Assembly (NCBI RefSeq): GCF_900156725.1
Contig: NZ_FTOI01000010.1
Span: 62,001 to 126,000, forward strand
Length of the DNA stretch: 64,000 nt
Source of the DNA: Kaistella chaponensis
Lineage (GTDB): Bacteria > Bacteroidota > Bacteroidia > Flavobacteriales > Weeksellaceae
Direction of reading: 5' to 3'
Shown here: piece after piece, positions 1 to 64,000 of the stretch
How positions within the stretch are numbered: position 1 is the stretch's first letter
Layout: each line of letters begins with the position of its first letter
The notes under the pieces: model-generated
Database searches by the model: none
What the model was told of the DNA's origin: nothing
The model's input: the letters and a program-made list of their open reading frames with translations, nothing else
Position numbers and translations under genes: made by a program

Positions 1-349
1 CCCAGTTAAGTATCGATCTAAATCCCAAACCTTTGTTCCCTATAAATTCTACTCTGTTTTTTGTGGTTAGACCGGGAAACATCAAAGATTTAACCCCTCC
101 TAAACTGAAAGGCTCTCCCTTGTTTGAGACTGTTAGTTTATGCAAATCGATATCTAAAGAAATATAGATGATCTCACTTTTCGCATCATCTGCATTCTGC
201 ATTAATTCAAGAAGCTGCCGACCTTCATAATCAGCTACTGTTTGATTTTCCTGGCGATAGCCGGATAACAAAAAATCTGGATTATCAATATAGGATTTTT
301 TGTATTTAGCAATCAATTTCTTAATTCCATCCTCACTTATTTCTGCCAT
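1..349 (-). CDS. sacsin-like GHKL ATPase, N-terminal part (cut by window edge)
   Basis: The first 116 codons of a larger protein are visible, starting at an ATG 5 bp after the stop of the methylase gene. The residues match a GHKL/HSP90-type ATP-binding fold as found in sacsin-like proteins: an N box LLELMQNADDA (about 46-56), a weak G1 region (NKGEPFS, about 76-82) and a G2 loop GNKGLGFRS (about 104-112). Such ATPases occur in several helicase/methylase defence operons and are thought to couple ATP binding to conformational change. The tight spacing says it is translated with the methylase and helicase. Its C-terminal domains, which would decide the system type, are outside the window. The ATPase fold is well supported; the role is inference from context. 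Confidence 0.8.
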   Translation of the reverse strand, partial: MAEISEDGIKKLIAKYKKSYIDNPDFLLSGYRQENQTVADYEGRQLLELMQNADDAKSEIIYISLDIDLHKLTVSNKGEPFSLGGVKSLMFPGLTTKNRVEFIGNKGLGFRSILNW

Positions 350-354
350 TTATT

Positions 355-3300
355 TTAATCTTTAAATTTTTCTTCAAAATGTGTCCACGCGCGCTTGTAG
401 TCTTCTACGCGGTCGCATTTGGTGAAGGGTGCGTAGTAGGTTACTTTTTCGCCGTGGTAGAGTTCTGATTTGGTGATGGTGTGTTCAAAGGTTTCGCCGG
501 CAGGTAAATCTTTTATTTTTTCCCAATCTGCACGGTCGAGGCCTACGCCAACGAGACCTTTGCTGCAGGTGAATACGATATTTCCTTTTGCATCGTACCA
601 GGTATCGTCTTCATTCTGCTGCAAAACGGGAAACTGGATGTTATACATTAAGATTAATTCGTCTAAGTTCAGGTTTAAAGCCATTGCGGTAATTACATCA
701 ATTTCTACCAAAGCTTGCCTGCGCTCAAAATAGTTGCGCAGCGGTGTATCCCACGACCATTCTTGAGCGAGGGACTCAAAAGGTTTCAAGCGCTTATCTA
801 TAAGTGACCATGTACTTCTTCTAAATTCGTATTTAAACATCTGATTCCATATTGTTTTGTACGAATCATTAATAAAGTTTAGTTGCATAGTCCTTTTTAG
901 TAATTCCTGTTCAATCCAAAGGGGTACTTCTGGTAAGGGAAGGTTTTCGATTACGCTTTGACTTATCTTAGCAACAGACAAGGTTTTGACAATAAAATCA
1001 TAAACGATCGAGTGGGATAAGCCCGAAAATAAAATTAGGTCCTTATCAAACTCTAATACTAAAGATGTCGCCGCTTGAATATGTGAACTATATTCAGGAA
1101 TTATGGAAGTTTGAAAAGTTCTTTCTCCTGCCTGATTTAGTAGTGAAGGAAATAACAACTTAAGCTTTTTTAACCAGTTATTATCATCGGAATTAACTGG
1201 TTGCATGAAAAAATCCACAAGTTCAAAATTTGTCCGAGGCTTAAAATCAGAACGAAGGCGAGGTACATCGATGATATCGTAATGTGATTTATCTGTACAT
1301 TTTTCTCGTGGGTTTTTATATAAAGGATTTGCAACGTAGAATTGTGGACCACTATAAATTAGCTGAAAATTATTTTCCGGATACTTCGTTATTTTTCTTA
1401 ATTTACCTTTTTTAATATCATTCGTTTCATGCCAACATTCACTTACTTGGAATTTTTTATCCTTAATCCTAATTCCGATTTTCGCAATTTTGTCAATTAC
1501 CGGAATTAAGTTTACATTATGAATTGATAAAAGCTTAGGAGAATCAGCATTTGAACCACTAAATTTACCTAGAATTTCTAAGGACGACTGTGCAATGTGC
1601 ACAATACGGTCCGAGTGCCCTGTAACATTCCACTCATATGCTCCTATACTGTTTTTGAATTTTAAACCGTGACAGATTTCTAAACCATTATAAGCAAAAG
1701 AACTCTCAATGGTAAACGGGTGAAAAATATTATTAATATTTATGAAATCGCAATCACTCATCTTACCAGCATATATGTTTATTCCATATTTTGATCTATG
1801 AGCTACTTCAGCAAATAGATTAAAGGCATTCTGAAACTGGAAATGAAATTTTAGTCTTTTATAGATTTCCTTACGCAACTTTTCAGCATTAGGATCATCG
1901 TAAATTCCTTCAGGATGTATCAAACCTAAAAAACCCTTTTCAGAGATCCAGTGCAAACCGTTTTCCAACACGCATTTGTAAAGATTAGTTTGTTGCCCCT
2001 TGAGTAGCGGATAATTCTGGTAGGCATTCATAAAAACAGCTGATGCTTCGTGTTCTATATTCTCGGTAAAATAAATGTTTCTTCTGTCTTCCTGCAGTAA
2101 GAAATCTGACTGTAATTTCTTTACCTGCGGCGCGGTGACCTTGCGTATTTCAAGCTCCGGATAGATTTCTGACATCAGGCCTTTTTCCTCAAACACAATC
2201 TTCAGCCAAGGCGGATTTCCGACTGCGATATCAAAACCGTTGCGTTCGCGGAAGACTTCAATAAATTCCAGCTCATAATGGAAGTAGCGGTACTGGTCGG
2301 CATACTTCTTCACCAAGAGCGCGCGTTCATTTTCGAATAATGAGGAGGGCGACTGTTTTAAAGCGGCGATCAGCTGCTGCTCAATTTCTTTTTTGTCTTT
2401 GCGGTAATCGCGCACCGTTTCGTCTACCTCTACCTCTTCATCTGCAGTTTTATTTACGGCCAAGTCAATGTTGAGAATCTGGACGATATCTTCGTACCAC
2501 TGGGTGCGGGTGGGCAAATCTTTGGCATCGCGCACATCCCAGAACCATAAACTGCACCAGTAATCCATGATCTGTTTCAGTTTGTAATAGGGTGCATTGG
2601 GCTTCAGGCGCTCGCGGGCAAACTGCTGCTTTTTTTCGTAGGAATATTCCTGAAAATCGAGGGCAGAAACTTCGGCGGGAATCCCAAAGAAGTCGCTTCT
2701 GACTTCGGTAATCAAGGCAATGTTTTTCTGTATGGCATAATGCTCCATCAATAAAGCATCAATGGCAGCGGAGATTTTCTGCAGCAGATTATATTCGTCT
2801 TTGCGTACCGGAGAACAGAATTCTTTGCGCCATTCGGTTACTCGTTTGGCTTCATCGGTGTAAGCATCTTTCAGTAATTTAATATTCCCTGAAGCTGCCA
2901 TGCCGGGATCGGGTAAGAGGAAATGGTAAATTTCGTCCTCTTTGCGCAGGATGCCTTTTTTGCTGAACTGCAAATGTTTGGGCGCGGTGCTCCACCATTC
3001 TTTCTTTACCCAACCTTTTCCTTTCGGTTCGAATGAAAATTCTTTATGCTTAAAAACCTTCAGCCAGGAGCCTACCACGGCATTTCCTACGCCCAACCGG
3101 TAGCCAAAGAAAGGGGTCTGCATGTCCTTGTGGATCACATTGAGCCAAAGTGACAGCTTGCCCAGTTCCACCGCTGTAGGATTTAAATCGACGCCATAGA
3201 CATTGTTCAGGGCGATGTGTGCTTTTATTTTCTGAAGTTCTTCCTGGTATTTATTAGGATCTACCCGGGTTTTCAGTTCCTGCTGGCTATATGTAAGGTA

Positions 3301-5118
3301 GGCCTGCGCCAACTGGTTAATCACCTCGTTGTGGAAAGCCGCGGCACCCATGGCAGGTTCCAGTATTTTCAGATCCAGCAAATCCAAGGCTTTGATCTCG
3401 CCCTTTTCCAACCGTTCCAGGATTGGTTTCAAGGTGTATTTTACGGTGGTCTGCGTTAATACTTCCGGGGTGTAATAAGAGGCGGATTTTTGGCGGTCGC
3501 GGCCACTGAGTCGGTAAATAAACCGACCGCGCGGGATGACTTTCATTTCTTCAGAGCCATCTGCTTTCTGATCTTTATAGATTTCACTGTCGTGAAAATC
3601 ATCAAGGCGTTCGCGGGGTACGAGGTAAGAACCATCAGTTCTCGTTACTTTTTCTGAAGACTCGTCCTTTTTGCGTTTGCGGTGTACTTCGATATAATCT
3701 GTTTTGGCTAGAAAACCGCGGAAAGCCAAGAGACTTTCATACACGGAACCCAACTGGTTTATGCCTAAGTTGGCATAGGATATCCGGCCTCTGCTTTTTC
3801 TGTTCTGTTTTTTGGAGAGGGACAGTTCACAGATCACATCCTGCCAAACTGCGTTTCTGATCTGAACATCCTGTAAGTAATTCAGATTTGCGCCTTCGAA
3901 CATGGGTGAATCCAAATGGCGGATTTTGAAACTTTTTGTCTGCCCTTCCTGTTCTTTATATCCCTTGTTTAACAGTTCAAATAACTGAAACAAAGATTTA
4001 TGAAAAAAATATCCGTTCCTACTTGATTCCGTAATTAAGGGCACCTGTTCCAAATCACGAAGCATCTCCAGGGAATAGCCGCGTTCGTACACATCGTCGT
4101 TGGAAGGTAAGATGTCGAGATCTTCACGGGATTCGGCATAAAACAGAAATAAAAGGCGATAGACCATGTTCAGGCAATCGTCTTTGAGGCGGTTGGCATC
4201 AATGTCATCATAAGCATAACCCTGCTGCACCAAATCGTGGACGGCTTCGTTGGCGAGATTTTCCACCGCATTGATGACTCCTTCCTTTAAATCCTGTGTT
4301 ACCTGATATGCTGCTTTGTGGGCATCTTCGTCCAGCTGTTCCATCAGCACCATATCGGCAGTGGGTGCCAAAAGATCTTTGCCCAGGAGGAGATAAAAGA
4401 CCGCGTAGTAATCTTTGAGTATCGCCGCATCATCAAAAAGCGCTTCGAGATCGAGCTCCAGATAGGAACCCCGGAACCATTTTTCGGATTCCAACAGAAA
4501 ATATTTATTGCCACCGCACAACAAAATGTATTTCGGCCGCCTGTTCAGCGGCAATAAGAACAATTCATTGATGGCCTGATTGATGATCATCGGTGAGATG
4601 CTGACGCCCTCCGGCACGGTAAATACATCAGCCCACTGGGAGCGGTGATATTTCTGTTCTTTGGCTGTTCTGTCTTCCGGATCATGGGCAATATTGTAGC
4701 TCTGCTCGAAGAGTCCATCCGGTTCTTCGTCGGAAGTTTTAATTAAGGCGTGCATTTCCATAACCATGAGGTGCGGAGTGGTGCCACGGTATAAGATATG
4801 ACGGACAGGCAATACTGCCTTATCGCTGATGGGATACAGTTCGGTGTAGTTGTTTTGCGCAGCATTGTAACCTAACGCATTCAGGATCTTTGTGTGAAAG
4901 TCGTGCGAGAGATTGATTTTATCTTTGGTTCGCAGGTGATTTTCGATGAAGCGCTGCTTGAGTTTGAAATAGTCTGGCTTTATGCGAGCGACGGCCTGGC
5001 TGAATGTTTTAACCGCATCGCTGCTGCAACCGGATTTGTCGATAACTTTTTTAGAGAAATCTTCATCGAAATAATTGGACGCAAAATAATCTCCTATGTT
5101 GTTAATGAAGTGAATCAT
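355..5118 (-). CDS. large Eco57I/DrmMI-type adenine-specific DNA methyltransferase
   Basis: This 1587-aa protein is an N6-adenine DNA methylase of the large type found in BREX (PglX), DISARM (DrmMI) and related defence systems. The sequence shows a motif-X-like KSASYYTPEVL stretch ahead of motif I (EPAMGAAAF, about 585-593), a VDLNPTAVELGKLSLW segment and the catalytic motif IV NPPW at about 967-970. The region after motif IV (about 1000-1500) is long and should contain the target-recognition domain. The first 550 residues are a conserved-looking helical region with one short stretch (HLMVMEMHALIK, about residue 115) that could be mistaken for a nuclease core, but no convincing PD-(D/E)XK set is seen. 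The gene lies 11 bp after the helicase and 5 bp before the ATPase, so the three form one operon. It most likely marks self DNA. A type IIG enzyme acting alone is less likely given the partners. Confidence 0.85.
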   Translation of the reverse strand: MIHFINNIGDYFASNYFDEDFSKKVIDKSGCSSDAVKTFSQAVARIKPDYFKLKQRFIENHLRTKDKINLSHDFHTKILNALGYNAAQNNYTELYPISDKAVLPVRHILYRGTTPHLMVMEMHALIKTSDEEPDGLFEQSYNIAHDPEDRTAKEQKYHRSQWADVFTVPEGVSISPMIINQAINELFLLPLNRRPKYILLCGGNKYFLLESEKWFRGSYLELDLEALFDDAAILKDYYAVFYLLLGKDLLAPTADMVLMEQLDEDAHKAAYQVTQDLKEGVINAVENLANEAVHDLVQQGYAYDDIDANRLKDDCLNMVYRLLFLFYAESREDLDILPSNDDVYERGYSLEMLRDLEQVPLITESSRNGYFFHKSLFQLFELLNKGYKEQEGQTKSFKIRHLDSPMFEGANLNYLQDVQIRNAVWQDVICELSLSKKQNRKSRGRISYANLGINQLGSVYESLLAFRGFLAKTDYIEVHRKRKKDESSEKVTRTDGSYLVPRERLDDFHDSEIYKDQKADGSEEMKVIPRGRFIYRLSGRDRQKSASYYTPEVLTQTTVKYTLKPILERLEKGEIKALDLLDLKILEPAMGAAAFHNEVINQLAQAYLTYSQQELKTRVDPNKYQEELQKIKAHIALNNVYGVDLNPTAVELGKLSLWLNVIHKDMQTPFFGYRLGVGNAVVGSWLKVFKHKEFSFEPKGKGWVKKEWWSTAPKHLQFSKKGILRKEDEIYHFLLPDPGMAASGNIKLLKDAYTDEAKRVTEWRKEFCSPVRKDEYNLLQKISAAIDALLMEHYAIQKNIALITEVRSDFFGIPAEVSALDFQEYSYEKKQQFARERLKPNAPYYKLKQIMDYWCSLWFWDVRDAKDLPTRTQWYEDIVQILNIDLAVNKTADEEVEVDETVRDYRKDKKEIEQQLIAALKQSPSSLFENERALLVKKYADQYRYFHYELEFIEVFRERNGFDIAVGNPPWLKIVFEEKGLMSEIYPELEIRKVTAPQVKKLQSDFLLQEDRRNIYFTENIEHEASAVFMNAYQNYPLLKGQQTNLYKCVLENGLHWISEKGFLGLIHPEGIYDDPNAEKLRKEIYKRLKFHFQFQNAFNLFAEVAHRSKYGINIYAGKMSDCDFININNIFHPFTIESSFAYNGLEICHGLKFKNSIGAYEWNVTGHSDRIVHIAQSSLEILGKFSGSNADSPKLLSIHNVNLIPVIDKIAKIGIRIKDKKFQVSECWHETNDIKKGKLRKITKYPENNFQLIYSGPQFYVANPLYKNPREKCTDKSHYDIIDVPRLRSDFKPRTNFELVDFFMQPVNSDDNNWLKKLKLLFPSLLNQAGERTFQTSIIPEYSSHIQAATSLVLEFDKDLILFSGLSHSIVYDFIVKTLSVAKISQSVIENLPLPEVPLWIEQELLKRTMQLNFINDSYKTIWNQMFKYEFRRSTWSLIDKRLKPFESLAQEWSWDTPLRNYFERRQALVEIDVITAMALNLNLDELILMYNIQFPVLQQNEDDTWYDAKGNIVFTCSKGLVGVGLDRADWEKIKDLPAGETFEHTITKSELYHGEKVTYYAPFTKCDRVEDYKRAWTHFEEKFKD

Positions 5119-5129
5119 ATAATCTGCTA

Positions 5130-8009
5130 CTAATGGTTATAAAAAACAGCGAGTACTTTGAGGTATGGATCACCGTTGAGACTGGTCAGGTTCTTAAAAT
5201 ACTGACTTGAACTGTTTAAAATGGTTTCTATTTCAAACTCTTTGTCCAGTTTTCTTTTTTTAATAAAACCGTACTCCGGTGTGTCCCCAAACTCCAATTC
5301 CATCTGCTGAACTTTGCTTGTATGCCAGTTTTTAATTTTTTCCTCATAAATGGCCAGTTTCTTTTCCATTTCAAACTGCAGTTTTTGCTGCTCCTGGTCC
5401 ATATGCAGCTGGTGGGCAAATTCTATAACCTGTGGTAGAAGTTCCTGCAGCAAAGAAATATCCTGATCAGAAACCGCCATTGTATGCAGTTCTTGAGTTA
5501 GGTTATAGGCTGTGAGAAACTCTTCGAAAGGGATAGGTTTGTTATCCATTCCACCATCTATTTTCATCTGTATGACAAAGAAGTCTGACAATACGGACTG
5601 GCCGAGATTGTTGGCTACGATACCCTGGATAAGAAAAAATGCTGAGTTTTGTGGTAACCTCGTAAGTTTGTTAACCAAGGCGACATCTTTGTCAACAGAA
5701 GCTTCCAGCTGTGTCATGAGATACCGCACGACGGGATGCAATTCATAGAGCATGTGAAACCTGGCCCATTCTCCTTTTTTCTTGCGCGCATTTTCAATGG
5801 CTTTCTGAACATCGTCCTTATTCAGTGATAACTGATACACTTCGCCGAATTTAGAAGGTTTGGCCTCCTTCGGTAAATCATATAAAATACGGTCGATTTC
5901 CTTTGTATGTTTAACCTCTAACAAATCGCCTTCAAAGAGAGCATCGTCATTTTTAAGGTAGTGATCTGTTTTGAGCTGCTGAATAAGCGCTTCGTAGTAT
6001 GCTTTATCATTTTCAAATAATGAAAATGAAGGCATAATGGGTTCCGCAACTTTTAATTTCGGAGTTGCATCGTCAAATAAAGAATCAAAGAAGTCATCAC
6101 TTACACTGTCCGGCAATGCGGCCTCTACCAGATCTGCATTATTGGTTGCCAACGCCTTGGTAATTAACTCTTCTTCCGCTGTTGCATCGTACAGCTTATA
6201 AACAGAAGCGGCATCGCCCAAGGACTGATATACTGTTTCTTCTTTTTCTTTTAGCTTGTTTACGATGTGGAGATCGTCTTTTAATCCCTCCAAATCAGAT
6301 TTGGCAATTAGGTAATGGATATATGGCGTTTTAGTCTGGCCGTATCGATCAATACGACCATTGCGCTGCTCTAATGTAATTAATGACCACGGGATGTCGT
6401 AGTTAAACATGTGGTTGCAGTAGTAATGCAAGTTTACTCCCTGAGAGCCCGCGTCTGAAGTAAGTAAAATACGATAATCCGAATCCGCTTTTCCAAAATC
6501 TTCAATAATGCGCTGCTGTTCCATGTCGGTTAACGATCCATGAAAATCTGCAATTACATTGTCTTCCAAACCAAAATCAGCGGTCAGTTTTCGTTTCAAG
6601 GATTTTAAGGTTTCAATGCGTTCAGCAAACACCACAATCCGAAAATCCTTCTTGCGCCCATTCCAGTTCAAGCGAATCAGTTCGTTTTTTAAGGCATTGT
6701 ATTTTGCATCTTTTTTACCGGAGATAATTGTTTGCAGTTTCGATTTTAACTGTTGAAGAATTTCGATATTATCCTCCACCAGATCATCCAGATTATTCAG
6801 TGCTTCCAGCTTACGGATTCTATTTTCAACAGAAGTGAAAGCTGCTTCCGGAGAAGACATGTAAGACTTGAATAAACCTATGGCGAATAATAAATCTTTT
6901 TTTGGTTTTTTCAGCGTCTTTCTGCCAAACAGATCGGTCTGCAAGTCTGCCTCCTCCAACCTGGCTAAGGCATTGAATTTAATTTTTTGCTGCTGTTCCA
7001 GAAACTCATTTTCAGCGTCGGTTAATTCTGCGTGAATCGATACTATTTTCCGCTCCTGGAAGTTGGAACGCACGGCTTCATCATCAATGTCATTTTTGAA
7101 CCGGCGAACATAGTAGGGTAAAATATCCTGCTGGGTGTAGTTCTGTTCGTCTCTGATCGCCAAGGGTTCGATCATGTTAATCAGATTGGCGAAATTCTGC
7201 TTCTTACCATTGTGAGGAGTAGCAGAAGTAAGCACCAAAGATTCGCACTTGGTGCTTAATAACTGGGCCAAACTACCGCGGAGCGAATTGCTGTTCGCTA
7301 CGGTATGACATTCATCAATTACAATGATGTCCCAACGCGTGTTTTCTATATAATGCTGGAATTTAGCATTGTTCTTGAGTGTGTCGATTGAAACAATCGT
7401 CTTATCGTAATAGTCGAAAGGGTTTTTGTTCGCAGGAAGTTCTGCTTTAATTTTGGAAATCCCCTCTGAATCCAGACGGACTAAAGGAATCGCAAAACGA
7501 TTCCATATTTCCTGTTGGAACTGCCCCAAAATAGATTTCAAGGCCAGTACCATGATGCGTTTGCCTTTACCTCTCTTTATCATTTCTGATAAGAAAATGC
7601 CGACTTCAACGGTTTTACCCAATCCAACGCCATCGGCAATTAAAATTCGTGGACGTGGCAACTGGAAAGCTTTGAGTGTGGGTTCTAACTGGTAATTGGC
7701 GAGATTGAAAGCTGCTTTGTGTGCTATGGTTATCTGCTCACTGTACACCGAGGCATTCCTGATCTGATTTTCAATAAACAGTTTGGTTTTACGGTAGCCG
7801 TAATCTGTATCGGGAACCAAGCGTGTATGTTTGGGATCCAGAACGCGTATTGAAGAATCTATTTGAGTGTCAAAAATGAAAGTTTTCCCTTTTACTAATT
7901 CGGAGATCCCTTCTACCTTCAGTATATAATTACCATTGTTGTCTTCTATGTCGTTTATAATAAAGTCCTCGTCACGATTTGTGATCCGTTGGCCTGGGGT
8001 GAAATTCAT
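5130..8009 (-). CDS. SNF2-family DNA helicase (DrmD-like)
   Basis: This 959-aa protein is a two-lobe SNF2 ATPase. Walker A reads GVGLGKT (about 125-131), motif II is DECH (about 231-234), motif III is TSATPHNG, and the second lobe ends with QRNGRIDRYGQ (about 543-553), the usual motif VI. The C-terminal 350 residues are charged and helical and may bind the partner proteins. In DISARM class 1 a helicase of this kind (DrmD) sits next to the adenine methylase DrmMI, as here, but no DrmA, DrmB or DrmC follows within the window; a GHKL ATPase follows instead. It is the first gene of the operon. A weak -7-like box (TATCTTTA, minus strand, 8102-8109) lies about 90 bp upstream. Translocation on foreign DNA is the expected activity. 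Confidence 0.85.
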   Translation of the reverse strand: MNFTPGQRITNRDEDFIINDIEDNNGNYILKVEGISELVKGKTFIFDTQIDSSIRVLDPKHTRLVPDTDYGYRKTKLFIENQIRNASVYSEQITIAHKAAFNLANYQLEPTLKAFQLPRPRILIADGVGLGKTVEVGIFLSEMIKRGKGKRIMVLALKSILGQFQQEIWNRFAIPLVRLDSEGISKIKAELPANKNPFDYYDKTIVSIDTLKNNAKFQHYIENTRWDIIVIDECHTVANSNSLRGSLAQLLSTKCESLVLTSATPHNGKKQNFANLINMIEPLAIRDEQNYTQQDILPYYVRRFKNDIDDEAVRSNFQERKIVSIHAELTDAENEFLEQQQKIKFNALARLEEADLQTDLFGRKTLKKPKKDLLFAIGLFKSYMSSPEAAFTSVENRIRKLEALNNLDDLVEDNIEILQQLKSKLQTIISGKKDAKYNALKNELIRLNWNGRKKDFRIVVFAERIETLKSLKRKLTADFGLEDNVIADFHGSLTDMEQQRIIEDFGKADSDYRILLTSDAGSQGVNLHYYCNHMFNYDIPWSLITLEQRNGRIDRYGQTKTPYIHYLIAKSDLEGLKDDLHIVNKLKEKEETVYQSLGDAASVYKLYDATAEEELITKALATNNADLVEAALPDSVSDDFFDSLFDDATPKLKVAEPIMPSFSLFENDKAYYEALIQQLKTDHYLKNDDALFEGDLLEVKHTKEIDRILYDLPKEAKPSKFGEVYQLSLNKDDVQKAIENARKKKGEWARFHMLYELHPVVRYLMTQLEASVDKDVALVNKLTRLPQNSAFFLIQGIVANNLGQSVLSDFFVIQMKIDGGMDNKPIPFEEFLTAYNLTQELHTMAVSDQDISLLQELLPQVIEFAHQLHMDQEQQKLQFEMEKKLAIYEEKIKNWHTSKVQQMELEFGDTPEYGFIKKRKLDKEFEIETILNSSSQYFKNLTSLNGDPYLKVLAVFYNH

Positions 8010-8247
8010 ATTTATAGTAACTATGCAGAGATGTAACTGACACCTGGTGTATGAAAAATTTCAGATACTTCCAGTTTATCAGCCACAAGTTATAAAAACC
8101 CTAAAGATACAAACTGGAAATGAAATTAGAAAATGTAATAAATAAGGGATTATGCGTAAGGATTCAAGTAAAATATTACGGAATATGAACAAAAAAAACT
8201 GTTTTTTTTTGCTGAAACAGTATTAAAAAAGTAGAAAACTAAGTAAA

Positions 8248-8308
8248 AACCTGTTCACACAATCACAATGTTCAGTGTCACTGAACATCAATTTTTATTG
8301 AACAGGTT
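8248..8308. promoter_or_regulatory. 61-bp nested dyad, probable operator of the helicase-methylase-ATPase operon
   Basis: An inner perfect inverted repeat with 10-bp arms (8268-8277 and 8279-8288, ATGTTCAGTG / CACTGAACAT) is centred on base 8278. An outer perfect inverted repeat with 10-bp arms (8248-8257 AACCTGTTCA and 8299-8308) is centred on the same base, separated on each side by exactly 10 bp. The four half sites share TGTTCA, spaced 17 bp apart on each side. This geometry fits two nested dimers or a tetramer of a repressor. It lies about 240 bp upstream of the helicase start. That it controls the defence operon is inference; a cruciform or other DNA-structure role is possible. Confidence 0.55.
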
Positions 8309-8355
8309 AGAGAAAAGTTATTAGTCAATTGAAAGTAAAATAGAGAATCCGGAAA

Positions 8356-8534
8356 GGGAGTAAGTTAGTAAGTGAATTTGGGCAAAAAGATTTTTTTTAT
8401 TTTTTGTGTTGAAAAAAATGTATTAGAACGAGTGCTTTTAGCGCCAATCAATAAACAGAGGTTGTTTGTTTGCAGTCATCTATACTGGATTAATATATTT
8501 TTTTCGTAAAAAAGTACTTACTCCACTTACTCCC
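8356..8534. repeat. 179-bp segment bounded by 19-bp inverted repeats (MITE-like)
   Basis: The left arm GGGAGTAAGTTAGTAAGTG (8356-8374) and the complement of the right arm (8516-8534) agree at 17 of 19 positions. Each arm itself contains two direct AGTAAGT units. The segment between them has no reading frame of note and is very AT-rich. The right arm supplies the stop codon of the transposase fragment beside it, so the segment may have inserted into that gene, or the arms may be iteron-like protein-binding sites. Confidence 0.4.
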
Positions 8535-8700
8535 ATAAAGCATTCTCCACAAAAACATCAACAAAATGAACCGGATTATTTTCAGAAATACTCTGTTCTA
8601 AACTCGTGAAAACCATTTGATTTCTGGCAATTCGAATGATATGTTGCATCATTACCGGTGGCTTTTCCTCCCCAGTTGGTAATCTTATCGAGCTATCGAT
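8527..8700 (-). pseudogene. N-terminal fragment of an IS1182-type transposase
   Basis: The reverse strand reads in frame through MMQHIIRIARNQMVFTSLEQ (ATG at 8652), then SENNPVHFVDVFVENALWE and a stop at 8527-8529. The phrase F-x-S-L-E-Q...NPVxFVDxFV is the N-terminal signature I associate with IS1182-type transposases of Bacteroidetes. Only about 41 residues after that ATG remain of a protein that is normally over 450 aa, and the frame stays open upstream of it (KIDSSIRLPTGEEKPPV). The break coincides with the inverted repeat at 8516-8534. It is a decayed remnant. The family call is from memory of the motif and not certain. Confidence 0.5.
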
Positions 8701-8847
8701 TTTAGAATAGAGATCATTAGAGCAGTTTTTTAGAAGGACTGTTTTTTTTGTGGCTTTTAGAAACCTTTAGAAGTGGTCTAAAAAGAGGGAGTTATTCAAG
8801 ATATTATAACGCCTCCACGAAGACTTTAAGTGCAATTGCGGAAAACA

Positions 8848-8865
8848 ATAGTCGGAAAAAACATT
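8848..8865 (+). repeat. 18-bp direct repeat, copy 1 (partner at 22895)
   Basis: The sequence atagtcggaaaaaacatt occurs here and again, identical and in the same orientation, at 22895-22912. Looser similarity continues downstream of both copies (AGAAATC, then ATTG-ACAAAATAT-like and CGTA blocks). The two copies lie near the two sides of the transfer module, so they may be leftovers of a dispersed element or of duplicated ends. Confidence 0.5.
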
Positions 8866-8932
8866 GGTGCAGAAATCTTTTGTCTAGAATTGGACGAAAT
8901 ATTACCTCGTAGAAATACTCAAATTACCGAAG

Positions 8933-9169
8933 CTACGCTTCTAAATCAGGATTTTTTATGGAATTTCTACATTCTTCCTCAATAATTCTGTCCATAATAT
9001 CGTTGATATTATAGCCTTTCTTACGCAAAAACAGGAAATATCTGACGTGTTTGTTCGAAAAGGTATTATTTTCGATGTAGTAAATACCTTTAGGATCACA
9101 CCCAATATATTGCGTGAACTCTTGCAAGTTTTCTTTAATATTAAAGATTTTTCGAATTTTTAAACTCAT
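8933..9169 (-). CDS. small HTH (XRE-like) DNA-binding protein
   Basis: The product is 78 aa from the ATG at 9169. A consensus TATATTTG -7 element lies at 9182-9189, and its start point (about 9175) falls downstream of the longer alternative start at 9184, so the shorter protein is preferred. The order of helices, with an I/E-N turn (YYIENNTFSNKHVRYFLFL) and a C-terminal KGYNINDIM segment, resembles the short XRE-type regulators of Bacteroidetes, whose last helix usually ends in a NINYL-type phrase. It is alone between the transfer genes and the defence operon. It could regulate either, including the dyad at 8248, but nothing in the sequence links them. Moderate confidence in DNA binding only. 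Confidence 0.5.
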   Translation of the reverse strand: MSLKIRKIFNIKENLQEFTQYIGCDPKGIYYIENNTFSNKHVRYFLFLRKKGYNINDIMDRIIEEECRNSIKNPDLEA

Positions 9170-9181
9170 TTCTAATCGACA

Positions 9182-9189
9182 CAAATATA
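9182..9189 (-). promoter_or_regulatory. -7 element TATATTTG of the small HTH gene
   Basis: On the minus strand the octamer matches the Bacteroidetes TAnnTTTG -7 consensus exactly. It predicts a start point near 9175, only about 6 bases upstream of the ATG at 9169. Confidence 0.6.
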
Positions 9190-9332
9190 TTATAGAAATC
9201 TTTAAGCCAAATTTGAAAAATTCGATGCGTGTAATTTTCTTTAACTGATTTTATTACTTTTTTCATTTTGCAAATCTTGATCAAAGGTAGAACTAATTCC
9301 ACCAATTTAATTTAATAATTTGTTAAAAAAAC

Positions 9333-10259
9333 ATGAAGCAAGTCTTTTTCAAAACATTTTTAACACTCATTATCAGTACTAAAGCACTTCAATCACAAAG
9401 TCAACTGACGAGAGATTATGGTGAGTACTTTATCCAAATTGATGAAAAGTACATTCATCATTTAGGGGAACTAAATAACAGTAGCGAAAAATTTGAAACC
9501 ACCCTTAATCTAACTACTTATAAAAATCGCTTTAAGTTTTTAGATGCTAATACCAACCTTCATATTGACTACAATGATATTACTTATACTTACGTAAAAA
9601 AGTTTCTCGGTTACCAATGGTATCCTAAAATAATAGGATTGTCTGTTTACTATTTCCCACTTTTCGAAAGCAAACTAGATCATTATGGAATTCCAAGAGA
9701 ACTCAAATATTTAGCTGTAGTTGAGAGCGCTTTAAACCCACGTGCAGGAAGTTGGGCAGGAGCAAGTGGACTTTGGCAGTTTATGCCTGCTACAGGAAAC
9801 CAATATGGTTTACGCAAAAACGAATATATCAATACATTTTACGATCCTGTAAGCAATGCAGATGCCGGTGCACGATATTTGAGGGATTTATACCGTCAAT
9901 TCGGCGATTGGAATTTGGCAATATCAGCTTACAATTGCGGACCTGGTAATGTAAATAAAGCAATTAAAAAAGCGGGAACAAAAAACTATTGGAAACTCAG
10001 AAAGTATCTTCCTAAAGAAACACAAGCCTATGTCCCCAGCTTTATTGCTGTCAATTACCTTTTCAATTATTACAAGGAACATCAGATGAAACCTAAATAT
10101 TTTAGGTATTCATTTTTTGATCTAAAAACAATTAAGATTAGTCAGACTACCACTTTTACTAATTTATCAAAACGATTTGATTATAAAATTTTAAAGTTCG
10201 CAAATCCTCAATTTATGACCGAAATTATTCCGAAAGGTTCAATCGTTTATGTTAGATGA
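9333..10259 (+). CDS. lytic transglycosylase (SLT/GH23), VirB1-like
   Basis: The 308-aa protein has an N-terminal signal-like segment (about 1-24) and an SLT domain in the middle. The catalytic glutamate is E131 in AVVESALNP, followed by GASGLWQFMPATG and the AYNCGPGNV motif, the usual order of MltD/VirB1 family enzymes. The last 50 residues look like a degenerate LysM-type domain (ISQTTTFTNLSKRF...PKGSIVYVR). It should cleave peptidoglycan in the periplasm. It is convergent with the transfer operon and most likely opens the cell wall for the conjugation apparatus; a housekeeping murein enzyme is less likely given the place. Fold and catalytic residue are clear. Confidence 0.88.
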   Translation: MKQVFFKTFLTLIISTKALQSQSQLTRDYGEYFIQIDEKYIHHLGELNNSSEKFETTLNLTTYKNRFKFLDANTNLHIDYNDITYTYVKKFLGYQWYPKIIGLSVYYFPLFESKLDHYGIPRELKYLAVVESALNPRAGSWAGASGLWQFMPATGNQYGLRKNEYINTFYDPVSNADAGARYLRDLYRQFGDWNLAISAYNCGPGNVNKAIKKAGTKNYWKLRKYLPKETQAYVPSFIAVNYLFNYYKEHQMKPKYFRYSFFDLKTIKISQTTTFTNLSKRFDYKILKFANPQFMTEIIPKGSIVYVR

Positions 10260-10277
10260 AAAACCCTTTATATGAAT

Positions 10278-11741
10278 CTAGTTTACGACAATACTTCCAG
10301 TTGGCGTAAAAGTAATTTCAACAACCTCTCCCGTACTCGCTGTGCCTGTAATTTTCATTGTCAAATTACTAATGTTTACGTTTGTGCCGCCTAAAAAAGC
10401 AACTTGATCACCGATGGTCGGCCAAATATCATTATTTTTTTCAAAGACAGTCGTTCCCACTACAACATTTTCGTTATAAGTTCTAGTAACATGAACGGAC
10501 GAAGTTGTGGTAGTAACATCATAATTCAATTCATACTTTACAGATGTAATTGTTGCACTACCACCAGAAATCAGTTTAAACTTTCTTGAAAAATTCTGTT
10601 GATATACTCTCCATCCTCCGGCAGGGCTTGGAACTTTAAATGCAATATTTCCTTCCTTCACAACACTATCGTCAAAGAAAATTGTTGGAGTTACTTTAAT
10701 CTCAAAACTTTTTACCTCACTTTCATTTCCATATTCATCTTTTACTTGAATATTGTAAGTATATGTTCCTGCTACCAAAGCATTAATAGCGGATAAGAAA
10801 GAACCGTTTGATCCTAAAGCATAATTAGTGTAGGTATTGTTGGTGTTCTGAATACCATTTAAATTTGAGTTTGATGCAGATGAGATCCAAGTTTTATATT
10901 GAATGGTAGTATTGGTGTTAACCGGTGATTTTTTAACGATTCCAGTTAATGTAATCTGAGTATTGGTTGAAATGTTTGCCGGACTAAAGTTCATACTTTC
11001 AATTGTAACTTCTCTCGCTATGATATTTTGCTGTACCTCATAATCTTTTGATAAAGTTCTATTCTTTATTGAATAGGTTAATTTACCCTGTCCGGCTGTG
11101 TTCGTTGCGAGAGAGGTTGTAAAACTGTCAATATTATTAATAGGATACCAAGTATCTAAATTTACAGTCACTCCGTTTAGTTTTACTTGCCCTGAATAGG
11201 TGTCAAATTTAATTTGATAACCTGTTGATGGTTGCCCAGACCCCGGAACAATTTTCATCAGATATTGGGTTTCATCGCCTTGATAAATGGAACCTGTACC
11301 ACCATTATACGTATGCGAAAATTCTGAAACAGAGTAGGGCAGTGAGAAAACTTCTTCTTTAGACACTCCCTTTCCATTTTTAACAACAATTTTTAATTCG
11401 TGGACTCCAGAAACGTTTCCAACATACTCAAAAATGTTTTCTTCAGTAGTGAAATTATATTCCTGATTAGCTGTAAGAAGCTCTCCATTTAATTTAAGTG
11501 TGCCATTTAAATTAGTAGTGAATTTAAAAGAAGTCTTAATTGACTGAAAATCATAAGATGGCCGCACATTAAATTTTAACTGGTTTATCTCTCCAACTGC
11601 TTTTTCAATAAAATTATTATCTCTTTCGATAGTAAATCCAAATTGTCCATCATTGTCATTTCCCCAGTCTCCATCTTCACGACAAGAGTTGAATAGTAAA
11701 ATGCAGAAAAAAGATAGTATTATAATGATTGTATTTCTCAT
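10278..11741 (-). CDS. TraQ-like conjugal transfer lipoprotein with repeated Ig-like domains
   Basis: A 487-aa lipoprotein: hydrophobic N-terminus ending in the lipobox LFNSC with the modified cysteine at residue 20. The remainder is beta-rich and shows repeated units with QLKFNVRPSYDFQSIKTSF and YLMKIVPGSGQPSTGYQIKF type strands. This fits several copies of the immunoglobulin-like domain that TraQ (DUF3872) proteins of Bacteroidetes carry once. It is the last gene of the transfer operon, the place TraQ holds in CTnDOT-like operons, but it is about three times the usual length. It would sit on the outer or inner membrane facing the periplasm or the cell surface. TraQ identity is by position and fold, so moderate; adhesion to the recipient is a possible role. 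Confidence 0.55.
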   Translation of the reverse strand: MRNTIIIILSFFCILLFNSCREDGDWGNDNDGQFGFTIERDNNFIEKAVGEINQLKFNVRPSYDFQSIKTSFKFTTNLNGTLKLNGELLTANQEYNFTTEENIFEYVGNVSGVHELKIVVKNGKGVSKEEVFSLPYSVSEFSHTYNGGTGSIYQGDETQYLMKIVPGSGQPSTGYQIKFDTYSGQVKLNGVTVNLDTWYPINNIDSFTTSLATNTAGQGKLTYSIKNRTLSKDYEVQQNIIAREVTIESMNFSPANISTNTQITLTGIVKKSPVNTNTTIQYKTWISSASNSNLNGIQNTNNTYTNYALGSNGSFLSAINALVAGTYTYNIQVKDEYGNESEVKSFEIKVTPTIFFDDSVVKEGNIAFKVPSPAGGWRVYQQNFSRKFKLISGGSATITSVKYELNYDVTTTTSSVHVTRTYNENVVVGTTVFEKNNDIWPTIGDQVAFLGGTNVNISNLTMKITGTASTGEVVEITFTPTGSIVVN

Positions 11742-11756
11742 ATTAGGTCGATTTTA

Positions 11757-12326
11757 TTAATTAATGTAGTATCTAAATCCTCCGAAAAGGCCATAATTAG
11801 ACTTCGAAAACTCACTTTTTAAATCATAAAACTGGGTGTAATTGGCCAGAAATGAGAATTTCCTCGCAAAGGCAAATTCTATTTCAGCACTGCCGGAAAT
11901 ACCATATACAAAACCTTTAACGGGAACCGGAATTTCGGCATTGTATTTTGGATCTTTAGAATTACCATCATTCACCGTTTCATATCCTGCGTATCCGCCT
12001 AACCATCCGTTTATATAGACTGGAGCAAGACCTTCATAGCTGTACCCCGCATTTACATTAAGACCATATTTATGATAGGGTAGGATTTGATTATCTAAAT
12101 AGGAAATTTCATAATCCTGATAAAAACCCTCAACTTTTCCCAAAAACCCTTTTTCACCGAAAACCTTAATATAGCCTCCCTTTACCATAAATCCAGCACT
12201 GAGATCTGCCTTTTCCATCACATAACCATATTCTGCATGAACTGCAGATTGGTTTTTTCTTCGCCCTTGAGCTTCTGCGAGAATACAAAAGCAAACCAGG
12301 AATAATATCAAAACATTCTTCTTCAT
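11757..12326 (-). CDS. traO: conjugal transfer protein TraO (outer-membrane beta-barrel type)
   Basis: The 189-aa protein begins with a signal peptide (MKKNVLILFLVCFCILAEAQ) and then shows alternating aromatic beta strands, ending in GGFRYYIN with a terminal aromatic-rich strand typical of small outer-membrane barrels. Size, strand pattern and position directly after TraN match the TraO family of Bacteroidetes conjugation systems. Its exact job is not established; it is thought to be part of the outer-membrane end of the transfer channel. It is separated by 21 bp from the VirB9-like gene and by 15 bp from the TraQ-like gene, so it is in the same operon. Confidence 0.75.
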   Translation of the reverse strand: MKKNVLILFLVCFCILAEAQGRRKNQSAVHAEYGYVMEKADLSAGFMVKGGYIKVFGEKGFLGKVEGFYQDYEISYLDNQILPYHKYGLNVNAGYSYEGLAPVYINGWLGGYAGYETVNDGNSKDPKYNAEIPVPVKGFVYGISGSAEIEFAFARKFSFLANYTQFYDLKSEFSKSNYGLFGGFRYYIN

Positions 12327-12347
12327 ATTATTTTACATTTTAAATTA

Positions 12348-12995
12348 TTATTTTACATATTCAGCTCCTACAATATATTTAGGCTTAATGTCTAATGACA
12401 AAGTCCGTTCACCGTCAATTTCACTCATAATAAAAAGTAAATTTTTGTTGTCGGAAATGGTGAACTTATCAAAGACAAATAGTAATTTTTCTCGGGACTT
12501 TTTCGCTATACTTTCTGTTTGAATAGCGTAGATGGGTGAAAAGATTTTTTCTTCCGCCTCAATTTGACGGTCTTTAACCTGTACAGGACTTGTTATAAAA
12601 GAAATACTTTCTACATCATAGTTGATATTTGTTCGATTAGCCACTTCTATAAGAACATAAAGTTTCCCACCTCCTACATAAACACCCTTTACAAAACCTT
12701 CAATTCCCCGTACAAAAGCAGAATTTCGATTTTTGATCCAACCATTTTTTTTAATGATTTTTTGAGCGATTATTTCATATTGTTGTGAATTCTCTGCTTC
12801 TTGTTCATTTTTTTCTGCAACTTTTTCAATAGATTGCTCAACCGGAGTCTTAACAACAATAGGAGTTGCTGCATTTTTTGAAACAGTTTTCTTAAGACTT
12901 TTCTTTACAGGTTTTTTATAATTCTTTTGGTTACTCTTTTGAGAATATCCAAAAATGCCAAACAGCATACCTATTACTATTAGTACTCTTTTCAT
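12348..12995 (-). CDS. traN: TraN / VirB9-like outer-membrane core protein (DUF4138)
   Basis: A 215-aa secreted protein with signal peptide (about 1-18), a lysine-rich low-complexity linker (about 19-75) and a beta domain (RGIEGFVKGVYVGGGKLYVL, then IEVANRTNINYDVESISFI) typical of the C-terminal half of DUF4138/TraN proteins. These act like VirB9, forming the outer ring with the VirB10-like TraM. It is shorter than the roughly 300 aa common for TraN, so the N-terminal beta domain seems replaced by the linker. It lies 8 bp after TraM. Identity is good by motif and gene order. Confidence 0.75.
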   Translation of the reverse strand: MKRVLIVIGMLFGIFGYSQKSNQKNYKKPVKKSLKKTVSKNAATPIVVKTPVEQSIEKVAEKNEQEAENSQQYEIIAQKIIKKNGWIKNRNSAFVRGIEGFVKGVYVGGGKLYVLIEVANRTNINYDVESISFITSPVQVKDRQIEAEEKIFSPIYAIQTESIAKKSREKLLFVFDKFTISDNKNLLFIMSEIDGERTLSLDIKPKYIVGAEYVK

Positions 12996-13003
12996 ATTAT
13001 TGT

Positions 13004-14044
13004 TTAATTGAAATTAACGATGATACATTCCACATTAAAGGTTAATTTTATTCGTTTATCCGACTGTTTGCTCATTGCATTTCCAACGGAATTGATGACT
13101 CCCCCAATTACTGGAATTCTGCTGCTTTCATTTAAAGCTCTATTCTCTAAATCTGAATTTTGAGTTCCTGGTGATATCGGAAGTCCTGCCATTCCGTCGG
13201 CACCGTATAATTGAAGCTGAACCGGAACAATTTTATTTTTCACTTTAATCGTGGAAAAATTAACGAGTAAACGATTGTTTTGTTCTGAGGCTACTCCTTT
13301 TATTATTTGTCCTTTGGGAGTTTCTAACGTTCCAATTTTTGTACTTTCAAGCAATACAAAAGAAAGCGTTCTTCCCGAATTCGCATATCCTTTGGAAAGC
13401 AGTTTAGCTCTAATCTGCTTCCCTTCATTTATGCTTCTTTGGTTGGTAGATGAACCGCTATAACTTGGTTGCACATAAGCAGGTTCGAAAATTTCGGTAT
13501 AGTCTATATTTGAGGATGCGTTTTCATTTTTTGATCTGGAACTTTTCGGATAATTTTTCACTTCTGTATAAGCAATTGAATTGTTTTTGGGTTCTTCCGC
13601 CTGCCACATCGAATAATCTCCATAAGTCGAATGACTGTTGTAACTGCTCCCTCTATTTCGTTTTTCACTTCGTGAATTATTATAATTTGGTTGGGTGTAC
13701 ACAGGCTCCACGTAGGTGGACGTAGGTTTATCATTTCCGTCACTTTCTGAAATAATTTCAATTGGTGAATCTCCCGATTTACCAAAGAGATCATCCATTG
13801 CGGTATTTAATTTACTGCTGTCTTTTTTTCCTAATTGGTTGGCTTCCGTTCTGCTATTATACTTCTGGGCTTCCTTTGCATCGGGATTTGATATTTCATC
13901 TACTGCAACTTTTTTATCTCCACCGTTTAAAACATAAACCCCCACGAGAAGAAAGACTGCAAGTAAGCTCGCAATAGAATAAACAATGATTTTTCGACGC
14001 TCTTCATTGCTTTTAATCTCCCAAAACTGTTTTAACTGTTCCAT
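13004..14044 (-). CDS. traM: TraM / VirB10-like conjugal transfer protein
   Basis: 346 aa. One N-terminal membrane helix (about 21-41) follows a short cytoplasmic tail, then comes a low-complexity, Asn/Ser/Tyr-rich periplasmic linker (about 60-210), then a beta domain (IRAKLLSKGYANSGRTLSFV ... VPVQLQLYGADGMAGLPI) of the VirB10/TraM type. It should span the periplasm and link the inner-membrane complex with TraN at the outer membrane. Its start overlaps the VirB8-like stop by one base, showing translational coupling. Confidence 0.82.
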   Translation of the reverse strand: MEQLKQFWEIKSNEERRKIIVYSIASLLAVFLLVGVYVLNGGDKKVAVDEISNPDAKEAQKYNSRTEANQLGKKDSSKLNTAMDDLFGKSGDSPIEIISESDGNDKPTSTYVEPVYTQPNYNNSRSEKRNRGSSYNSHSTYGDYSMWQAEEPKNNSIAYTEVKNYPKSSRSKNENASSNIDYTEIFEPAYVQPSYSGSSTNQRSINEGKQIRAKLLSKGYANSGRTLSFVLLESTKIGTLETPKGQIIKGVASEQNNRLLVNFSTIKVKNKIVPVQLQLYGADGMAGLPISPGTQNSDLENRALNESSRIPVIGGVINSVGNAMSKQSDKRIKLTFNVECIIVNFN

Positions 14045-14748
14045 TACTTAACTTCAATTGTCGGGTTAATGTGTTCTCTTTTTATACTATCCTGTATACT
14101 GATCTCTTGATCAGTAGGTGCATTAACCTTTGATAGACTTTCGGTGAAATTCGTAATGAGATAACCGAAAGGATTGTAAGGATAATTGATATTAACCTTC
14201 GTCATTCTTAGCTGCACATCTGCCTGAAAATAATCTTCTACGGTACCATTTATTCTTTTAACCAGTACCGAAAAACTGACATTTGGATTTCCATCTACAT
14301 TGTCAATTCGCCAAGTGTTGGGAAGTATTTCAGATTTCTGAACCAATCCATTAATGGAAAGAAAATTAGAATAATAGCCTTTCCGGTCTTTATCTTTTAT
14401 CAAGTTGGTAGGTTGCTCACCAACCAACCAAAGAACATTTTCTTTTTTATCTTTGATAGAGTATTGGTCTAAATCGTAGAACTGTTTGGTGAAGTAATCT
14501 GCATTAGCTTTGATTACTTTTACTTTGTCATTTTTTTCGGAAATCAGACTTAAGGGAATTAAATCACCGTTATTATTGACTGTAAATATTTTTGACGTAC
14601 TATCACTGTAAATGACCAATGCCAAATAAAGTACAGCAACAATTGAGATGATGCTAACTGCAACGACACCCCAGACAACCCGGCTATTTTTTTTTAATTC
14701 CGAGTAAATATCTTTTCCAACGGTAATTTCTGCTTTCTCCTTTTTCAT
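14044..14748 (-). CDS. traK: TraK / VirB8-like inner-membrane protein
   Basis: 234 aa with a short cytoplasmic N-terminus, one membrane helix (about 25-50, VWGVVAVSIISIVAVLYLAL) and a periplasmic domain carrying FTKQFYDLDQYSIKDK and NYPYNPFGYLITNF segments, as in the VirB8/TraK family. It is expected to act as an assembly platform of the type IV secretion channel. Position between the VirB6-like and VirB10-like genes matches the TraJ-K-(L)-M order; no TraL gene is present. Confidence 0.8.
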   Translation of the reverse strand: MKKEKAEITVGKDIYSELKKNSRVVWGVVAVSIISIVAVLYLALVIYSDSTSKIFTVNNNGDLIPLSLISEKNDKVKVIKANADYFTKQFYDLDQYSIKDKKENVLWLVGEQPTNLIKDKDRKGYYSNFLSINGLVQKSEILPNTWRIDNVDGNPNVSFSVLVKRINGTVEDYFQADVQLRMTKVNINYPYNPFGYLITNFTESLSKVNAPTDQEISIQDSIKREHINPTIEVK

Positions 14749-14751
14749 ATT

Positions 14752-15552
14752 TTAACTGAAATATCCTCTAATTTCTTTAGTAACAATCGCAAACAAACCC
14801 AACTTAACCATAAAGGAAATTAGTAATGCACCTACGGTATAGGCGAAAATAACCCCTAAATCAGTATCATAACCGATATCAGACATTTGAACATTCGCTT
14901 TACTCTGAACAAAATCATAGATGATATCTGAAAATTTCATAATTCCCATATATCCGATCCCTAAAACGAACAAACCAATGTATATCTTGATCCATCTTGA
15001 AAGCATATCCTCAAATCCTTTCGTCGTAGAAAGTGCGATGGCAAATGGAAAAATAACTTTGAACAATTGAATTAGAAAAACTCTTTGAATCAAATACATT
15101 CCTACAACCGCCATATCAAGAATATCTAAAAACATTTTGGTGAACGTCATCAAACCTGCAGTCAGATATAATGGTATTAATGAAAGGTAAAAGCCTATAT
15201 AATCTAATCCACTGTATTGATCAGCAATCTTATCTAATTCCAACAAATACCTTTTTAATGCATCGTCTTTTATTGGATGTTGCGCTGCAACAGAAACATC
15301 AACGGAGGAAAACATACTTTCAATTGCATTTACAACCCAGTCGCTCCCTACTATAATAAGTCCATATCCTATAATGCTAATAATCCCCCCAATTTTCGGT
15401 GCTTCCGGATTTTCTCCTGTTTGTAAAAAATTACCAATGACTTTGAATAACAATAAGGTCATAGCCAAAGATTTCGCTCCAATAATGGTAAAGGAAAAAA
15501 CTTTGGTTTGGGAAATAACCTGATTGAGTTCTGTAAGCCACGAGTAATCCAT
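14752..15552 (-). CDS. traJ: TraJ / VirB6-like polytopic membrane protein
   Basis: About 266 aa with five or more hydrophobic segments (for example SLAMTLLLFKVIGNF, IISIIGYGLIIVGSDW, FYLSLIPLYLTAGLM, IYIGLFVLGIGYMGIM and VIFAYTVGALLISFMVKLGL). Membrane layout, size and position match TraJ of Bacteroidetes systems, the VirB6-like part of the inner-membrane complex. The ATG at 15552 is preferred to the upstream TTG because it overlaps the previous stop in a TGATG arrangement, typical of coupled genes. Confidence 0.8.
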   Translation of the reverse strand: MDYSWLTELNQVISQTKVFSFTIIGAKSLAMTLLLFKVIGNFLQTGENPEAPKIGGIISIIGYGLIIVGSDWVVNAIESMFSSVDVSVAAQHPIKDDALKRYLLELDKIADQYSGLDYIGFYLSLIPLYLTAGLMTFTKMFLDILDMAVVGMYLIQRVFLIQLFKVIFPFAIALSTTKGFEDMLSRWIKIYIGLFVLGIGYMGIMKFSDIIYDFVQSKANVQMSDIGYDTDLGVIFAYTVGALLISFMVKLGLFAIVTKEIRGYFS

Positions 15553-16034
15553 CAATAAGATAATTTAATAAGCTTAACACTAATTTTAGCATTCGCACTC
15601 TTTACCTTACTGTATTCATTTTCCAATAAAGTGATACGTTCACTATCACTCATATTAAACATACCATTATTAAGTAATGCCTGAACTGTTTTAATGCTGC
15701 CAGAAATTTGAGCCAACTGATTCTTAATACCGCTAACATCAAATTTTCCTTTGCGTGCTTTCTCTAAAACTTTATTAGAATTATTAATGGCTTGTTTCTG
15801 CATATTAATAATATTCTGCAGCTGTCCCATTTGCTGGATATAACCATTGACTTTCTGATATTTTTCCTGTGCATCTTTCAACAGAGAATAGGATTTTTCC
15901 AACTGCTTTATTTGGGCTGCAGATTGCGTAATCTGTTTCGCAATTTGTTGATTGGCTCCTGCATCCACTACAGCCATTTGTGCAAATGAATACGATCCTA
16001 CCAAAAGGCATAATGTTAAGATTAATTTTTTCAT
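15552..16034 (-). CDS. traI: TraI / VirB5-like periplasmic coiled-coil protein (DUF4141)
   Basis: 160 aa with a clear signal peptide (MKKLILTLCLLVGSYSFAQ) followed by an almost wholly helical, Gln/Lys-rich body with heptad-like spacing (QLEKSYSLLKDAQEKYQKV, QMGQLQNIINMQKQA), as in VirB5/TraI family minor pilus proteins. It begins 3 bp after the VirB4-like gene, matching the TraG-(H)-I order. It may tip or stabilise the pilus. The family assignment rests on order, size and coiled-coil character. Confidence 0.7.
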   Translation of the reverse strand: MKKLILTLCLLVGSYSFAQMAVVDAGANQQIAKQITQSAAQIKQLEKSYSLLKDAQEKYQKVNGYIQQMGQLQNIINMQKQAINNSNKVLEKARKGKFDVSGIKNQLAQISGSIKTVQALLNNGMFNMSDSERITLLENEYSKVKSANAKISVKLIKLSY

Positions 16035-16036
16035 TT

Positions 16037-18442
16037 TTAGTCTGATTTAATATATTGGTCAATTGCGCTTTCCATATTTCCAGTTTCGTGATAAATCTTC
16101 ATCAGTTCCTCATTTTTAGCCCCTTCGGTTTGGTATGCCCAAAAAACTTTTTCCGGAACTTCTAAACGGTAAACCTGATGTTGATTACCTCTCATAATGA
16201 AGACTTCCGAATATTTATGTTGCCCCTCAAAATCTGATGTTAGAGAACTCATTTGATGGTAAGCATGATCACTCATTCCGAACCTGTTCTGTAAAGCCGA
16301 ATAATCCTTTGCGTTTAAAACATAAAGAACTTGCGTATTTTCGATAATTGTCTTCGCAATTTGACCAAACTCTCCGCTGTCCGGGAGTTGACTTATTGCC
16401 TGCAGTACGATTCCAATTGCACCATTTTGCTTTCGAACTGCTTGAAAGAAATATTCTATTTTTTCCAAAACGCCTTTGAACTTAAACTGCTTGGCAACTT
16501 CATCAAAGAAAATATACCCTTTGGTAGATTTATCTTTCCATACTGTTTCATTTATTACAGATGATATTAGCTGCAACATAATAGAAAGTAGGAGAGGATT
16601 GTCTTTGACTTCATCCAGTTCAAAAACAATAATTTTTTTGTCTTTTACCCTGGTTAAATTATCATTGCTTTCATCAGCATATAGAAAATCATAAATACCG
16701 CCTTTCTCAAATTCGCTCATGGCAAATAAAAACTCTTCAATATTGAAAAATTCATTTCTGATATTTAACTCTGGAAGTAAGGTGTCTTTATTTTCTCGTA
16801 TGGCTTGAATAAATTTTAAGAGACTTTGCTCACCATCTTGAATAAAATAAGCCTCAATAATTTTCCTAAGGGCGGTTTTTTCGTTTTCCGTCGCTTTAGA
16901 ATCTCTTTTGTAGTGAGTAATAACGAATTCTGTTAAATCCTCAATTTTTGAAGCTGTTAATTCCTCACCTTGCAAATCGAATGGGTTTAAACCAATTGGT
17001 TCGCCTTCTTTATAATGAATAAATACAGTGTCTATTGGATATAGTGCAGAAAGTTTACGGTAAGATCCTCCTAAATCCACTAAAACTACTCTTGCTCCTT
17101 GTTCATAGTATTGGCGAAATAAATGATTGGCTAAAAATGATTTCCCATAACCAGTCGGTGCAAAAATCATAAAATTTCTGGCTCTTACATATTTCTTTTC
17201 TTCATCCCAGGTATCTACAATTACTGGTATGTTTGCTATACGGGAATTAAGCAGCACCCCTTTTTTATCATTCTTATAATTAGTACAATTATTAAAAAAT
17301 AAGGTGGCTAAACTTAAATTCCCATAAAACATTTGTTTTTCAGAAAAATTAGCGGAAAACAAATAGAAGGAATTGCAAAAAACGGAATTAAGAAAATTTC
17401 CGATCGGTTGTCTGGTCTTAATATCTACTGACTTAAACCGCTCTGTAATTTGATTTCTTCTGTTCTTAATCTCGTTTTCATTGTCACCATAAAAAAGAAT
17501 ATTAAAATGGCCTCTTATAATTCTTTCACTATCGATATCCGTTGCGATACTTTCTATCAATGTTTCTAGTTTTCCGGCGTTTACTTTATTATTAGGATCA
17601 AAGGTGGACGACTTTTTTAACAGATCTTGCCTTTTCCTCAGACTGCTTAACTCATTCTGATTATCTTCAAAATAAATAACCTGATTATAAGCGTGGTCGA
17701 AATCCAACGAAAAGCCAAATAGATCACCAATGTTTTGATAAAACTTATATTTTGCAGTGGTAAAATCTTTATCAATTTGTAAAGATGAAAAACTCTCCGG
17801 CATATGTTCTTCATCTCTCGTACAGATGGCTCCTAATAGTCGATCTCCAATTTGCATATAGCCATTTTTCAAAACCCTGTCAGTAACGAAGTCGTTTTGG
17901 AAATTATTAAAATAGTAATCATAGTAATTTCTCATTTCTTCCGATTCCAGTTCTCGAATTTGAAAAGCTCTTCCACTATTAATTTTTCCATTGCTAAGAA
18001 AATTAATGATCTGCTCTACGGTATTGATAAAGGCATTTATTTTATCATCAAACTTTTCAAAATTTTTTCGATTTAATCTTTTAAAGGGATTGGTTATTTT
18101 ACTGGTAAAAGTATCTCCGGCAGGTAGAATAAAGAAAACAAAGCACTTGTGTGACAGGAAAGGCCTTTTATGAAAATAGGCCTTCGTTTCTTTTTGTAAA
18201 TAATTTTCCTGCAGGAAATTATTCGTGTCAAATTCAGACTCCTGAAAAATATCCTGTTTAAGAAATATAGAACCAGATGGCATATCCTTTAAAGCTCTGT
18301 TCCATAAATCATTCACAGATTCATAATCCTCTTGACCCATCGAATATTTTTCAATCAAGTCAAACTCGTAGCCCATTGCAAATGCGCCATTTGTTCCCAC
18401 AACTTTATTGGTATCGATATGTAAAAATAAATTATTCATCAT
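16037..18442 (-). CDS. traG: TraG / VirB4-like conjugation ATPase
   Basis: The protein (801 aa from 18442) has the Walker A APTGYGKS (about 427-434) and Walker B with GYIFFDEVAKQ (about 640-650). The N-terminal 350 residues carry the VirB4 family domain. It should sit on the cytoplasmic face and power pilus assembly and transfer. The ATG-ATG pair at 18442/18439 lies inside the last codons of the VirB3-like gene and is a better start than the TTG further upstream. VirB3-VirB4 overlap like this is common because the two proteins are made together. Confidence 0.9.
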   Translation of the reverse strand: MMNNLFLHIDTNKVVGTNGAFAMGYEFDLIEKYSMGQEDYESVNDLWNRALKDMPSGSIFLKQDIFQESEFDTNNFLQENYLQKETKAYFHKRPFLSHKCFVFFILPAGDTFTSKITNPFKRLNRKNFEKFDDKINAFINTVEQIINFLSNGKINSGRAFQIRELESEEMRNYYDYYFNNFQNDFVTDRVLKNGYMQIGDRLLGAICTRDEEHMPESFSSLQIDKDFTTAKYKFYQNIGDLFGFSLDFDHAYNQVIYFEDNQNELSSLRKRQDLLKKSSTFDPNNKVNAGKLETLIESIATDIDSERIIRGHFNILFYGDNENEIKNRRNQITERFKSVDIKTRQPIGNFLNSVFCNSFYLFSANFSEKQMFYGNLSLATLFFNNCTNYKNDKKGVLLNSRIANIPVIVDTWDEEKKYVRARNFMIFAPTGYGKSFLANHLFRQYYEQGARVVLVDLGGSYRKLSALYPIDTVFIHYKEGEPIGLNPFDLQGEELTASKIEDLTEFVITHYKRDSKATENEKTALRKIIEAYFIQDGEQSLLKFIQAIRENKDTLLPELNIRNEFFNIEEFLFAMSEFEKGGIYDFLYADESNDNLTRVKDKKIIVFELDEVKDNPLLLSIMLQLISSVINETVWKDKSTKGYIFFDEVAKQFKFKGVLEKIEYFFQAVRKQNGAIGIVLQAISQLPDSGEFGQIAKTIIENTQVLYVLNAKDYSALQNRFGMSDHAYHQMSSLTSDFEGQHKYSEVFIMRGNQHQVYRLEVPEKVFWAYQTEGAKNEELMKIYHETGNMESAIDQYIKSD

Positions 18443-18695
18443 CTGAAAATTTTTCAGGGAGTTTCTCGTCAAAGAGCCATTCTTTGATGGTGGAATTATT
18501 CGTCAGCAGAAGCGCAGTAAAATACGTGACGGCAATAACGAGCGTCACCACTATAATTTTTTTAATGGTAAAACCTCCTAAAAAGGTTAAAAGAGCGAGT
18601 ATTGAAATGATAGCGGTTACTAGAAAGCCCGTAGTGTTTAGTCCGTAAATTGTAGGTCGTTGACGATATCCTTTTAGATTCTTTACTTTCCTCAA
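18432..18695 (-). CDS. traF: TraF / VirB3-like membrane protein (DUF4133)
   Basis: 87 aa with two closely spaced membrane helices (about 21-40 and 44-62) after a basic N-terminus, and an acidic tail. Size, layout and place between the pilin-like gene and VirB4 match TraF/VirB3. No ATG is available in frame near the start, so the TTG at 18695 is used. The 3' end overlaps the VirB4-like start by 8-11 bp. Confidence 0.78.
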   Translation of the reverse strand: MRKVKNLKGYRQRPTIYGLNTTGFLVTAIISILALLTFLGGFTIKKIIVVTLVIAVTYFTALLLTNNSTIKEWLFDEKLPEKFSDDE

Positions 18696-18709
18696 TTTAA
18701 ATTAATTCG

Positions 18710-19000
18710 TTATAAACTTATACTTCCTACGTAATTAACCAAGCCGACAACTGCACCCAGAATAGCGGCGAAAATAACGATGTTGGTTACTCCTTTTTTC
18801 CAGTCTCCATTGTCCTTAACAAAATGTCCAAGATTGACAAAAATAACGACGATGAATATACTCACAGCAACATACGGGAAGATACCTTTAATTTCATTTG
18901 CCAGTTGTTGTGCTGGACCTTTCAAGTTGATGCTTTGCGCAGAAGTCAACGAGAAAATTAAAAGTGTGAAACTGGAGAGTTTTAATTTTAGATTCTTCAT
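18710..19000 (-). CDS. traE: TraE / VirB2-like pilin subunit
   Basis: 96 aa. A signal peptide (about 1-21, ending SLTSAQ) precedes two hydrophobic helices (YVAVSIFIVVIFVNLGHFV and VTNIVIFAAILGAVVGLVNYV) separated by a short polar loop, the layout of VirB2/TrbC pilins and of Bacteroidetes TraE (DUF4134). ATGs at 19006 and 19000 are both possible; the second gives a more usual signal peptide. A 75-bp AT-rich gap separates it from the coupling protein gene, a place where a second promoter could lie, though no good -7 box was found. Confidence 0.72.
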   Translation of the reverse strand: MKNLKLKLSSFTLLIFSLTSAQSINLKGPAQQLANEIKGIFPYVAVSIFIVVIFVNLGHFVKDNGDWKKGVTNIVIFAAILGAVVGLVNYVGSISL

Positions 19001-19081
19001 AAGCATAAACTTTTGGGAATTTCAAAAAAATTTTTTCCTAATATACACTACTTTTAACGCTGTGATTTTTAAAATATTATG

Positions 19082-20725
19082 TTAATCTAGAATATTTCTT
19101 GCTTCCCGAAGTATTTTTTCGAAATGAGCATCTAACATTTTTTGAGTGATGACCTTTTGATTTTCAAATTTCTCAGTTACAATTCGAGGGTGAATAATAT
19201 TAACAATTTCATTCTTCCCATCGGAAAGAAAAGCGAACTCACCCACGCTAAGTCTATTAAACTCATTGGCTCTGTGTTTGTGAACTTCTCTTTCTCCGGT
19301 TGTCGTAGAAGTCTCACCCCACGCCAACAAATTGCCATCGCCCCCTTTTTTTGAAACCGACTTGGTTTTGATATTAACCATTTCAAAATAGCTTTCATAA
19401 AATTTCGATGTTTCTGAATCATTTGATTTTCCAAAAAACTGAGTAGAGAGATTGGCAACAATTTCTTTAAAACCATCTCTGCCATACTGAACAACTCCCT
19501 GAACAAAATCCTGCGCACAGTAAACCACTACAACACCAAAACTTCTCATCGTAGCGGGAATCTGTGCCATATTAAGAAGCTTAATTGTTGGTGCTTCGTC
19601 AAGTAAAATAAAACTGGGTTTCCGATCTCGCACCATCATCTGTTTAGAAATGGTGTGAATAATTGTAGCATTTATAGGGCTTAAAAATTCAGCAGATCTA
19701 GGTTCATTAATGACTGAAACCACAAAATTATTTTGGGCAGTATTAATATTGAGATCGAAATCACTACCACTTAAAATCCAGAACGCTTCAGGGAATGCAA
19801 TTTTTCTAAGAGCATTCGCTAGCGTCGAAATTACAGAAGCAGTTTGTTTTGCAGAAGCAAGTCCCAAGATAAAAGTACTTCCTTGAATGGCAACACGCTC
19901 ATTGGACGTAAGAAACTCTTTAAGTTTTGCAAACTTATCCATTGCATCATCACCTAAACCGGATCGCGGATTTTGAACGCTAAAATCAACACCAAGTATA
20001 AAAGCAATAACGTGGGGTAGGGTACATAATTCCTTATGATCGAAAGTAAATTTCAAGATAACTCCTGCTAATAAAGAAGAGGCACTATCTTTAAAAAAAT
20101 CATCTCCTTTTCCAACTCCATTTTTAATTAAATTGTCAATAATGACTTTTACAATTTGATTGACATCTTTTTCCCCTTTGATATAATCAGGTGAAATAGG
20201 ATTTACACGACTGCTCGAGTTAGGATTATGCAAGGCTATTACTTTTAATCTTTCTTTGAAAATCGCCTTTGCTAATTCTGTAAGCTCTCCATTTTTGAAA
20301 TCATAAATAATCCCTGCAAAGTCGGCTTTGCCAAAATGAATCATCAAATTATAAATAATAGAAATCGTTTTACCAGAACCTGCGGCACCAAAAACTGCAA
20401 TTCCACGCTGAATGCCCCGAATAATTCTTTTGCCCTGGGAAGTATTGAATTCAACATCCCAAAGTGGATCTGCTTTTTTTTCGAAAGTCCATAAATAAAT
20501 AAGACCACTAATGATAAGACTGGGAACGATAAGGTAAAGCAGAATGAAGATAAAATTCCCTAATTTAAAACTGCCAAAAACGACTAACCCTACCAAAAAA
20601 AGGAGAAGGATACATTTAAATTTTTTGCTTTTTGATTTAAATGCAATCGTAAAAAGGAAACTTACTACCGCAATTCCTACAATAATAATTAACCAATTTC
20701 TTAAAGTAAGATCTAGAATTTTCAT
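19082..20725 (-). CDS. VirD4/TraD-type coupling ATPase
   Basis: 547 aa with two to three N-terminal membrane helices (about 1-75), Walker A GAAGSGKT (about 112-119) and Walker B PSFILLDEAPT. The C-terminal half shows the coupling-protein phrases RSFGVVVVYCAQDFVQ and STQFFGKSNDSETSKFYES. It recruits the relaxase-DNA complex to the secretion channel and pumps DNA. The ATG at 20725 starts one base after the relaxase stop and has AAAGGA about 7 bp upstream, so it is preferred over the earlier start at 20749 that would overlap the relaxase. Confidence 0.88.
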   Translation of the reverse strand: MKILDLTLRNWLIIIVGIAVVSFLFTIAFKSKSKKFKCILLLFLVGLVVFGSFKLGNFIFILLYLIVPSLIISGLIYLWTFEKKADPLWDVEFNTSQGKRIIRGIQRGIAVFGAAGSGKTISIIYNLMIHFGKADFAGIIYDFKNGELTELAKAIFKERLKVIALHNPNSSSRVNPISPDYIKGEKDVNQIVKVIIDNLIKNGVGKGDDFFKDSASSLLAGVILKFTFDHKELCTLPHVIAFILGVDFSVQNPRSGLGDDAMDKFAKLKEFLTSNERVAIQGSTFILGLASAKQTASVISTLANALRKIAFPEAFWILSGSDFDLNINTAQNNFVVSVINEPRSAEFLSPINATIIHTISKQMMVRDRKPSFILLDEAPTIKLLNMAQIPATMRSFGVVVVYCAQDFVQGVVQYGRDGFKEIVANLSTQFFGKSNDSETSKFYESYFEMVNIKTKSVSKKGGDGNLLAWGETSTTTGEREVHKHRANEFNRLSVGEFAFLSDGKNEIVNIIHPRIVTEKFENQKVITQKMLDAHFEKILREARNILD

Positions 20726-20726
20726 A

Positions 20727-22127
20727 TTAATATCCTTTTGAAACATCACTAATTTTAGTTATTACTGACTTTATAGTTTTAACTGCAATTTCTAATGGAG
20801 TTTTAGGAATACTTAAAGGCACTCGGAAACCAAGTTCTTTGCTGATGGTACTATTAAGATTTAATTTTTGTAGTTCATACAGACCTGAATTTCTATACAA
20901 TTCATTTTTTATCGGTTTCGTAATCGCTGAACTAAATCCTTTTCCTAAATTTTCTATGCGTACTTTTTTCCCTGTTCGAATCTTTTTCTGCTCATTAAAT
21001 TTCTGATAACTTTGAGTGCGATCGTATCTAAACTTTTGATCAAAATTCAGTTCTACCTTCTTGAAAAATTGATCCCTATTAAATCCAACCTGTGCACTCT
21101 TTCCTGCTACTTTTGAATTTCGATGATTTGCTAAAGGGGATATAGACCCTTTATATCTTGCATTAGGACAGTTGTCATATCTAGAAACGATGACGTGAAT
21201 ATGATACTGCTGACCACCTTTTTTTAATCCTTCTCTCACAATTTCACCAGTGGTTCTATCCTTATGCAACTTAGATTTTAATTCGTCTACTTTACCACTA
21301 TTATTACCTTTTTCAGATTCTAACAATTTTATTTCCCTATTAATTTTCCTATTATCACTAACCCATTTATCATTTGCTTTATAAGTTCTCTGCTCTTCAA
21401 CTTTAGCGACCCATACCAAATCCTTATCCGTCATTTTTCTCACTGATAAATCTTTGCCTAATTCCGCCGCTTTCTGTTCGCGAATCATCTGAAATTTTTG
21501 AGCGTATTCAGGATCTTTGCGATTAATTCCTAATCGTTCAAGTTCATTTTTTGTTTCGCTATTAATTTGAACTTCTTCCCTACGATTGGGGAGCTGATCA
21601 GGATTAGAATAAACATCACGATTGAAATTATCTGCATATTCTTTCATTACCTCTTTTGCGTACTCACGTAAACATTGATGCATTAAATCATTCTTTATCA
21701 GTTCTAATTGCTGCTCTCCTTTTACAGTTTGATTCAAAATATCAATTTCCTTTTGGTTGAATCCATTGGACTTTAATTCCAAATCAATAATCTGATTTAA
21801 ATGTTCAAGTTCTTCTTTACTTGGAGAAATATTTAAAATAAAAAATTTGCTTTCGCTTTCTTTTGCTCTTGAGGAAAAATTTTTGTCAATTAAATCTGTG
21901 GCAGTATTTTGATCTAAATATTTCTCATCATCAATTTCATCCGTCGTAAAAAATAAGTTTTGCTTCTCAATTTGTTTGTCGAATTCTGACAGTTTATGGC
22001 TCTGAAATTCATCCATGAAATTTTCAAATTCTTTCTCTCTAGATGAATTTTCTTTTTCCAAATATTCTGTCACCGCTTTACAACTTTGTGAAATCTCTGG
22101 GTTGTGTTTTGTAAAAGAAATATGCAT
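20727..22127 (-). CDS. mobB: MobB-type relaxase (BtgB/DUF5712 family)
   Basis: 466 aa. A conserved N-terminus (MHISFTKHNPEISQSCKAV) is followed by a long charged helical part and a catalytic-looking HIH block in GQQYHIHVIVSRYDNC (about 300-315). This is the histidine pair with which relaxases of this group hold the metal ion. Downstream RYKGSISPLANHRNSKVAGK completes the family look. It should nick oriT and stay bound to the transferred strand. Its ATG overlaps the stop of the accessory gene by one base (TAATG). The tyrosine used for nicking cannot be picked with certainty. Good confidence in relaxase, moderate in family number. Confidence 0.8.
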   Translation of the reverse strand: MHISFTKHNPEISQSCKAVTEYLEKENSSREKEFENFMDEFQSHKLSEFDKQIEKQNLFFTTDEIDDEKYLDQNTATDLIDKNFSSRAKESESKFFILNISPSKEELEHLNQIIDLELKSNGFNQKEIDILNQTVKGEQQLELIKNDLMHQCLREYAKEVMKEYADNFNRDVYSNPDQLPNRREEVQINSETKNELERLGINRKDPEYAQKFQMIREQKAAELGKDLSVRKMTDKDLVWVAKVEEQRTYKANDKWVSDNRKINREIKLLESEKGNNSGKVDELKSKLHKDRTTGEIVREGLKKGGQQYHIHVIVSRYDNCPNARYKGSISPLANHRNSKVAGKSAQVGFNRDQFFKKVELNFDQKFRYDRTQSYQKFNEQKKIRTGKKVRIENLGKGFSSAITKPIKNELYRNSGLYELQKLNLNSTISKELGFRVPLSIPKTPLEIAVKTIKSVITKISDVSKGY

Positions 22128-22690
22128 TATTTAAAAATTTCGTCAAACTCCTGAATACTCAAAACGGCTTTATAATTTTTGGAAAACGCACCACTTTCGA
22201 ATTTAAATTTGCTTTTTAAATTATTAATCTGTGAAATTAAATTTTGATTAATCTCTTCAATTTCGCGATGACTTTCCCAAACCTCTTTTACTTCTTTTTC
22301 TAATTTTAAATTTTGTTCATCGAATGATTTTTCTTCAGTATTTTTAGCCTCGCTGACTCCTTCAGAACTCAATGTTTTTTCCTTCAAATTGACCGCTAAA
22401 AATTCTTTCAAAAGATGATGCGTATCTAGAATTTTAGTGAAATAATATTTATCTAAATGACCAAGTCTTTTATGAATAGCCTCCGTTCTTTTTTCATTAG
22501 AAGATAATCCATCCTCCAGTGTTTTTTTAATTTCTGCCAGATAGTTTAGTTCCGAATTCCCTTTAAGATTGAAGTCAATTAGAAAGTCAATAACCTTTTC
22601 ATAGCTATTCAAATTCAAGCTATTTTTTAAAATTCGTAATTTTTCCAAATTATCTTTAGAAATTCTAATTTTTGAAATTGTACCACTCAT
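22127..22690 (-). CDS. mobA: MobA-type relaxosome accessory protein (BfmA/BtgA family)
   Basis: About 187 aa from the ATG at 22690; an earlier GTG at 22699 is also in frame. The N-terminal part (ISKIRISKDNLEKLRILKN) looks like a ribbon-helix-helix or similar small DNA-binding domain, followed by DHHLLKEF-like helices (TKILDTHHLLKEFLAV) and a coiled-coil C-terminus (about 120-165), as in BfmA/BtgA mobilization proteins. It would bind oriT and help the relaxase. Two TTTGTACC-type repeats flank its start region and might be its own binding sites. Confidence 0.75.
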   Translation of the reverse strand: MSGTISKIRISKDNLEKLRILKNSLNLNSYEKVIDFLIDFNLKGNSELNYLAEIKKTLEDGLSSNEKRTEAIHKRLGHLDKYYFTKILDTHHLLKEFLAVNLKEKTLSSEGVSEAKNTEEKSFDEQNLKLEKEVKEVWESHREIEEINQNLISQINNLKSKFKFESGAFSKNYKAVLSIQEFDEIFK

Positions 22691-22803
22691 TTGTACCACA
22701 TTTTACTAGATTAAATACTTGTTAAACAAAAAGTTAAAGCTATTTGTACCCCATATCTGTGGCACATTTATAAATTAAAATAAACATAACACTTTGTGTT
22801 TCC

Positions 22804-22829
22804 AAACGTTGTCCATTTTGGACACGTTT
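22804..22829. repeat. hairpin AAACGTTGTCC / GGACACGTTT, possible oriT element
   Basis: The arms pair with a single bulged base around an ATTTT loop. The right arm GGACACGTTT is repeated exactly at 24188-24197 upstream of ardC. Position 115 bp upstream of mobA makes it a candidate relaxase-recognition hairpin. No nick consensus is known to me for this family. Confidence 0.35.
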
Positions 22830-22894
22830 CCTCTTGCTTTCCTTTCTTTACCTCTGATTTTTACCAATCAGTTTTAGGAAAAAACCCTACTTCC

Positions 22895-22912
22895 ATAGTC
22901 GGAAAAAACATT
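22895..22912 (+). repeat. 18-bp direct repeat, copy 2 (partner at 8848)
   Basis: Identical to 8848-8865 in the same orientation. The following bases (AGAAATC...TATTGAACAAAATATCTCCCGTA) resemble those after copy 1 in a looser way, so the shared unit may once have been about 70-90 bp long. Confidence 0.5.
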
Positions 22913-23126
22913 TCAAAAAATGCGGGTGGGTGAGATGAGCCAGAAATCGGCTTCCTATATTGAACAAAATATCTCCCGTATTATTGTATAAATTTAAAAA
23001 CCTACAACAATACATTTCGATTTTATCTACTTCTAATTGCGATCTACTATTTAAAAAAACAGGTTGCTTATAATGAAAAATTGGCATCCAATTTTTCCGA
23101 ATATTTTTTAAATTCCCGATCTGTAA

Positions 23127-23157
23127 ACAAAAAAAACCTCCCATAAAATGAGAGGCT
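23127..23157 (-). terminator. rho-independent terminator of ardC
   Basis: On the minus strand CCTCTCA / TGGGAGG forms a 7-bp stem with one wobble pair and a TTTTA loop, followed by a run of eight Ts. It begins just after the ardC stop, which shows that ardC is a separate transcript from the mob operon. Confidence 0.75.
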
Positions 23158-23163
23158 AATTTC

Positions 23164-24132
23164 TTAAAATTGTTCTAAATATTTCTTCGCTTTTTTTGAT
23201 TGGATGAAAGCATTTTTAATATCTTCAATTCGATTTTCTTTGTGGGTATCGGACCACCCTTTAAGATACCTGATGGAATTTAAAAGTTCATCAGTAATTC
23301 CAAATTGAAGTGCTAAAAGCATTGAACCCATTTCGGCAATTAGTTCTTCAAATGAATACTTAATTTTGTCATTAAATCCTTCACGAAGATTTCTGTCTAA
23401 TCTTTTTTCGTGTCCTGTCCAATGAATAATTTCATGAAATAAAGTAGTGTAAAATTTCACTTCTGAAACGAAATGCTTTTTTAAAGGCATCTTGATATGA
23501 TCAAAAATTGGAGAGTAACTACCATGTGAAATCTGTTCAAATTTAATTTTCAAAGATGCATTTTCAACTAACTTTTGCACGAAATTTTCACAATTTATTT
23601 GATCAACAAATTCTAACTCTTGGGCTTCATGGAGATCAATATTCAAATTTAATTCCTCTAAATTTTCAATCTGATTTGAATTAAAAACAACATAATTTTT
23701 AATCACCGGATATTTATTTATTTGCTGCAGTTCTGCGGAACTCATATTTTTAACCTGTTCCAAAGTATATGTTTTTAAAGTTTCCCGATGCTTATATACA
23801 AAACTGAAAAATTCAATAACAACTCCTTTAGATCCTTTTTTAAGTTTTCCGCCTGCTTTTGAAATTGAGTTGAATGTTGCGTATAAACTAGAGGTAAAAC
23901 CATTTGTAAGGGTATCAATATATAAGGTCAATAAATTGAATCCTTTATAGGTATTCTGACTAAATAGATTTTTTGGTGCTTGAAATTTATATGTGGTGTA
24001 AAGTTCCCAATCCTGGGCTTTTACTTTATCTAAATTCTCAATAATTCTAGAGATAAATTTATCTTCACCTTTTTTAGAAATCTGATTTTTTTTACTTTTT
24101 GAACTGTGGGTTTTGGGGGCTGTTGCATTCAT
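23164..24132 (-). CDS. ardC: ArdC-like antirestriction protein (ssDNA-binding plus zincin domain)
   Basis: 322 aa. The N-terminal half (NLFSQNTYKGFNLLTLYI ... AGGKLKKGSKGVVIEFF) is the ArdC single-strand-DNA-binding domain. The C-terminal half is a metallopeptidase-like domain with the zinc motif HEIIHWTGH (about 230-238) and a downstream glutamate in SFEELIAEMGS. Proteins of this kind travel on conjugative elements and protect incoming DNA from host restriction. It has its own terminator, and its upstream region carries two 12-bp TTATTTAGTTAT repeats. The context next to mobA supports the transfer role. Confidence 0.85.
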   Translation of the reverse strand: MNATAPKTHSSKSKKNQISKKGEDKFISRIIENLDKVKAQDWELYTTYKFQAPKNLFSQNTYKGFNLLTLYIDTLTNGFTSSLYATFNSISKAGGKLKKGSKGVVIEFFSFVYKHRETLKTYTLEQVKNMSSAELQQINKYPVIKNYVVFNSNQIENLEELNLNIDLHEAQELEFVDQINCENFVQKLVENASLKIKFEQISHGSYSPIFDHIKMPLKKHFVSEVKFYTTLFHEIIHWTGHEKRLDRNLREGFNDKIKYSFEELIAEMGSMLLALQFGITDELLNSIRYLKGWSDTHKENRIEDIKNAFIQSKKAKKYLEQF

Positions 24133-24145
24133 AATATTTAATTAT

Positions 24146-24173
24146 TTATTTAGTTATAAACTTATTTAGTTAT
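24146..24173. promoter_or_regulatory. two direct TTATTTAGTTAT repeats upstream of ardC
   Basis: Two exact 12-bp copies (24146-24157 and 24162-24173) lie 16 bp apart, 14-41 bp upstream of the ardC ATG, where a regulator of early transfer genes could bind. Low sequence complexity means chance cannot be excluded. Confidence 0.4.
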
Positions 24174-24205
24174 TTATTTGGTAATGAGGACACGTTTTTT
24201 TTAAA

Positions 24206-24431
24206 CTGAAAGATTTTATAGCGGACTGGAAAGAACTATTATCTAAAGGGTTTTAGGGGTTTTGAAAATGTCAAAGAACTCACTGCTTTTATCTTTATTC
24301 GTATAATTGAGGTGTCTTTTTCTTTGCTAAATGACTTTAAAAATGGAATGATTTCTAAAACTGAAACAACGTGGAAGCAGGAAATGAATTTGCCCGAAGG
24401 GTTTAGGTGGGTTCGTCAATATTTAAATTAA
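24206..24431 (+). pseudogene. fragment of an unrecognised gene with one frameshift
   Basis: One frame reads LKDFIADWKELLSKGF and then stops. The neighbouring frame continues from about 24264 as ENVKELTAFIFIRIIEV and further to LPEGFRWVRQYLN before a stop at 24429-24431. Both parts have protein-like composition and would join through one indel near 24250. I do not recognise the family. It may be a genuine 70-75-codon C-terminal remnant. Confidence 0.3.
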
Positions 24432-24638
24432 TCGAAGAGTAAATATTGATGGATTCCCAAATTCATTTTTTTAGGAAGACTTCCATTTTTAATTTTGCAT
24501 ACAGAAAAACACCAGAAATGGGATGAAAGAAAAGTAGATGAGTTCTACGTTTTTTGGAATGCTCTAAAACGCTATAAATAACTTTCCAGTACGTAGAAAA
24601 TTTTTCAAACAAAACAGAAATTCAAAATGGAAGAGCTC

Positions 24639-25010
24639 GGGCAAAGTAGAGGCAAGAAAAATTGCGATTTAATTTTTTCCGAACCTATATTATTTTTAGC
24701 TAAAAAAGAATTGATCGATAGCAAAGCGACAGGGAAATGTTTTTGAAACGTAAAGAAAATAGTATAGGTAGTGAAAAATAAAAGCAATAGGTCTAAATAA
24801 ATGGCGGGAACCAGAATTTTTTAGATCTATTTGCTTTTTAAAATCTGCAATTTTTTGAGCGTGGGCAAAGCGATGGCACTTTTTCCGAAAGTATTTAATT
24901 TTTAGCTGAAAAAGAATTGAGCGATAGCAAAGCGGTAGGGAAATGTTTTTGAAGCGTGAAGAAAATACAATAATGAGTGAAAAACAAAATTAAAAGTCTG
25001 AATAAATGGA
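24639..25010. repeat. imperfect tandem duplication of about 150-170 bp
   Basis: Copy 1 (about 24639-24810) and copy 2 (about 24863-25010) share GGGCAAAG, TTTTTCCGAA, AAAAAGAATTGA, CGATAGCAAAGCG, AGGGAAATGTTTTTGAA and AAGAAAATA in the same order with small gaps. Neither copy has a long open frame, so this is likely a dispersed non-coding repeat of the host or of conjugative elements. Confidence 0.55.
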
Positions 25011-25162
25011 ATGTTCCCGACAGGGTTCAATGAAATGTTTCAGATTTTTAATTTTTGTTAATTCTGTCTCTATAAAGATAAATTTAAAATGGATTGAATT
25101 AAAATATAAATCGCACTTTATCAGATAATTTGTAGCTTTATGTTATAAAAACATTATTAAAA

Positions 25163-25783
25163 ATGGATTTACAAGTTGAAGGAGGCCATCACGATTCCAG
25201 TCAAACTAAAACCTTTGCCACTAAAGAAGAATGCACTCAATTTTTCAAAAATGTAAAGGAAACTTTTTTTAATGTTTCTAGATGGGGGCATTTATTTAAT
25301 AATGCCACCAAATTCTCCCTTGTCGATAAAAATGGTGACGTTATCTTGTTGCCTCCAGCTCCTGGCAATCTTATTAAGATTAAAATTCCTGGACCTTCCA
25401 ACCAAACTGGAAAAGGATATGACTGGGTTCAAATTGTAGAAATTAAATTGGTAGACGAGAATAATGTTGAGAGTTATCTTATCACAGTAAGTCCTACGCA
25501 CCTACCAGGAATTCAAACTACAGCGCATTTCTTTCAAAACAAAGCAAAAAACTACTTTAGTATTAAAAAGTACAATTTAGAAATTGTTGCGGAAGTCCAC
25601 GGACGAAATGAAATTGTTAATTACAGAAATTTACCAGTTATAGATAAAATCAGAAACTTTTTTGTAGCAAAGGGTGGAGTTTTTGGATTGAGTAAAATTC
25701 ACTGGGAGCTTTGGGTTCAAAACATTCTTGACGAGAAGTATCTTTATAAATGTCTTAAAAATGAAAATAAAACAAATCAATAA
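25163..25783 (+). CDS. uncharacterised protein at the head of a stress-gene group
   Basis: 206 aa, soluble, no signal peptide or membrane helix. I do not recognise the family. Visible features are an opening VEGGHHDSSQTKTFATKEEC with two histidines, a Pro-rich segment (ILLPPAPGNLIKIKIPGPSN), a beta-rich middle (GYDWVQIVEIKLVDENNV) and a basic C-terminus. The pattern of amphipathic strands could be a small lipocalin- or START-like barrel, but that is a guess. It lies 11 bp before the DUF892 gene, so it is probably co-transcribed with it and the catalase and may take part in the same desiccation or oxidative-stress response. Confidence 0.6.
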   Translation: MDLQVEGGHHDSSQTKTFATKEECTQFFKNVKETFFNVSRWGHLFNNATKFSLVDKNGDVILLPPAPGNLIKIKIPGPSNQTGKGYDWVQIVEIKLVDENNVESYLITVSPTHLPGIQTTAHFFQNKAKNYFSIKKYNLEIVAEVHGRNEIVNYRNLPVIDKIRNFFVAKGGVFGLSKIHWELWVQNILDEKYLYKCLKNENKTNQ

Positions 25784-25794
25784 AATTCAATATT

Positions 25795-26364
25795 ATGGGA
25801 ACTGACAAAAAAAAGACTACTAACCAAAATGAGAGTAGCGACAAAGCAAAAAGTTTACGAGAGCTTTTCATCGATGGGCTGAAAGATATTTATTGGGCAG
25901 AAAACGCCTTAGTCAAAGCACTGCCAAAAATGTTTGAAAATGTTACGGATCAAAAGTTGAAGACAGCCATTAAAAATCATTTGGATCAAACAAAGGTTCA
26001 AGTAACAAGACTGGATGCTGCCTTTAAATCTATGGGAGAAAAAGCTGAAGGAAAAAAATGCCTAGCCATGGAAGGACTACTCAAAGAAGGAGACGAAATT
26101 GTTCAAGAAACTGAAGCGGGTCCAGTGAGAGATGCGGGTATCATTGCAGCATCTCAAAAAATAGAACATTACGAAATTGCCACTTATGGAACCTTAGCAG
26201 CTTTTGCTAAAACTCTAAATGAAAGAACTGCACTTGATCTACTATTGAGAACACTAGGAGAAGAAAAGAAATCTGATTGCTTACTAAGTACGATAGCAGA
26301 TACTAATTTAAATTCTCAAGCAAACTCGGAAGATTTCCAGTCTAAAGATTTAAATGCCGTTTAA
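25795..26364 (+). CDS. YciE/YciF-type ferritin-like protein (DUF892)
   Basis: 189 aa forming the four-helix DUF892 fold: LRELFIDGLKDIYWAENALVKALPKM opens the domain, then KNHLDQTKVQVTRLDAAF, EGLLKEGDEIVQE and KIEHYEIATYGTLAAFAKTL. The acidic and His residues in the AEN, E-H-Y-E and D-Q-T positions are those expected to bind a di-metal centre. Members are induced by general stress in many bacteria; the reaction is not settled. It lies between the unknown gene and the catalase with 26 bp to the latter. Confidence 0.85.
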   Translation: MGTDKKKTTNQNESSDKAKSLRELFIDGLKDIYWAENALVKALPKMFENVTDQKLKTAIKNHLDQTKVQVTRLDAAFKSMGEKAEGKKCLAMEGLLKEGDEIVQETEAGPVRDAGIIAASQKIEHYEIATYGTLAAFAKTLNERTALDLLLRTLGEEKKSDCLLSTIADTNLNSQANSEDFQSKDLNAV

Positions 26365-26390
26365 TTTAAGTAATTCAAAAAATTAACAAC

Positions 26391-28529
26391 ATGAAAATAA
26401 ATGAACAAGAACCATTTGAAAATGGAGCAAATCCTAAAAAAGAACAGCTAGGGAAGTTTACTACGGACAATCAAGGAGAATTTCTGACCACCGATCAAGG
26501 ATTAAAAATTAATGATGATCAAAATTCACTAAAAACGGGGGAACGAGGTGCCACCCTTCTAGAAGATTTTATACTAAGAGAAAAAATCACTCACTTCGAT
26601 CATGAGAGAATTCCGGAGAGGGTCGTACATGCGAGAGGTTCTGGCGCACACGGTATTTTTGAATTGTATAAGCCAATGGCAAAATATACAAAAGCCAAAT
26701 TTTTAAACGAGACTTCAATTAAGACGCCAGTTTTTGCACGTTTTTCAACAGTTGCAGGAAGTAAAGGATCTACCGATGTTCCCAGAGACGTTCGGGGCTT
26801 CGCTGTAAAATTTTATACTCAAGAAGGTAATTATGATCTAGTGGGAAATAATATGCCCGTATTTTTTATACAGGATGCTACAAAATTCCCAGATCTGGTG
26901 CATGCAGTTAAACCGGAACCTGATAATATGATACCGCAAGCAGCATCTGCTCATGATACGTTTTGGGATTTTATCTCACTGATGCCCGAAGCGATGCACA
27001 ATATATTTTGGCTTATGAGCGATCGCGCCATCCCAAGAAGTTTACGAATGATGGAAGGTTTTGGTATACACACCTTCCGATTTATCAACGAAGATGGGAA
27101 GTCTCACTTCGTTAAATTTCACTGGAAACCATTACAAGGCGTCATGGGCTTGGTTTGGGACGAGGCGCAACGTATTTCAGGTAAAGACAGTGATTTCCAC
27201 CGTCGTGATCTATGGGAAGCAATTGATGCGGGCCATTATCCGGAATGGGAATTAGGTGTGCAAATAGTCCTTGAAGAAGATGAGCATAAGTACCCATTTG
27301 ATCTGCTAGATCCAACCAAATTAATCCCGGAAGAAATGGTACCGGTAGAAATTATAGGCAAGATGACCTTAAATCGAAATCCTGATAATTTCTTCGCAGA
27401 AACCGAACAGGTCGCCTTCCATCCTGGACACATCGTCCCTGGTATCGACTTTACAAATGACCCCTTACTGCAAGGTCGTTTATTTTCATATACAGATACT
27501 CAAATTTCGCGATTAGGTGGTCCGAATTTTCATGAGATCCCTATTAATAAGTCTATTCCAGAAGTTACCAATAATCAGAGGGACGGCATGCACAGAATGC
27601 AAATAAATAAAGGGAAAGTAGCTTACAACCCTAATTCTTTAGGGGGCGGCTGTCCATTTCAGGCCAAAATGAGTGAAGGCGGATTTACATCATATGAAGA
27701 ACGTATAGATTCTACAAAAATTCGAAAGAGAAGTAAGAGCTTTTTCGATCACTTTAGTCAGCCAGCGTTATTCTATAATAGCATGACTGATCATGAAAAA
27801 CGGCATATCCAAAATGCTTTCGCTTTTGAATTAGGAAAGGTGAAAACGGTACCAATTCGACAGCGTATGGTAAATATGCTTTTAGAAGTTAATGAGGAAT
27901 TGGCAAATATTGTTGCAAAAAAACTTGGTTTAATAACAGAGCGACTACCACAACCTATCACTGACAGTATTCCTGCTGATGGAAATTTGGAACATTATTT
28001 TTCCTTTAAAAATGACTTACCAATCGAAGACGCTCCTTCCTTAAGTATGGCTACGAAATTGGTAGATCATATTAAACACAGGAAAATTGCCTTGTTAACG
28101 GCGGATGGTGTCAAAGATGAAGCTTTTACGAAAATTAAAAGACAACTTGAAGAATTGGACGCGGTGGTATGTGTAATTGCACCTGATCATGGATTCGTGA
28201 GTACGGAAAATTCCGATCTTTATCCTGTAGATGATAGTCTATTGACCGCAGCTTCCGTTGTGTTTGATGCCGTTTACGTTCCAGGAGGAAAAAACATTGA
28301 TCTTCTTTTAGAAAATCCAGATGCAGTTCATTTTATTATGGAAGCCTTTAAACACTGCAAACCAATTGGAGCAGACTCTAATGGTAGTGATTTAATACAA
28401 AAGGCGTTACCAAATGTTAAACTACCACAAGAAGGAGTAACCACTTCAGGCAATTTGGATGAGTTTGTGGACGCAATTAAAAAACATCGATTTTGGAATA
28501 GAGAAGAAAATCCGAAAGTACCCGCTTAA
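26391..28529 (+). CDS. katE: large-subunit catalase (KatE/HPII type)
   Basis: 712 aa, the size of clade-2 catalases. The heme-side residues are present: catalytic H80 in ERVVHARGSGAHG, Asn at 153/154 in DLVGNNMPVFF, and the heme-ligand Tyr at 367 in RLFSYTDTQ. The last 150 residues (from about 560, HRKIALLTADGVKDEAF, then VPGGKNIDLLLEN) form the extra class I glutaminase-like domain that only large catalases have. It breaks down hydrogen peroxide in the cytoplasm. It follows the DUF892 gene and ends at a terminator (28555-28588). Codon use is like the neighbours. Confidence 0.95.
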   Translation: MKINEQEPFENGANPKKEQLGKFTTDNQGEFLTTDQGLKINDDQNSLKTGERGATLLEDFILREKITHFDHERIPERVVHARGSGAHGIFELYKPMAKYTKAKFLNETSIKTPVFARFSTVAGSKGSTDVPRDVRGFAVKFYTQEGNYDLVGNNMPVFFIQDATKFPDLVHAVKPEPDNMIPQAASAHDTFWDFISLMPEAMHNIFWLMSDRAIPRSLRMMEGFGIHTFRFINEDGKSHFVKFHWKPLQGVMGLVWDEAQRISGKDSDFHRRDLWEAIDAGHYPEWELGVQIVLEEDEHKYPFDLLDPTKLIPEEMVPVEIIGKMTLNRNPDNFFAETEQVAFHPGHIVPGIDFTNDPLLQGRLFSYTDTQISRLGGPNFHEIPINKSIPEVTNNQRDGMHRMQINKGKVAYNPNSLGGGCPFQAKMSEGGFTSYEERIDSTKIRKRSKSFFDHFSQPALFYNSMTDHEKRHIQNAFAFELGKVKTVPIRQRMVNMLLEVNEELANIVAKKLGLITERLPQPITDSIPADGNLEHYFSFKNDLPIEDAPSLSMATKLVDHIKHRKIALLTADGVKDEAFTKIKRQLEELDAVVCVIAPDHGFVSTENSDLYPVDDSLLTAASVVFDAVYVPGGKNIDLLLENPDAVHFIMEAFKHCKPIGADSNGSDLIQKALPNVKLPQEGVTTSGNLDEFVDAIKKHRFWNREENPKVPA

Positions 28530-28554
28530 GCGATAATTTTTGCATTGAATTATT

Positions 28555-28588
28555 AACCGTCTCACAACAGAGGCGGTTTATTTTTATT
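28555..28588 (+). terminator. terminator after catalase
   Basis: AACCGTCTC and GAGGCGGTT pair (one wobble) around an ACAACA loop and are followed by TTATTTTTATT. Confidence 0.75.
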
Positions 28589-28673
28589 GATACTTTAAAT
28601 ATTTGATTCAATTTCATTTCTATGGCTAAAAATTTGATGTAATTTTTTTATTAAACCCTAAAAAACAACCTAT

Positions 28674-29840
28674 ATGAAAGCAGCAGTTTTTCACAGTCCC
28701 GGAAAAATAACATGTGATACGGTAGACGATCCAAAAATTAAAGAGCCCTCTGACATAATTTTGAAAGTAACATCTACAGCAATTTGCGGAAGTGATCTAC
28801 ATATGTATTCCGGAGGTATTCCTCAACCAAGACCAATGACAATGGGTCACGAATTTATGGGAATAGTCGAAGAAATCGGTAGCGAAGTGACTAAATTAAA
28901 GGTGGGCGATCGTGTTGTTGTTCCTTTCCCAGTAGCATGTGGATGCTGTTATTTTTGTAATCACGATCTACCTGGGGCTTGCGAGCATAGTAATGAAGAA
29001 AATTATGGACCTGAAGGGGGAATAATGACCGAAAAAGGTGGTGGAATGTTTGGTTACACCGATTTGTACGGGGGTTATGATGGCGGGCAAGCACAATATG
29101 TACGAGTTCCATATGGAGACTTCGGCCCACGAGTAGTTCCAGATAATTTAACGGATGATCAAGCATTATTCTTAACAGATATATTTCCAACAGGGTATAC
29201 TGGGGTGATGTGGGGAGAGTTAAAAGGAGGTGAAACCGTAGCAATATTTGGTGCAGGACCCGTAGGAAGTATGGCCGCAAAAAGTGCTATTCTAAAAAAT
29301 GCCGGGCAGGTTATTGTAGTGGATACTCAACAATATCGCTTAGACCAAATTAAAAGATTAACTGGATGTGAAACGATTTTGTGGAAAGATGGTAAAGAGG
29401 TAATTGAACACATACGAAGCCTGACCCATGGTCGTGGTGCAGATTTATGTATTGATGCTGTGGGATTCGAGCCAGATCGAAATCTAATAGATAAAGCAAA
29501 AGCTGTTATTAACTTGGAGAAAGGTTCAATTAAAGTGATAGAAGCTTGTATGAGTGCAGTTCGCAGAGGCGGTAAGGTTTCCATTCTTGGAGTTTACCCC
29601 TACAATTATGATAATTTTAAAGTCGGTCAAATATTCGATAAAGGATTAAGAATACAGGCTGGACAGTGTCCCGTACATGCCATTATCGATGAATTAATAG
29701 GATATGTAAAAGATGGAAAAGTAGTCCTAGACGATATTATCACACATCGACTGTCAATAGACGAAGTAGCTAAAGGTTACGACATCTTTGACAAAAAAGA
29801 GGATGGCTGTGTAAAGGTGGTTTTAGATCCATGGATCTAA
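28674..29840 (+). CDS. zinc-dependent alcohol/formaldehyde-type dehydrogenase
   Basis: 388 aa of the medium-chain dehydrogenase family. Catalytic zinc ligands C38 (ICGSD) and H59 (GHE) are present, as are the structural zinc cysteines at about 89, 92, 95 and 103 (ACGCCYFC...GAC). The Rossmann motif is IFGAGPVGSMAA (about 195-206). The long insertion around 105-135 and the phrase GRGADLCIDAVGFE resemble the glutathione-independent formaldehyde dehydrogenase group. It probably oxidises an aldehyde or alcohol with NAD. It has its own terminator downstream and is 144 bp after the catalase, so it is likely a separate unit in the same stress cluster. Substrate unknown. Confidence 0.85.
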   Translation: MKAAVFHSPGKITCDTVDDPKIKEPSDIILKVTSTAICGSDLHMYSGGIPQPRPMTMGHEFMGIVEEIGSEVTKLKVGDRVVVPFPVACGCCYFCNHDLPGACEHSNEENYGPEGGIMTEKGGGMFGYTDLYGGYDGGQAQYVRVPYGDFGPRVVPDNLTDDQALFLTDIFPTGYTGVMWGELKGGETVAIFGAGPVGSMAAKSAILKNAGQVIVVDTQQYRLDQIKRLTGCETILWKDGKEVIEHIRSLTHGRGADLCIDAVGFEPDRNLIDKAKAVINLEKGSIKVIEACMSAVRRGGKVSILGVYPYNYDNFKVGQIFDKGLRIQAGQCPVHAIIDELIGYVKDGKVVLDDIITHRLSIDEVAKGYDIFDKKEDGCVKVVLDPWI

Positions 29841-29861
29841 ATAAAAAATAATTAAATTAAA

Positions 29862-29885
29862 CCCTGCTTTCAGCAGGGCTTTTCT
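29862..29885 (+). terminator. terminator after the zinc dehydrogenase
   Basis: CCCTGCT and AGCAGGG form a perfect 7-bp stem with a TTC loop, followed by CTTTTCTT. Confidence 0.8.
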
Positions 29886-30069
29886 TATATGCGATATCAA
29901 ATAGGAGATAATTATTGTTCATTAATTTATATAAATCAGTCATTAAAATCTAACGCCTTTAATTTTAGTAAGATATTCTATTTTATTCTATACTACTTCT
30001 TTCGTAAGATCTCTCTGTTCGTAAAAGAAATAAACCTGATTTAGATAACTAAAAATTTCTGGTTTAATA

Positions 30070-31331
30070 GTCAAAAATAGTTGGTAAAATTCTTTGTATT
30101 GCCTATTATTACTGATGATACAGAAAGTTTATTGAACTTTGTTTCAATAAACTTTTTTTATGACTGAAAATTTAAAAAAAATCGTTGTTGGAGTTGTAAA
30201 AGTCTGGATGTGATTTCCTGGGGAAAGCAAAATGGTAAACGGCGTTTTAAATGTAAAAATTGTGGCATTTATTTTACTGCGGAAAATAAATCTGTGGGTT
30301 TGAAAAACAAAGAAATTTGGTTCAAAAAATGGATTATTGGAAAACAAACTTATGAGCAGATTTCAGCAGAATCGGGATATTCGGTTAGCACTCTTCAACG
30401 GTATTTTAATGTGATGCTTGTAAAAGCTCCAAAACTCAGTTACAGCCAGAACAAAGAGGTTTATTTGCTGATTGATGGTACTTATTTTTCCAATGAAATC
30501 TGTTTGGTTGTATATAGAGACAATGTTTTTAAACAAACCCAACTTTACAGAATTACTGACGGAGAGCATTATGAAGAACTAAAAGAGGATTTGGAAAACA
30601 TTCTGAATTTAGGAATAAAAATTGGCGGTATAACCTGCGATGGCGACAAGTCTTTATTGAAAGCAATCCGTAAAGTTTGTCCGAAAGTTCCTGTTCAGAG
30701 ATGTTTGGTTCATATTCAGAGGATGTGCAAAATATGGCTTTCTGCTTATCCAAAGTCTGTAGCTGGTTTTGAGTTGCGTGAAATTGTCTGCAAACTTCAT
30801 TTTATTGATAGTGAAGTTAAAAAGCAATATTGGATCAAAGAATTTTTGGACTGGTTTGAGAAGCATAAAGACTTTCTGAATGAAAAATCCTACAGTCTGG
30901 AAACCGGAAGATATTGGTACACCCATAAAATGGTGAGAAGATGTTTTTCTGTTATCAGAAAGGCTTTACCAAATATGTTTACTTTCCTGCAAAATCATAA
31001 AATCCCAAAAACAACCAATGGAATAGAGTCTTTTTTTGGTCATTTGAAAGGCAATCTAAATATTCATCGAGGGCTTACCAAAAGTCGGAGAAAAAAGTTT
31101 ATTCAATGGTATCTTTTTTATAAAAATCTAAAGTCGTAAAAGGTTTTTTTAGCCATAAAGCTGTTCCAATAATTTACTAAAAAAGGATGGCAAAAACCAT
31201 CCCTCTAAACTATTGTTTACAGCGCTGATTGTATTGCTGGTAAGTTGCTCCTCAGCATTGCTTACTTCCTCTTCCAATCAACCGCCAAATATTACGAATT
31301 ATTTTTGTGAAAAACACCAACTATTTTTGAC
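30070..31331 (+). mobile_element. insertion sequence of the IS256 type (variant zinc-binding), about 1.26 kb
   Basis: The left end GTCAAAAATAGTTGGT (30070-30085) is repeated exactly, inverted, at the right end (31316-31331). Between them lies one transposase gene, a left-side hairpin (about 30124-30152, GTTTATTGAA/TTCAATAAAC) and a right-side hairpin GGATGG/CCATCC (31185-31202). The true tips may reach a few bases further out, since a weaker match (GGT...) continues on both sides. Target duplication was not identified. It separates the stress cluster from the core chromosome part. Confidence 0.75.
30160..31139 (+). CDS. transposase, IS256-like with N-terminal zinc ribbon
   Basis: The main open frame (about 310 aa from a GTG at 30210) has the acidic residues of a DDE enzyme: D in LLIDGTYF, D in ITCDGDKS with the C/H pair QRCLVHIQR, and E in TNGIESFFGHLKGN. 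The zinc-ribbon half CKNC is inside the frame, but its partner CWSC (NRCWSCKSLD) lies upstream at about 30187-30204 with no start codon of its own. An ATG at 30160 (MTENLKK) is one frame away, separated by a run of eight As. A -1 shift on this run joins both parts. Either slippage makes the full protein or the copy has lost one A. Coordinates cover the joined gene. Confidence 0.75.
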
Positions 31332-31382
31332 CACATTACCAATTTTAATGGCTTTATAAAGTTCGAAAAGATTCTACGTTCT

Positions 31383-32348
31383 TCAATCTAAATCAGGTGA
31401 AACATTAGAATCATCAGCCAAGATATTCGCGTTCATTTCATCTGAAATCATTTTTTCTACCCGAACTTTCTTAATAGCGATGTTTAATTCATTCCCCAGA
31501 AGAATTAGAATAATATTTACATTTACCCAAACCATCACCAAAATAATCGAGCCAATAGAACCATAAAGCACATTGTATTTGGCGAAATCTTTAACATAAA
31601 TCGCAAAGAAATAAGTCAGTAACATAAACAAAACCGTGGTTAAAATCGCTCCCGGCATCGCTTGTTTGAAAGTGGTGATCTTCAGACAACCCACCCAATA
31701 GAACAAAGCAAGCAGAATAAAGTAAAAAATAGGAAAAGAAATAAATCCAATAATTTTTGCCATATTATCTACAAACCAAGAAATATTGATTTGCGGGGTA
31801 AAAAGTTTCAGAACCACTTCACTGTAATAAATTCCGAGTAAAGAGGCTATGATCAGAAATATAAAAGCGATCGTAATACCGAAAGCGACAAAATATTCCT
31901 TTACTACTCCGCGTTGCAAATTGGTATTCAAATTAAAACCATTAATCAAAGAATGAGTTCCATTCACCGCAAAAATCATTGCAAAAATAATGGTCAGATT
32001 GCTAATGTTTTTCATATTTGGAATAATAAAATCCTTGATATAACCAGAAACATCATTTTGAATATGCGACGGAAAAACATTGTGCATCAAAACCTCGAAA
32101 ATATAAAACTGGAGCTTATCGTAATGAGGTAAATAGGGCAAAAGTGAGAGTAGAAAGAGGATGAAAGGAAAAAGACTTAAAAAAAAACTCCAAGAAATAC
32201 TCGCAGCGATTCTGCCAATCTGCATTTTGAAAACACCCTTTCCGTATATTTCGAACATTTTCCAAAGTGATATTCCTAAAAAAGGAATATGAATACCATC
32301 AAGAAATTCATGGATTTTAAGGAGGAATTTAGGAGTTTTAATACCCAT
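31383..32348 (-). CDS. YihY/BrkB family inner-membrane protein
   Basis: About 321 aa from the ATG at 32348 (the longer frame uses a TTG). Six membrane helices are seen after an N-terminal amphipathic part, with the family phrases IAASISWSFFLSLFPFILFL near the start and LLTYFFAIYVKDFAKYNVLYGSIGSIILVMVWV near the end, which are typical of this family (once misnamed ribonuclease BN). The function is not established; transport or envelope roles are suggested. It is divergent from rlmH with a shared 30-bp gap. Confidence 0.85.
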   Translation of the reverse strand: MGIKTPKFLLKIHEFLDGIHIPFLGISLWKMFEIYGKGVFKMQIGRIAASISWSFFLSLFPFILFLLSLLPYLPHYDKLQFYIFEVLMHNVFPSHIQNDVSGYIKDFIIPNMKNISNLTIIFAMIFAVNGTHSLINGFNLNTNLQRGVVKEYFVAFGITIAFIFLIIASLLGIYYSEVVLKLFTPQINISWFVDNMAKIIGFISFPIFYFILLALFYWVGCLKITTFKQAMPGAILTTVLFMLLTYFFAIYVKDFAKYNVLYGSIGSIILVMVWVNVNIILILLGNELNIAIKKVRVEKMISDEMNANILADDSNVSPDLD

Positions 32349-32353
32349 TAATC

Positions 32354-32361
32354 TATATTTG
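32354..32361 (+). promoter_or_regulatory. -7 element TATATTTG of rlmH
   Basis: Exact match to TAnnTTTG, 17 bp before the rlmH ATG, which predicts a leader of only about 10 bases. Confidence 0.65.
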
Positions 32362-32378
32362 CAGCACAAAGATAACAA

Positions 32379-32852
32379 ATGAGAATCAATTTAGTATGTA
32401 TTGGCAAAACCGATGAGAAGGAAATCCAAAATCTTATTAAATATTACCAAAATCGCTTGCCGAAACACTGGAATTTTGAGTTGACAGAAATTGCAGATGT
32501 GAAAAATGCGAAAAACCTTTCCCCGGAATTGCTGAAAAAAGAAGAGGGAAAATTATTCCTGAATCAAAGTGAAAATTCAGATTTCATCGTTCTTCTTGAC
32601 GAAAAAGGCAAACAGTTTACAAGTCGGGAGTTCTCCGCAAAAATTGACCATTGGATGAATTCCTCTGTGAAAAAAGTTGCCTTTTTTATTGGTGGTGCTT
32701 ATGGTTTTTCGTCCGAAATTTATGATCGCGCGAACGAAAAAATGTCTTTGTCGAAAATGACTTTTACCCACCAAATGATTCGTTTGTTTTTTGTAGAACA
32801 AATTTATCGCGCCGATCAAATTCTTCAGGGGAAACCGTATCACAATGATTAA
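32379..32852 (+). CDS. rlmH: 23S rRNA pseudouridine-1915 N3-methyltransferase RlmH
   Basis: 157 aa, the usual length. The SPOUT fold residues are there: FIVLLDEKGKQFTSREF, the SAM-binding knot FFIGGAYGFS (about 101-112) and the C-terminal phrase MTFTHQMIRLFFVEQIYRA ending in QGKPYHND, which is almost invariant in RlmH. It methylates the ribosome at helix 69. It is followed by a 21-bp tandem array. Confidence 0.95.
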   Translation: MRINLVCIGKTDEKEIQNLIKYYQNRLPKHWNFELTEIADVKNAKNLSPELLKKEEGKLFLNQSENSDFIVLLDEKGKQFTSREFSAKIDHWMNSSVKKVAFFIGGAYGFSSEIYDRANEKMSLSKMTFTHQMIRLFFVEQIYRADQILQGKPYHND

Positions 32853-32910
32853 GTGTTTGGGTATTTTATATCAATTTAGATTTCAAAGGAATATAAAAGG
32901 AATTTGAAAG

Positions 32911-33090
32911 GAATGAAATGGCATCCCTAAGGAGTGAAATGGCATCCCTAAGAAGTGAAATGGCATCCCTAAGAAGTGAAATGGCATCCCTAAGCAGTGA
33001 AATGGCATCCCTAAGCAATGAAATGGCATCCCTAAGAAGTGAAATGGCATCCCTAAGAAGTGAAATGGAATTCCGAAGGAATGAAATGAT
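32911..33090 (+). repeat. 21-bp tandem array (7 full units plus degenerate ends)
   Basis: ATGGCATCCCTAAG begins at 32918, 32939, 32960, 32981, 33002, 33023 and 33044, always 21 bp apart; an eighth, degenerate unit starts at 33065. Looser GAGTGAAAT motifs continue to about 33170. The plus strand can be read as heptads M-A-S-L-R-S-E in a 65-codon frame (32918-33115), with Met and Leu in coiled-coil a and d positions, and the minus strand is also open. As the unit is a multiple of three, open frames on both strands are expected by chance. There are no spacers, so it is not CRISPR. Confidence 0.85.
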
Positions 33091-33359
33091 TCTAACAGAA
33101 ATAGTACACCATTGATCAAACTCCAAAGGAGTGAAATAGTTTCAACAGAAAAGAGTGAAATAGTTGCAACACAAAACATTAATAAACCTTTTAAAACTGC
33201 ATCCTATCGCACCTTCATTTTTCTAAGAAACTTATTGCTTGATAGAAATTAACATTCCTTCGCAATTTTATTAGATTACCAAGAAAACCTGTTTTAACAA
33301 TAATTACGAACAGTCAAAAATTTTTCTACTTAAAGTAATAATGTTTAATTTTGTGAGAT
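33091..33359. other. intergenic region after the 21-bp array
   Basis: Two GAGTGAAATAGTT copies trail the array (33129-33165). After that there is AT-rich DNA without a reading frame, ending in the promoter of the HipA-like gene. Confidence 0.5.
33346..33353 (+). promoter_or_regulatory. -7 element TAATTTTG giving a leaderless HipA-like mRNA
   Basis: Matches TAnnTTTG and ends only six bases before the ATG at 33360, so the start point falls on or next to the start codon. A leaderless transcript is predicted. Confidence 0.5.
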
Positions 33360-34139
33360 ATGAAAAACCTATCATTACGCACTGTAACCGTGATGCGTTA
33401 TATTTTACCGTTGCGAGAAGGAGGTTCACTTCCGGCTTTGGCAGAAGCAGATGACGATTTTAAATATGTTATCAAATTTCGCGGAGCAGGACATGGCGTA
33501 AAAATGCTGATCTCGGAATTATTGGGCGGAATGATCGCTTCAAAATTAGAACTACAAATTCCGGAACTTGTTTTCGCTAATCTGGATGTCGATTTTGGAC
33601 GAATGGAAGCCGATGAAGAAATTCAGGATTTACTCAAGTTTTCCGAAGGTTTAAATTTAGGATTGCATTTTCTGTCGGGGGCGATTGCTTATGATTCTTC
33701 CATTACAATTGATGCGGTTTTGGCCTCAAAAATTGTTTGGTTGGATGCATTTATTACCAATATCGACCGAACTTTCAAGAACACCAATTTGATGATGTGG
33801 CACAAAGAATTGTGGGTGATTGATAACGGCGCTTCCTTTTATTTTCATCATTCTTGGCAAAATTTTGATGCCGCTGCAAAAACTCCTTTCAAATATGTAA
33901 AAGACTATGTTTTGCTTTCCCAAGCGACCCAATTAAGAGAAGCTGACTTGTTTGCAAAAGAACATTTAAACGACGAATTTTTCCGAAATTTAGTCGATCT
34001 AATTCCCGATGAATGGCTGCAGTGGAACGATACCGATGAAACTCCAGACGAAATACGGCAGGTTTATTTTCAGTTCATGAAAACCCGATTAGCGAATTCC
34101 GAAATCTTTTTAAATGAAGCCGAAAATGCAAGAAGATAA
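33360..34139 (+). CDS. HipA-like kinase family protein
   Basis: 259 aa. The layout is that of a stand-alone HipA-type kinase domain: K39 in YVIKFRGAGHG (ATP lysine), the catalytic loop DAFITNIDRTFKNTN (about 129-143, with D136 and N141 or N143), and the DFG-like metal site IDNGASF with D155. HipA proper phosphorylates Glu-tRNA synthetase, but this shorter family is not known to be a toxin. The gene overlaps the next (DUF3037) by 14-26 bp, and the two occur as a pair in many bacteria, which suggests a joint function. No HipB-like HTH gene is adjacent. Confidence 0.8.
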   Translation: MKNLSLRTVTVMRYILPLREGGSLPALAEADDDFKYVIKFRGAGHGVKMLISELLGGMIASKLELQIPELVFANLDVDFGRMEADEEIQDLLKFSEGLNLGLHFLSGAIAYDSSITIDAVLASKIVWLDAFITNIDRTFKNTNLMMWHKELWVIDNGASFYFHHSWQNFDAAAKTPFKYVKDYVLLSQATQLREADLFAKEHLNDEFFRNLVDLIPDEWLQWNDTDETPDEIRQVYFQFMKTRLANSEIFLNEAENARR

Positions 34140-34509
34140 ATTATACGAATACGCTGTAATCCGCTTGGTTCCAAAGGTGGAGCGGGAAGAATTTTTCAAC
34201 ATCGGACTCGTTTTGTTTTCGAAGAGAGAAAAGTATATCCGTATCGAATTTGCGATTTGTCCGAAAAAATTTGAAGTAATGCACTGTAAAATAGATTTCG
34301 AAGACATCCAACAAAATCTAGAAAGTTTCGAAAAAGTAGCAAACGGCGCAAAAGACGGCGGCGAAATCGCAAAGCTAGAAATTCCCGAAAGATTTCGCTG
34401 GTTAACCGCGGTCAGAAGTTCGGTCGTGCAAACTTCTCGACCACATCCAGGAAAATCAAAAAATTTGGATGAGACTTTTGAGAGATTGTTTGAGGAATTG
34501 GTAAGATAA
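34126..34509 (+). CDS. DUF3037 family protein, partner of the HipA-like kinase
   Basis: About 127 aa from the ATG at 34126 (a first ATG at 34114 is also possible). The opening YEYAVIRLVPKVEREEFFNIGLVLF is the family signature, and the end (SRPHPGKSKNLDETFERLFEELV) is a second conserved block. Function unknown. The overlapping start with the kinase shows coupling, so it may be a regulator or substrate of the kinase. Confidence 0.8.
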   Translation: MQEDKLYEYAVIRLVPKVEREEFFNIGLVLFSKREKYIRIEFAICPKKFEVMHCKIDFEDIQQNLESFEKVANGAKDGGEIAKLEIPERFRWLTAVRSSVVQTSRPHPGKSKNLDETFERLFEELVR

Positions 34510-34596
34510 ATTCGAAAAACAACTTGCAATCAGTTTTTTACAATTTAACTAAACCCGCTTTTTTACATCTTAAAGCTATCATCAAAACTCCATTCT

Positions 34597-35679
34597 ATGA
34601 AACTGAAAATAACATCCTTGCTATTATTGCTTGCTTTTACCGCTGCTTGTAAGACAGACCGCAATTCTTCACCAGTTGATGACAACAATCCGGTAACGGA
34701 AGCTATGTACTTCCCTCCGCTCTCCGGAAATGATTGGCAAACAAAATCCATCTCAAGTTTGAATTGGAATGCTGGAAAAGTTCAGGATTTATTGGATTAT
34801 CTTCAGCTGAAAAATACCAAAAGTTTCATGATTTTGCAAAATGGAAAAATCGTGATGGAAAATTATTTCGACGGACATACCGCTACTTCTCCGTGGTATT
34901 GGGCAAGTGCAGGAAAAACACTCACCTCTACTGTTACAGGAATTGCAGCACAAGAAGGTTATATCAACATCAACAATAAAGTTTCTACTTATATCGGAAA
35001 TGGTTGGACGAGCGCACCTTTAGCAAAAGAAAATCTCATTACCTGCAAAAATCTTTTAACCATGACTTCAGGTTTAGACGATACTTTGGGTGATGATGTT
35101 TCACCAGCAAACCTAAAATATAAAGCCGATGCAGGAAAAAGATGGGCGTATCACAATGTTTTTGTGAAATTACAAGATGTGGTTTCGCAAGCGACTGGAA
35201 AAACTTGGGACGACTATTTCAGCACCCGATTAAAAAATAAAATTGGAATGAGCGGATCTTGGATTCTCGCAGACAATAATGTGGTTTATTGGAGTACCAC
35301 AAGAAGTATGGCGCGTTTTGGATTATTGGCTTTGAACAATGGAAATTGGGACGGTGCAACAATTATTAATCCAACTTTTTTTCAAGAAGCAACCAATAGT
35401 TCGCAAACCATCAATAATTCTTACGGCTATTTATGGTGGTTGAATGGCAAAACCAGTTATCATCTCCCACAATCTCAGTTTGAATTTCCGGGTTCACTTA
35501 TTCCGAGTGCGCCGAAAGATATGTATTGTGCATTAGGAAAAAATGACCAGAAAATATATGTTGTTCCCAGTAAAAAATTGGTAGTCATTAGAATGGGAAA
35601 TGCCGCAGATAACGCAAATGCTGCGCTTTCAGATTTTGACGATGTTTTATGGCAAAAAATAAATGCGGTGATCAACTAA
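34597..35679 (+). CDS. serine hydrolase of the beta-lactamase/PBP-like family, lipoprotein
   Basis: 360 aa. A lipobox ends at C18 (LLAFTAAC). The active-site S104-x-x-K107 lies in WASAGKTLTSTVTG and the second motif Y185-H-N187 follows, as in class C beta-lactamases and related esterases. A third motif of the HxG/KTG type is not obvious; the phrase SAPKDMYCALGKNDQKIYVVP takes that place. It should act in the periplasm or on the surface as a peptidase or esterase. Resistance to beta-lactams is not implied. Confidence 0.85.
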   Translation: MKLKITSLLLLLAFTAACKTDRNSSPVDDNNPVTEAMYFPPLSGNDWQTKSISSLNWNAGKVQDLLDYLQLKNTKSFMILQNGKIVMENYFDGHTATSPWYWASAGKTLTSTVTGIAAQEGYININNKVSTYIGNGWTSAPLAKENLITCKNLLTMTSGLDDTLGDDVSPANLKYKADAGKRWAYHNVFVKLQDVVSQATGKTWDDYFSTRLKNKIGMSGSWILADNNVVYWSTTRSMARFGLLALNNGNWDGATIINPTFFQEATNSSQTINNSYGYLWWLNGKTSYHLPQSQFEFPGSLIPSAPKDMYCALGKNDQKIYVVPSKKLVVIRMGNAADNANAALSDFDDVLWQKINAVIN

Positions 35680-35730
35680 GAAAATTGTTCACCTTATCAT
35701 TGTCAGATTCACCTCTCCATAAATAAGAAA

Positions 35731-36624
35731 TCAGGAAGGTTTTTCGATGAGTATTGAAATACATGTTCCGGTATTTTCTTTTGAATTCACGATGATTTCT
35801 GGATTGATGGCTTTTGAAAGATCTCGAATAAGATGCATTCCTAAGCCGCTTTTAATTCCGATTGAAACATTTTCATCAAACAAAGCCCGGAATTTTTCAG
35901 GAGCAGCGCCTTTTCCATTATCAGTTATAGACAGTTCTACGAATTTTTTTTGAGCGACCGCTTTCCAGATGATGGTCGGATTTTCTATTTTTTCTAAAAT
36001 TTTCAGCGCGTTATTGGTGAGATTTCTCGTCAGCGTTTTTAGATATTCTTTATCGGTAAAGATTTGCAGATTATCTGGATTTTCAAATGAAATGTGAACG
36101 CGATCTTCCCATCCAAAATTTTCTTTAATGTCCTCAAAAACCTCATCTACGAAAATCAATTTTTTCTCGGGTTGAAAGTGATCCATTTGACCTTTGCTCC
36201 ACAATAAAAGATCTTCCATCTGAACCAAAAGATTTTCTGCAGACTTAAAAGTTTGATTTTCCAGGCGGTTTTTTGTTTCCTCGTCTAGAAGTTCTGGTGC
36301 TTCTTTTTTGAGTTTTAAAAAATGGATCAAACCCACCACTGGACTTCGAAGATCGTGGTTTAAAATTCCGAAAAAACGCATTTTTGTTTTGTTCGCATTT
36401 TCTAATTCCGCATTTAAATGATGCAATATGATGTTGATCTTCTTTCGGAAGACTGAAATTGATAAAATGTCTGCGGTAAAACTGCCGCCTATTGATGAGA
36501 CCCAAAAAAATTCTTCTGCAATAACGACAGGATCGAATAAATAATCCACATTGGGGTACAAACTAATAACTAAAAGGAGTCTGCAAAGGCTCTTTTTTTT
36601 TATCAACTCATTATTCGGCTTCAT
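35731..36624 (-). CDS. sensor histidine kinase, probably missing its N-terminal sensor part
   Basis: 297 aa with the phosphoacceptor H90 in FFGILNHDLRSP, N box NLTNNALKIL, G1 DNGKGAAPEKF and G2 GLGMHLIRDL. Only 60 poorly structured residues precede the signalling helix, whereas related flavobacterial kinases have a long TPR or membrane sensor there. The start lies 29 bp from the 21-bp array at 36653, and an array expansion may have replaced the 5' part. It could still be a soluble kinase. No response regulator is adjacent. Confidence 0.7.
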   Translation of the reverse strand: MKPNNELIKKKSLCRLLLVISLYPNVDYLFDPVVIAEEFFWVSSIGGSFTADILSISVFRKKINIILHHLNAELENANKTKMRFFGILNHDLRSPVVGLIHFLKLKKEAPELLDEETKNRLENQTFKSAENLLVQMEDLLLWSKGQMDHFQPEKKLIFVDEVFEDIKENFGWEDRVHISFENPDNLQIFTDKEYLKTLTRNLTNNALKILEKIENPTIIWKAVAQKKFVELSITDNGKGAAPEKFRALFDENVSIGIKSGLGMHLIRDLSKAINPEIIVNSKENTGTCISILIEKPS

Positions 36625-36652
36625 CTTCTATGACCTTCTGAACCTAAAATTT

Positions 36653-36855
36653 GGGGTTAAAGACCAGAAATTTGTGGTTCCAAACCGTAATGACGGGGTT
36701 CAGAACCGGAAATTTGCGGTTCCGAACCGTGATGTCGGGGTTCCAAACCGCAACGACGGGGTTCAAGACCGGGAATTTGTGGTTCCGAACCGTGATGGCA
36801 GGGTTCCAAACCGCAACGACGGGGGTTTAAGACCGGAAATTTGCGGTTCTAAACC
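36653..36855 (+). repeat. 21-bp tandem array with three alternating unit types
   Basis: Units start at 36653, 36674, 36695, 36716, 36737, 36758, 36779, 36800 and 36821, with a partial one at 36843; the unit at 36821 is 22 bp. Each begins GGGGTT or GYGGTTC and has ACC(G) in the middle. Types ending in AAATTT, GTNATG-C and GCAACGAC alternate, giving partial 63-bp periods. The core GGTTCNNAACCG is itself an inverted repeat. The plus frame reads as heptads such as V-P-N-R-N-D-G. It fills most of the gap between the histidine kinase and uvrD. Confidence 0.85.
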
Positions 36856-36908
36856 ATAAAAATGTCTAATAAAATGAAGAAGAATACTCTTTCTGTAAGG
36901 AGACAGAA

Positions 36909-39236
36909 TTAAATCTTCGTCAGTTTCGCGAATTTCAGAATCAAATTCTTTTCGCCTTCATGTTGAAATTTCACTTTCGCTTTGATGTTCTGCGCATCTG
37001 TTCCATCCAGAAAAATTACTTCTCCCACCCCGAAACGGTCATGACGAACTTTGTCGCCCACTTCAATATCTTGGGAAGAATTTCCACTTGGATTAATAAT
37101 TCTTGCTGTTGCGACGGGTTTTAAATTTTGTGGAACCTCCAATGGCTCATTTCGCTGAATGGTTTTCTTTTCTTCTTTCTTTTTATAGAATCTCGGTTCG
37201 CTCGGTAGATCATCAAAAATGTTAGAAGTGATCCCAGAATGGTTGACAAATCTGCTTTCGATCGCGGGATTTATAAATTCTAAATACTGCGCATCGACTT
37301 CACTTAAAAATCTCGAAGGTTCCGCATCTGTAATTTTCCCCCACTGAAATCTTTGAATGGCATAGGTGAAAAATGCCTGTTTTTCGGCTCTCGTTAAAGC
37401 CACGTAAAACAACCGCCGTTCCTCCTCTACTTCTTCTCTGGTTGACGAACTCATAAAACTTGGAAACAAATTTTCTTCTAAACCCACCAAATGTACGATC
37501 GGAAATTCCAAACCTTTTGAAAGGTGAATCGTCATTAATGAAACTTGGTCGCCGTCTTCATTTTTGTCGGTTTGTGTATCTGCAGAAAGCGCAATATTTT
37601 CTAAAAAATTAGAAAGAGAGGCGTCGCCATCTTCCAACTGAATTTGTTCTTCCAAAAATCCCTGCATGGAATTCATCAATTCCTGCACATTTTCCAGGCG
37701 CGAAATACCTTCCGGTGTTTGGTCATCTTTCAGAAACTTGATGAGACCACTTCTCTTGGCAACTTCCATCGTGACGCTGTACACGTTTTCGGTTTTCAGC
37801 ATCACCTGAAATGCTTTGATCATGCCCCAAAAATCAGAAAGTTTGGTAATGATTCCGTTGTTTAAACTCATTCTTGGCGCATAAAATCCAAGATTATCTA
37901 AAACCTGAGTAACGGGAATATTTTGAGAATCTGCAAAAACGATGAGTTTATTTTGAGTCGTTTCACCAATTCCACGTGCGGGATAATTGATAATTCTCGT
38001 TAAAGCTTCGCTATCATTCTCATTCACCAAAAGCCGAAGATATGCAATGAGATCTTTTACTTCTTTCCTTTGATAAAAAGACAATCCGCCGAAAACCCGA
38101 TAAGGAATATTTTTTCTTCTTAATGCATCCTCAAAGGCTCTGGTTTGCGAATTGGTTCGGTATAAAATGGCAAAATCGGTGAATTTCCGCTGTGCAGAAT
38201 TGTGCATTTCCCAAATATTGGAGGCGACGAAATTTGCTTCATCGGCATCAGAAAGAGATCGATAGACTTTTATTTTTTCGCCTTCTTCATTTTCACTAAA
38301 AACATTTTTCTTAAACTGCTGTACGTTTTTAGAAATCACCACATTTGACGCATTCACAATATTCTGCGTGGATCGGTAATTCTGTTCCAGGGAAACCGTT
38401 TTAGCGTCGGCATAATCTTTTTTAAAGTTGAGAATATTCAAAATATTCGCACCCCGAAAAGAGTAAATCGATTGGGCATCATCACCTACAACACAGATGT
38501 TTTCAAATTTGGACGCCAAAGCTTTTACAATTAAATACTGGGAATGGTTTGTATCTTGGTACTCATCTACCAAAATATAGCGGAACCGATCCTGATATTT
38601 CGCCAAAACTTCGGGAAAACGCGTTAATAATTCGTTGGTTTTTAAGAGTAAATCATCGAAATCCATTGCACCGTTTCGGAAACAAACCTCCACATATTTC
38701 TGGTAGATTACACCGATTTGCTTCATGTTTGCTCGTTCATCCGCTTCGATTAATTCGGGATTATTGAAGTATGCTTTTACGGTGATCAGATTATTTTTAT
38801 AATTCGAAATTCTTGCCTGAACTTTTTTAGGCTTGTACAAATCAGCATCAATATTGAGTTCCTTCAATACTTTTCTGATGACATTTAAAGAATCCTGAGA
38901 ATCATAAATTGTAAAATTGGACGGAAATCCCAAATAATGCGCTTCGCTTCTTAAGATTCTTGCAAAAACTGAGTGAAAAGTCCCCATCCAAAGACTTCTG
39001 GCTTCACTGTCACCTACTACTTTTGCAATCCGAACTTTCATTTCTTTTGCAGCTTTATTGGTAAAAGTAAGTGCTAAAATATTGAAAGGATCAACAAGAT
39101 TGGTGATTAAATGTGCGATGCGCATGGTGAGAACGCGCGTTTTTCCGGAACCTGCTCCTGCAAGAACCATGAGTGGTCCTTCTAATGTAGTTACGGCTTC
39201 AAACTGTGCTTCATTTAATCCTTTTAAGTAATCCAT
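36909..39236 (-). CDS. uvrD: UvrD/PcrA-type ATP-dependent DNA helicase
   Basis: 775 aa, the usual size. Motif Q and I (LNEAQFEAV, LAGAGSGKT at 26-33), motif II VDEYQDTN, motif III GDDAQSIYSFRGA, motif IV/V NYRSTQNI and LMTIHLSKGLEFP, and motif VI VALTRAEK are all present. The C-terminus (VGDKVRHDRFGVGEVIFLDG) is the Tudor-like domain of PcrA that contacts RNA polymerase. It acts in DNA repair and replication. A -7 box lies at 39257-39264. Confidence 0.95.
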   Translation of the reverse strand: MDYLKGLNEAQFEAVTTLEGPLMVLAGAGSGKTRVLTMRIAHLITNLVDPFNILALTFTNKAAKEMKVRIAKVVGDSEARSLWMGTFHSVFARILRSEAHYLGFPSNFTIYDSQDSLNVIRKVLKELNIDADLYKPKKVQARISNYKNNLITVKAYFNNPELIEADERANMKQIGVIYQKYVEVCFRNGAMDFDDLLLKTNELLTRFPEVLAKYQDRFRYILVDEYQDTNHSQYLIVKALASKFENICVVGDDAQSIYSFRGANILNILNFKKDYADAKTVSLEQNYRSTQNIVNASNVVISKNVQQFKKNVFSENEEGEKIKVYRSLSDADEANFVASNIWEMHNSAQRKFTDFAILYRTNSQTRAFEDALRRKNIPYRVFGGLSFYQRKEVKDLIAYLRLLVNENDSEALTRIINYPARGIGETTQNKLIVFADSQNIPVTQVLDNLGFYAPRMSLNNGIITKLSDFWGMIKAFQVMLKTENVYSVTMEVAKRSGLIKFLKDDQTPEGISRLENVQELMNSMQGFLEEQIQLEDGDASLSNFLENIALSADTQTDKNEDGDQVSLMTIHLSKGLEFPIVHLVGLEENLFPSFMSSSTREEVEEERRLFYVALTRAEKQAFFTYAIQRFQWGKITDAEPSRFLSEVDAQYLEFINPAIESRFVNHSGITSNIFDDLPSEPRFYKKKEEKKTIQRNEPLEVPQNLKPVATARIINPSGNSSQDIEVGDKVRHDRFGVGEVIFLDGTDAQNIKAKVKFQHEGEKNLILKFAKLTKI

Positions 39237-39256
39237 TCGTATCTTTAATTGAGGCT

Positions 39257-39264
39257 CAAATTTA
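39257..39264 (-). promoter_or_regulatory. -7 element TAAATTTG of uvrD
   Basis: On the minus strand the box matches TAnnTTTG exactly and predicts a start point near 39250, about 14 bases before the ATG. Confidence 0.6.
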
Positions 39265-39400
39265 CGGAAAAATTTAAAGAAAAGGCGAGCAAAATAAGTA
39301 TTGAAGAATAGTCATCATTAAAGAAAATTAATAAGAGAACCGAAAAAAGAAGGCACAATTCTTGTAAATATCTCAACAATTACAAAAAAATCAAGAAACC

Positions 39401-39661
39401 ATGTCTGAAAATATACTCACCATAGAAGATCTAAAATTTTTAGAAATTCTTCACTCGCAATTCGGCTTAAATTGTTTAAGGTTGGATGAAAATGGAATTA
39501 AAACCAATGAAAATTCTAAAATCGCAACCGAAATGGAAAATAATTCCTTCAACGATATTGATCAACTCACCGAAATAACGAAGAAATTAAAATTCAGGTT
39601 GGATTCTAATTTCCAACTCCATTTCTCAAACGGTTTTAATTTTGAGGTGAAACGCATTTAA
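39401..39661 (+). CDS. small hypothetical protein
   Basis: 86 aa with helical first half (ILTIEDLKFLEILHSQFGL) and acidic, Asn-rich middle. No family recognised, no signal peptide. It is flanked by its own terminator (39673-39708) and starts 160 bp from the divergent uvrD start. Codon composition is like neighbouring genes. Reading-frame status is fairly likely, function unknown. Confidence 0.55.
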   Translation: MSENILTIEDLKFLEILHSQFGLNCLRLDENGIKTNENSKIATEMENNSFNDIDQLTEITKKLKFRLDSNFQLHFSNGFNFEVKRI

Positions 39662-39672
39662 AATTTTAAGAA

Positions 39673-39708
39673 AAAAAAAGACAAACTGAGGAGCTTGTCT
39701 TTTTTGTT
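39673..39708. terminator. bidirectional terminator between the small ORF and the response regulator
   Basis: AAAAAAGACAA and TTGTCTTTTTT pair around ACTGAGGAGC, with A and T tracts on both sides, so it can serve both convergent genes. Confidence 0.75.
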
Positions 39709-39709
39709 T

Positions 39710-40075
39710 TTAGGCGATGAGTTGATGCAGTTTATTCACCACATCATCGATTTCAAAGGGTTTTGCAATAAAAGCATTGGCTCCAGATTGCAAAGCTGTA
39801 TTTTCTAATCCACGACTTGCAGACATGATGATTACGGGAATATTTTTCGTGCGTTCGTTTGATTTTAATTGTTTGCAGATATCTCTTCCATCTTCTCCAC
39901 ACAACCACATATCTAGAAGAATAAGATTCGGTTTGTTTTCTGTTTCGATTAACCGGAAAATTTCTGAACCACGCATGAAGGTATTCACTTCAAAACCTTC
40001 AAAATCCAGCATTGTTCCTAAAGAATCTAGAATTGCAACATCATCATCAACGATGACTATTTTCTTTGAATTCAT
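39710..40075 (-). CDS. single-domain response regulator (CheY-like)
   Basis: 121 aa, a receiver domain alone. Acidic pocket D10-D12, phosphoacceptor D55 in LILLDMWLCG, S85 and K105 (IAKPF) are all in place. It lacks an output domain and starts 17 bp after the PAS kinase stop, so the two are one unit; it may pass the signal to another protein. Confidence 0.9.
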   Translation of the reverse strand: MNSKKIVIVDDDVAILDSLGTMLDFEGFEVNTFMRGSEIFRLIETENKPNLILLDMWLCGEDGRDICKQLKSNERTKNIPVIIMSASRGLENTALQSGANAFIAKPFEIDDVVNKLHQLIA

Positions 40076-40091
40076 TTTTTTTTACTTTTTA

Positions 40092-41936
40092 TTATTCAAC
40101 AGCAGGTAAGGTGAAACAAAAGGTAGATCCTTTTCCCAAAATACTGTTTACCCATATTTTTCCGTGCGATCTTTCTACAATTTGGGAAGAAATAAATAAT
40201 CCCAAACCTAATCCAGGAAAAGTGGTCTGTTCATCGCCACTTACGCGATAATATTGTTCAAATACCTTATCTTTTTTGTCTTCAGGCATTCCAATTCCGA
40301 AATCTTGAACTGAAAACTGAACATTCTCTTCAACCCTTTCAACTCTTACAATAATCTTGTCTGTATTCGGTGAATACTTGATTGCATTAGAAATAAAATT
40401 GGTAATAACCTGACTTACACGATCCCTATCTGCAAAAACCATACCTACTTTTTGCGAGTGGATTTCAATTTCAAAAACAGTGGACATTTGTTGTTCTTCA
40501 ACAGTTTCTAGGACTAATTTTTCAAAATCAAAAGAAACTTCATTCAAATAAATTTTTCCCGCATTAATTTTCGTCACATCCAATAAATCACCAATCAATG
40601 ATGTTAGTTTGATGATTTGCACATCCATTTTTTTTGCAAATTTTGCATTTTTTTCATCGCCGGTTTTACGCAACATTCGTTCTAAAACCTGCGCGTATAA
40701 TTTAAGCGAAGTGAGTGGTGTCTTCAATTCATGACTTGCAATTCCGAGAAACGTATCTTTTTGTGCCGCCAAAGTTTTAAATTCATCAATATTGGTGCTT
40801 GTTCCAATCCATTGTTTAATGTTCCCATCATCATCCAAAACAGGAGTTGCTCTGTTGAGAAACCACATGTATCTATCATTTACGGCATCGTAAAATCTAA
40901 ATTCTAATTCAAAAAACACTTTATCTAAGGCTGATTTATTCCACACTCTTTTTAAAGTGGCAAAATCATCGGGATGAATAATTTTAGAAAAATCGAAATT
41001 GGTAATATCATTTTTAGCAACATTCAAAAATTTCAACATATTTTCGTTGAAGTATTGTATCTGATTATCTTTATCTGTCGTCCAAACAATTTGTGGCATT
41101 GCTTCTGCAAGAGCGCGGTATTCCTTTGCGCTATTTTGTGCTTTTAAGCGCTCATTAACCAATTCTGTAACATTCACTGCTACATTTAAAATTGCATAAA
41201 TCTCCCCATTCACGTCGCGAATAGGTCGGTAAGAAAAACTATAGTAAAAAGTTTGGAGTTCCCCATCTACAACTAAATCTACTTTGTCTTCTTTTGCGAA
41301 ATAAGGTTCTCCGGTTCGAAAAATATCTTGAAGGATCTGAATAAAAGGTTGTCCTTGTAATTCGGGGATTGCTTTTTCTAATGTTTGACCAATAACTGAT
41401 CTGGATTTCCCCCAAGATTTGAGCATTTGATCATTTGCAAACTCGATAACCAAATCTTCTCCTCTATAAATAGCGGTTGAATAATCTGAAATTTCTGTAA
41501 GACCCTTAAAACGCAGCTCATTTTCCTGCAATTTCTGCTCGCTCAAAACTTGGTCTGTAACATTAATTGCAACTACCGAAACTCCCACAATTTCCTGATC
41601 TGCGCGAACGGCAGCATAAATAAAATCAAAATAGTAGGTTATCAAGACCCCATCTTTTTCTAACAAAGCTTTCACTTTATTTCCTTTAATGGTTTTTCCG
41701 GTTTCAAAAACTTCTTTTAAAAACGCGGGAAATTCTTGATCTGCAATCTCTGGCAAAGCCTCTAAAACAGGCATTCCTATAACATGATCACCTTTTCCCC
41801 AATATTCCAAGACCTGCGTATTTGCATTGGCGATGATGTGGGTTTCTCCCATTAAAATTGCAAGTCCGACCGGTGCCTGACTAAAAAGTGAAGTAAGCAG
41901 TTCCAAACTTATGTTGGTCTCCAAAAATTTTTTCAT
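40092..41936 (-). CDS. multi-PAS sensor histidine kinase
   Basis: About 614 aa from the ATG at 41936 (the frame runs further upstream, but the added residues are hydrophobic and unlike a PAS start). Three PAS domains follow each other (FSQAPVGLAILMGETHIIAN; then TAIYRGEDLVIEFANDQML; then PQIVWTTDKDNQIQYFNENM), then a HisKA domain with FLGIASHELKTPL, N box NFISNAIKYSP, G1 DFGIGMPEDK and G2 GLGLGLF. No membrane helix is seen, so it is a cytoplasmic sensor. It is paired with the receiver protein downstream. Confidence 0.88.
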   Translation of the reverse strand: MKKFLETNISLELLTSLFSQAPVGLAILMGETHIIANANTQVLEYWGKGDHVIGMPVLEALPEIADQEFPAFLKEVFETGKTIKGNKVKALLEKDGVLITYYFDFIYAAVRADQEIVGVSVVAINVTDQVLSEQKLQENELRFKGLTEISDYSTAIYRGEDLVIEFANDQMLKSWGKSRSVIGQTLEKAIPELQGQPFIQILQDIFRTGEPYFAKEDKVDLVVDGELQTFYYSFSYRPIRDVNGEIYAILNVAVNVTELVNERLKAQNSAKEYRALAEAMPQIVWTTDKDNQIQYFNENMLKFLNVAKNDITNFDFSKIIHPDDFATLKRVWNKSALDKVFFELEFRFYDAVNDRYMWFLNRATPVLDDDGNIKQWIGTSTNIDEFKTLAAQKDTFLGIASHELKTPLTSLKLYAQVLERMLRKTGDEKNAKFAKKMDVQIIKLTSLIGDLLDVTKINAGKIYLNEVSFDFEKLVLETVEEQQMSTVFEIEIHSQKVGMVFADRDRVSQVITNFISNAIKYSPNTDKIIVRVERVEENVQFSVQDFGIGMPEDKKDKVFEQYYRVSGDEQTTFPGLGLGLFISSQIVERSHGKIWVNSILGKGSTFCFTLPAVE

Positions 41937-42094
41937 AAGCACGAATTTAAAAAAAATTATGTTAAATAGCACATAAAATTTATCCCTCACCCACTCAAAT
42001 AAAATATTAATAAATTTAAAGAAAAGATTTAGAATATTATTCAAATATTCTTCGTCGATGCTCACATAAGTTATAAATATTTAAAAATAATGAT

Positions 42095-42102
42095 TATATT
42101 TG
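42095..42102 (+). promoter_or_regulatory. -7 element TATATTTG of secG
   Basis: Exact TAnnTTTG match, 26 bp before the secG ATG. Confidence 0.65.
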
Positions 42103-42127
42103 CACTTCGAAAACTTTGAAATAAAAA

Positions 42128-42481
42128 ATGGACACAATATTTACCTTATTCATGATCCTTATCATGATTGCGAGTATCTTACTCATCATTATTGTAATGG
42201 CACAAAACCCAAAAGGAGGTGGTCTTTCAGGAACTTTTGGTGGAACTTCTTCGGCGCAGTTTGGTGTGCAAAGAACGAATGATTTTATGGAGAAAGCGAC
42301 CTGGATTTTAGGTGCAAGTATCATTGTTCTCATTTTATTAAGTGTAATTTTGACTGCAAAACCTAGTTCACGCTTGCAACAAGCTCCAGCGAAAAAAGAA
42401 GCTCCGGCTCCGCAAACCGCTCCTGGAACTAACAGTACAACTACAGCTCCTATTAAAGCTCCACTTCCAGCAGGAAACTAA
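42128..42481 (+). CDS. secG: preprotein translocase subunit SecG
   Basis: 117 aa with two membrane helices (about 4-26 and 58-78) joined by the conserved loop MAQNPKGGGLSGTFGG. The C-terminal tail is rich in Ala, Pro and Thr, common in Bacteroidetes SecG. It helps SecYE move proteins across the inner membrane. Stand-alone gene with its own promoter and terminator. Confidence 0.93.
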   Translation: MDTIFTLFMILIMIASILLIIIVMAQNPKGGGLSGTFGGTSSAQFGVQRTNDFMEKATWILGASIIVLILLSVILTAKPSSRLQQAPAKKEAPAPQTAPGTNSTTTAPIKAPLPAGN

Positions 42482-42505
42482 GAGGATTTTAAAAATAAAA
42501 ATTAT

Positions 42506-42538
42506 AAACGGTTTGGAAATTTTCTAAGCCGTTTTTTT
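42506..42538 (+). terminator. terminator after secG
   Basis: AAACGGTTTGG and CTAAGCCGTTT pair with wobbles and are followed by TTTTTTTAT. Confidence 0.7.
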
Positions 42539-42544
42539 ATGTCT

Positions 42545-43579
42545 TTAAATGAACTTTTTTTCGGCAATATTCCAATAATCTTCTTGATGTTTAACAAACA
42601 AACAAGAAATGAAACTATCTAGAGACATTTTTTCAAGAATATCTGCATCTATGTTTTGAAAAGGAGTCTGAAAAAACGCTTCATTAATAAAAAGATTATT
42701 GCGGTCTAAAATATGAATGTTTTCTGAACTATAGAAAGGATAATTCTGAATATCTGAATTGGTGGTCAATATTTTTTTTCCGGCTGCCAAAGCTTCAAAA
42801 GTCCTCATACTAATCCCCTTCTGAAAAGGTTTATTGATATCTAAGACTGCAAAAGAATTTTTGTATATCTCGGCGATTTCCGCGTGACTCAATTTTTGAA
42901 AACTCAGTTTCTTATGATCAAATTCCTGCAGATTTTTATCGAAAATTTTCTTTAAAAAAAAAGTAAGTTTGCTCGGTGCATAATAATAAAAATAGGATTT
43001 CAGTTTTAATTGATCGCACAATTCACGAATCTTCTGACCGATCAAATACCGGTCTGTATGAGCACTTCCAATGAAAACTACCTCATATTTTCTTCGATCT
43101 AAATGATCAGAGGAATCAGCGTACTCATTTAAAAAAAATAGTGGTCGAAAGTAGAGCTTATATTGCAGCGCATCTGCAGGTTCAAAAGTGAAATTTAAAT
43201 CAAAATAGAGATACAATTGAAGAAATCTCGGATATTCTTGAACGCTATCGTAGGAATAAAAAATCATTTTAGCGCTTGGATTTCTTTCCCTAAAATCCTC
43301 CAAAAAAAAGAACGGAATTGTTTCGCCTTTGATAAGTAGAAGAAAATCGTATTTTTTATCAATTATTTCCTCGGATATTTTCCGGTAATAACGGTTGATT
43401 TTTTTTTGGTAAAACTTTCTTCTAACACGGATAATTCCTTTCGTAAAAATAGAATCCGACGGTCTTTCGTTGTAAAAATCTACTTCGGCTCCCAATTCCA
43501 AAAGCTTTTGGGTGATCGCTTTTTCGTAACCAAAAAAATTGGCAGATAAGAATAGTATTTTTTTACCGACTAAATTCAT
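42545..43579 (-). CDS. glycosyltransferase (CgeB-like, GT1-type fold)
   Basis: 344 aa. The N-terminus KILFLSANFFGYEKAITQKL and the C-terminal phrase GISMRTFEALAAGKKILTTN (about 267-286) are those of CgeB-like spore/capsule glycosyltransferases with the two Rossmann lobes. It probably adds a sugar to a surface glycan. Its ATG overlaps the epimerase stop by 4 bp, so it is the last gene of a four-gene polysaccharide operon. Confidence 0.75.
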   Translation of the reverse strand: MNLVGKKILFLSANFFGYEKAITQKLLELGAEVDFYNERPSDSIFTKGIIRVRRKFYQKKINRYYRKISEEIIDKKYDFLLLIKGETIPFFFLEDFRERNPSAKMIFYSYDSVQEYPRFLQLYLYFDLNFTFEPADALQYKLYFRPLFFLNEYADSSDHLDRRKYEVVFIGSAHTDRYLIGQKIRELCDQLKLKSYFYYYAPSKLTFFLKKIFDKNLQEFDHKKLSFQKLSHAEIAEIYKNSFAVLDINKPFQKGISMRTFEALAAGKKILTTNSDIQNYPFYSSENIHILDRNNLFINEAFFQTPFQNIDADILEKMSLDSFISCLFVKHQEDYWNIAEKKFI

Positions 43580-44712
43580 GATTTCAAAAAACCTTTTTGC
43601 TTCAATTCCTCAAGAGATTCGTCAAAATTATTTTCCTGAATCGGTTGTTGTAAAACCCACTTCGCAAACGCTTCTATTCCCTGATTTAAACTAATTTTCG
43701 GTTCAAATTGCAAATATTTTTTCATGTTTGAAAGATCAGCAAAGTTATGGCGAATATCTCCTATTCGAAAATCTCCGGAAACATTGATTTGAGTATCCTT
43801 TCCATATTTTTTCTTCAAAAGCTCAGCAACAGACAAAACCGAAGTCGCAATTCCCGTCCCGACATTGATAATTTTGTTATTTGCAGTATCCAATTCCAAG
43901 GATCTGATCGTGGCTTCAACGGTATCTTCAATATTGATGAAATCTCTACTCGGCAAACCATCTTCGAAAACATTAATATTTTTTTCACTTACAATTTGAG
44001 TGGAGAAAATAGACAATATTCCAGTATAGGGATTCAAAAGCGATTGTCCCACTCCGTAAACATTCTGATAACGCAATATTACAAAATCAAGAGGAATGGA
44101 TTTGCAGACGTGTTTTACCACTTCTTCTTGTTGCAGTTTTGTGATGCCGTAAAAAGAAGTGGGATGAAGTTGTGAATTTTCATCGGTCGGAAGTGGTTTT
44201 AGAAACGCTCCTTTTTCATCGGTCATTTCAAAAGTTCCCTTCTGCATTAATTCAACATTCCGCTCTTTTGGATAAGCAATTTCTGACAGGATATTTTCAT
44301 ATTTCCCTTCGCCATACACTGCACGGGAAGAAGCCAATACCAATTTTTTTACGGAATTTTTTTTATTGACCAAAATATCTAAAAGCAAAGAAGTACCGTA
44401 AACATTCACATGGTTGTACTTTTCTATTTCGTACATGGATTGTCCGGTTCCGGTTTCTGCTGCTAGATGAATGATCGCATCTTGACCTTCAATCGCTTTT
44501 TCGACCTCATTTCTATTTGTAATGTCGCCTTTAATAAAATGGACTTTACTTTTGATGCTCAAAAATAAAGACGAATGATTCTCTGGATTTTTGCCATGAA
44601 TTTGTTCCGAAAGATTATCGAGAACGGTCACAGAATATCCCTTATCAACAAGCTTCAAAGCTAAATTGCTTCCGATAAAACCGGCGCCTCCTGTGATTAA
44701 TATATTTTTCAA
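43576..44712 (-). CDS. NAD-dependent sugar epimerase/dehydratase
   Basis: Extended SDR enzyme of about 378 aa. Residues ILITGGAGFIGSNLA bind NAD, the catalytic Y-x-x-x-K reads SFYGITKLQQE, and GLPSRDFINIEDT is a usual downstream motif. I prefer the TTG at 44712, giving MKNILITGG and a TTGA overlap with the previous stop; the longer TTG start at 44736 would overlap by 28 bp. It makes or modifies a nucleotide sugar for the same operon. An insertion around 150-185 (EIAYPKERNVELMQKGTFEM) is longer than in most epimerases. Confidence 0.82.
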   Translation of the reverse strand: MKNILITGGAGFIGSNLALKLVDKGYSVTVLDNLSEQIHGKNPENHSSLFLSIKSKVHFIKGDITNRNEVEKAIEGQDAIIHLAAETGTGQSMYEIEKYNHVNVYGTSLLLDILVNKKNSVKKLVLASSRAVYGEGKYENILSEIAYPKERNVELMQKGTFEMTDEKGAFLKPLPTDENSQLHPTSFYGITKLQQEEVVKHVCKSIPLDFVILRYQNVYGVGQSLLNPYTGILSIFSTQIVSEKNINVFEDGLPSRDFINIEDTVEATIRSLELDTANNKIINVGTGIATSVLSVAELLKKKYGKDTQINVSGDFRIGDIRHNFADLSNMKKYLQFEPKISLNQGIEAFAKWVLQQPIQENNFDESLEELKQKGFLKS

Positions 44713-45269
44713 TTTCGCTCTTTTATTTTTTCCCAAACGTGCGTTTCGGGATTATATTTTTTTACAATTTTTGCGGGAGACCCGACGATGACGCAATAAT
44801 CGGGAAAATTTCCGCGGACTACAGAATTTGCACCAACGACACATTGCTTTCCTAAAATAGTTCCTGCCATGATTGCAGCTCCCATTCCGATAAAACAGTT
44901 TTCCCCAATTCGGGTCTCTTTAACCGTAATTTTTTGTTTAACCACATGAACCCCAATTTCACTATAACCGTGATCAATATTGGTAATAAAAACGTTGGCT
45001 AAAATGAGAGAACTTTTTCCGATAATTAAGTTTCCTGCCGAAGTAAGATGTACATTTTGTGAAATTATAACGTCATCTTGAATATGAATTGTTCCTCCAT
45101 CTTGTGTTTCCATCCGCAGATTTGGTAGAATTCGAACTTTATTGCCAATGAATACATTGCGAATTCCCTTCAGAAAAACGGGTTTTCCTAAATAAGAAGG
45201 CATTCCAAATTTTCCAAAAAATGGCGCATATAAAAGTGCTCTCAATCCCCAAAATATTTTTTCGATCAT
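44709..45269 (-). CDS. hexapeptide-repeat acyltransferase
   Basis: 186 aa with left-handed beta-helix repeats (IGKSSLILANVFITNID, IGENCFIGMGAAIMAGTILG, QCVVGANSVVRGNFPDYCV) and the end GSPAKIVKKYNP, typical of sugar O-acetyltransferases (WcaF/Lac A type). It should acetylate a sugar. ATG overlaps the glycosyltransferase stop by 4 bp. Confidence 0.85.
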   Translation of the reverse strand: MIEKIFWGLRALLYAPFFGKFGMPSYLGKPVFLKGIRNVFIGNKVRILPNLRMETQDGGTIHIQDDVIISQNVHLTSAGNLIIGKSSLILANVFITNIDHGYSEIGVHVVKQKITVKETRIGENCFIGMGAAIMAGTILGKQCVVGANSVVRGNFPDYCVIVGSPAKIVKKYNPETHVWEKIKERN

Positions 45270-46051
45270 AATTTTGCTCTTAATGGCCGTATTGCAAATT
45301 TGAGTTTTGAAATTACAAAATAAAAAAGATATTCTGGGAAGTTAATCCTTTTAGTTTGATACATTTCCCAAATATTTTTCTGAATTCCTTTTTCCATTTC
45401 TTTTAAATTGGCAGAAAGACCAGAAAAACCAAAAGATTTTTTACCGTTTCCTGCAATAACCAACTTCTCTGGCAAAAGGTACATTTGATTTTTTTCAGAA
45501 ATTCTCATCCAGTAATTTGCATCTTCGGAATAATTCTGATTTTCATCAAAGAAACCTGTATTTTCAAATATTTTCCTTTTAAAAATCGCCGTTGATGTTT
45601 GCCCTGTAATTTTAAACAATAATTTTTTTAAAGTGATTTTGACCAGTTTATTTGGTGGGTGCAGTTTGTAAGGAAAGGTTATGTTTTCGTTATTCCAAAG
45701 AGAAGTGATAAAATCGATATTTTGATTTTCTAAAAATTTCATTTGCTTTTCCGTTTTTTCCGGAAGCCATTCATCATCGGAATCCAGAAGCGCAATATAA
45801 TCACCTTGCGCTATTTTCATTGCCGCATTTCTCGCTTTGGAGACTCCGCTGTTTTCTTGATTAATTAAAATAATATTTTGATCTTGATGATTTTGCTGAT
45901 AATTTTCTATAATCGTTTTGCTGCGATCTGAAGAACCATCGTTCACCAAAATAATTTCAAAAACACCTTCCCAAGTTTGATTTTTGATGGAAATTAAAGA
46001 TTTCTCAATGCTCTTTTCGGCATTATAAACTGGAATTATTACAGAAATCAC
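45266..46051 (-). CDS. family 2 glycosyltransferase
   Basis: 261 aa GT-A enzyme: VIIPVYNAEKSIEKSL, LVNDGSSDRSKTI, the DXD-type DSDDEWLPEK (about 91-100) and SEDANYWMRI. It starts with GTG, first gene of the operon with the acyltransferase, the epimerase and the CgeB-like enzyme. Product unknown, probably a surface polysaccharide or lipid-linked glycan. Confidence 0.87.
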   Translation of the reverse strand: MISVIIPVYNAEKSIEKSLISIKNQTWEGVFEIILVNDGSSDRSKTIIENYQQNHQDQNIILINQENSGVSKARNAAMKIAQGDYIALLDSDDEWLPEKTEKQMKFLENQNIDFITSLWNNENITFPYKLHPPNKLVKITLKKLLFKITGQTSTAIFKRKIFENTGFFDENQNYSEDANYWMRISEKNQMYLLPEKLVIAGNGKKSFGFSGLSANLKEMEKGIQKNIWEMYQTKRINFPEYLFYFVISKLKFAIRPLRAKL

Positions 46052-46108
46052 GTGTTTTAAATCTTTATATTTTTAACCAATTGCTAAAATAGGAAATTCG
46101 TTTTGCAA

Positions 46109-46720
46109 TTAATCTTTTTCGTTATAAGGTAATCTGTTCTGAATAGAGCGTCCGAGAGAAATTTCATCGGCATATTCTAATTCATCACCAACCGAAATAC
46201 CACGTGCGATGGTGGAGAAATTAACTTCAAAATTTTTGAATTTCCGATAAATATAATAAGCAGTTGTATCACCTTCCATAGTCGCACTGAGCGCAAAAAT
46301 CAGTTCTTTTATTTCTTTATTTTCCAATTTTTTCTCAATGGAAGAAATATTCAACTGGTTCGGACCAATTCCTTCCATGGGTGATATTTTACCTCCTAAA
46401 ACCAAATATTTGCCACGAAATTTTTCTGTATTTTCGATGGCCATCACGTCGCGAACATCTTCTACGACGCACAAAATTTCATCATTCCTTTTGGGATTTG
46501 CACAGATTTCGCAAATTTCAGAATCTGAAAAATTGTAACATTCTTTGCAATATTTAATATCGGTGACGAGTTTTTTCAAAGAATCACCCAAAGCAATTGC
46601 CTGACTTTGGGGCTGCTTCAAGAGATGCAAAGCGAGTCGCAATGCTGACTTCTTGCCAATCCCGGGAAGACCAGAAATTTCTTCTACTGCTTTGCCTAAA
46701 ACTTTACTCGGGTAATCCAT
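46109..46720 (-). CDS. recR: recombination mediator RecR
   Basis: 203 aa. Helix-hairpin-helix [17 protein letters not shown] (about 17-34), zinc finger [16 protein letters not shown] and Toprim domain [12 protein letters not shown], then [12 protein letters not shown]. Normal length. It loads RecA with RecO at gaps. Confidence 0.95.
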
Positions 46721-46854
46721 TAAGCAAAGATAGAGTTCGAGAAGTAATATTCAAAATTTTTTGCTGGATGAGTAAAGTTTCATCGAAATTACTTTGTGGG
46801 AATTCGATCAAAATTAATAGAATAAATTTCCTTGCCGAGCTTCTTTCAAAATAA

Positions 46855-46862
46855 TATCTTTG
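46855..46862 (+). promoter_or_regulatory. -7 element TATCTTTG
   Basis: Exact match to TAnnTTTG, 15 bp upstream of the ATG at 46877; it also shows that the longer reading frame from 46832 is not the real start. Confidence 0.6.
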
Positions 46863-46876
46863 AAAAAAGTAAAAAC

Positions 46877-47482
46877 ATGATTTTAAAAAACCTCAATTAT
46901 CCGCTTGATTTTAAATTTAAAATCACAACATTCTCCAGTGACTTTAATATTACCGACAAAAACGGAAATTATGTAGCCTATGTGAGACAAAAAATATTCA
47001 AACTGAAAGATGACGTCATTGTTTTCAATGATGAAAGCAAATCGCAGGAATTATTTCGGATTAAAGCCAATCAATGGATCGATTTTAATGCCTCTTATTC
47101 CATCACCGATTTGGTACAGGAGAAAAATTTTGGCAGACTTGCCAGAAAAGGAATGCGCTCATTGTGGAAATCACAATACAATATTTTAGATGAAAACGAC
47201 CAACCAAAATATCAAATCAATGAAGACAATGCGTGGACCAAAGTTCTGGACGGTTTTGTGAGCGAAATCCCACTAGTGGGAATGTTTACAGGTTATTTCC
47301 TGAATCCATCCTACACCGTTGTTGACAATTCTGGAAAGGAAATTTTCAGATTAAAGAAAATGCCTTCTTTAATTGGTAGAAGGTTTCAACTCGACCGATT
47401 GTACGACCTTGCCGATGAAGACGAATCCTTGATTGTTTTGAGTTTTTTAATGATGGTACTTTTGGAAAGAGCAAGAGGTTAA
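46877..47482 (+). CDS. LURP-one-related/scramblase-type protein
   Basis: 201 aa from the ATG at 46877. Tubby-like beta-strands (FKITTFSSDFNITDKNGNYVAYVRQ, KYQINEDNAWTKVLDG, YTVVDNSGKEIFRLKK) belong to the LURP-one/phospholipid scramblase superfamily. The C-terminal helix is hydrophobic (LIVLSFLMMVLLERA). It may bind membranes. Function in bacteria is unknown; stand-alone gene. Confidence 0.72.
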   Translation: MILKNLNYPLDFKFKITTFSSDFNITDKNGNYVAYVRQKIFKLKDDVIVFNDESKSQELFRIKANQWIDFNASYSITDLVQEKNFGRLARKGMRSLWKSQYNILDENDQPKYQINEDNAWTKVLDGFVSEIPLVGMFTGYFLNPSYTVVDNSGKEIFRLKKMPSLIGRRFQLDRLYDLADEDESLIVLSFLMMVLLERARG

Positions 47483-47599
47483 TAGCATTTATCGACAATC
47501 AAAAAAGGATATTGAATGTTTATTACCTAAATTATAAATGGTGAATACAATTTGCCCCGAAATAAATAAGGAGAACAATCCAATAAAAAAATGAATTAG

Positions 47600-47629
47600 C
47601 GCTCAAGAATTTTTCGAGAGCGTTTTTTT
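47600..47629 (+). terminator. terminator-like hairpin upstream of pepD
   Basis: A short CGCTC/GAGCG stem with an AT loop is followed by seven Ts. It lies 118 bp after the LURP-type gene and may also mark the end of a small transcript. Confidence 0.55.
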
Positions 47630-47634
47630 ATTTG

Positions 47635-47642
47635 TAAATTTG
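47635..47642 (+). promoter_or_regulatory. -7 element TAAATTTG of pepD
   Basis: Exact TAnnTTTG match 18 bp before the ATG, overlapping the T tract of the upstream hairpin. Confidence 0.6.
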
Positions 47643-47660
47643 AAATAAATATATCAAAAA

Positions 47661-49103
47661 ATGGAATTATCACAATTGAAACCTCAATTGATTTGGAAGA
47701 ATTTCTCCGCATTAAATTCAGTTCCAAGACCTTCAAAAAAGGAAGAAAAAGTAATTGAATTTATCAAAAAATTTGGCGAAAATCTCGGTTTAGAAACCGC
47801 CGTTGACGAAGTTGGAAATGTCATCATCAAAAAACCAGCAACCAAGGGAATGGAAGACCGAAAAGCGGTTGTTTTGCAATCTCACCTCGATATGGTTTGT
47901 CAGAAAAACAGCGATATTGAATTCGATTTCGAAACGCAGGGAATTCAAATGGAAGTTGACGGCGATTGGGTAAAAGCCAAGGGAACCACTTTGGGAGCAG
48001 ACAACGGAATTGGCGTGGCTTCGATTATGAGTGTTTTAGAAAGCAATGACATTGCACATCCGGCTCTAGAAGCACTTTTCACCATCGATGAAGAAACCGG
48101 AATGACCGGTGCATTGGGTTTAAAACCTGGGCAACTTCACGGAAAAATTTTATTGAATCTTGACACCGAAGAAGATGACGAAATCGATATCGGTTGTGCA
48201 GGAGGAATTGATGTAACCGCTTCTCAAACCTATAATGTAGAAAGTGCTAAAGGACAAACAGTAAAAATTACAGTAAAAGGTTTACAAGGTGGTCATTCTG
48301 GAATGGATATTCACAAAGGTTTCGGAAATGCGAACGTAATTCTCGGCAGACTTCTCTACCACGGGATTGAAAACCAAAATATTCAGCTGATCTCAATTGA
48401 TGGCGGTGGTTTAAGAAATGCGATTCCGCGAGAAGGAAATGCTATTTTATCTGTTCGGAATTCGGTTGAATTTATCGAGGCAGCCAACAGTTTGAAAGCT
48501 TCAATTTTGGAAGAATTTGCGAGTGTTGAAAAGGATTTACATATTAATATTGAAACTTTCAGCACACCGGAAATGGCGATTTCTACTGAAGATTCCAAAA
48601 AAATAATTTTAGCATTAAAAGCTGCTCATAATGGTGTTTACAGAATGTCACCCGATGTTGCAGATCTGGTTGAAACCTCAAACAATATCGCACGCGTTTT
48701 ATTACAAAACGGTGAATTAACCTTAATGAATCTCGCGCGATCTTCCGTAGATTCTACAAAAAATGCGGTTGCAGAACAGCTAAAATCTGCTTTTGAATTG
48801 GCAGGATTGAAAGTTGAATTTAGCGGATCTTATCCAGGTTGGAAACCGAAACCAGGTTCGGAAATCGTGCAATTAATGGAGAAAATCTACGAAAAAGATT
48901 TCGGGGAAAAACCTATGGTTGTTGCTTGCCACGCTGGCTTGGAATGCGGAATCATTGGTGCCAATTACCCCGAGATGGAAATGGTAAGTTTTGGTCCTAC
49001 TATTCGAGGCGCTCATTCTCCGGATGAAAAGGCGAATATTCCTTCTGTTCAGAAATTCTGGGGATTTTTGAAAGAAATTCTGGCGAATATTCCGGCGAAG
49101 TAA
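47661..49103 (+). CDS. pepD: aminoacyl-histidine dipeptidase (PepD, M20C)
   Basis: 480 aa. M20 zinc-peptidase landmarks are SHLDMVCQKN (His and Asp of the metal site, about 75-84), LGADNGIG (bridging Asp), TIDEETGMTG (catalytic Glu), LDTEEDDE and HAGLECG near the end. It hydrolyses dipeptides such as carnosine-like X-His in the cytoplasm. Normal length, single gene, strong identity. Confidence 0.93.
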   Translation: MELSQLKPQLIWKNFSALNSVPRPSKKEEKVIEFIKKFGENLGLETAVDEVGNVIIKKPATKGMEDRKAVVLQSHLDMVCQKNSDIEFDFETQGIQMEVDGDWVKAKGTTLGADNGIGVASIMSVLESNDIAHPALEALFTIDEETGMTGALGLKPGQLHGKILLNLDTEEDDEIDIGCAGGIDVTASQTYNVESAKGQTVKITVKGLQGGHSGMDIHKGFGNANVILGRLLYHGIENQNIQLISIDGGGLRNAIPREGNAILSVRNSVEFIEAANSLKASILEEFASVEKDLHINIETFSTPEMAISTEDSKKIILALKAAHNGVYRMSPDVADLVETSNNIARVLLQNGELTLMNLARSSVDSTKNAVAEQLKSAFELAGLKVEFSGSYPGWKPKPGSEIVQLMEKIYEKDFGEKPMVVACHAGLECGIIGANYPEMEMVSFGPTIRGAHSPDEKANIPSVQKFWGFLKEILANIPAK

Positions 49104-49119
49104 TCTTTAATTAGAAAAT

Positions 49120-49158
49120 AAATATCCAAAAAGCAAATTTGTTTTTTGGATATTTTTT
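49120..49158. terminator. bidirectional terminator between pepD and the SDR gene
   Basis: AAATATCCAAAAA and TTTTTGGATATTT form a perfect stem, followed by a T tract on both strands' sides. Confidence 0.8.
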
Positions 49159-49196
49159 TATGATGAATGGAGAAAATTATTAGCGATCGAAAACGC

Positions 49197-50216
49197 TTAT
49201 TTATCAATTTTCTTTTTACTTTTTTTCTTTGATGAAGCGGTGCATAAAAATCCGAGTCCAACTCCTAAAACCATCATCATTACTGTTTGGGTTTTTTTCG
49301 AAGGAACAGGAATTGCTAATTCACCATATATTCTCATTGGAGATTCAGAAGGATATTTCACGTTTCCATCGGTATCGGTTTCACCATTTGGTTTCATTGC
49401 TAATCTCATTGCAGCAGAAGCGGTGTTGATAATCGTTCTTGGGAACAAACCGTACAATACTTTCATAACGCGCGCATAACCATCAGTAATGATGCTTTTT
49501 TTCGGATTTTTTGCGGCTTCAACCATTTGCGCTGCTAATTCTTGCGGATCTGAGGAGAAAGGCGGAATTTTAAAATCGAGCCCTGAATATTTTGCAGAAT
49601 GCATATTTCCTGTAGAACGCTGAATTCCAGGATACAACCCTACAATATGAATATTGGGTTCATCGGAAACTTCGCCCTGTAAACCTTCAACCATTCCTCT
49701 AATTCCAAATTTTGTACTCGAATACACGGTAGAATACGGAGCAGGCATCCAACCACCGATCGAAACATTATTGATTAGAACACCTTCTTTTTGTCTTTTA
49801 AAAATGGGAAGAACTGCATACGAACCATGGAGAAATCCTAAAAGATTTGTTTTTACAACCTGATCTAAAGTTTCTACGGGAATATCTTCAAATTTTCCAC
49901 TGGCCATTACACCCGCATTATTCACCCAAATATCAATTCTTCCATTAAATTGTAAGGCAAGTTCCGCGAGATTTTTCACTTCTTCCATATTGGAAACATC
50001 AGTAGAAACACCCAATGCTACTGCACCTAAATCGTGGCAAAGAGAAACGGTTTCATCAAGCCCTTTTTGTCCTCTTGCGCCGATTACTACATTGCAACCT
50101 TCTAAAGCAAAAGCTGCGGCAGCTGCTCTTCCGACGCCACTTGTTCCGCCGGTGATGACTACTGTTTTTCCGGTGAGTACTCTGAAAGTTTTTTCTTGTT
50201 GCTGTATCGTATTCAT
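49197..50216 (-). CDS. SDR-family oxidoreductase with C-terminal membrane anchor
   Basis: 339 aa. Cofactor motif TGGTSGVGRAA (about 22-32), NNAGVMASG, catalytic S...Y-x-x-x-K (YSSTKFGIRG). After the catalytic domain there is a C-terminal extension ending with a hydrophobic helix (VMMMVLGVGLGFLC) and a lysine-rich tail, so the enzyme is likely membrane-tied. Substrate unknown. Confidence 0.85.
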   Translation of the reverse strand: MNTIQQQEKTFRVLTGKTVVITGGTSGVGRAAAAAFALEGCNVVIGARGQKGLDETVSLCHDLGAVALGVSTDVSNMEEVKNLAELALQFNGRIDIWVNNAGVMASGKFEDIPVETLDQVVKTNLLGFLHGSYAVLPIFKRQKEGVLINNVSIGGWMPAPYSTVYSSTKFGIRGMVEGLQGEVSDEPNIHIVGLYPGIQRSTGNMHSAKYSGLDFKIPPFSSDPQELAAQMVEAAKNPKKSIITDGYARVMKVLYGLFPRTIINTASAAMRLAMKPNGETDTDGNVKYPSESPMRIYGELAIPVPSKKTQTVMMMVLGVGLGFLCTASSKKKSKKKIDK

Positions 50217-50360
50217 TTTACTTATTTTTTATTCTAGCAAGTAGTATCAATTATTATGCAATTATCTTTTTGAGTAAGATTTTGTACTTCACATCAACCT
50301 GCTGTAATAAAAAACTTTAATTTTAGCGCATCAAATTTTGAATAAAATAAAATTAGAAAA

Positions 50361-50909
50361 ATGGATTCAAAAGATAATTACGACAATCTTCTTCACCTCT
50401 TAAAAGAACGTTTCAAAACCTATATGCACCGACATGAAGGGTTGAAATGGGAAGAAATTCAAAAAAAATTAAAGGAAAATAAGAAGAAATTAGAATCAGT
50501 ACGACAAATGGAAGAAAGTGGCGGTGAACCTGATGTGGTTGGATTTGATGAAAACTCTGGTTAATATCTTTTCTATGACTGCGCAGCGGAAAGTCCCAAA
50601 GGTCGCCGTAGTTTTTGCTATGATCAAGCGGCACTCGATAAAAGAAAAGAGAATAAACCTAAGAATAATGCGGTTCAAGCCGCTCAATCAATGGGAATAG
50701 AAATTTTAATGGAAGAAGAATACCGATATTTACAAACGCTCGGAAATTTTGATACGAAAACTTCAAGTTGGTTGAAAACTGAGGAAAATATCAGAAAATT
50801 AGGCGGTGGTGTTTTTGCAGATTTTCGTTATGATACTGTTTTCGTTTATCACAATGGTGCCGAATCGTATTATGCTTCGAGAGGTTTTCGCGGAGTTTTA
50901 AGGGTTTAA
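50361..50909 (+). pseudogene. DUF4256 family gene interrupted by one in-frame TAA
   Basis: The first 67 codons (LLHLLKERFKTYMHRHEGL ... GGEPDVVGFDENSG) are followed by TAA at 50562-50564. The same frame then continues without a break through YLFYDCAAESPKGRRSFCYD, GIEILMEEEYRYLQ, DTKTSSWLKT and YDTVFVYHNGAESYYASRGF to a proper stop at 50907-50909. The whole frame, 182 codons, has the length and motifs of DUF4256 proteins. In relatives the stop position is usually E or a similar residue, so one G-to-T change explains it. No indel is needed. Either a recent nonsense mutation or a sequencing error; function of the family is unknown. Confidence 0.85.
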
Positions 50910-50930
50910 TGTTTTAACGACATTAAAAAA

Positions 50931-50957
50931 AAATCCCGGAACTAATTTCGGGATTAC
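50931..50957. terminator. terminator between DUF4256 and ferredoxin genes
   Basis: AATCCCG and CGGGATT pair around GAACTAATTT. A run of nine Ts on the minus strand and a weaker one on the plus strand make it bidirectional, stronger for ferredoxin. Confidence 0.8.
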
Positions 50958-51014
50958 TATTTTTTATACAAAGTTTTTTGTGAATTTTCTACCGTTTTTA
51001 GGAGAATCAATCAT

Positions 51015-51347
51015 TTATGGATAAGGCGCAATGATCACTTCCAAACCTTCAATATCTTCCGTAATATGAATCTGACAACCTAAACGGGAATTATCCTTTA
51101 CATGAAACGCTTCAGAAAGCATCGCGTCTTCTTCATCACCCATTTCTGGCAATTTTTCCGAACCTGCGATCACATAAACCTGACAAGAAGCACACATCGC
51201 CATTCCACCGCAAACTCCAATCGTACCTTCATCTGCGAGTTCATAGGAACGAATGACTTCCATTAAGTTCATCGACATGTCTGTTGGTGCAAGAACTTCA
51301 TGAATTGCTCCGTTTCTGTCGGTGATTTTTAAATTAATATCCTGCAT
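51015..51347 (-). CDS. 2Fe-2S ferredoxin (adrenodoxin-like)
   Basis: 110 aa. Cysteines in VCGGMAMCASC and LGCQIHIT supply the 2Fe-2S cluster in the plant/adrenodoxin-type fold (a first cysteine in GVCGG, then C at +6 and +9, and the last one near 91). It carries electrons to an unknown acceptor. It is 32 bp after the reductase gene. Confidence 0.9.
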   Translation of the reverse strand: MQDINLKITDRNGAIHEVLAPTDMSMNLMEVIRSYELADEGTIGVCGGMAMCASCQVYVIAGSEKLPEMGDEEDAMLSEAFHVKDNSRLGCQIHITEDIEGLEVIIAPYP

Positions 51348-51379
51348 TTTTTTATTTTTTGCTCGTGGCTCTACATTCT

Positions 51380-52432
51380 TTAATCAATTTTTTTAACGAC
51401 TGCTTTTTCTGCTTCTTTTCTGCTGCCGTCGAAACCATCTACTCCACTTACAGTGGTATATTTTAAGACAAATTTCTTACCAGGATTCAATCGATTATAA
51501 ACACTTTGACACATCAAAGTTGCTTCATGAAAGCCACATAAAATAAGTTTAAGTTTTCCCGGATAGGTATTGATATCGCCAATTGCATAAAGTCCCGGAA
51601 TATTGGTTTGATAATCCAACGCGTTGTTCACTACGATCGCATTTTTTTGAATTTCGAGTCCCCAATTTGCCAAGTCGCCTAATTTCGGAGTAAGTCCGAA
51701 AAGGGGAATAAAATAATCGGTTTCCAGATCAAATGTTTCGCCATCTTTTTCAATCGTAATGGCAGATAACTTTCCATCTCCTTTAATTCCTGTTACTTCA
51801 GCGGGCGTCATCATTTTAATTTTTCCCAGATCTTTTAAAGCCTGCACTTTTTCCACAGAATCTAAAGCGCCACGAAACTCATTTCTCCGATGAATTAAGG
51901 TTACTTCACTCGCAATTTCTGCAAGAAAAATACTCCAATCTAAGGCAGAATCGCCACCACCGGCAATTACTACTCTTTTATTTCTGAAATGTTCCGGTTC
52001 TTTAATAAAATATTCTACGCCTTTTTCTTCATAGTCGCCAATATTTTCAATGGTAGGCTTTCGAGGTTCAAAAGTTCCCAATCCACCTGCAATTGCGACT
52101 GCTTTTGCACGATGCACTGTTCCTTTATTTGTGATTACTTCGAAAGTTCCGTCCTCCAGTTTGGTTAGCGTTTGAGCGGTTTCACCTAAAGTAAATCCAG
52201 GTTGAAACTGCTTGATCTGCTCCATCAAATTATTCACCAATTCTCCGGCGTTTATCGATGGAAATCCCGGAATATCGAAAATAGGTTTTTTCGGATACAA
52301 TTCGGTCAACTGTCCACCAATTTGCGGAAGAGCATCAATTAAGTGGCATTTCATTTTAAGTAAACCGGCTTCAAAAACTGCAAAAAGTCCTGTTGGTCCC
52401 GCTCCTATGATCAATATATCGGTTGTAATCAT
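51380..52432 (-). CDS. ferredoxin-NADP reductase, type 2 (thioredoxin-reductase-like)
   Basis: 350 aa. FAD site IIGAGPTGLFAVFEAGLLK (about 7-25), NADPH site IAGGGDSALDWS and the second FAD motif LYAIGDINTYPGK are in order. There is no CxxC redox motif, so it is not a thioredoxin reductase. With the 2Fe-2S gene beside it, electron transfer NADPH to FAD to ferredoxin is the natural reading. Confidence 0.88.
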   Translation of the reverse strand: MITTDILIIGAGPTGLFAVFEAGLLKMKCHLIDALPQIGGQLTELYPKKPIFDIPGFPSINAGELVNNLMEQIKQFQPGFTLGETAQTLTKLEDGTFEVITNKGTVHRAKAVAIAGGLGTFEPRKPTIENIGDYEEKGVEYFIKEPEHFRNKRVVIAGGGDSALDWSIFLAEIASEVTLIHRRNEFRGALDSVEKVQALKDLGKIKMMTPAEVTGIKGDGKLSAITIEKDGETFDLETDYFIPLFGLTPKLGDLANWGLEIQKNAIVVNNALDYQTNIPGLYAIGDINTYPGKLKLILCGFHEATLMCQSVYNRLNPGKKFVLKYTTVSGVDGFDGSRKEAEKAVVKKID

Positions 52433-52551
52433 TCGATGATTTATTTACAAAATTAGTTGCACAAATTTAAGAAAAATAAAAGAACAGCGGATTGCATAAT
52501 AGTGACAAATATCATTTTAGATGCTTCTAAAATCTATGTTTTATATTTGTG

Positions 52552-52559
52552 GCAAAATT
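52552..52559 (+). promoter_or_regulatory. -7 element TATATTTG of the DUF3108 gene
   Basis: Exact TAnnTTTG match, 17 bp before the ATG at 52577; it rules out the longer reading frame from 52457. Confidence 0.65.
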
Positions 52560-52576
52560 TTTGTAAAAGGAAAGCC

Positions 52577-53338
52577 ATGAAAAATATTTTTAGCTTATTC
52601 ATCATCTTATTTTTTAGTTGGGGTCATGCTCAAAAACTGGATAATATACAATCTGGGGAAGTCTTGAATTACCGAATTCATTACGGATTTCTGAATGCTG
52701 GAACCGCAACTTTAACAACCTTGAAAACCACTTACCAAGGAAAACCCCATTTTTATGTTAAAGGATACGGAAGAACATCCGGCGCAGTTCGTGCGTTTTT
52801 TAAGGTAGAAGATAATTACGAAAGTTTCATTAATTACAATACTGGATTGCCAAGTTTTTATGTGCGAAATGTGCAAGAAGGTTCATACACGCAGCATCTT
52901 GAAACTGCATTTAATCATGACAATAATACTTTGATCTTAAGTGATAAAGAAAAAAATACGTCGAAAGTTGTAAAATCTGTAAAAGATGTTCAAGACATGC
53001 TTTCTGCTTTTTATTATTTAAGAAGTTTAGATTCTACCGATTTAAAAGTGGGAAATGTAAAAAAACTAAAAGTTTGGATTGATGATGAATTATTTCCTTT
53101 CCAGCTCAAAGTGGTAGGAACAGAAAATGTAAATACCAAATTTGGAACAATCAATTGTTTAAAAATCGTTCCCCAAGTGATTAGTGGTCGTGTTTTTAAA
53201 GATAAAGAAGGTGTAACACTTTGGGTGAGCAATGATAAAAACCTGATCCCAATTGCTGTAAAAGCAGAACTTGCCGTTGGTTCTTTGAAAGCAAGTTTAG
53301 AGTCCTACAAAAATGTAAAATATCCGTTGAGATTTTAA
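52577..53338 (+). CDS. DUF3108 family secreted protein
   Basis: 253 aa from 52577 with a signal peptide (MKNIFSLFIILFFSWGHAQ) and the DUF3108 beta-sheet pattern (SGEVLNYRIHYGFLNAGTATL, FFKVEDNYESFINYNTGLP, GVTLWVSNDKNLIPI). Periplasmic or outer-membrane-associated. Function unknown; it resembles the LolA/LolB-like lipid-binding sheet group. Single gene with its own promoter and terminator. Confidence 0.8.
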   Translation: MKNIFSLFIILFFSWGHAQKLDNIQSGEVLNYRIHYGFLNAGTATLTTLKTTYQGKPHFYVKGYGRTSGAVRAFFKVEDNYESFINYNTGLPSFYVRNVQEGSYTQHLETAFNHDNNTLILSDKEKNTSKVVKSVKDVQDMLSAFYYLRSLDSTDLKVGNVKKLKVWIDDELFPFQLKVVGTENVNTKFGTINCLKIVPQVISGRVFKDKEGVTLWVSNDKNLIPIAVKAELAVGSLKASLESYKNVKYPLRF

Positions 53339-53364
53339 ATAAAATTTTCACCTTCAAAAATATA

Positions 53365-53390
53365 AAATCGGCTTTGGTCGATTTTTTTTT
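53365..53390 (+). terminator. terminator after the DUF3108 gene
   Basis: AAATCGGC and GTCGATTT pair (one wobble) around TTTG, followed by nine Ts. Confidence 0.72.
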
Positions 53391-53449
53391 GTGCGATGTA
53401 ACAAATTATATAAAATAGTTGTCTTATACATAATAAAACAAAAAACTTC

Positions 53450-55876
53450 ATGAAACCTCGATTACTGTCCACAGTTCTTCTATTTTTTTTCCTCCATTTA
53501 TTTTCGCAAAAAGCAGAAAATGATAGCATTCCGAGAAAAAAGATCGTTGCAGTAAAAACAAATAACACCATAAAAATCGATGGAATTTTCGATGAAGAAG
53601 CGTGGAGCAAGGCACCGATTGCCACTAATTTCATTCAGAGAAGTCCTGAAAATGGAGTTCCGGTTCCGGATTCTTTACGAACCGAAGTAAAAATCCTCTA
53701 CGATGATACGGGAGTTTACTTTGGTGCACAAATGTATGATCCACATCCCGAAAAAATCGCAAAAGAAATGGTAGAGCGAGATAACGTAGGTAATGATGAT
53801 ATATTTGGTGTTGTTTTAAATGGATATAATGACAAACAGCAAAGTTTAGAATTTCTGGTGATGCCGACTGGTGTACAATATGACGCGAAAATAACCAACG
53901 ATAATGGTGAAGATTCTTCCTGGAACGGAGTTTGGTATAGCGCCGCAAAAATCAATGAAAAAGGATGGTTTGCCGAAATTAAAATTCCGTACTCCGAATT
54001 GCGCTTTCCAAAAAACAAAGTTCAGGATTGGGGATTCAATATCGTGCGAAGAATTCAACGAACCAAAGTAATGTATGATTGGAATCTTGTGAACAACTAA
54101 AAAGGAAACTACAATCTTTACGATGGAATAATCCAAGGAATAGAAAATATAAAACCACCACTCCGCCTCTCCTTTATGCCATATATTTCTACTTATGTGA
54201 ATAATTTCGCAGGAAAAACCACAGGTAATTTTAATGGTGGAATGGATTTAAAATACGGAATTAACGACGCTTTTACCTTAGATGTTACGTTGATTCCCGA
54301 TTTTGGTCAAGCTTCTTTTGATAATACCATCTTAAATTTAACGCCTTTCGAACAGCAATTTTCTGAGCAGCGATCGTTCTTTACAGAAGGTACAGAATTA
54401 TTCAGCAAAGGTGATCTCTTTTATTCCCGAAGAGTTGGCGGCAATCCTTCACGCTATCCAAATGTGTCCGAAAACGAAACCGTGTCCGAATATCCCTCGA
54501 AAGTAAAACTATTCAATGCTTTTAAAATTTCGGGTCGCACCAAAAAAGGATTGGGAATCGGGATTTTTAATGGAGTCACTGAAAAAATGGAAGCTACCAT
54601 CACCGATAATAATTCCGGAGCGACCAGAAAAGAAGTCGTAGAACCGTGGACCAATTATAATGTTTTGGTTTTTGATCAACGTTTTCATGAAAATTCATCA
54701 GTTACATTGGTCAATACAAATACTACGAGAACCGGAGATTTTCGCGATGCTAATGCAACCGGACTTTTATGGAACATCAGCAACAAAGCAAATACCTACA
54801 GCTACTACGGAAATATAAAAGGAAGTTGGGTGATGGATGACGGAACCAAATTTGGAAGCAGAGGAACCGTAGGAGTTGGAAAATTTTCCGGTCAAAACCG
54901 CTTTGAACTCCTTGCCAATTACGTGAATAAAGATTGGGACATCAACGATTTAGGATTTTCAACTTCCACCAATTATGCAAGTTATAGAGGATGGTACGGT
55001 TATAGAGCTTTAAAACCCACCAAAAAATTCAACAATATTTTCCTTAATTTCAATTTGAATTACGACCATCGCTTAGATAACTTTCTGTATTCAAATTTTA
55101 GGTTCAATCATAATAATCAGTTTACGAATAAAAACTTCGAAAGTTTCGGTGGCGGAATTGAATTTACCCCTTTTGGTGAAAACGACATTTATGAACCACG
55201 AACGTTCACACGCCATTTAAAAGTTCCCGGATATTTCGATAGCTGGATTTGGTTCGAAAGCGACAGTCGAAAAAAATTACAGTTCAACGTCAATTTCGAT
55301 TATTATGCTTACGATTCAAAGGCCAGAAATAAAGTAAGTACCTCTTTATACCTTCGCTATAGAGCTACAGATCAACTCAATTTAGTTTGGCAGTTCAATC
55401 CTGTTTTCAGCAATAATGAAATCGGTTTTGCAGGAAAAGACAGCAACAATATTTACATGGGAAGAAGACAACGAAACACCTACGAAAACAGCATTTCTGG
55501 AAAATATACCTTAAATAATAAAATGGCACTATCATTAGCGTTCCGTCATTATTTTTCAGATGTTACGTACAAGCAGTTTTATTCCTTAAATACCGATGGA
55601 AGCATTAATCCCGATACCAATTTCACGAAAAATACAAACGGAACGTTCAATTCTTGGAATGTAGATTTGCGCTATTCATGGTGGTTTGCTCCTGGAAGTC
55701 AGTTAACATTGCTTTATAGAAATGCCATTCAAAATTATCTTGATACTTCCAGAATGACGGTAACAAATAATTTCGAAACCCTTTTCGATGAACCGATGGT
55801 CAATAACCTTTCTTTGAAAGTAACGTATTTTATAGATTATAATCGAGCGAAACACTGGTTTAAAAAAGGATCGTAA
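53450..55876 (+). pseudogene. DUF5916 outer-membrane protein gene interrupted by one in-frame TAA
   Basis: Signal peptide (MKPRLLSTVLLFFFLHLFSQ), then a CBM9-like beta sandwich (IKIDGIFDEEAWSKAPI ... WFAEIKIPYSELRF). Frame stops at TAA 54098-54100 after YDWNLVNN, but the same frame goes on (KGNYNLYDGI, then PPLRLSFMPYISTYV) and runs to 55876 through the DUF5916 barrel domain (DVTLIPDFGQASFD, EQRSFFTEGTELF, then FIDYNRAKHWF). The full frame is 808 codons, the usual size. Only one codon is at fault, so the gene is broken by a single substitution, or the base is wrong. Family role is unknown; it is thought to bind carbohydrate at the outer membrane. Confidence 0.85.
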
Positions 55877-55899
55877 ACGAGTCCTGAAAATGATTATAA

Positions 55900-55933
55900 A
55901 AAAAACTTCCAAAAAATATTGGAAGTTTTTTTT
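55900..55933. terminator. bidirectional terminator between DUF5916 and pheS
   Basis: AAAACTTCCAA and TTGGAAGTTTT form a perfect stem with an AAAATA loop and T tracts on both sides. Confidence 0.8.
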
Positions 55934-55948
55934 ATTTAAAATATTGAT

Positions 55949-56959
55949 TTAAAGCGATTTAAACTGCTCCAACATTCTCTTGTCATTTTCAAAAAACATA
56001 CGAATGTCGCTCATCTGATACATCAACATGGCGATTCGTTCGATTCCCATTCCAAAAGCGTAACCAGAATATTTATCGGCATCAATATTTACATTTTTCA
56101 AAACCGCAGGATCCACCATTCCGCAACCCATAATTTCAAGCCAACCTGTTCCTTTGGTAATTCTGTAATCTGTTTCAGAATTCAAACCCCAATAAACATC
56201 AACTTCCGCACTTGGTTCGGTGAACGGAAAATAGGAAGGTCTTAATCTGATTTTCGATTTTCCGAAAAGTTCGGTAGTGAAAAACTGAATCGTTTGTTTA
56301 AGATCGGCAAAACTTACATTTTCGTCGATATACAAACCTTCTATTTGATGGAAAATACAGTGTGAACGCGAAGAAATTGCTTCATTTCTGAAAACCCTTC
56401 CCGGAGATAAAATCCTGATCGGCGGTTGGTTTTCCTCCATATATCGAATCTGAACCGAAGAAGTATGCGTTCTGAGCAAAAGATCAGGATTGGTTTCGAT
56501 GAAAAAAGTATCCTGCATATCGCGCGCTGGATGATATTCCGGCAAATTAAGCGCGGTAAAATTATGCCAATCGTCTTCAATTTCCGGTCCGTCTGCAATG
56601 GCAAAACCAATAGATTTAAAGATCTCAATAATTCTGTTTTTCACCAAATTGATCGGATGGCGTGATCCTAATTCCGAGGGAAATCCCGGTCTGGTCAAAT
56701 CTTCTTTTTCGAGAATCAAGGTAGAACTTGTCGCAGATTTCAAATCTTCCAATTTGGTTTCAACAGCTTGTTTTAGGGTATTAATTTTCTGCCCGAATTC
56801 TTTTTTCTGTTCGTTGGGAACTTCTTTGAACTGCGCCAAAATATCATTAATCAACCCTTTTTTACCACTAAATTTAATGCGGAATTGCTCAATTTCATCT
56901 TTACTTACCGTACTGAAATTACTTACTTCAACCAATAATTCCTCAATTTTTTCTAACAT
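55949..56959 (-). CDS. pheS: phenylalanyl-tRNA synthetase alpha subunit
   Basis: 336 aa from the ATG at 56959, chosen because the -7 box at 56981-56988 leaves too little room for the longer frame. N-terminal coiled coil (about 1-85) is followed by class II motifs: [33 protein letters not shown], motif 2 [20 protein letters not shown] and motif 3 [14 protein letters not shown]. It charges tRNA-Phe with PheT, which is not nearby. Confidence 0.95.
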
Positions 56960-56980
56960 TTCTTTAAATATAATTGGGTA

Positions 56981-56988
56981 CAAAAATA
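56981..56988 (-). promoter_or_regulatory. -7 element TATTTTTG of pheS
   Basis: On the minus strand the box matches TAnnTTTG and lies 21 bp upstream of the ATG at 56959. Confidence 0.6.
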
Positions 56989-57091
56989 CGATTTTTCAAC
57001 GAAAACGATGAACTGCCATCTCACAAAGATTGGATATCAAGTACAGATAACACCAAATACGTGCAATTTTTTTGTGATTTTACTTTAAAAA

Positions 57092-57664
57092 CTATCTTAT
57101 GAAATCTAAAAACTGCTCGATAGCTTTTTTTCGATGGCTGATTTTGTTTTTTTCCTCCGCTTTCATTTCTGCAAAAGTAATGTCATAGTGGTCTGGAATA
57201 AAAATAGGATCATAACCAAATCCTTTTTCGCCCCGAATTTCTTTGGTCAAATTACCATAAACTCGGCCTTCAAAATAGTTCACTCCAGTTTCGTCAACCA
57301 AACACATTACGGTAATAAAATAGGCTTTGCGATTTTCATTACCCTTCAATTCCTCCAAGACTTTTGCCATGTTTTTTGCAAAATCATGATTTCCTGCATA
57401 TCGCGCAGAATAAATTCCTGGTCTTCCGTCTAAAGCTTCTACAACCAAACCAGAATCGTCGCCAAGACTTGCTTTTCCGGTATGCTCAAAACAGTATTTT
57501 GCTTTAATGAGCGCATTGTCGTGAAAAGTTAATCCGTCTTCTACAATTTCATCGTGAATATGATAATCTGTTAAAGAAGTGACCTTGAATTGGTCTCCTA
57601 AAATTTGTTGAATTTCTTCCTTTTTATGCTGATTGTGCGTTGCGATGAGGATTTCTTTGGTCAT
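57092..57664 (-). CDS. rdgB: non-canonical purine NTP pyrophosphatase (RdgB/HAM1)
   Basis: 190 aa from the ATG at 57664. The HAM1 landmarks are ILIATHNQHKKEEI, GLTFHDNALIKAKY, LGDDSGLVVEAL (catalytic Asp), GRPGIYSARYAG and GFGYDPIFIPD. It removes dITP and XTP from the nucleotide pool. It starts 47 bp after the CPBP protease stop; the long upstream frame overlapping that gene is not used. Confidence 0.93.
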   Translation of the reverse strand: MTKEILIATHNQHKKEEIQQILGDQFKVTSLTDYHIHDEIVEDGLTFHDNALIKAKYCFEHTGKASLGDDSGLVVEALDGRPGIYSARYAGNHDFAKNMAKVLEELKGNENRKAYFITVMCLVDETGVNYFEGRVYGNLTKEIRGEKGFGYDPIFIPDHYDITFAEMKAEEKNKISHRKKAIEQFLDFIR

Positions 57665-57711
57665 GAGTAATGAATGATGCGTGATAATTAATGAGTAATT
57701 TTTAGAAATGA

Positions 57712-58545
57712 TTAATTTTCGGAATAATGAACGCGGTATTTCTTCATAAAAAGATAGTAGAATACGCTGAATAAAACAATTCCCACTCCTAAAATGAGCC
57801 ATTCTGAAACTTTGAAAGTATCTGCAAAACTCTCCGTTTGTCCATAAAAAACAAGAATGGAAGAAACCAAATTATTGAAAGCATGCAAAAGAATGGATAA
57901 AAGCAATGATTTAGTTTTGTAATAAACCAATCCTAGAACAGAACCGAGCAAAACCGCACCTACAAATTGCCACGGATTCCCATGAACCACTCCAAAAACG
58001 AGTGCTGCAATTGCAATCGCTTTCCAGGGTTTTACGCCTTTGTTGATTAATCCTTTCTGAATAATTCCACGGAAAACGATTTCCTCAAAGATGGGCGCCA
58101 TAATGACAGCTAAAAAAATCAATGTTCCTTTATCGGAAGTCATCTGCTCCATCATTTTTGAAAAATATTGATAATATTCCCCGAAAAAGGGACCACTTAT
58201 CGGGATTTGAGCGGTAACAAATTCCCCGATCAACATCATTCCAAACATCATTGGGAAAATTAAAAGATAAGTAACAAAATTAGTAGGCGAGAAATTAAAG
58301 TTCAGTTTTCTACCTGTTTGTGGTCTTGCAATAAAATAATCAAAAGCGAAGATGGCTCCCAAAAATCCGGCGGCATTGGCAATTAATAAATAAAAATCTT
58401 GGTATTGCAGATTTTCTTTCAAGGCAAAAATAGAAATTACATTCGCGATTGCGACGATCGAACTGCCTACAATCATACCGCCAATTAAGGCTAAAGTTCC
58501 TTGCCAATTGAATATATAATTATTTTTGAGATCATTTTTTTCCAT
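57712..58545 (-). CDS. CPBP-family intramembrane glutamic protease
   Basis: 277 aa with about eight membrane helices. The active-site motifs are E-E-x-x-x-R in FEEIVFRGIIQ (about 155-163), H in GVVHGNPWQF and HAFNN further on, as in ABI/CAAX-like proteases. It sits in the inner membrane; substrate unknown. It may be co-transcribed with rdgB. Confidence 0.87.
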   Translation of the reverse strand: MEKNDLKNNYIFNWQGTLALIGGMIVGSSIVAIANVISIFALKENLQYQDFYLLIANAAGFLGAIFAFDYFIARPQTGRKLNFNFSPTNFVTYLLIFPMMFGMMLIGEFVTAQIPISGPFFGEYYQYFSKMMEQMTSDKGTLIFLAVIMAPIFEEIVFRGIIQKGLINKGVKPWKAIAIAALVFGVVHGNPWQFVGAVLLGSVLGLVYYKTKSLLLSILLHAFNNLVSSILVFYGQTESFADTFKVSEWLILGVGIVLFSVFYYLFMKKYRVHYSEN

Positions 58546-58685
58546 TTATTTCCGTTTCAGCAAAGGTAATTTTTTTTAACACCCCATCAAAATTCAAAGA
58601 ATTTTGCGACCCCTCTGTGAGACGGGAATTTTTCCATTTTCAAGTCTCACAAAAAAACACGATTTTTGCAGTCTCAAAATTTATT

Positions 58686-60284
58686 ATGTCAGAACTGATC
58701 AAGGAAATAGAAAGAAGAAAAACCTTCGGAATTATCTCGCATCCCGATGCGGGAAAAACCACGCTTACTGAAAAACTGCTTCTTTTTGGAGGCGCTATTC
58801 AAGAAGCTGGAGCCGTAAAATCTAACAAAATTAAAAAAGGCGCCACTTCCGATTTTATGGAAATTGAAAGACAGAGAGGAATTTCTGTAGCGACTTCCGT
58901 TTTGGCTTTTGAATATAAAAATCACAAAATAAACATCCTCGATACTCCCGGTCACAAAGATTTTGCGGAAGATACGTATCGAACTTTAACCGCTGTGGAT
59001 TCGGTCATCGTCGTAATCGATGTTGCAAAAGGAGTCGAAGAACAAACGGAAAAACTCGTGAAAGTTTGCCGAATGAGGAATATTCCCATGCTGGTTTTCA
59101 TCAATAAATTAGACCGTGAAGGAAAAGATGCCTTTGATTTATTAGATGAAGTGGAACAAAAACTAGGTTTAACCGTAGTTCCGCTTTCTTTACCTATCGG
59201 AATGGGCGGCGATTTTCAAGGAATTTATAATATCTGGGAAAATAATATTCAGTTATTTTTAGAAGAGAAAAAACAGAAAGTTGGCGAAGCGATCAAATTT
59301 GATGACATCAATGATTCTAAAATTGATGAAATCATCGGTGCAAAAGCGGCTTCCAATTTAAGAGAAGAGCTGGAATTGGTGCAATCGGTTTATCCAGAAT
59401 TTAACCGAGAAGATTATTTGAATGGGGATTTACAGCCAGTTTTCTTTGGTTCTGCCTTAAATAATTTCGGAGTTCGGGAATTGTTGGATGCTTTTATCGA
59501 AATCGCGCCAAAACCTCAACCGAAAGAAAGCGATACAAGACTCGTAGAACCTGAAGAAAAACAATTTACCGGTTTTATCTTTAAAATTCACGCCAACATG
59601 GATCCGAAACACCGCGACCGATTGGCTTTCGTGAAAATCGTATCTGGAACCTTTAAGAGAAATGAAAATTATTTATTGGTAAGAGAAAACAAAAAAATGA
59701 AGTTTTCTTCGCCAAACGCCTTTTTCGCAGACAAAAAAGAAGTGGTTGACGAAAGTTTTCCGGGAGATATTGTAGGACTTCACGATACTGGAAATTTCAG
59801 AATTGGCGATACTTTGACAGGTGGCGAAAAAATATCTTTCAAAGGTGTTCCTAGTTTTTCTCCGGAACATTTCCGCTATATCAATAATGATGATCCGTTG
59901 AAAGCGAAACAATTGGCAAAAGGAATCGATCAGTTGATGGATGAAGGAGTGGCGCAATTATTCACGCTCGAAATGAACAACCGGAAAATTATTGGAACTG
60001 TTGGTGCGCTTCAATACGAAGTTATTCAGTACCGATTGGAACATGAATACGGCGCAAAATGCAATTACGAACCGCTTTCAATTCACAAAGCATGTTGGAT
60101 TGAAGCAGACGAAAAATCAGAAGAGTTCAAGGAATTCGCACGTTTGAAACAGCGATTTATGGCGAAAGACAAATACGGACAACCTGTTTTCTTGGCAGAT
60201 TCTTCGTTTACGATTCACATGACGCAAGAGAAGTTCCCGAATGTGAAACTGCATTTTATCAGTGAATTTAAGAATGCACAATAA
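58686..60284 (+). CDS. prfC: peptide chain release factor 3
   Basis: 532 aa from 58686. All GTPase boxes are intact: SHPDAGKTTLTEKLL (G1), GISVATS (G2), DTPGHKDF (G3), NKLDREG (G4), then the domain with KIHANMDPKHRDRLAF and the C-terminal LHFISEFKNAQ. It recycles RF1/RF2 after peptide release. Normal length and no odd residue, so nothing suggests weak termination in this host. Confidence 0.95.
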   Translation: MSELIKEIERRKTFGIISHPDAGKTTLTEKLLLFGGAIQEAGAVKSNKIKKGATSDFMEIERQRGISVATSVLAFEYKNHKINILDTPGHKDFAEDTYRTLTAVDSVIVVIDVAKGVEEQTEKLVKVCRMRNIPMLVFINKLDREGKDAFDLLDEVEQKLGLTVVPLSLPIGMGGDFQGIYNIWENNIQLFLEEKKQKVGEAIKFDDINDSKIDEIIGAKAASNLREELELVQSVYPEFNREDYLNGDLQPVFFGSALNNFGVRELLDAFIEIAPKPQPKESDTRLVEPEEKQFTGFIFKIHANMDPKHRDRLAFVKIVSGTFKRNENYLLVRENKKMKFSSPNAFFADKKEVVDESFPGDIVGLHDTGNFRIGDTLTGGEKISFKGVPSFSPEHFRYINNDDPLKAKQLAKGIDQLMDEGVAQLFTLEMNNRKIIGTVGALQYEVIQYRLEHEYGAKCNYEPLSIHKACWIEADEKSEEFKEFARLKQRFMAKDKYGQPVFLADSSFTIHMTQEKFPNVKLHFISEFKNAQ

Positions 60285-60321
60285 ATGATGTCTCGTTGAT
60301 TAGGCTGATTTTGGAGAGAAT

Positions 60322-60354
60322 GAACCTTATCAAGGTTTAAAACCTTGACAAGGT
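60322..60354. repeat. 33-bp near-perfect palindrome (REP-like)
   Basis: AACCTTATCAAGGTTT pairs with the following AAACCTTGACAAGGTT with one mismatch around a single base. Each arm contains a CAAGGTT/AACCTTG unit. Sequences built from AACCTTG/CAAGGTT are frequent intergenic palindromes in flavobacteria as far as I recall; function unknown. Confidence 0.55.
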
Positions 60355-60632
60355 TGGAATCCTTTTATTAGTGAATTTAAGCAGCAATAGTATTTTCAAG
60401 AACAAAAACATTTTCGCTCTATATTTTTAAAACAACAATCAGCTCAGCTTTTTTTAAGGAGAAATAGGGTTTATAAAAGTGCACTTCATTTGTAGTAATG
60501 AGGTTTCGAAAGAAATATTAACTTTTGTATTTCCTGCCTTGAAAACTTGATGATTCGAAGAATAATTGGAAACAAACCTCTTCTTCAAGTTTGTAAAGTT
60601 CTTGTAAATTGATTTGCAAAAGCCAAAAAATC

Positions 60633-60664
60633 AAGCTCTTAATCTTTTTAAGAGCTTTTTTTTA
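60633..60664 (+). terminator. strong terminator hairpin before the DUF4349 gene
   Basis: AAGCTCTTAA and TTAAGAGCTT form a perfect 10-bp stem with a TCTTT loop, then eight Ts. It lies about 350 bp after prfC, so a small transcript may end here. Confidence 0.75.
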
Positions 60665-60718
60665 TTTTGAAAGGAATACTATTTGATTCTACTTCTAGTT
60701 ATAAAACCAAATAAAATC

Positions 60719-61864
60719 ATGAAGAAAATCCTTCTTTCCTTTTTTATTGCGAGTGCATTAATTTCTTGTGATAAAAACACCATTCAGCAAACCACAGATT
60801 CTATAAAAAGTGCAGACAGTCTGTTCACCAAAGCAAATGACGGTCTGAAAACTTTGGATTCTATTTCCAAAACCATTAATGATTCTAATGGCATTCCAAA
60901 CAAAGTTATTCTTCCAGAAATTCAGAAACAGAAAAAAGTAATCGACAGTACCTTCAGAAATGGTGGTTACCAAATTGACTCCATTAATAAAGAGATTGAA
61001 AAAATTACAAAAAATGTCGGGGTCGGAACGGAAGTCGTGAAAACGTTGGATTCTGCGAATGAATCTATTAAAAATGGTGAAAGTGCCATTAAAGTTCTAA
61101 CCAAGGCAGCTGATCAAATCATTAACCAAACAAAACGCCAAACACCGACAGAAAGACCGTCTCCCAATACTGCGGAAAAAAATCAAAATAATACCGTGGT
61201 TATTCCACCCATTGTGGAGCGAAATCCATTGGTGAAAACAGCCAAAATAGAAATTGAAGTCGAAAATCTGGAAACTGCGAAATCGCTTTTGCAAGAGAAA
61301 ATCAGAGCGAACAATGCCGATTTGGTGACAGAAAATTACAGTCAGACGGAAGGTTTTCAAAGAGAATATGTAACGGTGAAAGTGCCGCTCAATCATTTTG
61401 ATCAATTGGTGGATGATGTTTCTGCGGAAATTGGAACTTTAAAAACAAAAGAACTCACCGCTGAAGGAATGGATTATGTTTCTGGACAAATGGGCGATGT
61501 AGAAATTACATTGGTTCAAAATGACCAACTCGCGGGAAACGCTTTAAGTAAAGGCGAAACGGAAAAAGACTCCAATACTTTCGGCTCTAAATCTTCAAAT
61601 GCTTTTATGGATGGTTTTGCGGTTTTAGGAACCGTGTTTATTGCGATTCTTCCTTTTTGGCCATTGTTCCTCATTGCAGGACTTATTTGGTATTTTGTGC
61701 GCAGAAACAAGCGAAATAAAGAACAGAAAGCCCTTGAAAACATCCAACCAGAATCAAACCCAGAACCCATTCAAAAAGAGGAAATTCCAACAGAAAGCAT
61801 TGAGAAAACGGAAACCGCAAAAAATGATCAACCCGATTATTCCAAATATTTACCGAAAGAATAA
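60719..61864 (+). CDS. DUF4349 family lipoprotein
   Basis: 381 aa from the ATG at 60719. Lipobox ends at C17 (ASALISC). A long helical part with Asp/Ser-rich repeats (about 20-140) precedes the DUF4349 domain (AKIEIEVENLETAKSLLQEK ... YVTVKVPLNHFDQLVDDV), then one membrane helix (about 310-330) and a charged tail. Layout fits the family, whose role is not known; an envelope-stress sensor is possible. Confidence 0.8.
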   Translation: MKKILLSFFIASALISCDKNTIQQTTDSIKSADSLFTKANDGLKTLDSISKTINDSNGIPNKVILPEIQKQKKVIDSTFRNGGYQIDSINKEIEKITKNVGVGTEVVKTLDSANESIKNGESAIKVLTKAADQIINQTKRQTPTERPSPNTAEKNQNNTVVIPPIVERNPLVKTAKIEIEVENLETAKSLLQEKIRANNADLVTENYSQTEGFQREYVTVKVPLNHFDQLVDDVSAEIGTLKTKELTAEGMDYVSGQMGDVEITLVQNDQLAGNALSKGETEKDSNTFGSKSSNAFMDGFAVLGTVFIAILPFWPLFLIAGLIWYFVRRNKRNKEQKALENIQPESNPEPIQKEEIPTESIEKTETAKNDQPDYSKYLPKE

Positions 61865-61903
61865 GTGGAACACTTTAAAAAGAGAAAATGAGAAAGCGTT
61901 GAA

Positions 61904-62143
61904 TCAACTTAGCTTTCCGCCTGTCATCACATAAAAAAAGATTCCAGCTGCGATTAGTAAAACAACGTAAATAATGGTGAGGATTTTTTGCTTCTTTAAA
62001 ATTGATAAAAGCAATATGCCTAAAATCCCAACCACCAAAACACTCATTTTCTGATTCGGATCTTTGAGAAACAGAGAAACAGCGATGAGTCCTAAAGACA
62101 GCAAATGAACAACACGTTCTCTTTTTAATATCAATTCTTTCAT
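61904..62143 (-). CDS. small membrane protein
   Basis: 79 aa from the ATG at 62143. Three hydrophobic segments (about 11-22, 33-47, 52-71) and a Lys-rich loop, Gly-Lys-Leu-Ser end. No family recognised. The upstream hairpin (62155-62191) separates it from the next gene, and a TATTTTTG box inside the hairpin's T tract would give a leaderless message. Moderate confidence. Confidence 0.55.
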   Translation of the reverse strand: MKELILKRERVVHLLSLGLIAVSLFLKDPNQKMSVLVVGILGILLLSILKKQKILTIIYVVLLIAAGIFFYVMTGGKLS

Positions 62144-62154
62144 GGCCCAAAAAT

Positions 62155-62191
62155 AAGAAATCCTTTCAACTGTTTGAAAGGATTTCTTTTT
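62155..62191. terminator. perfect 15-bp stem hairpin, bidirectional terminator
   Basis: AAGAAATCCTTTCAA and TTGAAAGGATTTCTT pair perfectly around a CTGT loop, with T tracts on both strands. Confidence 0.78.
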
Positions 62192-62284
62192 ATATTTCAA
62201 ATGAATTTTTTGACTGTTCATCATGGGTCATTTGCAATCGCCAAATTGAGCGTTACTGGACTTTAAAATCCAATTATTGCTTGG

Positions 62285-62650
62285 CTATTTCATGTTCACC
62301 ACTTTATCTACAACATAAGTGGTATTTCCGCGCCACGGAAGAACACCGTGGTATTCTTTGTAATGCAAATCGAAGGTTTTTCCGTTGTTCTCTTCTAACT
62401 GTTTAAAAACCACTTCGTCTTCAATCGAAAATTCGAACTCATAGCTCGTTAAACTTCCGGTTTTTGAGTTGGCTCCGAAACCTTGTTGAATGAGTTTTCC
62501 TTCGTAAGTTTTGAAGATATTTCCCTTTTTCACTGCATAATTTAAGACTCCAGATTTTACGCCTTCACCAAAGACGAAATAGTATTTGTAATAAACAAAT
62601 CCACTAATAAAGAGGAGAACAGCAACCAGAATGATCCAAAAATATTTCAT
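62285..62650 (-). CDS. hypothetical membrane-anchored protein
   Basis: 121 aa. One N-terminal helix (about 4-22) anchors a beta-rich domain (GKLIQQGFGANSKTGSLTSYEFEFS, then KTFDLHYKEYHGVLPWRGNTTYVVDKV). The pattern recurs in flavobacteria, but I cannot name a family. It starts 17 bp after the acyl-CoA dehydrogenase stop, so the two may share a transcript. Confidence 0.65.
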   Translation of the reverse strand: MKYFWIILVAVLLFISGFVYYKYYFVFGEGVKSGVLNYAVKKGNIFKTYEGKLIQQGFGANSKTGSLTSYEFEFSIEDEVVFKQLEENNGKTFDLHYKEYHGVLPWRGNTTYVVDKVVNMK

Positions 62651-62666
62651 GAAGTGGGAGTTTTTA

Positions 62667-63815
62667 TTATTTAGAATTCTTAACGATGCTTCTTGAAATT
62701 ACAATTTTCTGAATCTCTGAAGTACCCTCATAAATCTGAGTAATTTTTGCATCGCGCATCATTCTTTCTACATGGTATTCTTTTACATAACCGTAACCAC
62801 CGTGAATTTGAACTGCTTCAATACTTGTATCCATTGCAACTTGGGAGGAATATAGTTTTGCCATTGCGCCGATTTCAGAAATATCTTTTCCTTCATCTTT
62901 CTCCACAGCTGCTTTGTAACACAACATTCTTGCCGCCATAATGGAGGTTGCCATGTCTGCTAATTTAAAGGCAATTGCTTGGTGATTGATGATTTCTGTT
63001 TTGAAGGCTTTTCTTACTTGTGCATATTTTAAGGCCAGTTCATAAGCTCCGGAAGCAATTCCTAACGCTTGAGAAGCGATCCCAATTCTACCACCATTTA
63101 AAACCGCCATTGCGAAATTAAATCCAAAACCATCTTCCCCGATTCTGTTTTCTTTCGGAATTTTCACATCGGTGAATAATAAGGAATGCGTATCGCTTCC
63201 TCTAATCCCGAGTTTGTCTTCTTTCGGACCGATTGCAAATCCTTCCCAACCTTTTTCTACGATAAATGCGTTGATCCCTTTATGTTTCTTTTCAGGATCG
63301 GTTTGCGCGATAACAATATAATACGTTGCAGTACCACCATTGGTGATCCAGTTTTTGGTTCCATTTAATATGTAATGATCTCCATGGTCAACCGCAGTGG
63401 TTTGTTGTGAAGTTGCATCAGAACCAGCTTCTGGCTCAGACAATGCAAAAGCACCAATCACTTCCCCACTTGCGAGTGGTTTCAAGTACTTCATTTTCTG
63501 CTCTTCATTACAGAACTTTTCTAATCCGGCGCAAACCAAAGAATTGTTTACCGACATTACTACCGCCGCAGAAGCATCAACTTTTGCAATTTCTTCAATG
63601 GCGAGAACATAAGAAACACTGTCCATTCCGGCACCGCCGTATTTTGGATCAACCATCATTCCAAGGAAACCCATTTCCCCCATTTTCTTTACTTGTTCGT
63701 GCGGAAATTTCTGTTGGTTGTCTCTTTCTATAACTCCAGGTAAAAGTTCAGTTTGAGCAAAATCTCTTGCAGCTTGCTGAATCATCAACTGTTCTTCTGA
63801 TAAATTAAAATTCAT
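62667..63815 (-). CDS. acyl-CoA dehydrogenase
   Basis: 382 aa. N-terminal FNLSEEQLMIQQAARDFA, FAD-binding phrases GAFALSEPEAGSDATSQQT and NGTKNWITNGG, and the catalytic Glu in QIYEGTSEIQKIVISRS (about 363). Typical short/medium-chain acyl-CoA dehydrogenase of beta-oxidation or branched-chain catabolism. Single gene followed by a small membrane-anchored protein gene. Confidence 0.93.
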   Translation of the reverse strand: MNFNLSEEQLMIQQAARDFAQTELLPGVIERDNQQKFPHEQVKKMGEMGFLGMMVDPKYGGAGMDSVSYVLAIEEIAKVDASAAVVMSVNNSLVCAGLEKFCNEEQKMKYLKPLASGEVIGAFALSEPEAGSDATSQQTTAVDHGDHYILNGTKNWITNGGTATYYIVIAQTDPEKKHKGINAFIVEKGWEGFAIGPKEDKLGIRGSDTHSLLFTDVKIPKENRIGEDGFGFNFAMAVLNGGRIGIASQALGIASGAYELALKYAQVRKAFKTEIINHQAIAFKLADMATSIMAARMLCYKAAVEKDEGKDISEIGAMAKLYSSQVAMDTSIEAVQIHGGYGYVKEYHVERMMRDAKITQIYEGTSEIQKIVISRSIVKNSK

Positions 63816-64000
63816 AAAAAAGTTTATATGTTGCCGGTAAATTTACATAATTTCTTAAACGTGAAAAACAAATTATGCAAGTCTATCAATAATTCTTAAA
63901 ATAGAAAAAATTGTAAACAATTAAGGATAAATATAAGCATTTTACTTAAAAATTAAGAAACAAAAATACTTTTTGCTGTTTAAAATAAAAATTATATTTT
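63816..64000. other. AT-rich intergenic region upstream of the acyl-CoA dehydrogenase
   Basis: No gene seen. A TATTTTTG -7-like box for the minus strand lies at 63961-63968, and a weaker TAAATTTA at 63838-63845 is closer to the start codon. Confidence 0.4.

Follow-up and report, generated by a model that had tools for sequence, protein, structure and literature searches.

ARMADA is a recently described anti-phage operon that was tested in E. coli and, according to the main text of the preprint, has a strict gene order (PMC12458937). Its type II form, as presented there, is composed of ArmA (BrxHII-like), ArmB (PglX-like), ArmC (YprA-like with a Vsr nuclease), and ArmD (RelE-GajB), and the E. 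coli system functions with these four genes (PMC12458937). Related components occur in DISARM class 1, which consists of DrmD, DrmMI, DrmA, DrmB, and DrmC. Tiamat (TmtA) is filed as a single-gene system and reportedly acted as one in the original study. Hma combines, by its name, a helicase, a methylase, and an ATPase, the latter of a non-GHKL, DUF499 type. The methyltransferase of Hma is an m5C enzyme (PMC8565338). Extra effectors can also be attached to restriction systems: PrrC is kept inactive by the type I R-M enzyme to which it is linked and is switched on by a phage anti-restriction factor (PMC2610378), and a repertoire of auxiliary or back-up effectors embedded in BREX operons, as well as the recruitment of PARIS to BREX, is described in PMC12839542.

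The window analyzed here, a stretch of 64,000 nucleotides from a 3.04-Mb Kaistella genome (contig C19:62001-126000, window base 1 being C19:62001), begins within a defense operon (Table 1). An earlier note on this DNA had read from it a DrmD-like SNF2 helicase and a DrmMI-like adenine methylase followed 5 bp later by a sacsin-like GHKL ATPase, and all three were recovered as minus-strand ORFs with PADLOC and Pfam matches. Three long ORFs that run in one direction and match their families over the full length cannot plausibly be put down to chance. The ORF ends were set mechanically. The remainder of the operon lies to the left of the window, as had been anticipated, where the GHKL gene is completed and followed by ArmC and ArmD. 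In the ORF map the genes are closely packed, with spacings of 11 bp (ArmA-ArmB), 5 bp (ArmB-GHKL), and 6 bp (GHKL-ArmC) and a 4-bp overlap of ArmC and ArmD. It is the presence of ArmC and ArmD that identifies the operon which, the GHKL gene aside, is by sequence an ARMADA type II with the composition ArmA-B-C-D.

Table 1. Coordinates of the Kaistella ARMADA operon, its surroundings, and inserts in related loci (C19, contig; L numbers, loci).
Feature	Location	Strand	Length	Basis
ArmA, BrxHII/RapA/DrmD-type SNF2 helicase	window 5130-8009	minus	959 aa	ORF, PADLOC, Pfam, E. coli ArmA comparison
ArmB, PglX/YeeA-type N6-adenine methyltransferase	window 355-5118	minus	1587 aa	ORF, PADLOC, Pfam, E. 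coli ArmB comparison
GHKL ATPase-nuclease, start	window 2-349	minus	first 116 aa of 1526	frame runs out of window
GHKL ATPase-nuclease (TmtA/Tiamat family), remainder	C19:57769-62000 (complete gene L003:769-5349)		1526 aa	
ArmC, YprA-family DEAD/DUF1998 helicase with C-terminal Vsr-like nuclease	C19:51481-57762 = L002:9481-15762		2093 aa	
ArmD, RelE-UvrD helicase	C19:49391-51484 = L002:7391-9484		697 aa	
180-aa ORF, HTH protein, 144-aa SecB-like protein, 3' of ArmD	C19:47816-49260 = L002:5816-7260			
Plasmid-like mobile region	C19:38268-92210 (L162:16268 to window 31139)			by eye
VirB4-like ATPase	window 16037-18472			by eye
Coupling protein	window 19082-20749			by eye
Relaxase-like ORF	window 20727-22127			by eye
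Transposase copies	L162:2-568; window 30210-31139			by eye
AbiEi/AbiEii	B-C slot, L058 and relatives			PADLOC
Zorya II	B-C slot, L110; related genes in L117, L118			PADLOC
Zorya I	B-C slot, L113			PADLOC
Avs4	B-C slot, L077			PADLOC, 1208 bits
PsyrT (PsyrTA)	B-C slot, L124			PADLOC
AbiLi (AbiL)	B-C slot, L088; relative in L115			PADLOC
ZacB	B-C slot, L095			PADLOC
Iet, Bunzi, Mokosh-like proteins	B-C slot inserts			weaker PADLOC matches
SoFic	A-B junction, L057; relatives in L082, L096			PADLOC
GHKL gene split into three frames, Gelidibacter algens	L068:13368-17965			
TmtA-type GHKL genes between HsdS and HsdR	L031:7859-12298; L171:7936-12366			Hsd names by eye

The assignment is carried by direct comparison with an E. 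coli ARMADA II locus (L160), against which ArmA, ArmB, ArmC, and ArmD score 504, 827, 736, and 409 bits, respectively, with 34% identity for ArmA and a nearly full-length match for ArmD. All eight of the residues reported as mutated in PMC12458937 align to an identical residue here, namely Walker A K132 and Walker B D232 of ArmA, G591 (GxG) and N968 (NPPW) of ArmB, which align with G605 and N971 of the E. coli protein, K108 and D238 of ArmC, and K259 and D444 of ArmD. Domain matches include the Pfam SNF2-rel_dom and Helicase_C families in ArmA, a full-length REase_MTase_IIG match (PDLC03614, 1593 bits) and the Pfam Eco57I domain in ArmB, Pfam MZB in ArmC, and Pfam UvrD together with PADLOC GajB in ArmD. 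The Vsr-like C-terminus of ArmC is conserved across 54 sequences (E1683, D1747, D1774-G1775, H1779, D1790, R1794, and zinc cysteines), and the N-terminus of ArmD keeps RelE-like residues across 43 sequences, as judged by eye. The operon and the ARMADA type II of E. coli NCTC 12900 have in common the four core proteins and their order, the RelE-UvrD form of ArmD, the Vsr-like nuclease of ArmC, and the eight catalytic residues. They differ in that the E. coli operon is without a GHKL gene, whereas here a GHKL-nuclease gene splits the B-C junction, so that the four core genes follow one another in the usual order but not without a break.

PADLOC 2.0.0, which is older than the description of ARMADA, matches the ArmA and ArmB genes to the models of DrmD (294 bits, the best match of ArmA), HmaA (197 bits), and DrmMI (189 bits), and on these matches the operon could be taken for an Hma system, as the earlier note had considered, or for a variant of DISARM class 1. 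Either identity is highly improbable. Hma is ruled out by the methylase, which is of the adenine (Eco57I) type with an NPPW motif as opposed to m5C (PMC8565338), and by the missing matches to HmaB and HmaC; beyond the helicase, the Hma models find no counterpart in the operon. The SNF2 helicase and the methylase are homologous to those of DISARM class 1 and the YprA-family helicase is distantly so, but when read to its end the operon continues with the GHKL gene, a YprA helicase that is one fused protein and itself carries a nuclease, and the RelE-UvrD gene in place of DrmA, DrmB, and DrmC, and there is no DrmC-like nuclease gene downstream of the DUF1998 helicase. Druantia was rejected for that helicase, for which PADLOC favors DruE3 (330 bits), because in direct comparison it scores 736 bits with E. 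coli ArmC versus 96 bits with the neighboring E. coli DruE3. PglZ and BrxC gave no PADLOC match among the operon proteins. The view that the locus is neither DISARM nor BREX is therefore borne out, while the proposed Hma membership has to be abandoned, and the ATPase, which could have proved to be an unrelated short protein, is a full-length TmtA. The idea of a helicase-methylase-ATPase unit survives in part, in that this is a defense operon with those three genes but the GHKL gene is an optional insert and not a core component. The presence of a nuclease, which had been left to the sequence beyond position 1, is settled by two predicted nucleases, one in ArmC and one in the GHKL protein.

The operon is located inside a plasmid-like mobile region, annotated by eye. 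The left part of this region has genes for a serine resolvase, a Rep-like protein, and ParA, the right part carries the VirB4-like ATPase and the coupling protein and, further along, the relaxase-like ORF and tra-like genes, and copies of one transposase are found outside it at both ends. In the set of genes that follows ArmD, the HTH protein and the 144-aa SecB-like protein match the PADLOC candidate PDC-M64C, and together with the 180-aa ORF they look like a toxin-antitoxin-chaperone module.

The GHKL protein matches TmtA over the full length of the model (PDLC03964, 992 bits, positions 7-1536 of 1538), with a sub-threshold match to Pfam SACS (E 9e-6, under the gathering score). Motifs and folds were analyzed for the two ends of the protein, up to about residue 450 and from about residue 1200. 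At the head, the N-box (ELMQNADD) and GNKGLGFRS are invariant in 11 relatives, and the AlphaFold model (pLDDT 80) has an Hsp90/TRAP1/GyrB fold with a best E of about 1e-9. In the C-terminal domain, a DUF3883-like PD-(D/E)xK tail, a glutamate, HYD, and (E/D)-V-K make up an invariant pattern. The model of this domain (pLDDT 76) is nearest to the Hjc resolvases of archaea, a group of PD-(D/E)xK nucleases, although this match is modest (E 2.4e-3, TM 0.62 to target). From the GHKL motifs, the Hsp90-like head, and the Hjc-like tail, we predict that this member of the Tiamat (TmtA) family is a nuclease gated by ATP. The head, the tail, and the full-length match are common to this protein and Tiamat, but the gene here is not a stand-alone one, being separated from ArmB by 5 bp and from ArmC by 6 bp, and it belongs to a clade that is confined to ARMADA operons within the sample. 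A search of genome contigs with the GHKL protein alone gave no match, probably due to the fast divergence of the protein. With plasmids, tblastn with the GHKL protein found only distant relatives, many of them annotated as DUF3883, a scan of viral contigs found two relatives, neither beside ARMADA genes, and a class-level PADLOC search returned no additional non-ARMADA homologues.

The position of the GHKL gene was assessed in relatives of the Kaistella operon. From an ArmB alignment search of 84,980 species genomes, the best-scoring 80 of 455 confirmed ArmB relatives were taken with their flanks, their ORFs were mapped, loci broken off at their ends were extended, and the junctions were scored for inserts of at least 1 kb; the resulting frequencies apply to these relatives, mostly Bacteroidota, and not to ARMADA at large. 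Such an insert is present at ArmB-ArmC in 45 of 62 scorable loci and lacking in 17, compared with 10 of 68 at ArmA-ArmB and none of 44 at ArmC-ArmD, where the largest gap is 98 bp (B-C versus C-D, Fisher 4e-16). Nearly all of the slot ORFs of at least 150 aa (122 of 127) are on the operon strand. PADLOC, applied to representatives, identified several complete known defense systems among the inserts (Table 1), and 18 of the 62 loci have a GHKL protein in the B-C slot, with four or more families represented. Traced on the ArmB tree, the slot switches occupant 35 times or more. Sister loci can be unlike, with GHKL in L049 but an empty slot in L050 and with GHKL in L057 but AbiE in L096. The insertion slot and its turnover are thus evident from the sequences themselves. 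Of 518 E. coli genomes that match the junction, 514 have it unbroken, five E. coli loci followed over their whole length consist of A-B-C-D alone, and nested genes or a B-C slot go unmentioned in the main text of the ARMADA preprint (PMC12458937). Given the 45 of 62 related loci (from the best 80 of 455) with an insert, an uninterrupted B-C junction is an unsound defining feature of ARMADA type II outside E. coli. Close relatives of the Kaistella operon (L050, L051, L052, and L084) have no insert, which makes the GHKL gene dispensable for ARMADA, and its location at an exchangeable spot suggests that the operon carries interchangeable back-up weapons.

Several inserts are of interest in their own right. 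Members of a second GHKL family (1.7-1.9 kaa; L053, L057, L060, L082, L089, and L097) each precede a partner of 581-599 aa that is weakly similar to Mokosh (MkoA), and the pair is apparently an unnamed two-gene defense candidate. In three Bacteroidales loci (L078, L086, and L093) a third GHKL-bearing protein of 2.0-2.4 kaa is accompanied by a partner of roughly 700 aa, the C-terminus of which resembles that of ArmC in L078 and L086. A block of genes of 850, 389, and 540-640 aa that recurs in L063, L100, and L101, with a UvrD-like middle gene and otherwise almost no PADLOC match, is a candidate for an unknown defense system. In Gelidibacter algens the ARMADA-borne GHKL gene is split into three frames between Arm genes that look intact, suggesting that the cargo can decay independently of ARMADA.

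The variety of unrelated complete systems in the slot and the rapid change of occupant on the ArmB tree are what one would expect if B-C were simply a safe recombination site in a co-transcribed operon and the GHKL protein, as a Tiamat, defended independently, sharing only a promoter and a mobile element with ARMADA; TmtA-type proteins are also found alone or near other systems. We consider this explanation unlikely, although it deserves to be kept in view, as it has to accommodate inserts that occur at B-C but never at C-D (0 of 44 loci from the best 80 of 455 relatives), that are nearly all co-oriented, and that include four recurring GHKL families in 18 of 62 of these loci even though no more than about 1% of the sampled genomes have a close relative of PDLC03964. 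It must also accommodate the confinement of one lineage, GHKL-alpha, to ARMADA within the sample, with a sister lineage that is mostly in type I R-M. Nine ARMADA operons contain GHKL-alpha, eight among the 62 loci from the best 80 of 455 relatives plus that of Kaistella, which against the genome frequency of about 1% is not chance. The eight intact ARMADA-borne proteins on which the clade rests group together with support of 100/99 against seven homologues from elsewhere. Within our sample, GHKL-alpha is by these comparisons dedicated to ARMADA, but ARMADA is independent of it.

In the sister clade, two members (L031 and L171) sit inside type I R-M operons with HsdS on one side and HsdR on the other, one (L034) is just upstream of HsdM, and one (L032) is apart, the Hsd names having been assigned by eye from protein sequence and gene order. 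In ARMADA and in the two R-M operons alike, the gene follows that for modification and precedes that for the restriction translocase, and TmtA-type GHKL proteins may be accessories of R-M systems in general. Some GHKL ATPases, MutL and MORC among them, work as DNA clamps. This activity, the shared gene position, and the 5-6 bp spacings, which suggest coupled translation, could also mean that the GHKL-nuclease joins the ARMADA restriction complex as an alternative effector or clamp that alters the cleavage mode or DNA recognition. Such a role is quite improbable in our view, given that 17 of 62 loci (from the best 80 of 455 relatives) are without an insert of at least 1 kb, that others have unrelated systems in the slot, and that four genes suffice for ARMADA in E. 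coli in the published account (PMC12458937).

We tentatively propose instead, with confidence just short of evenly balanced, that the GHKL protein is an optional, ARMADA-dedicated back-up effector residing in an exchangeable cargo slot of a restriction-like ARMADA type II operon. The core would be a methylation-guided restriction system in which ArmB methylates host DNA, ArmA and ArmC translocate along unmarked phage DNA, the Vsr domain of ArmC cuts it, and ArmD contributes UvrD/RelE activity. The GHKL protein would be co-expressed with ARMADA and silent while ARMADA works or an infection signal is absent. If a phage inhibits or escapes the core, the Hsp90-like head would close on ATP and license the C-terminal nuclease to destroy DNA, a guard function analogous to that of PrrC for type I R-M and PARIS for BREX. 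Like PrrC (PMC2610378) and the effectors described in PMC12839542, this is an optional effector gene nested in or linked to core restriction genes, but those belong to other host operons, and in the present case there is one strongly preferred junction (B-C) and a role that is only predicted. If Tiamat does act as a single gene, the GHKL protein could defend alone, and the guard role is likewise weakened by a clade of eight proteins, the close relatives without an insert, and the modest C-terminal fold match. A broader version is possible but on the doubtful side, in which the B-C slot of ARMADA type II is a dedicated, exchangeable second-line armory and a lineage of GHKL-nucleases has become a specialized guard of ARMADA, alongside a sister lineage that is encoded between HsdS and HsdR and has this role for type I R-M.

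ARMADA was tested in E. coli, a species in which very few loci have an interruption at B-C, but the sampled relatives, mostly Bacteroidota, often hold whole known defense systems there. If the slot is functional, ARMADA would be a platform, and the unknown genes in the slot would be strong candidates for new defense systems in what amounts to a ready-made discovery screen. The ARMADA-dedicated GHKL-nuclease offers a direct way to test the idea that nested effectors stand guard and are set off by a phage that disables the outer operon, which is a general question on layered bacterial immunity.
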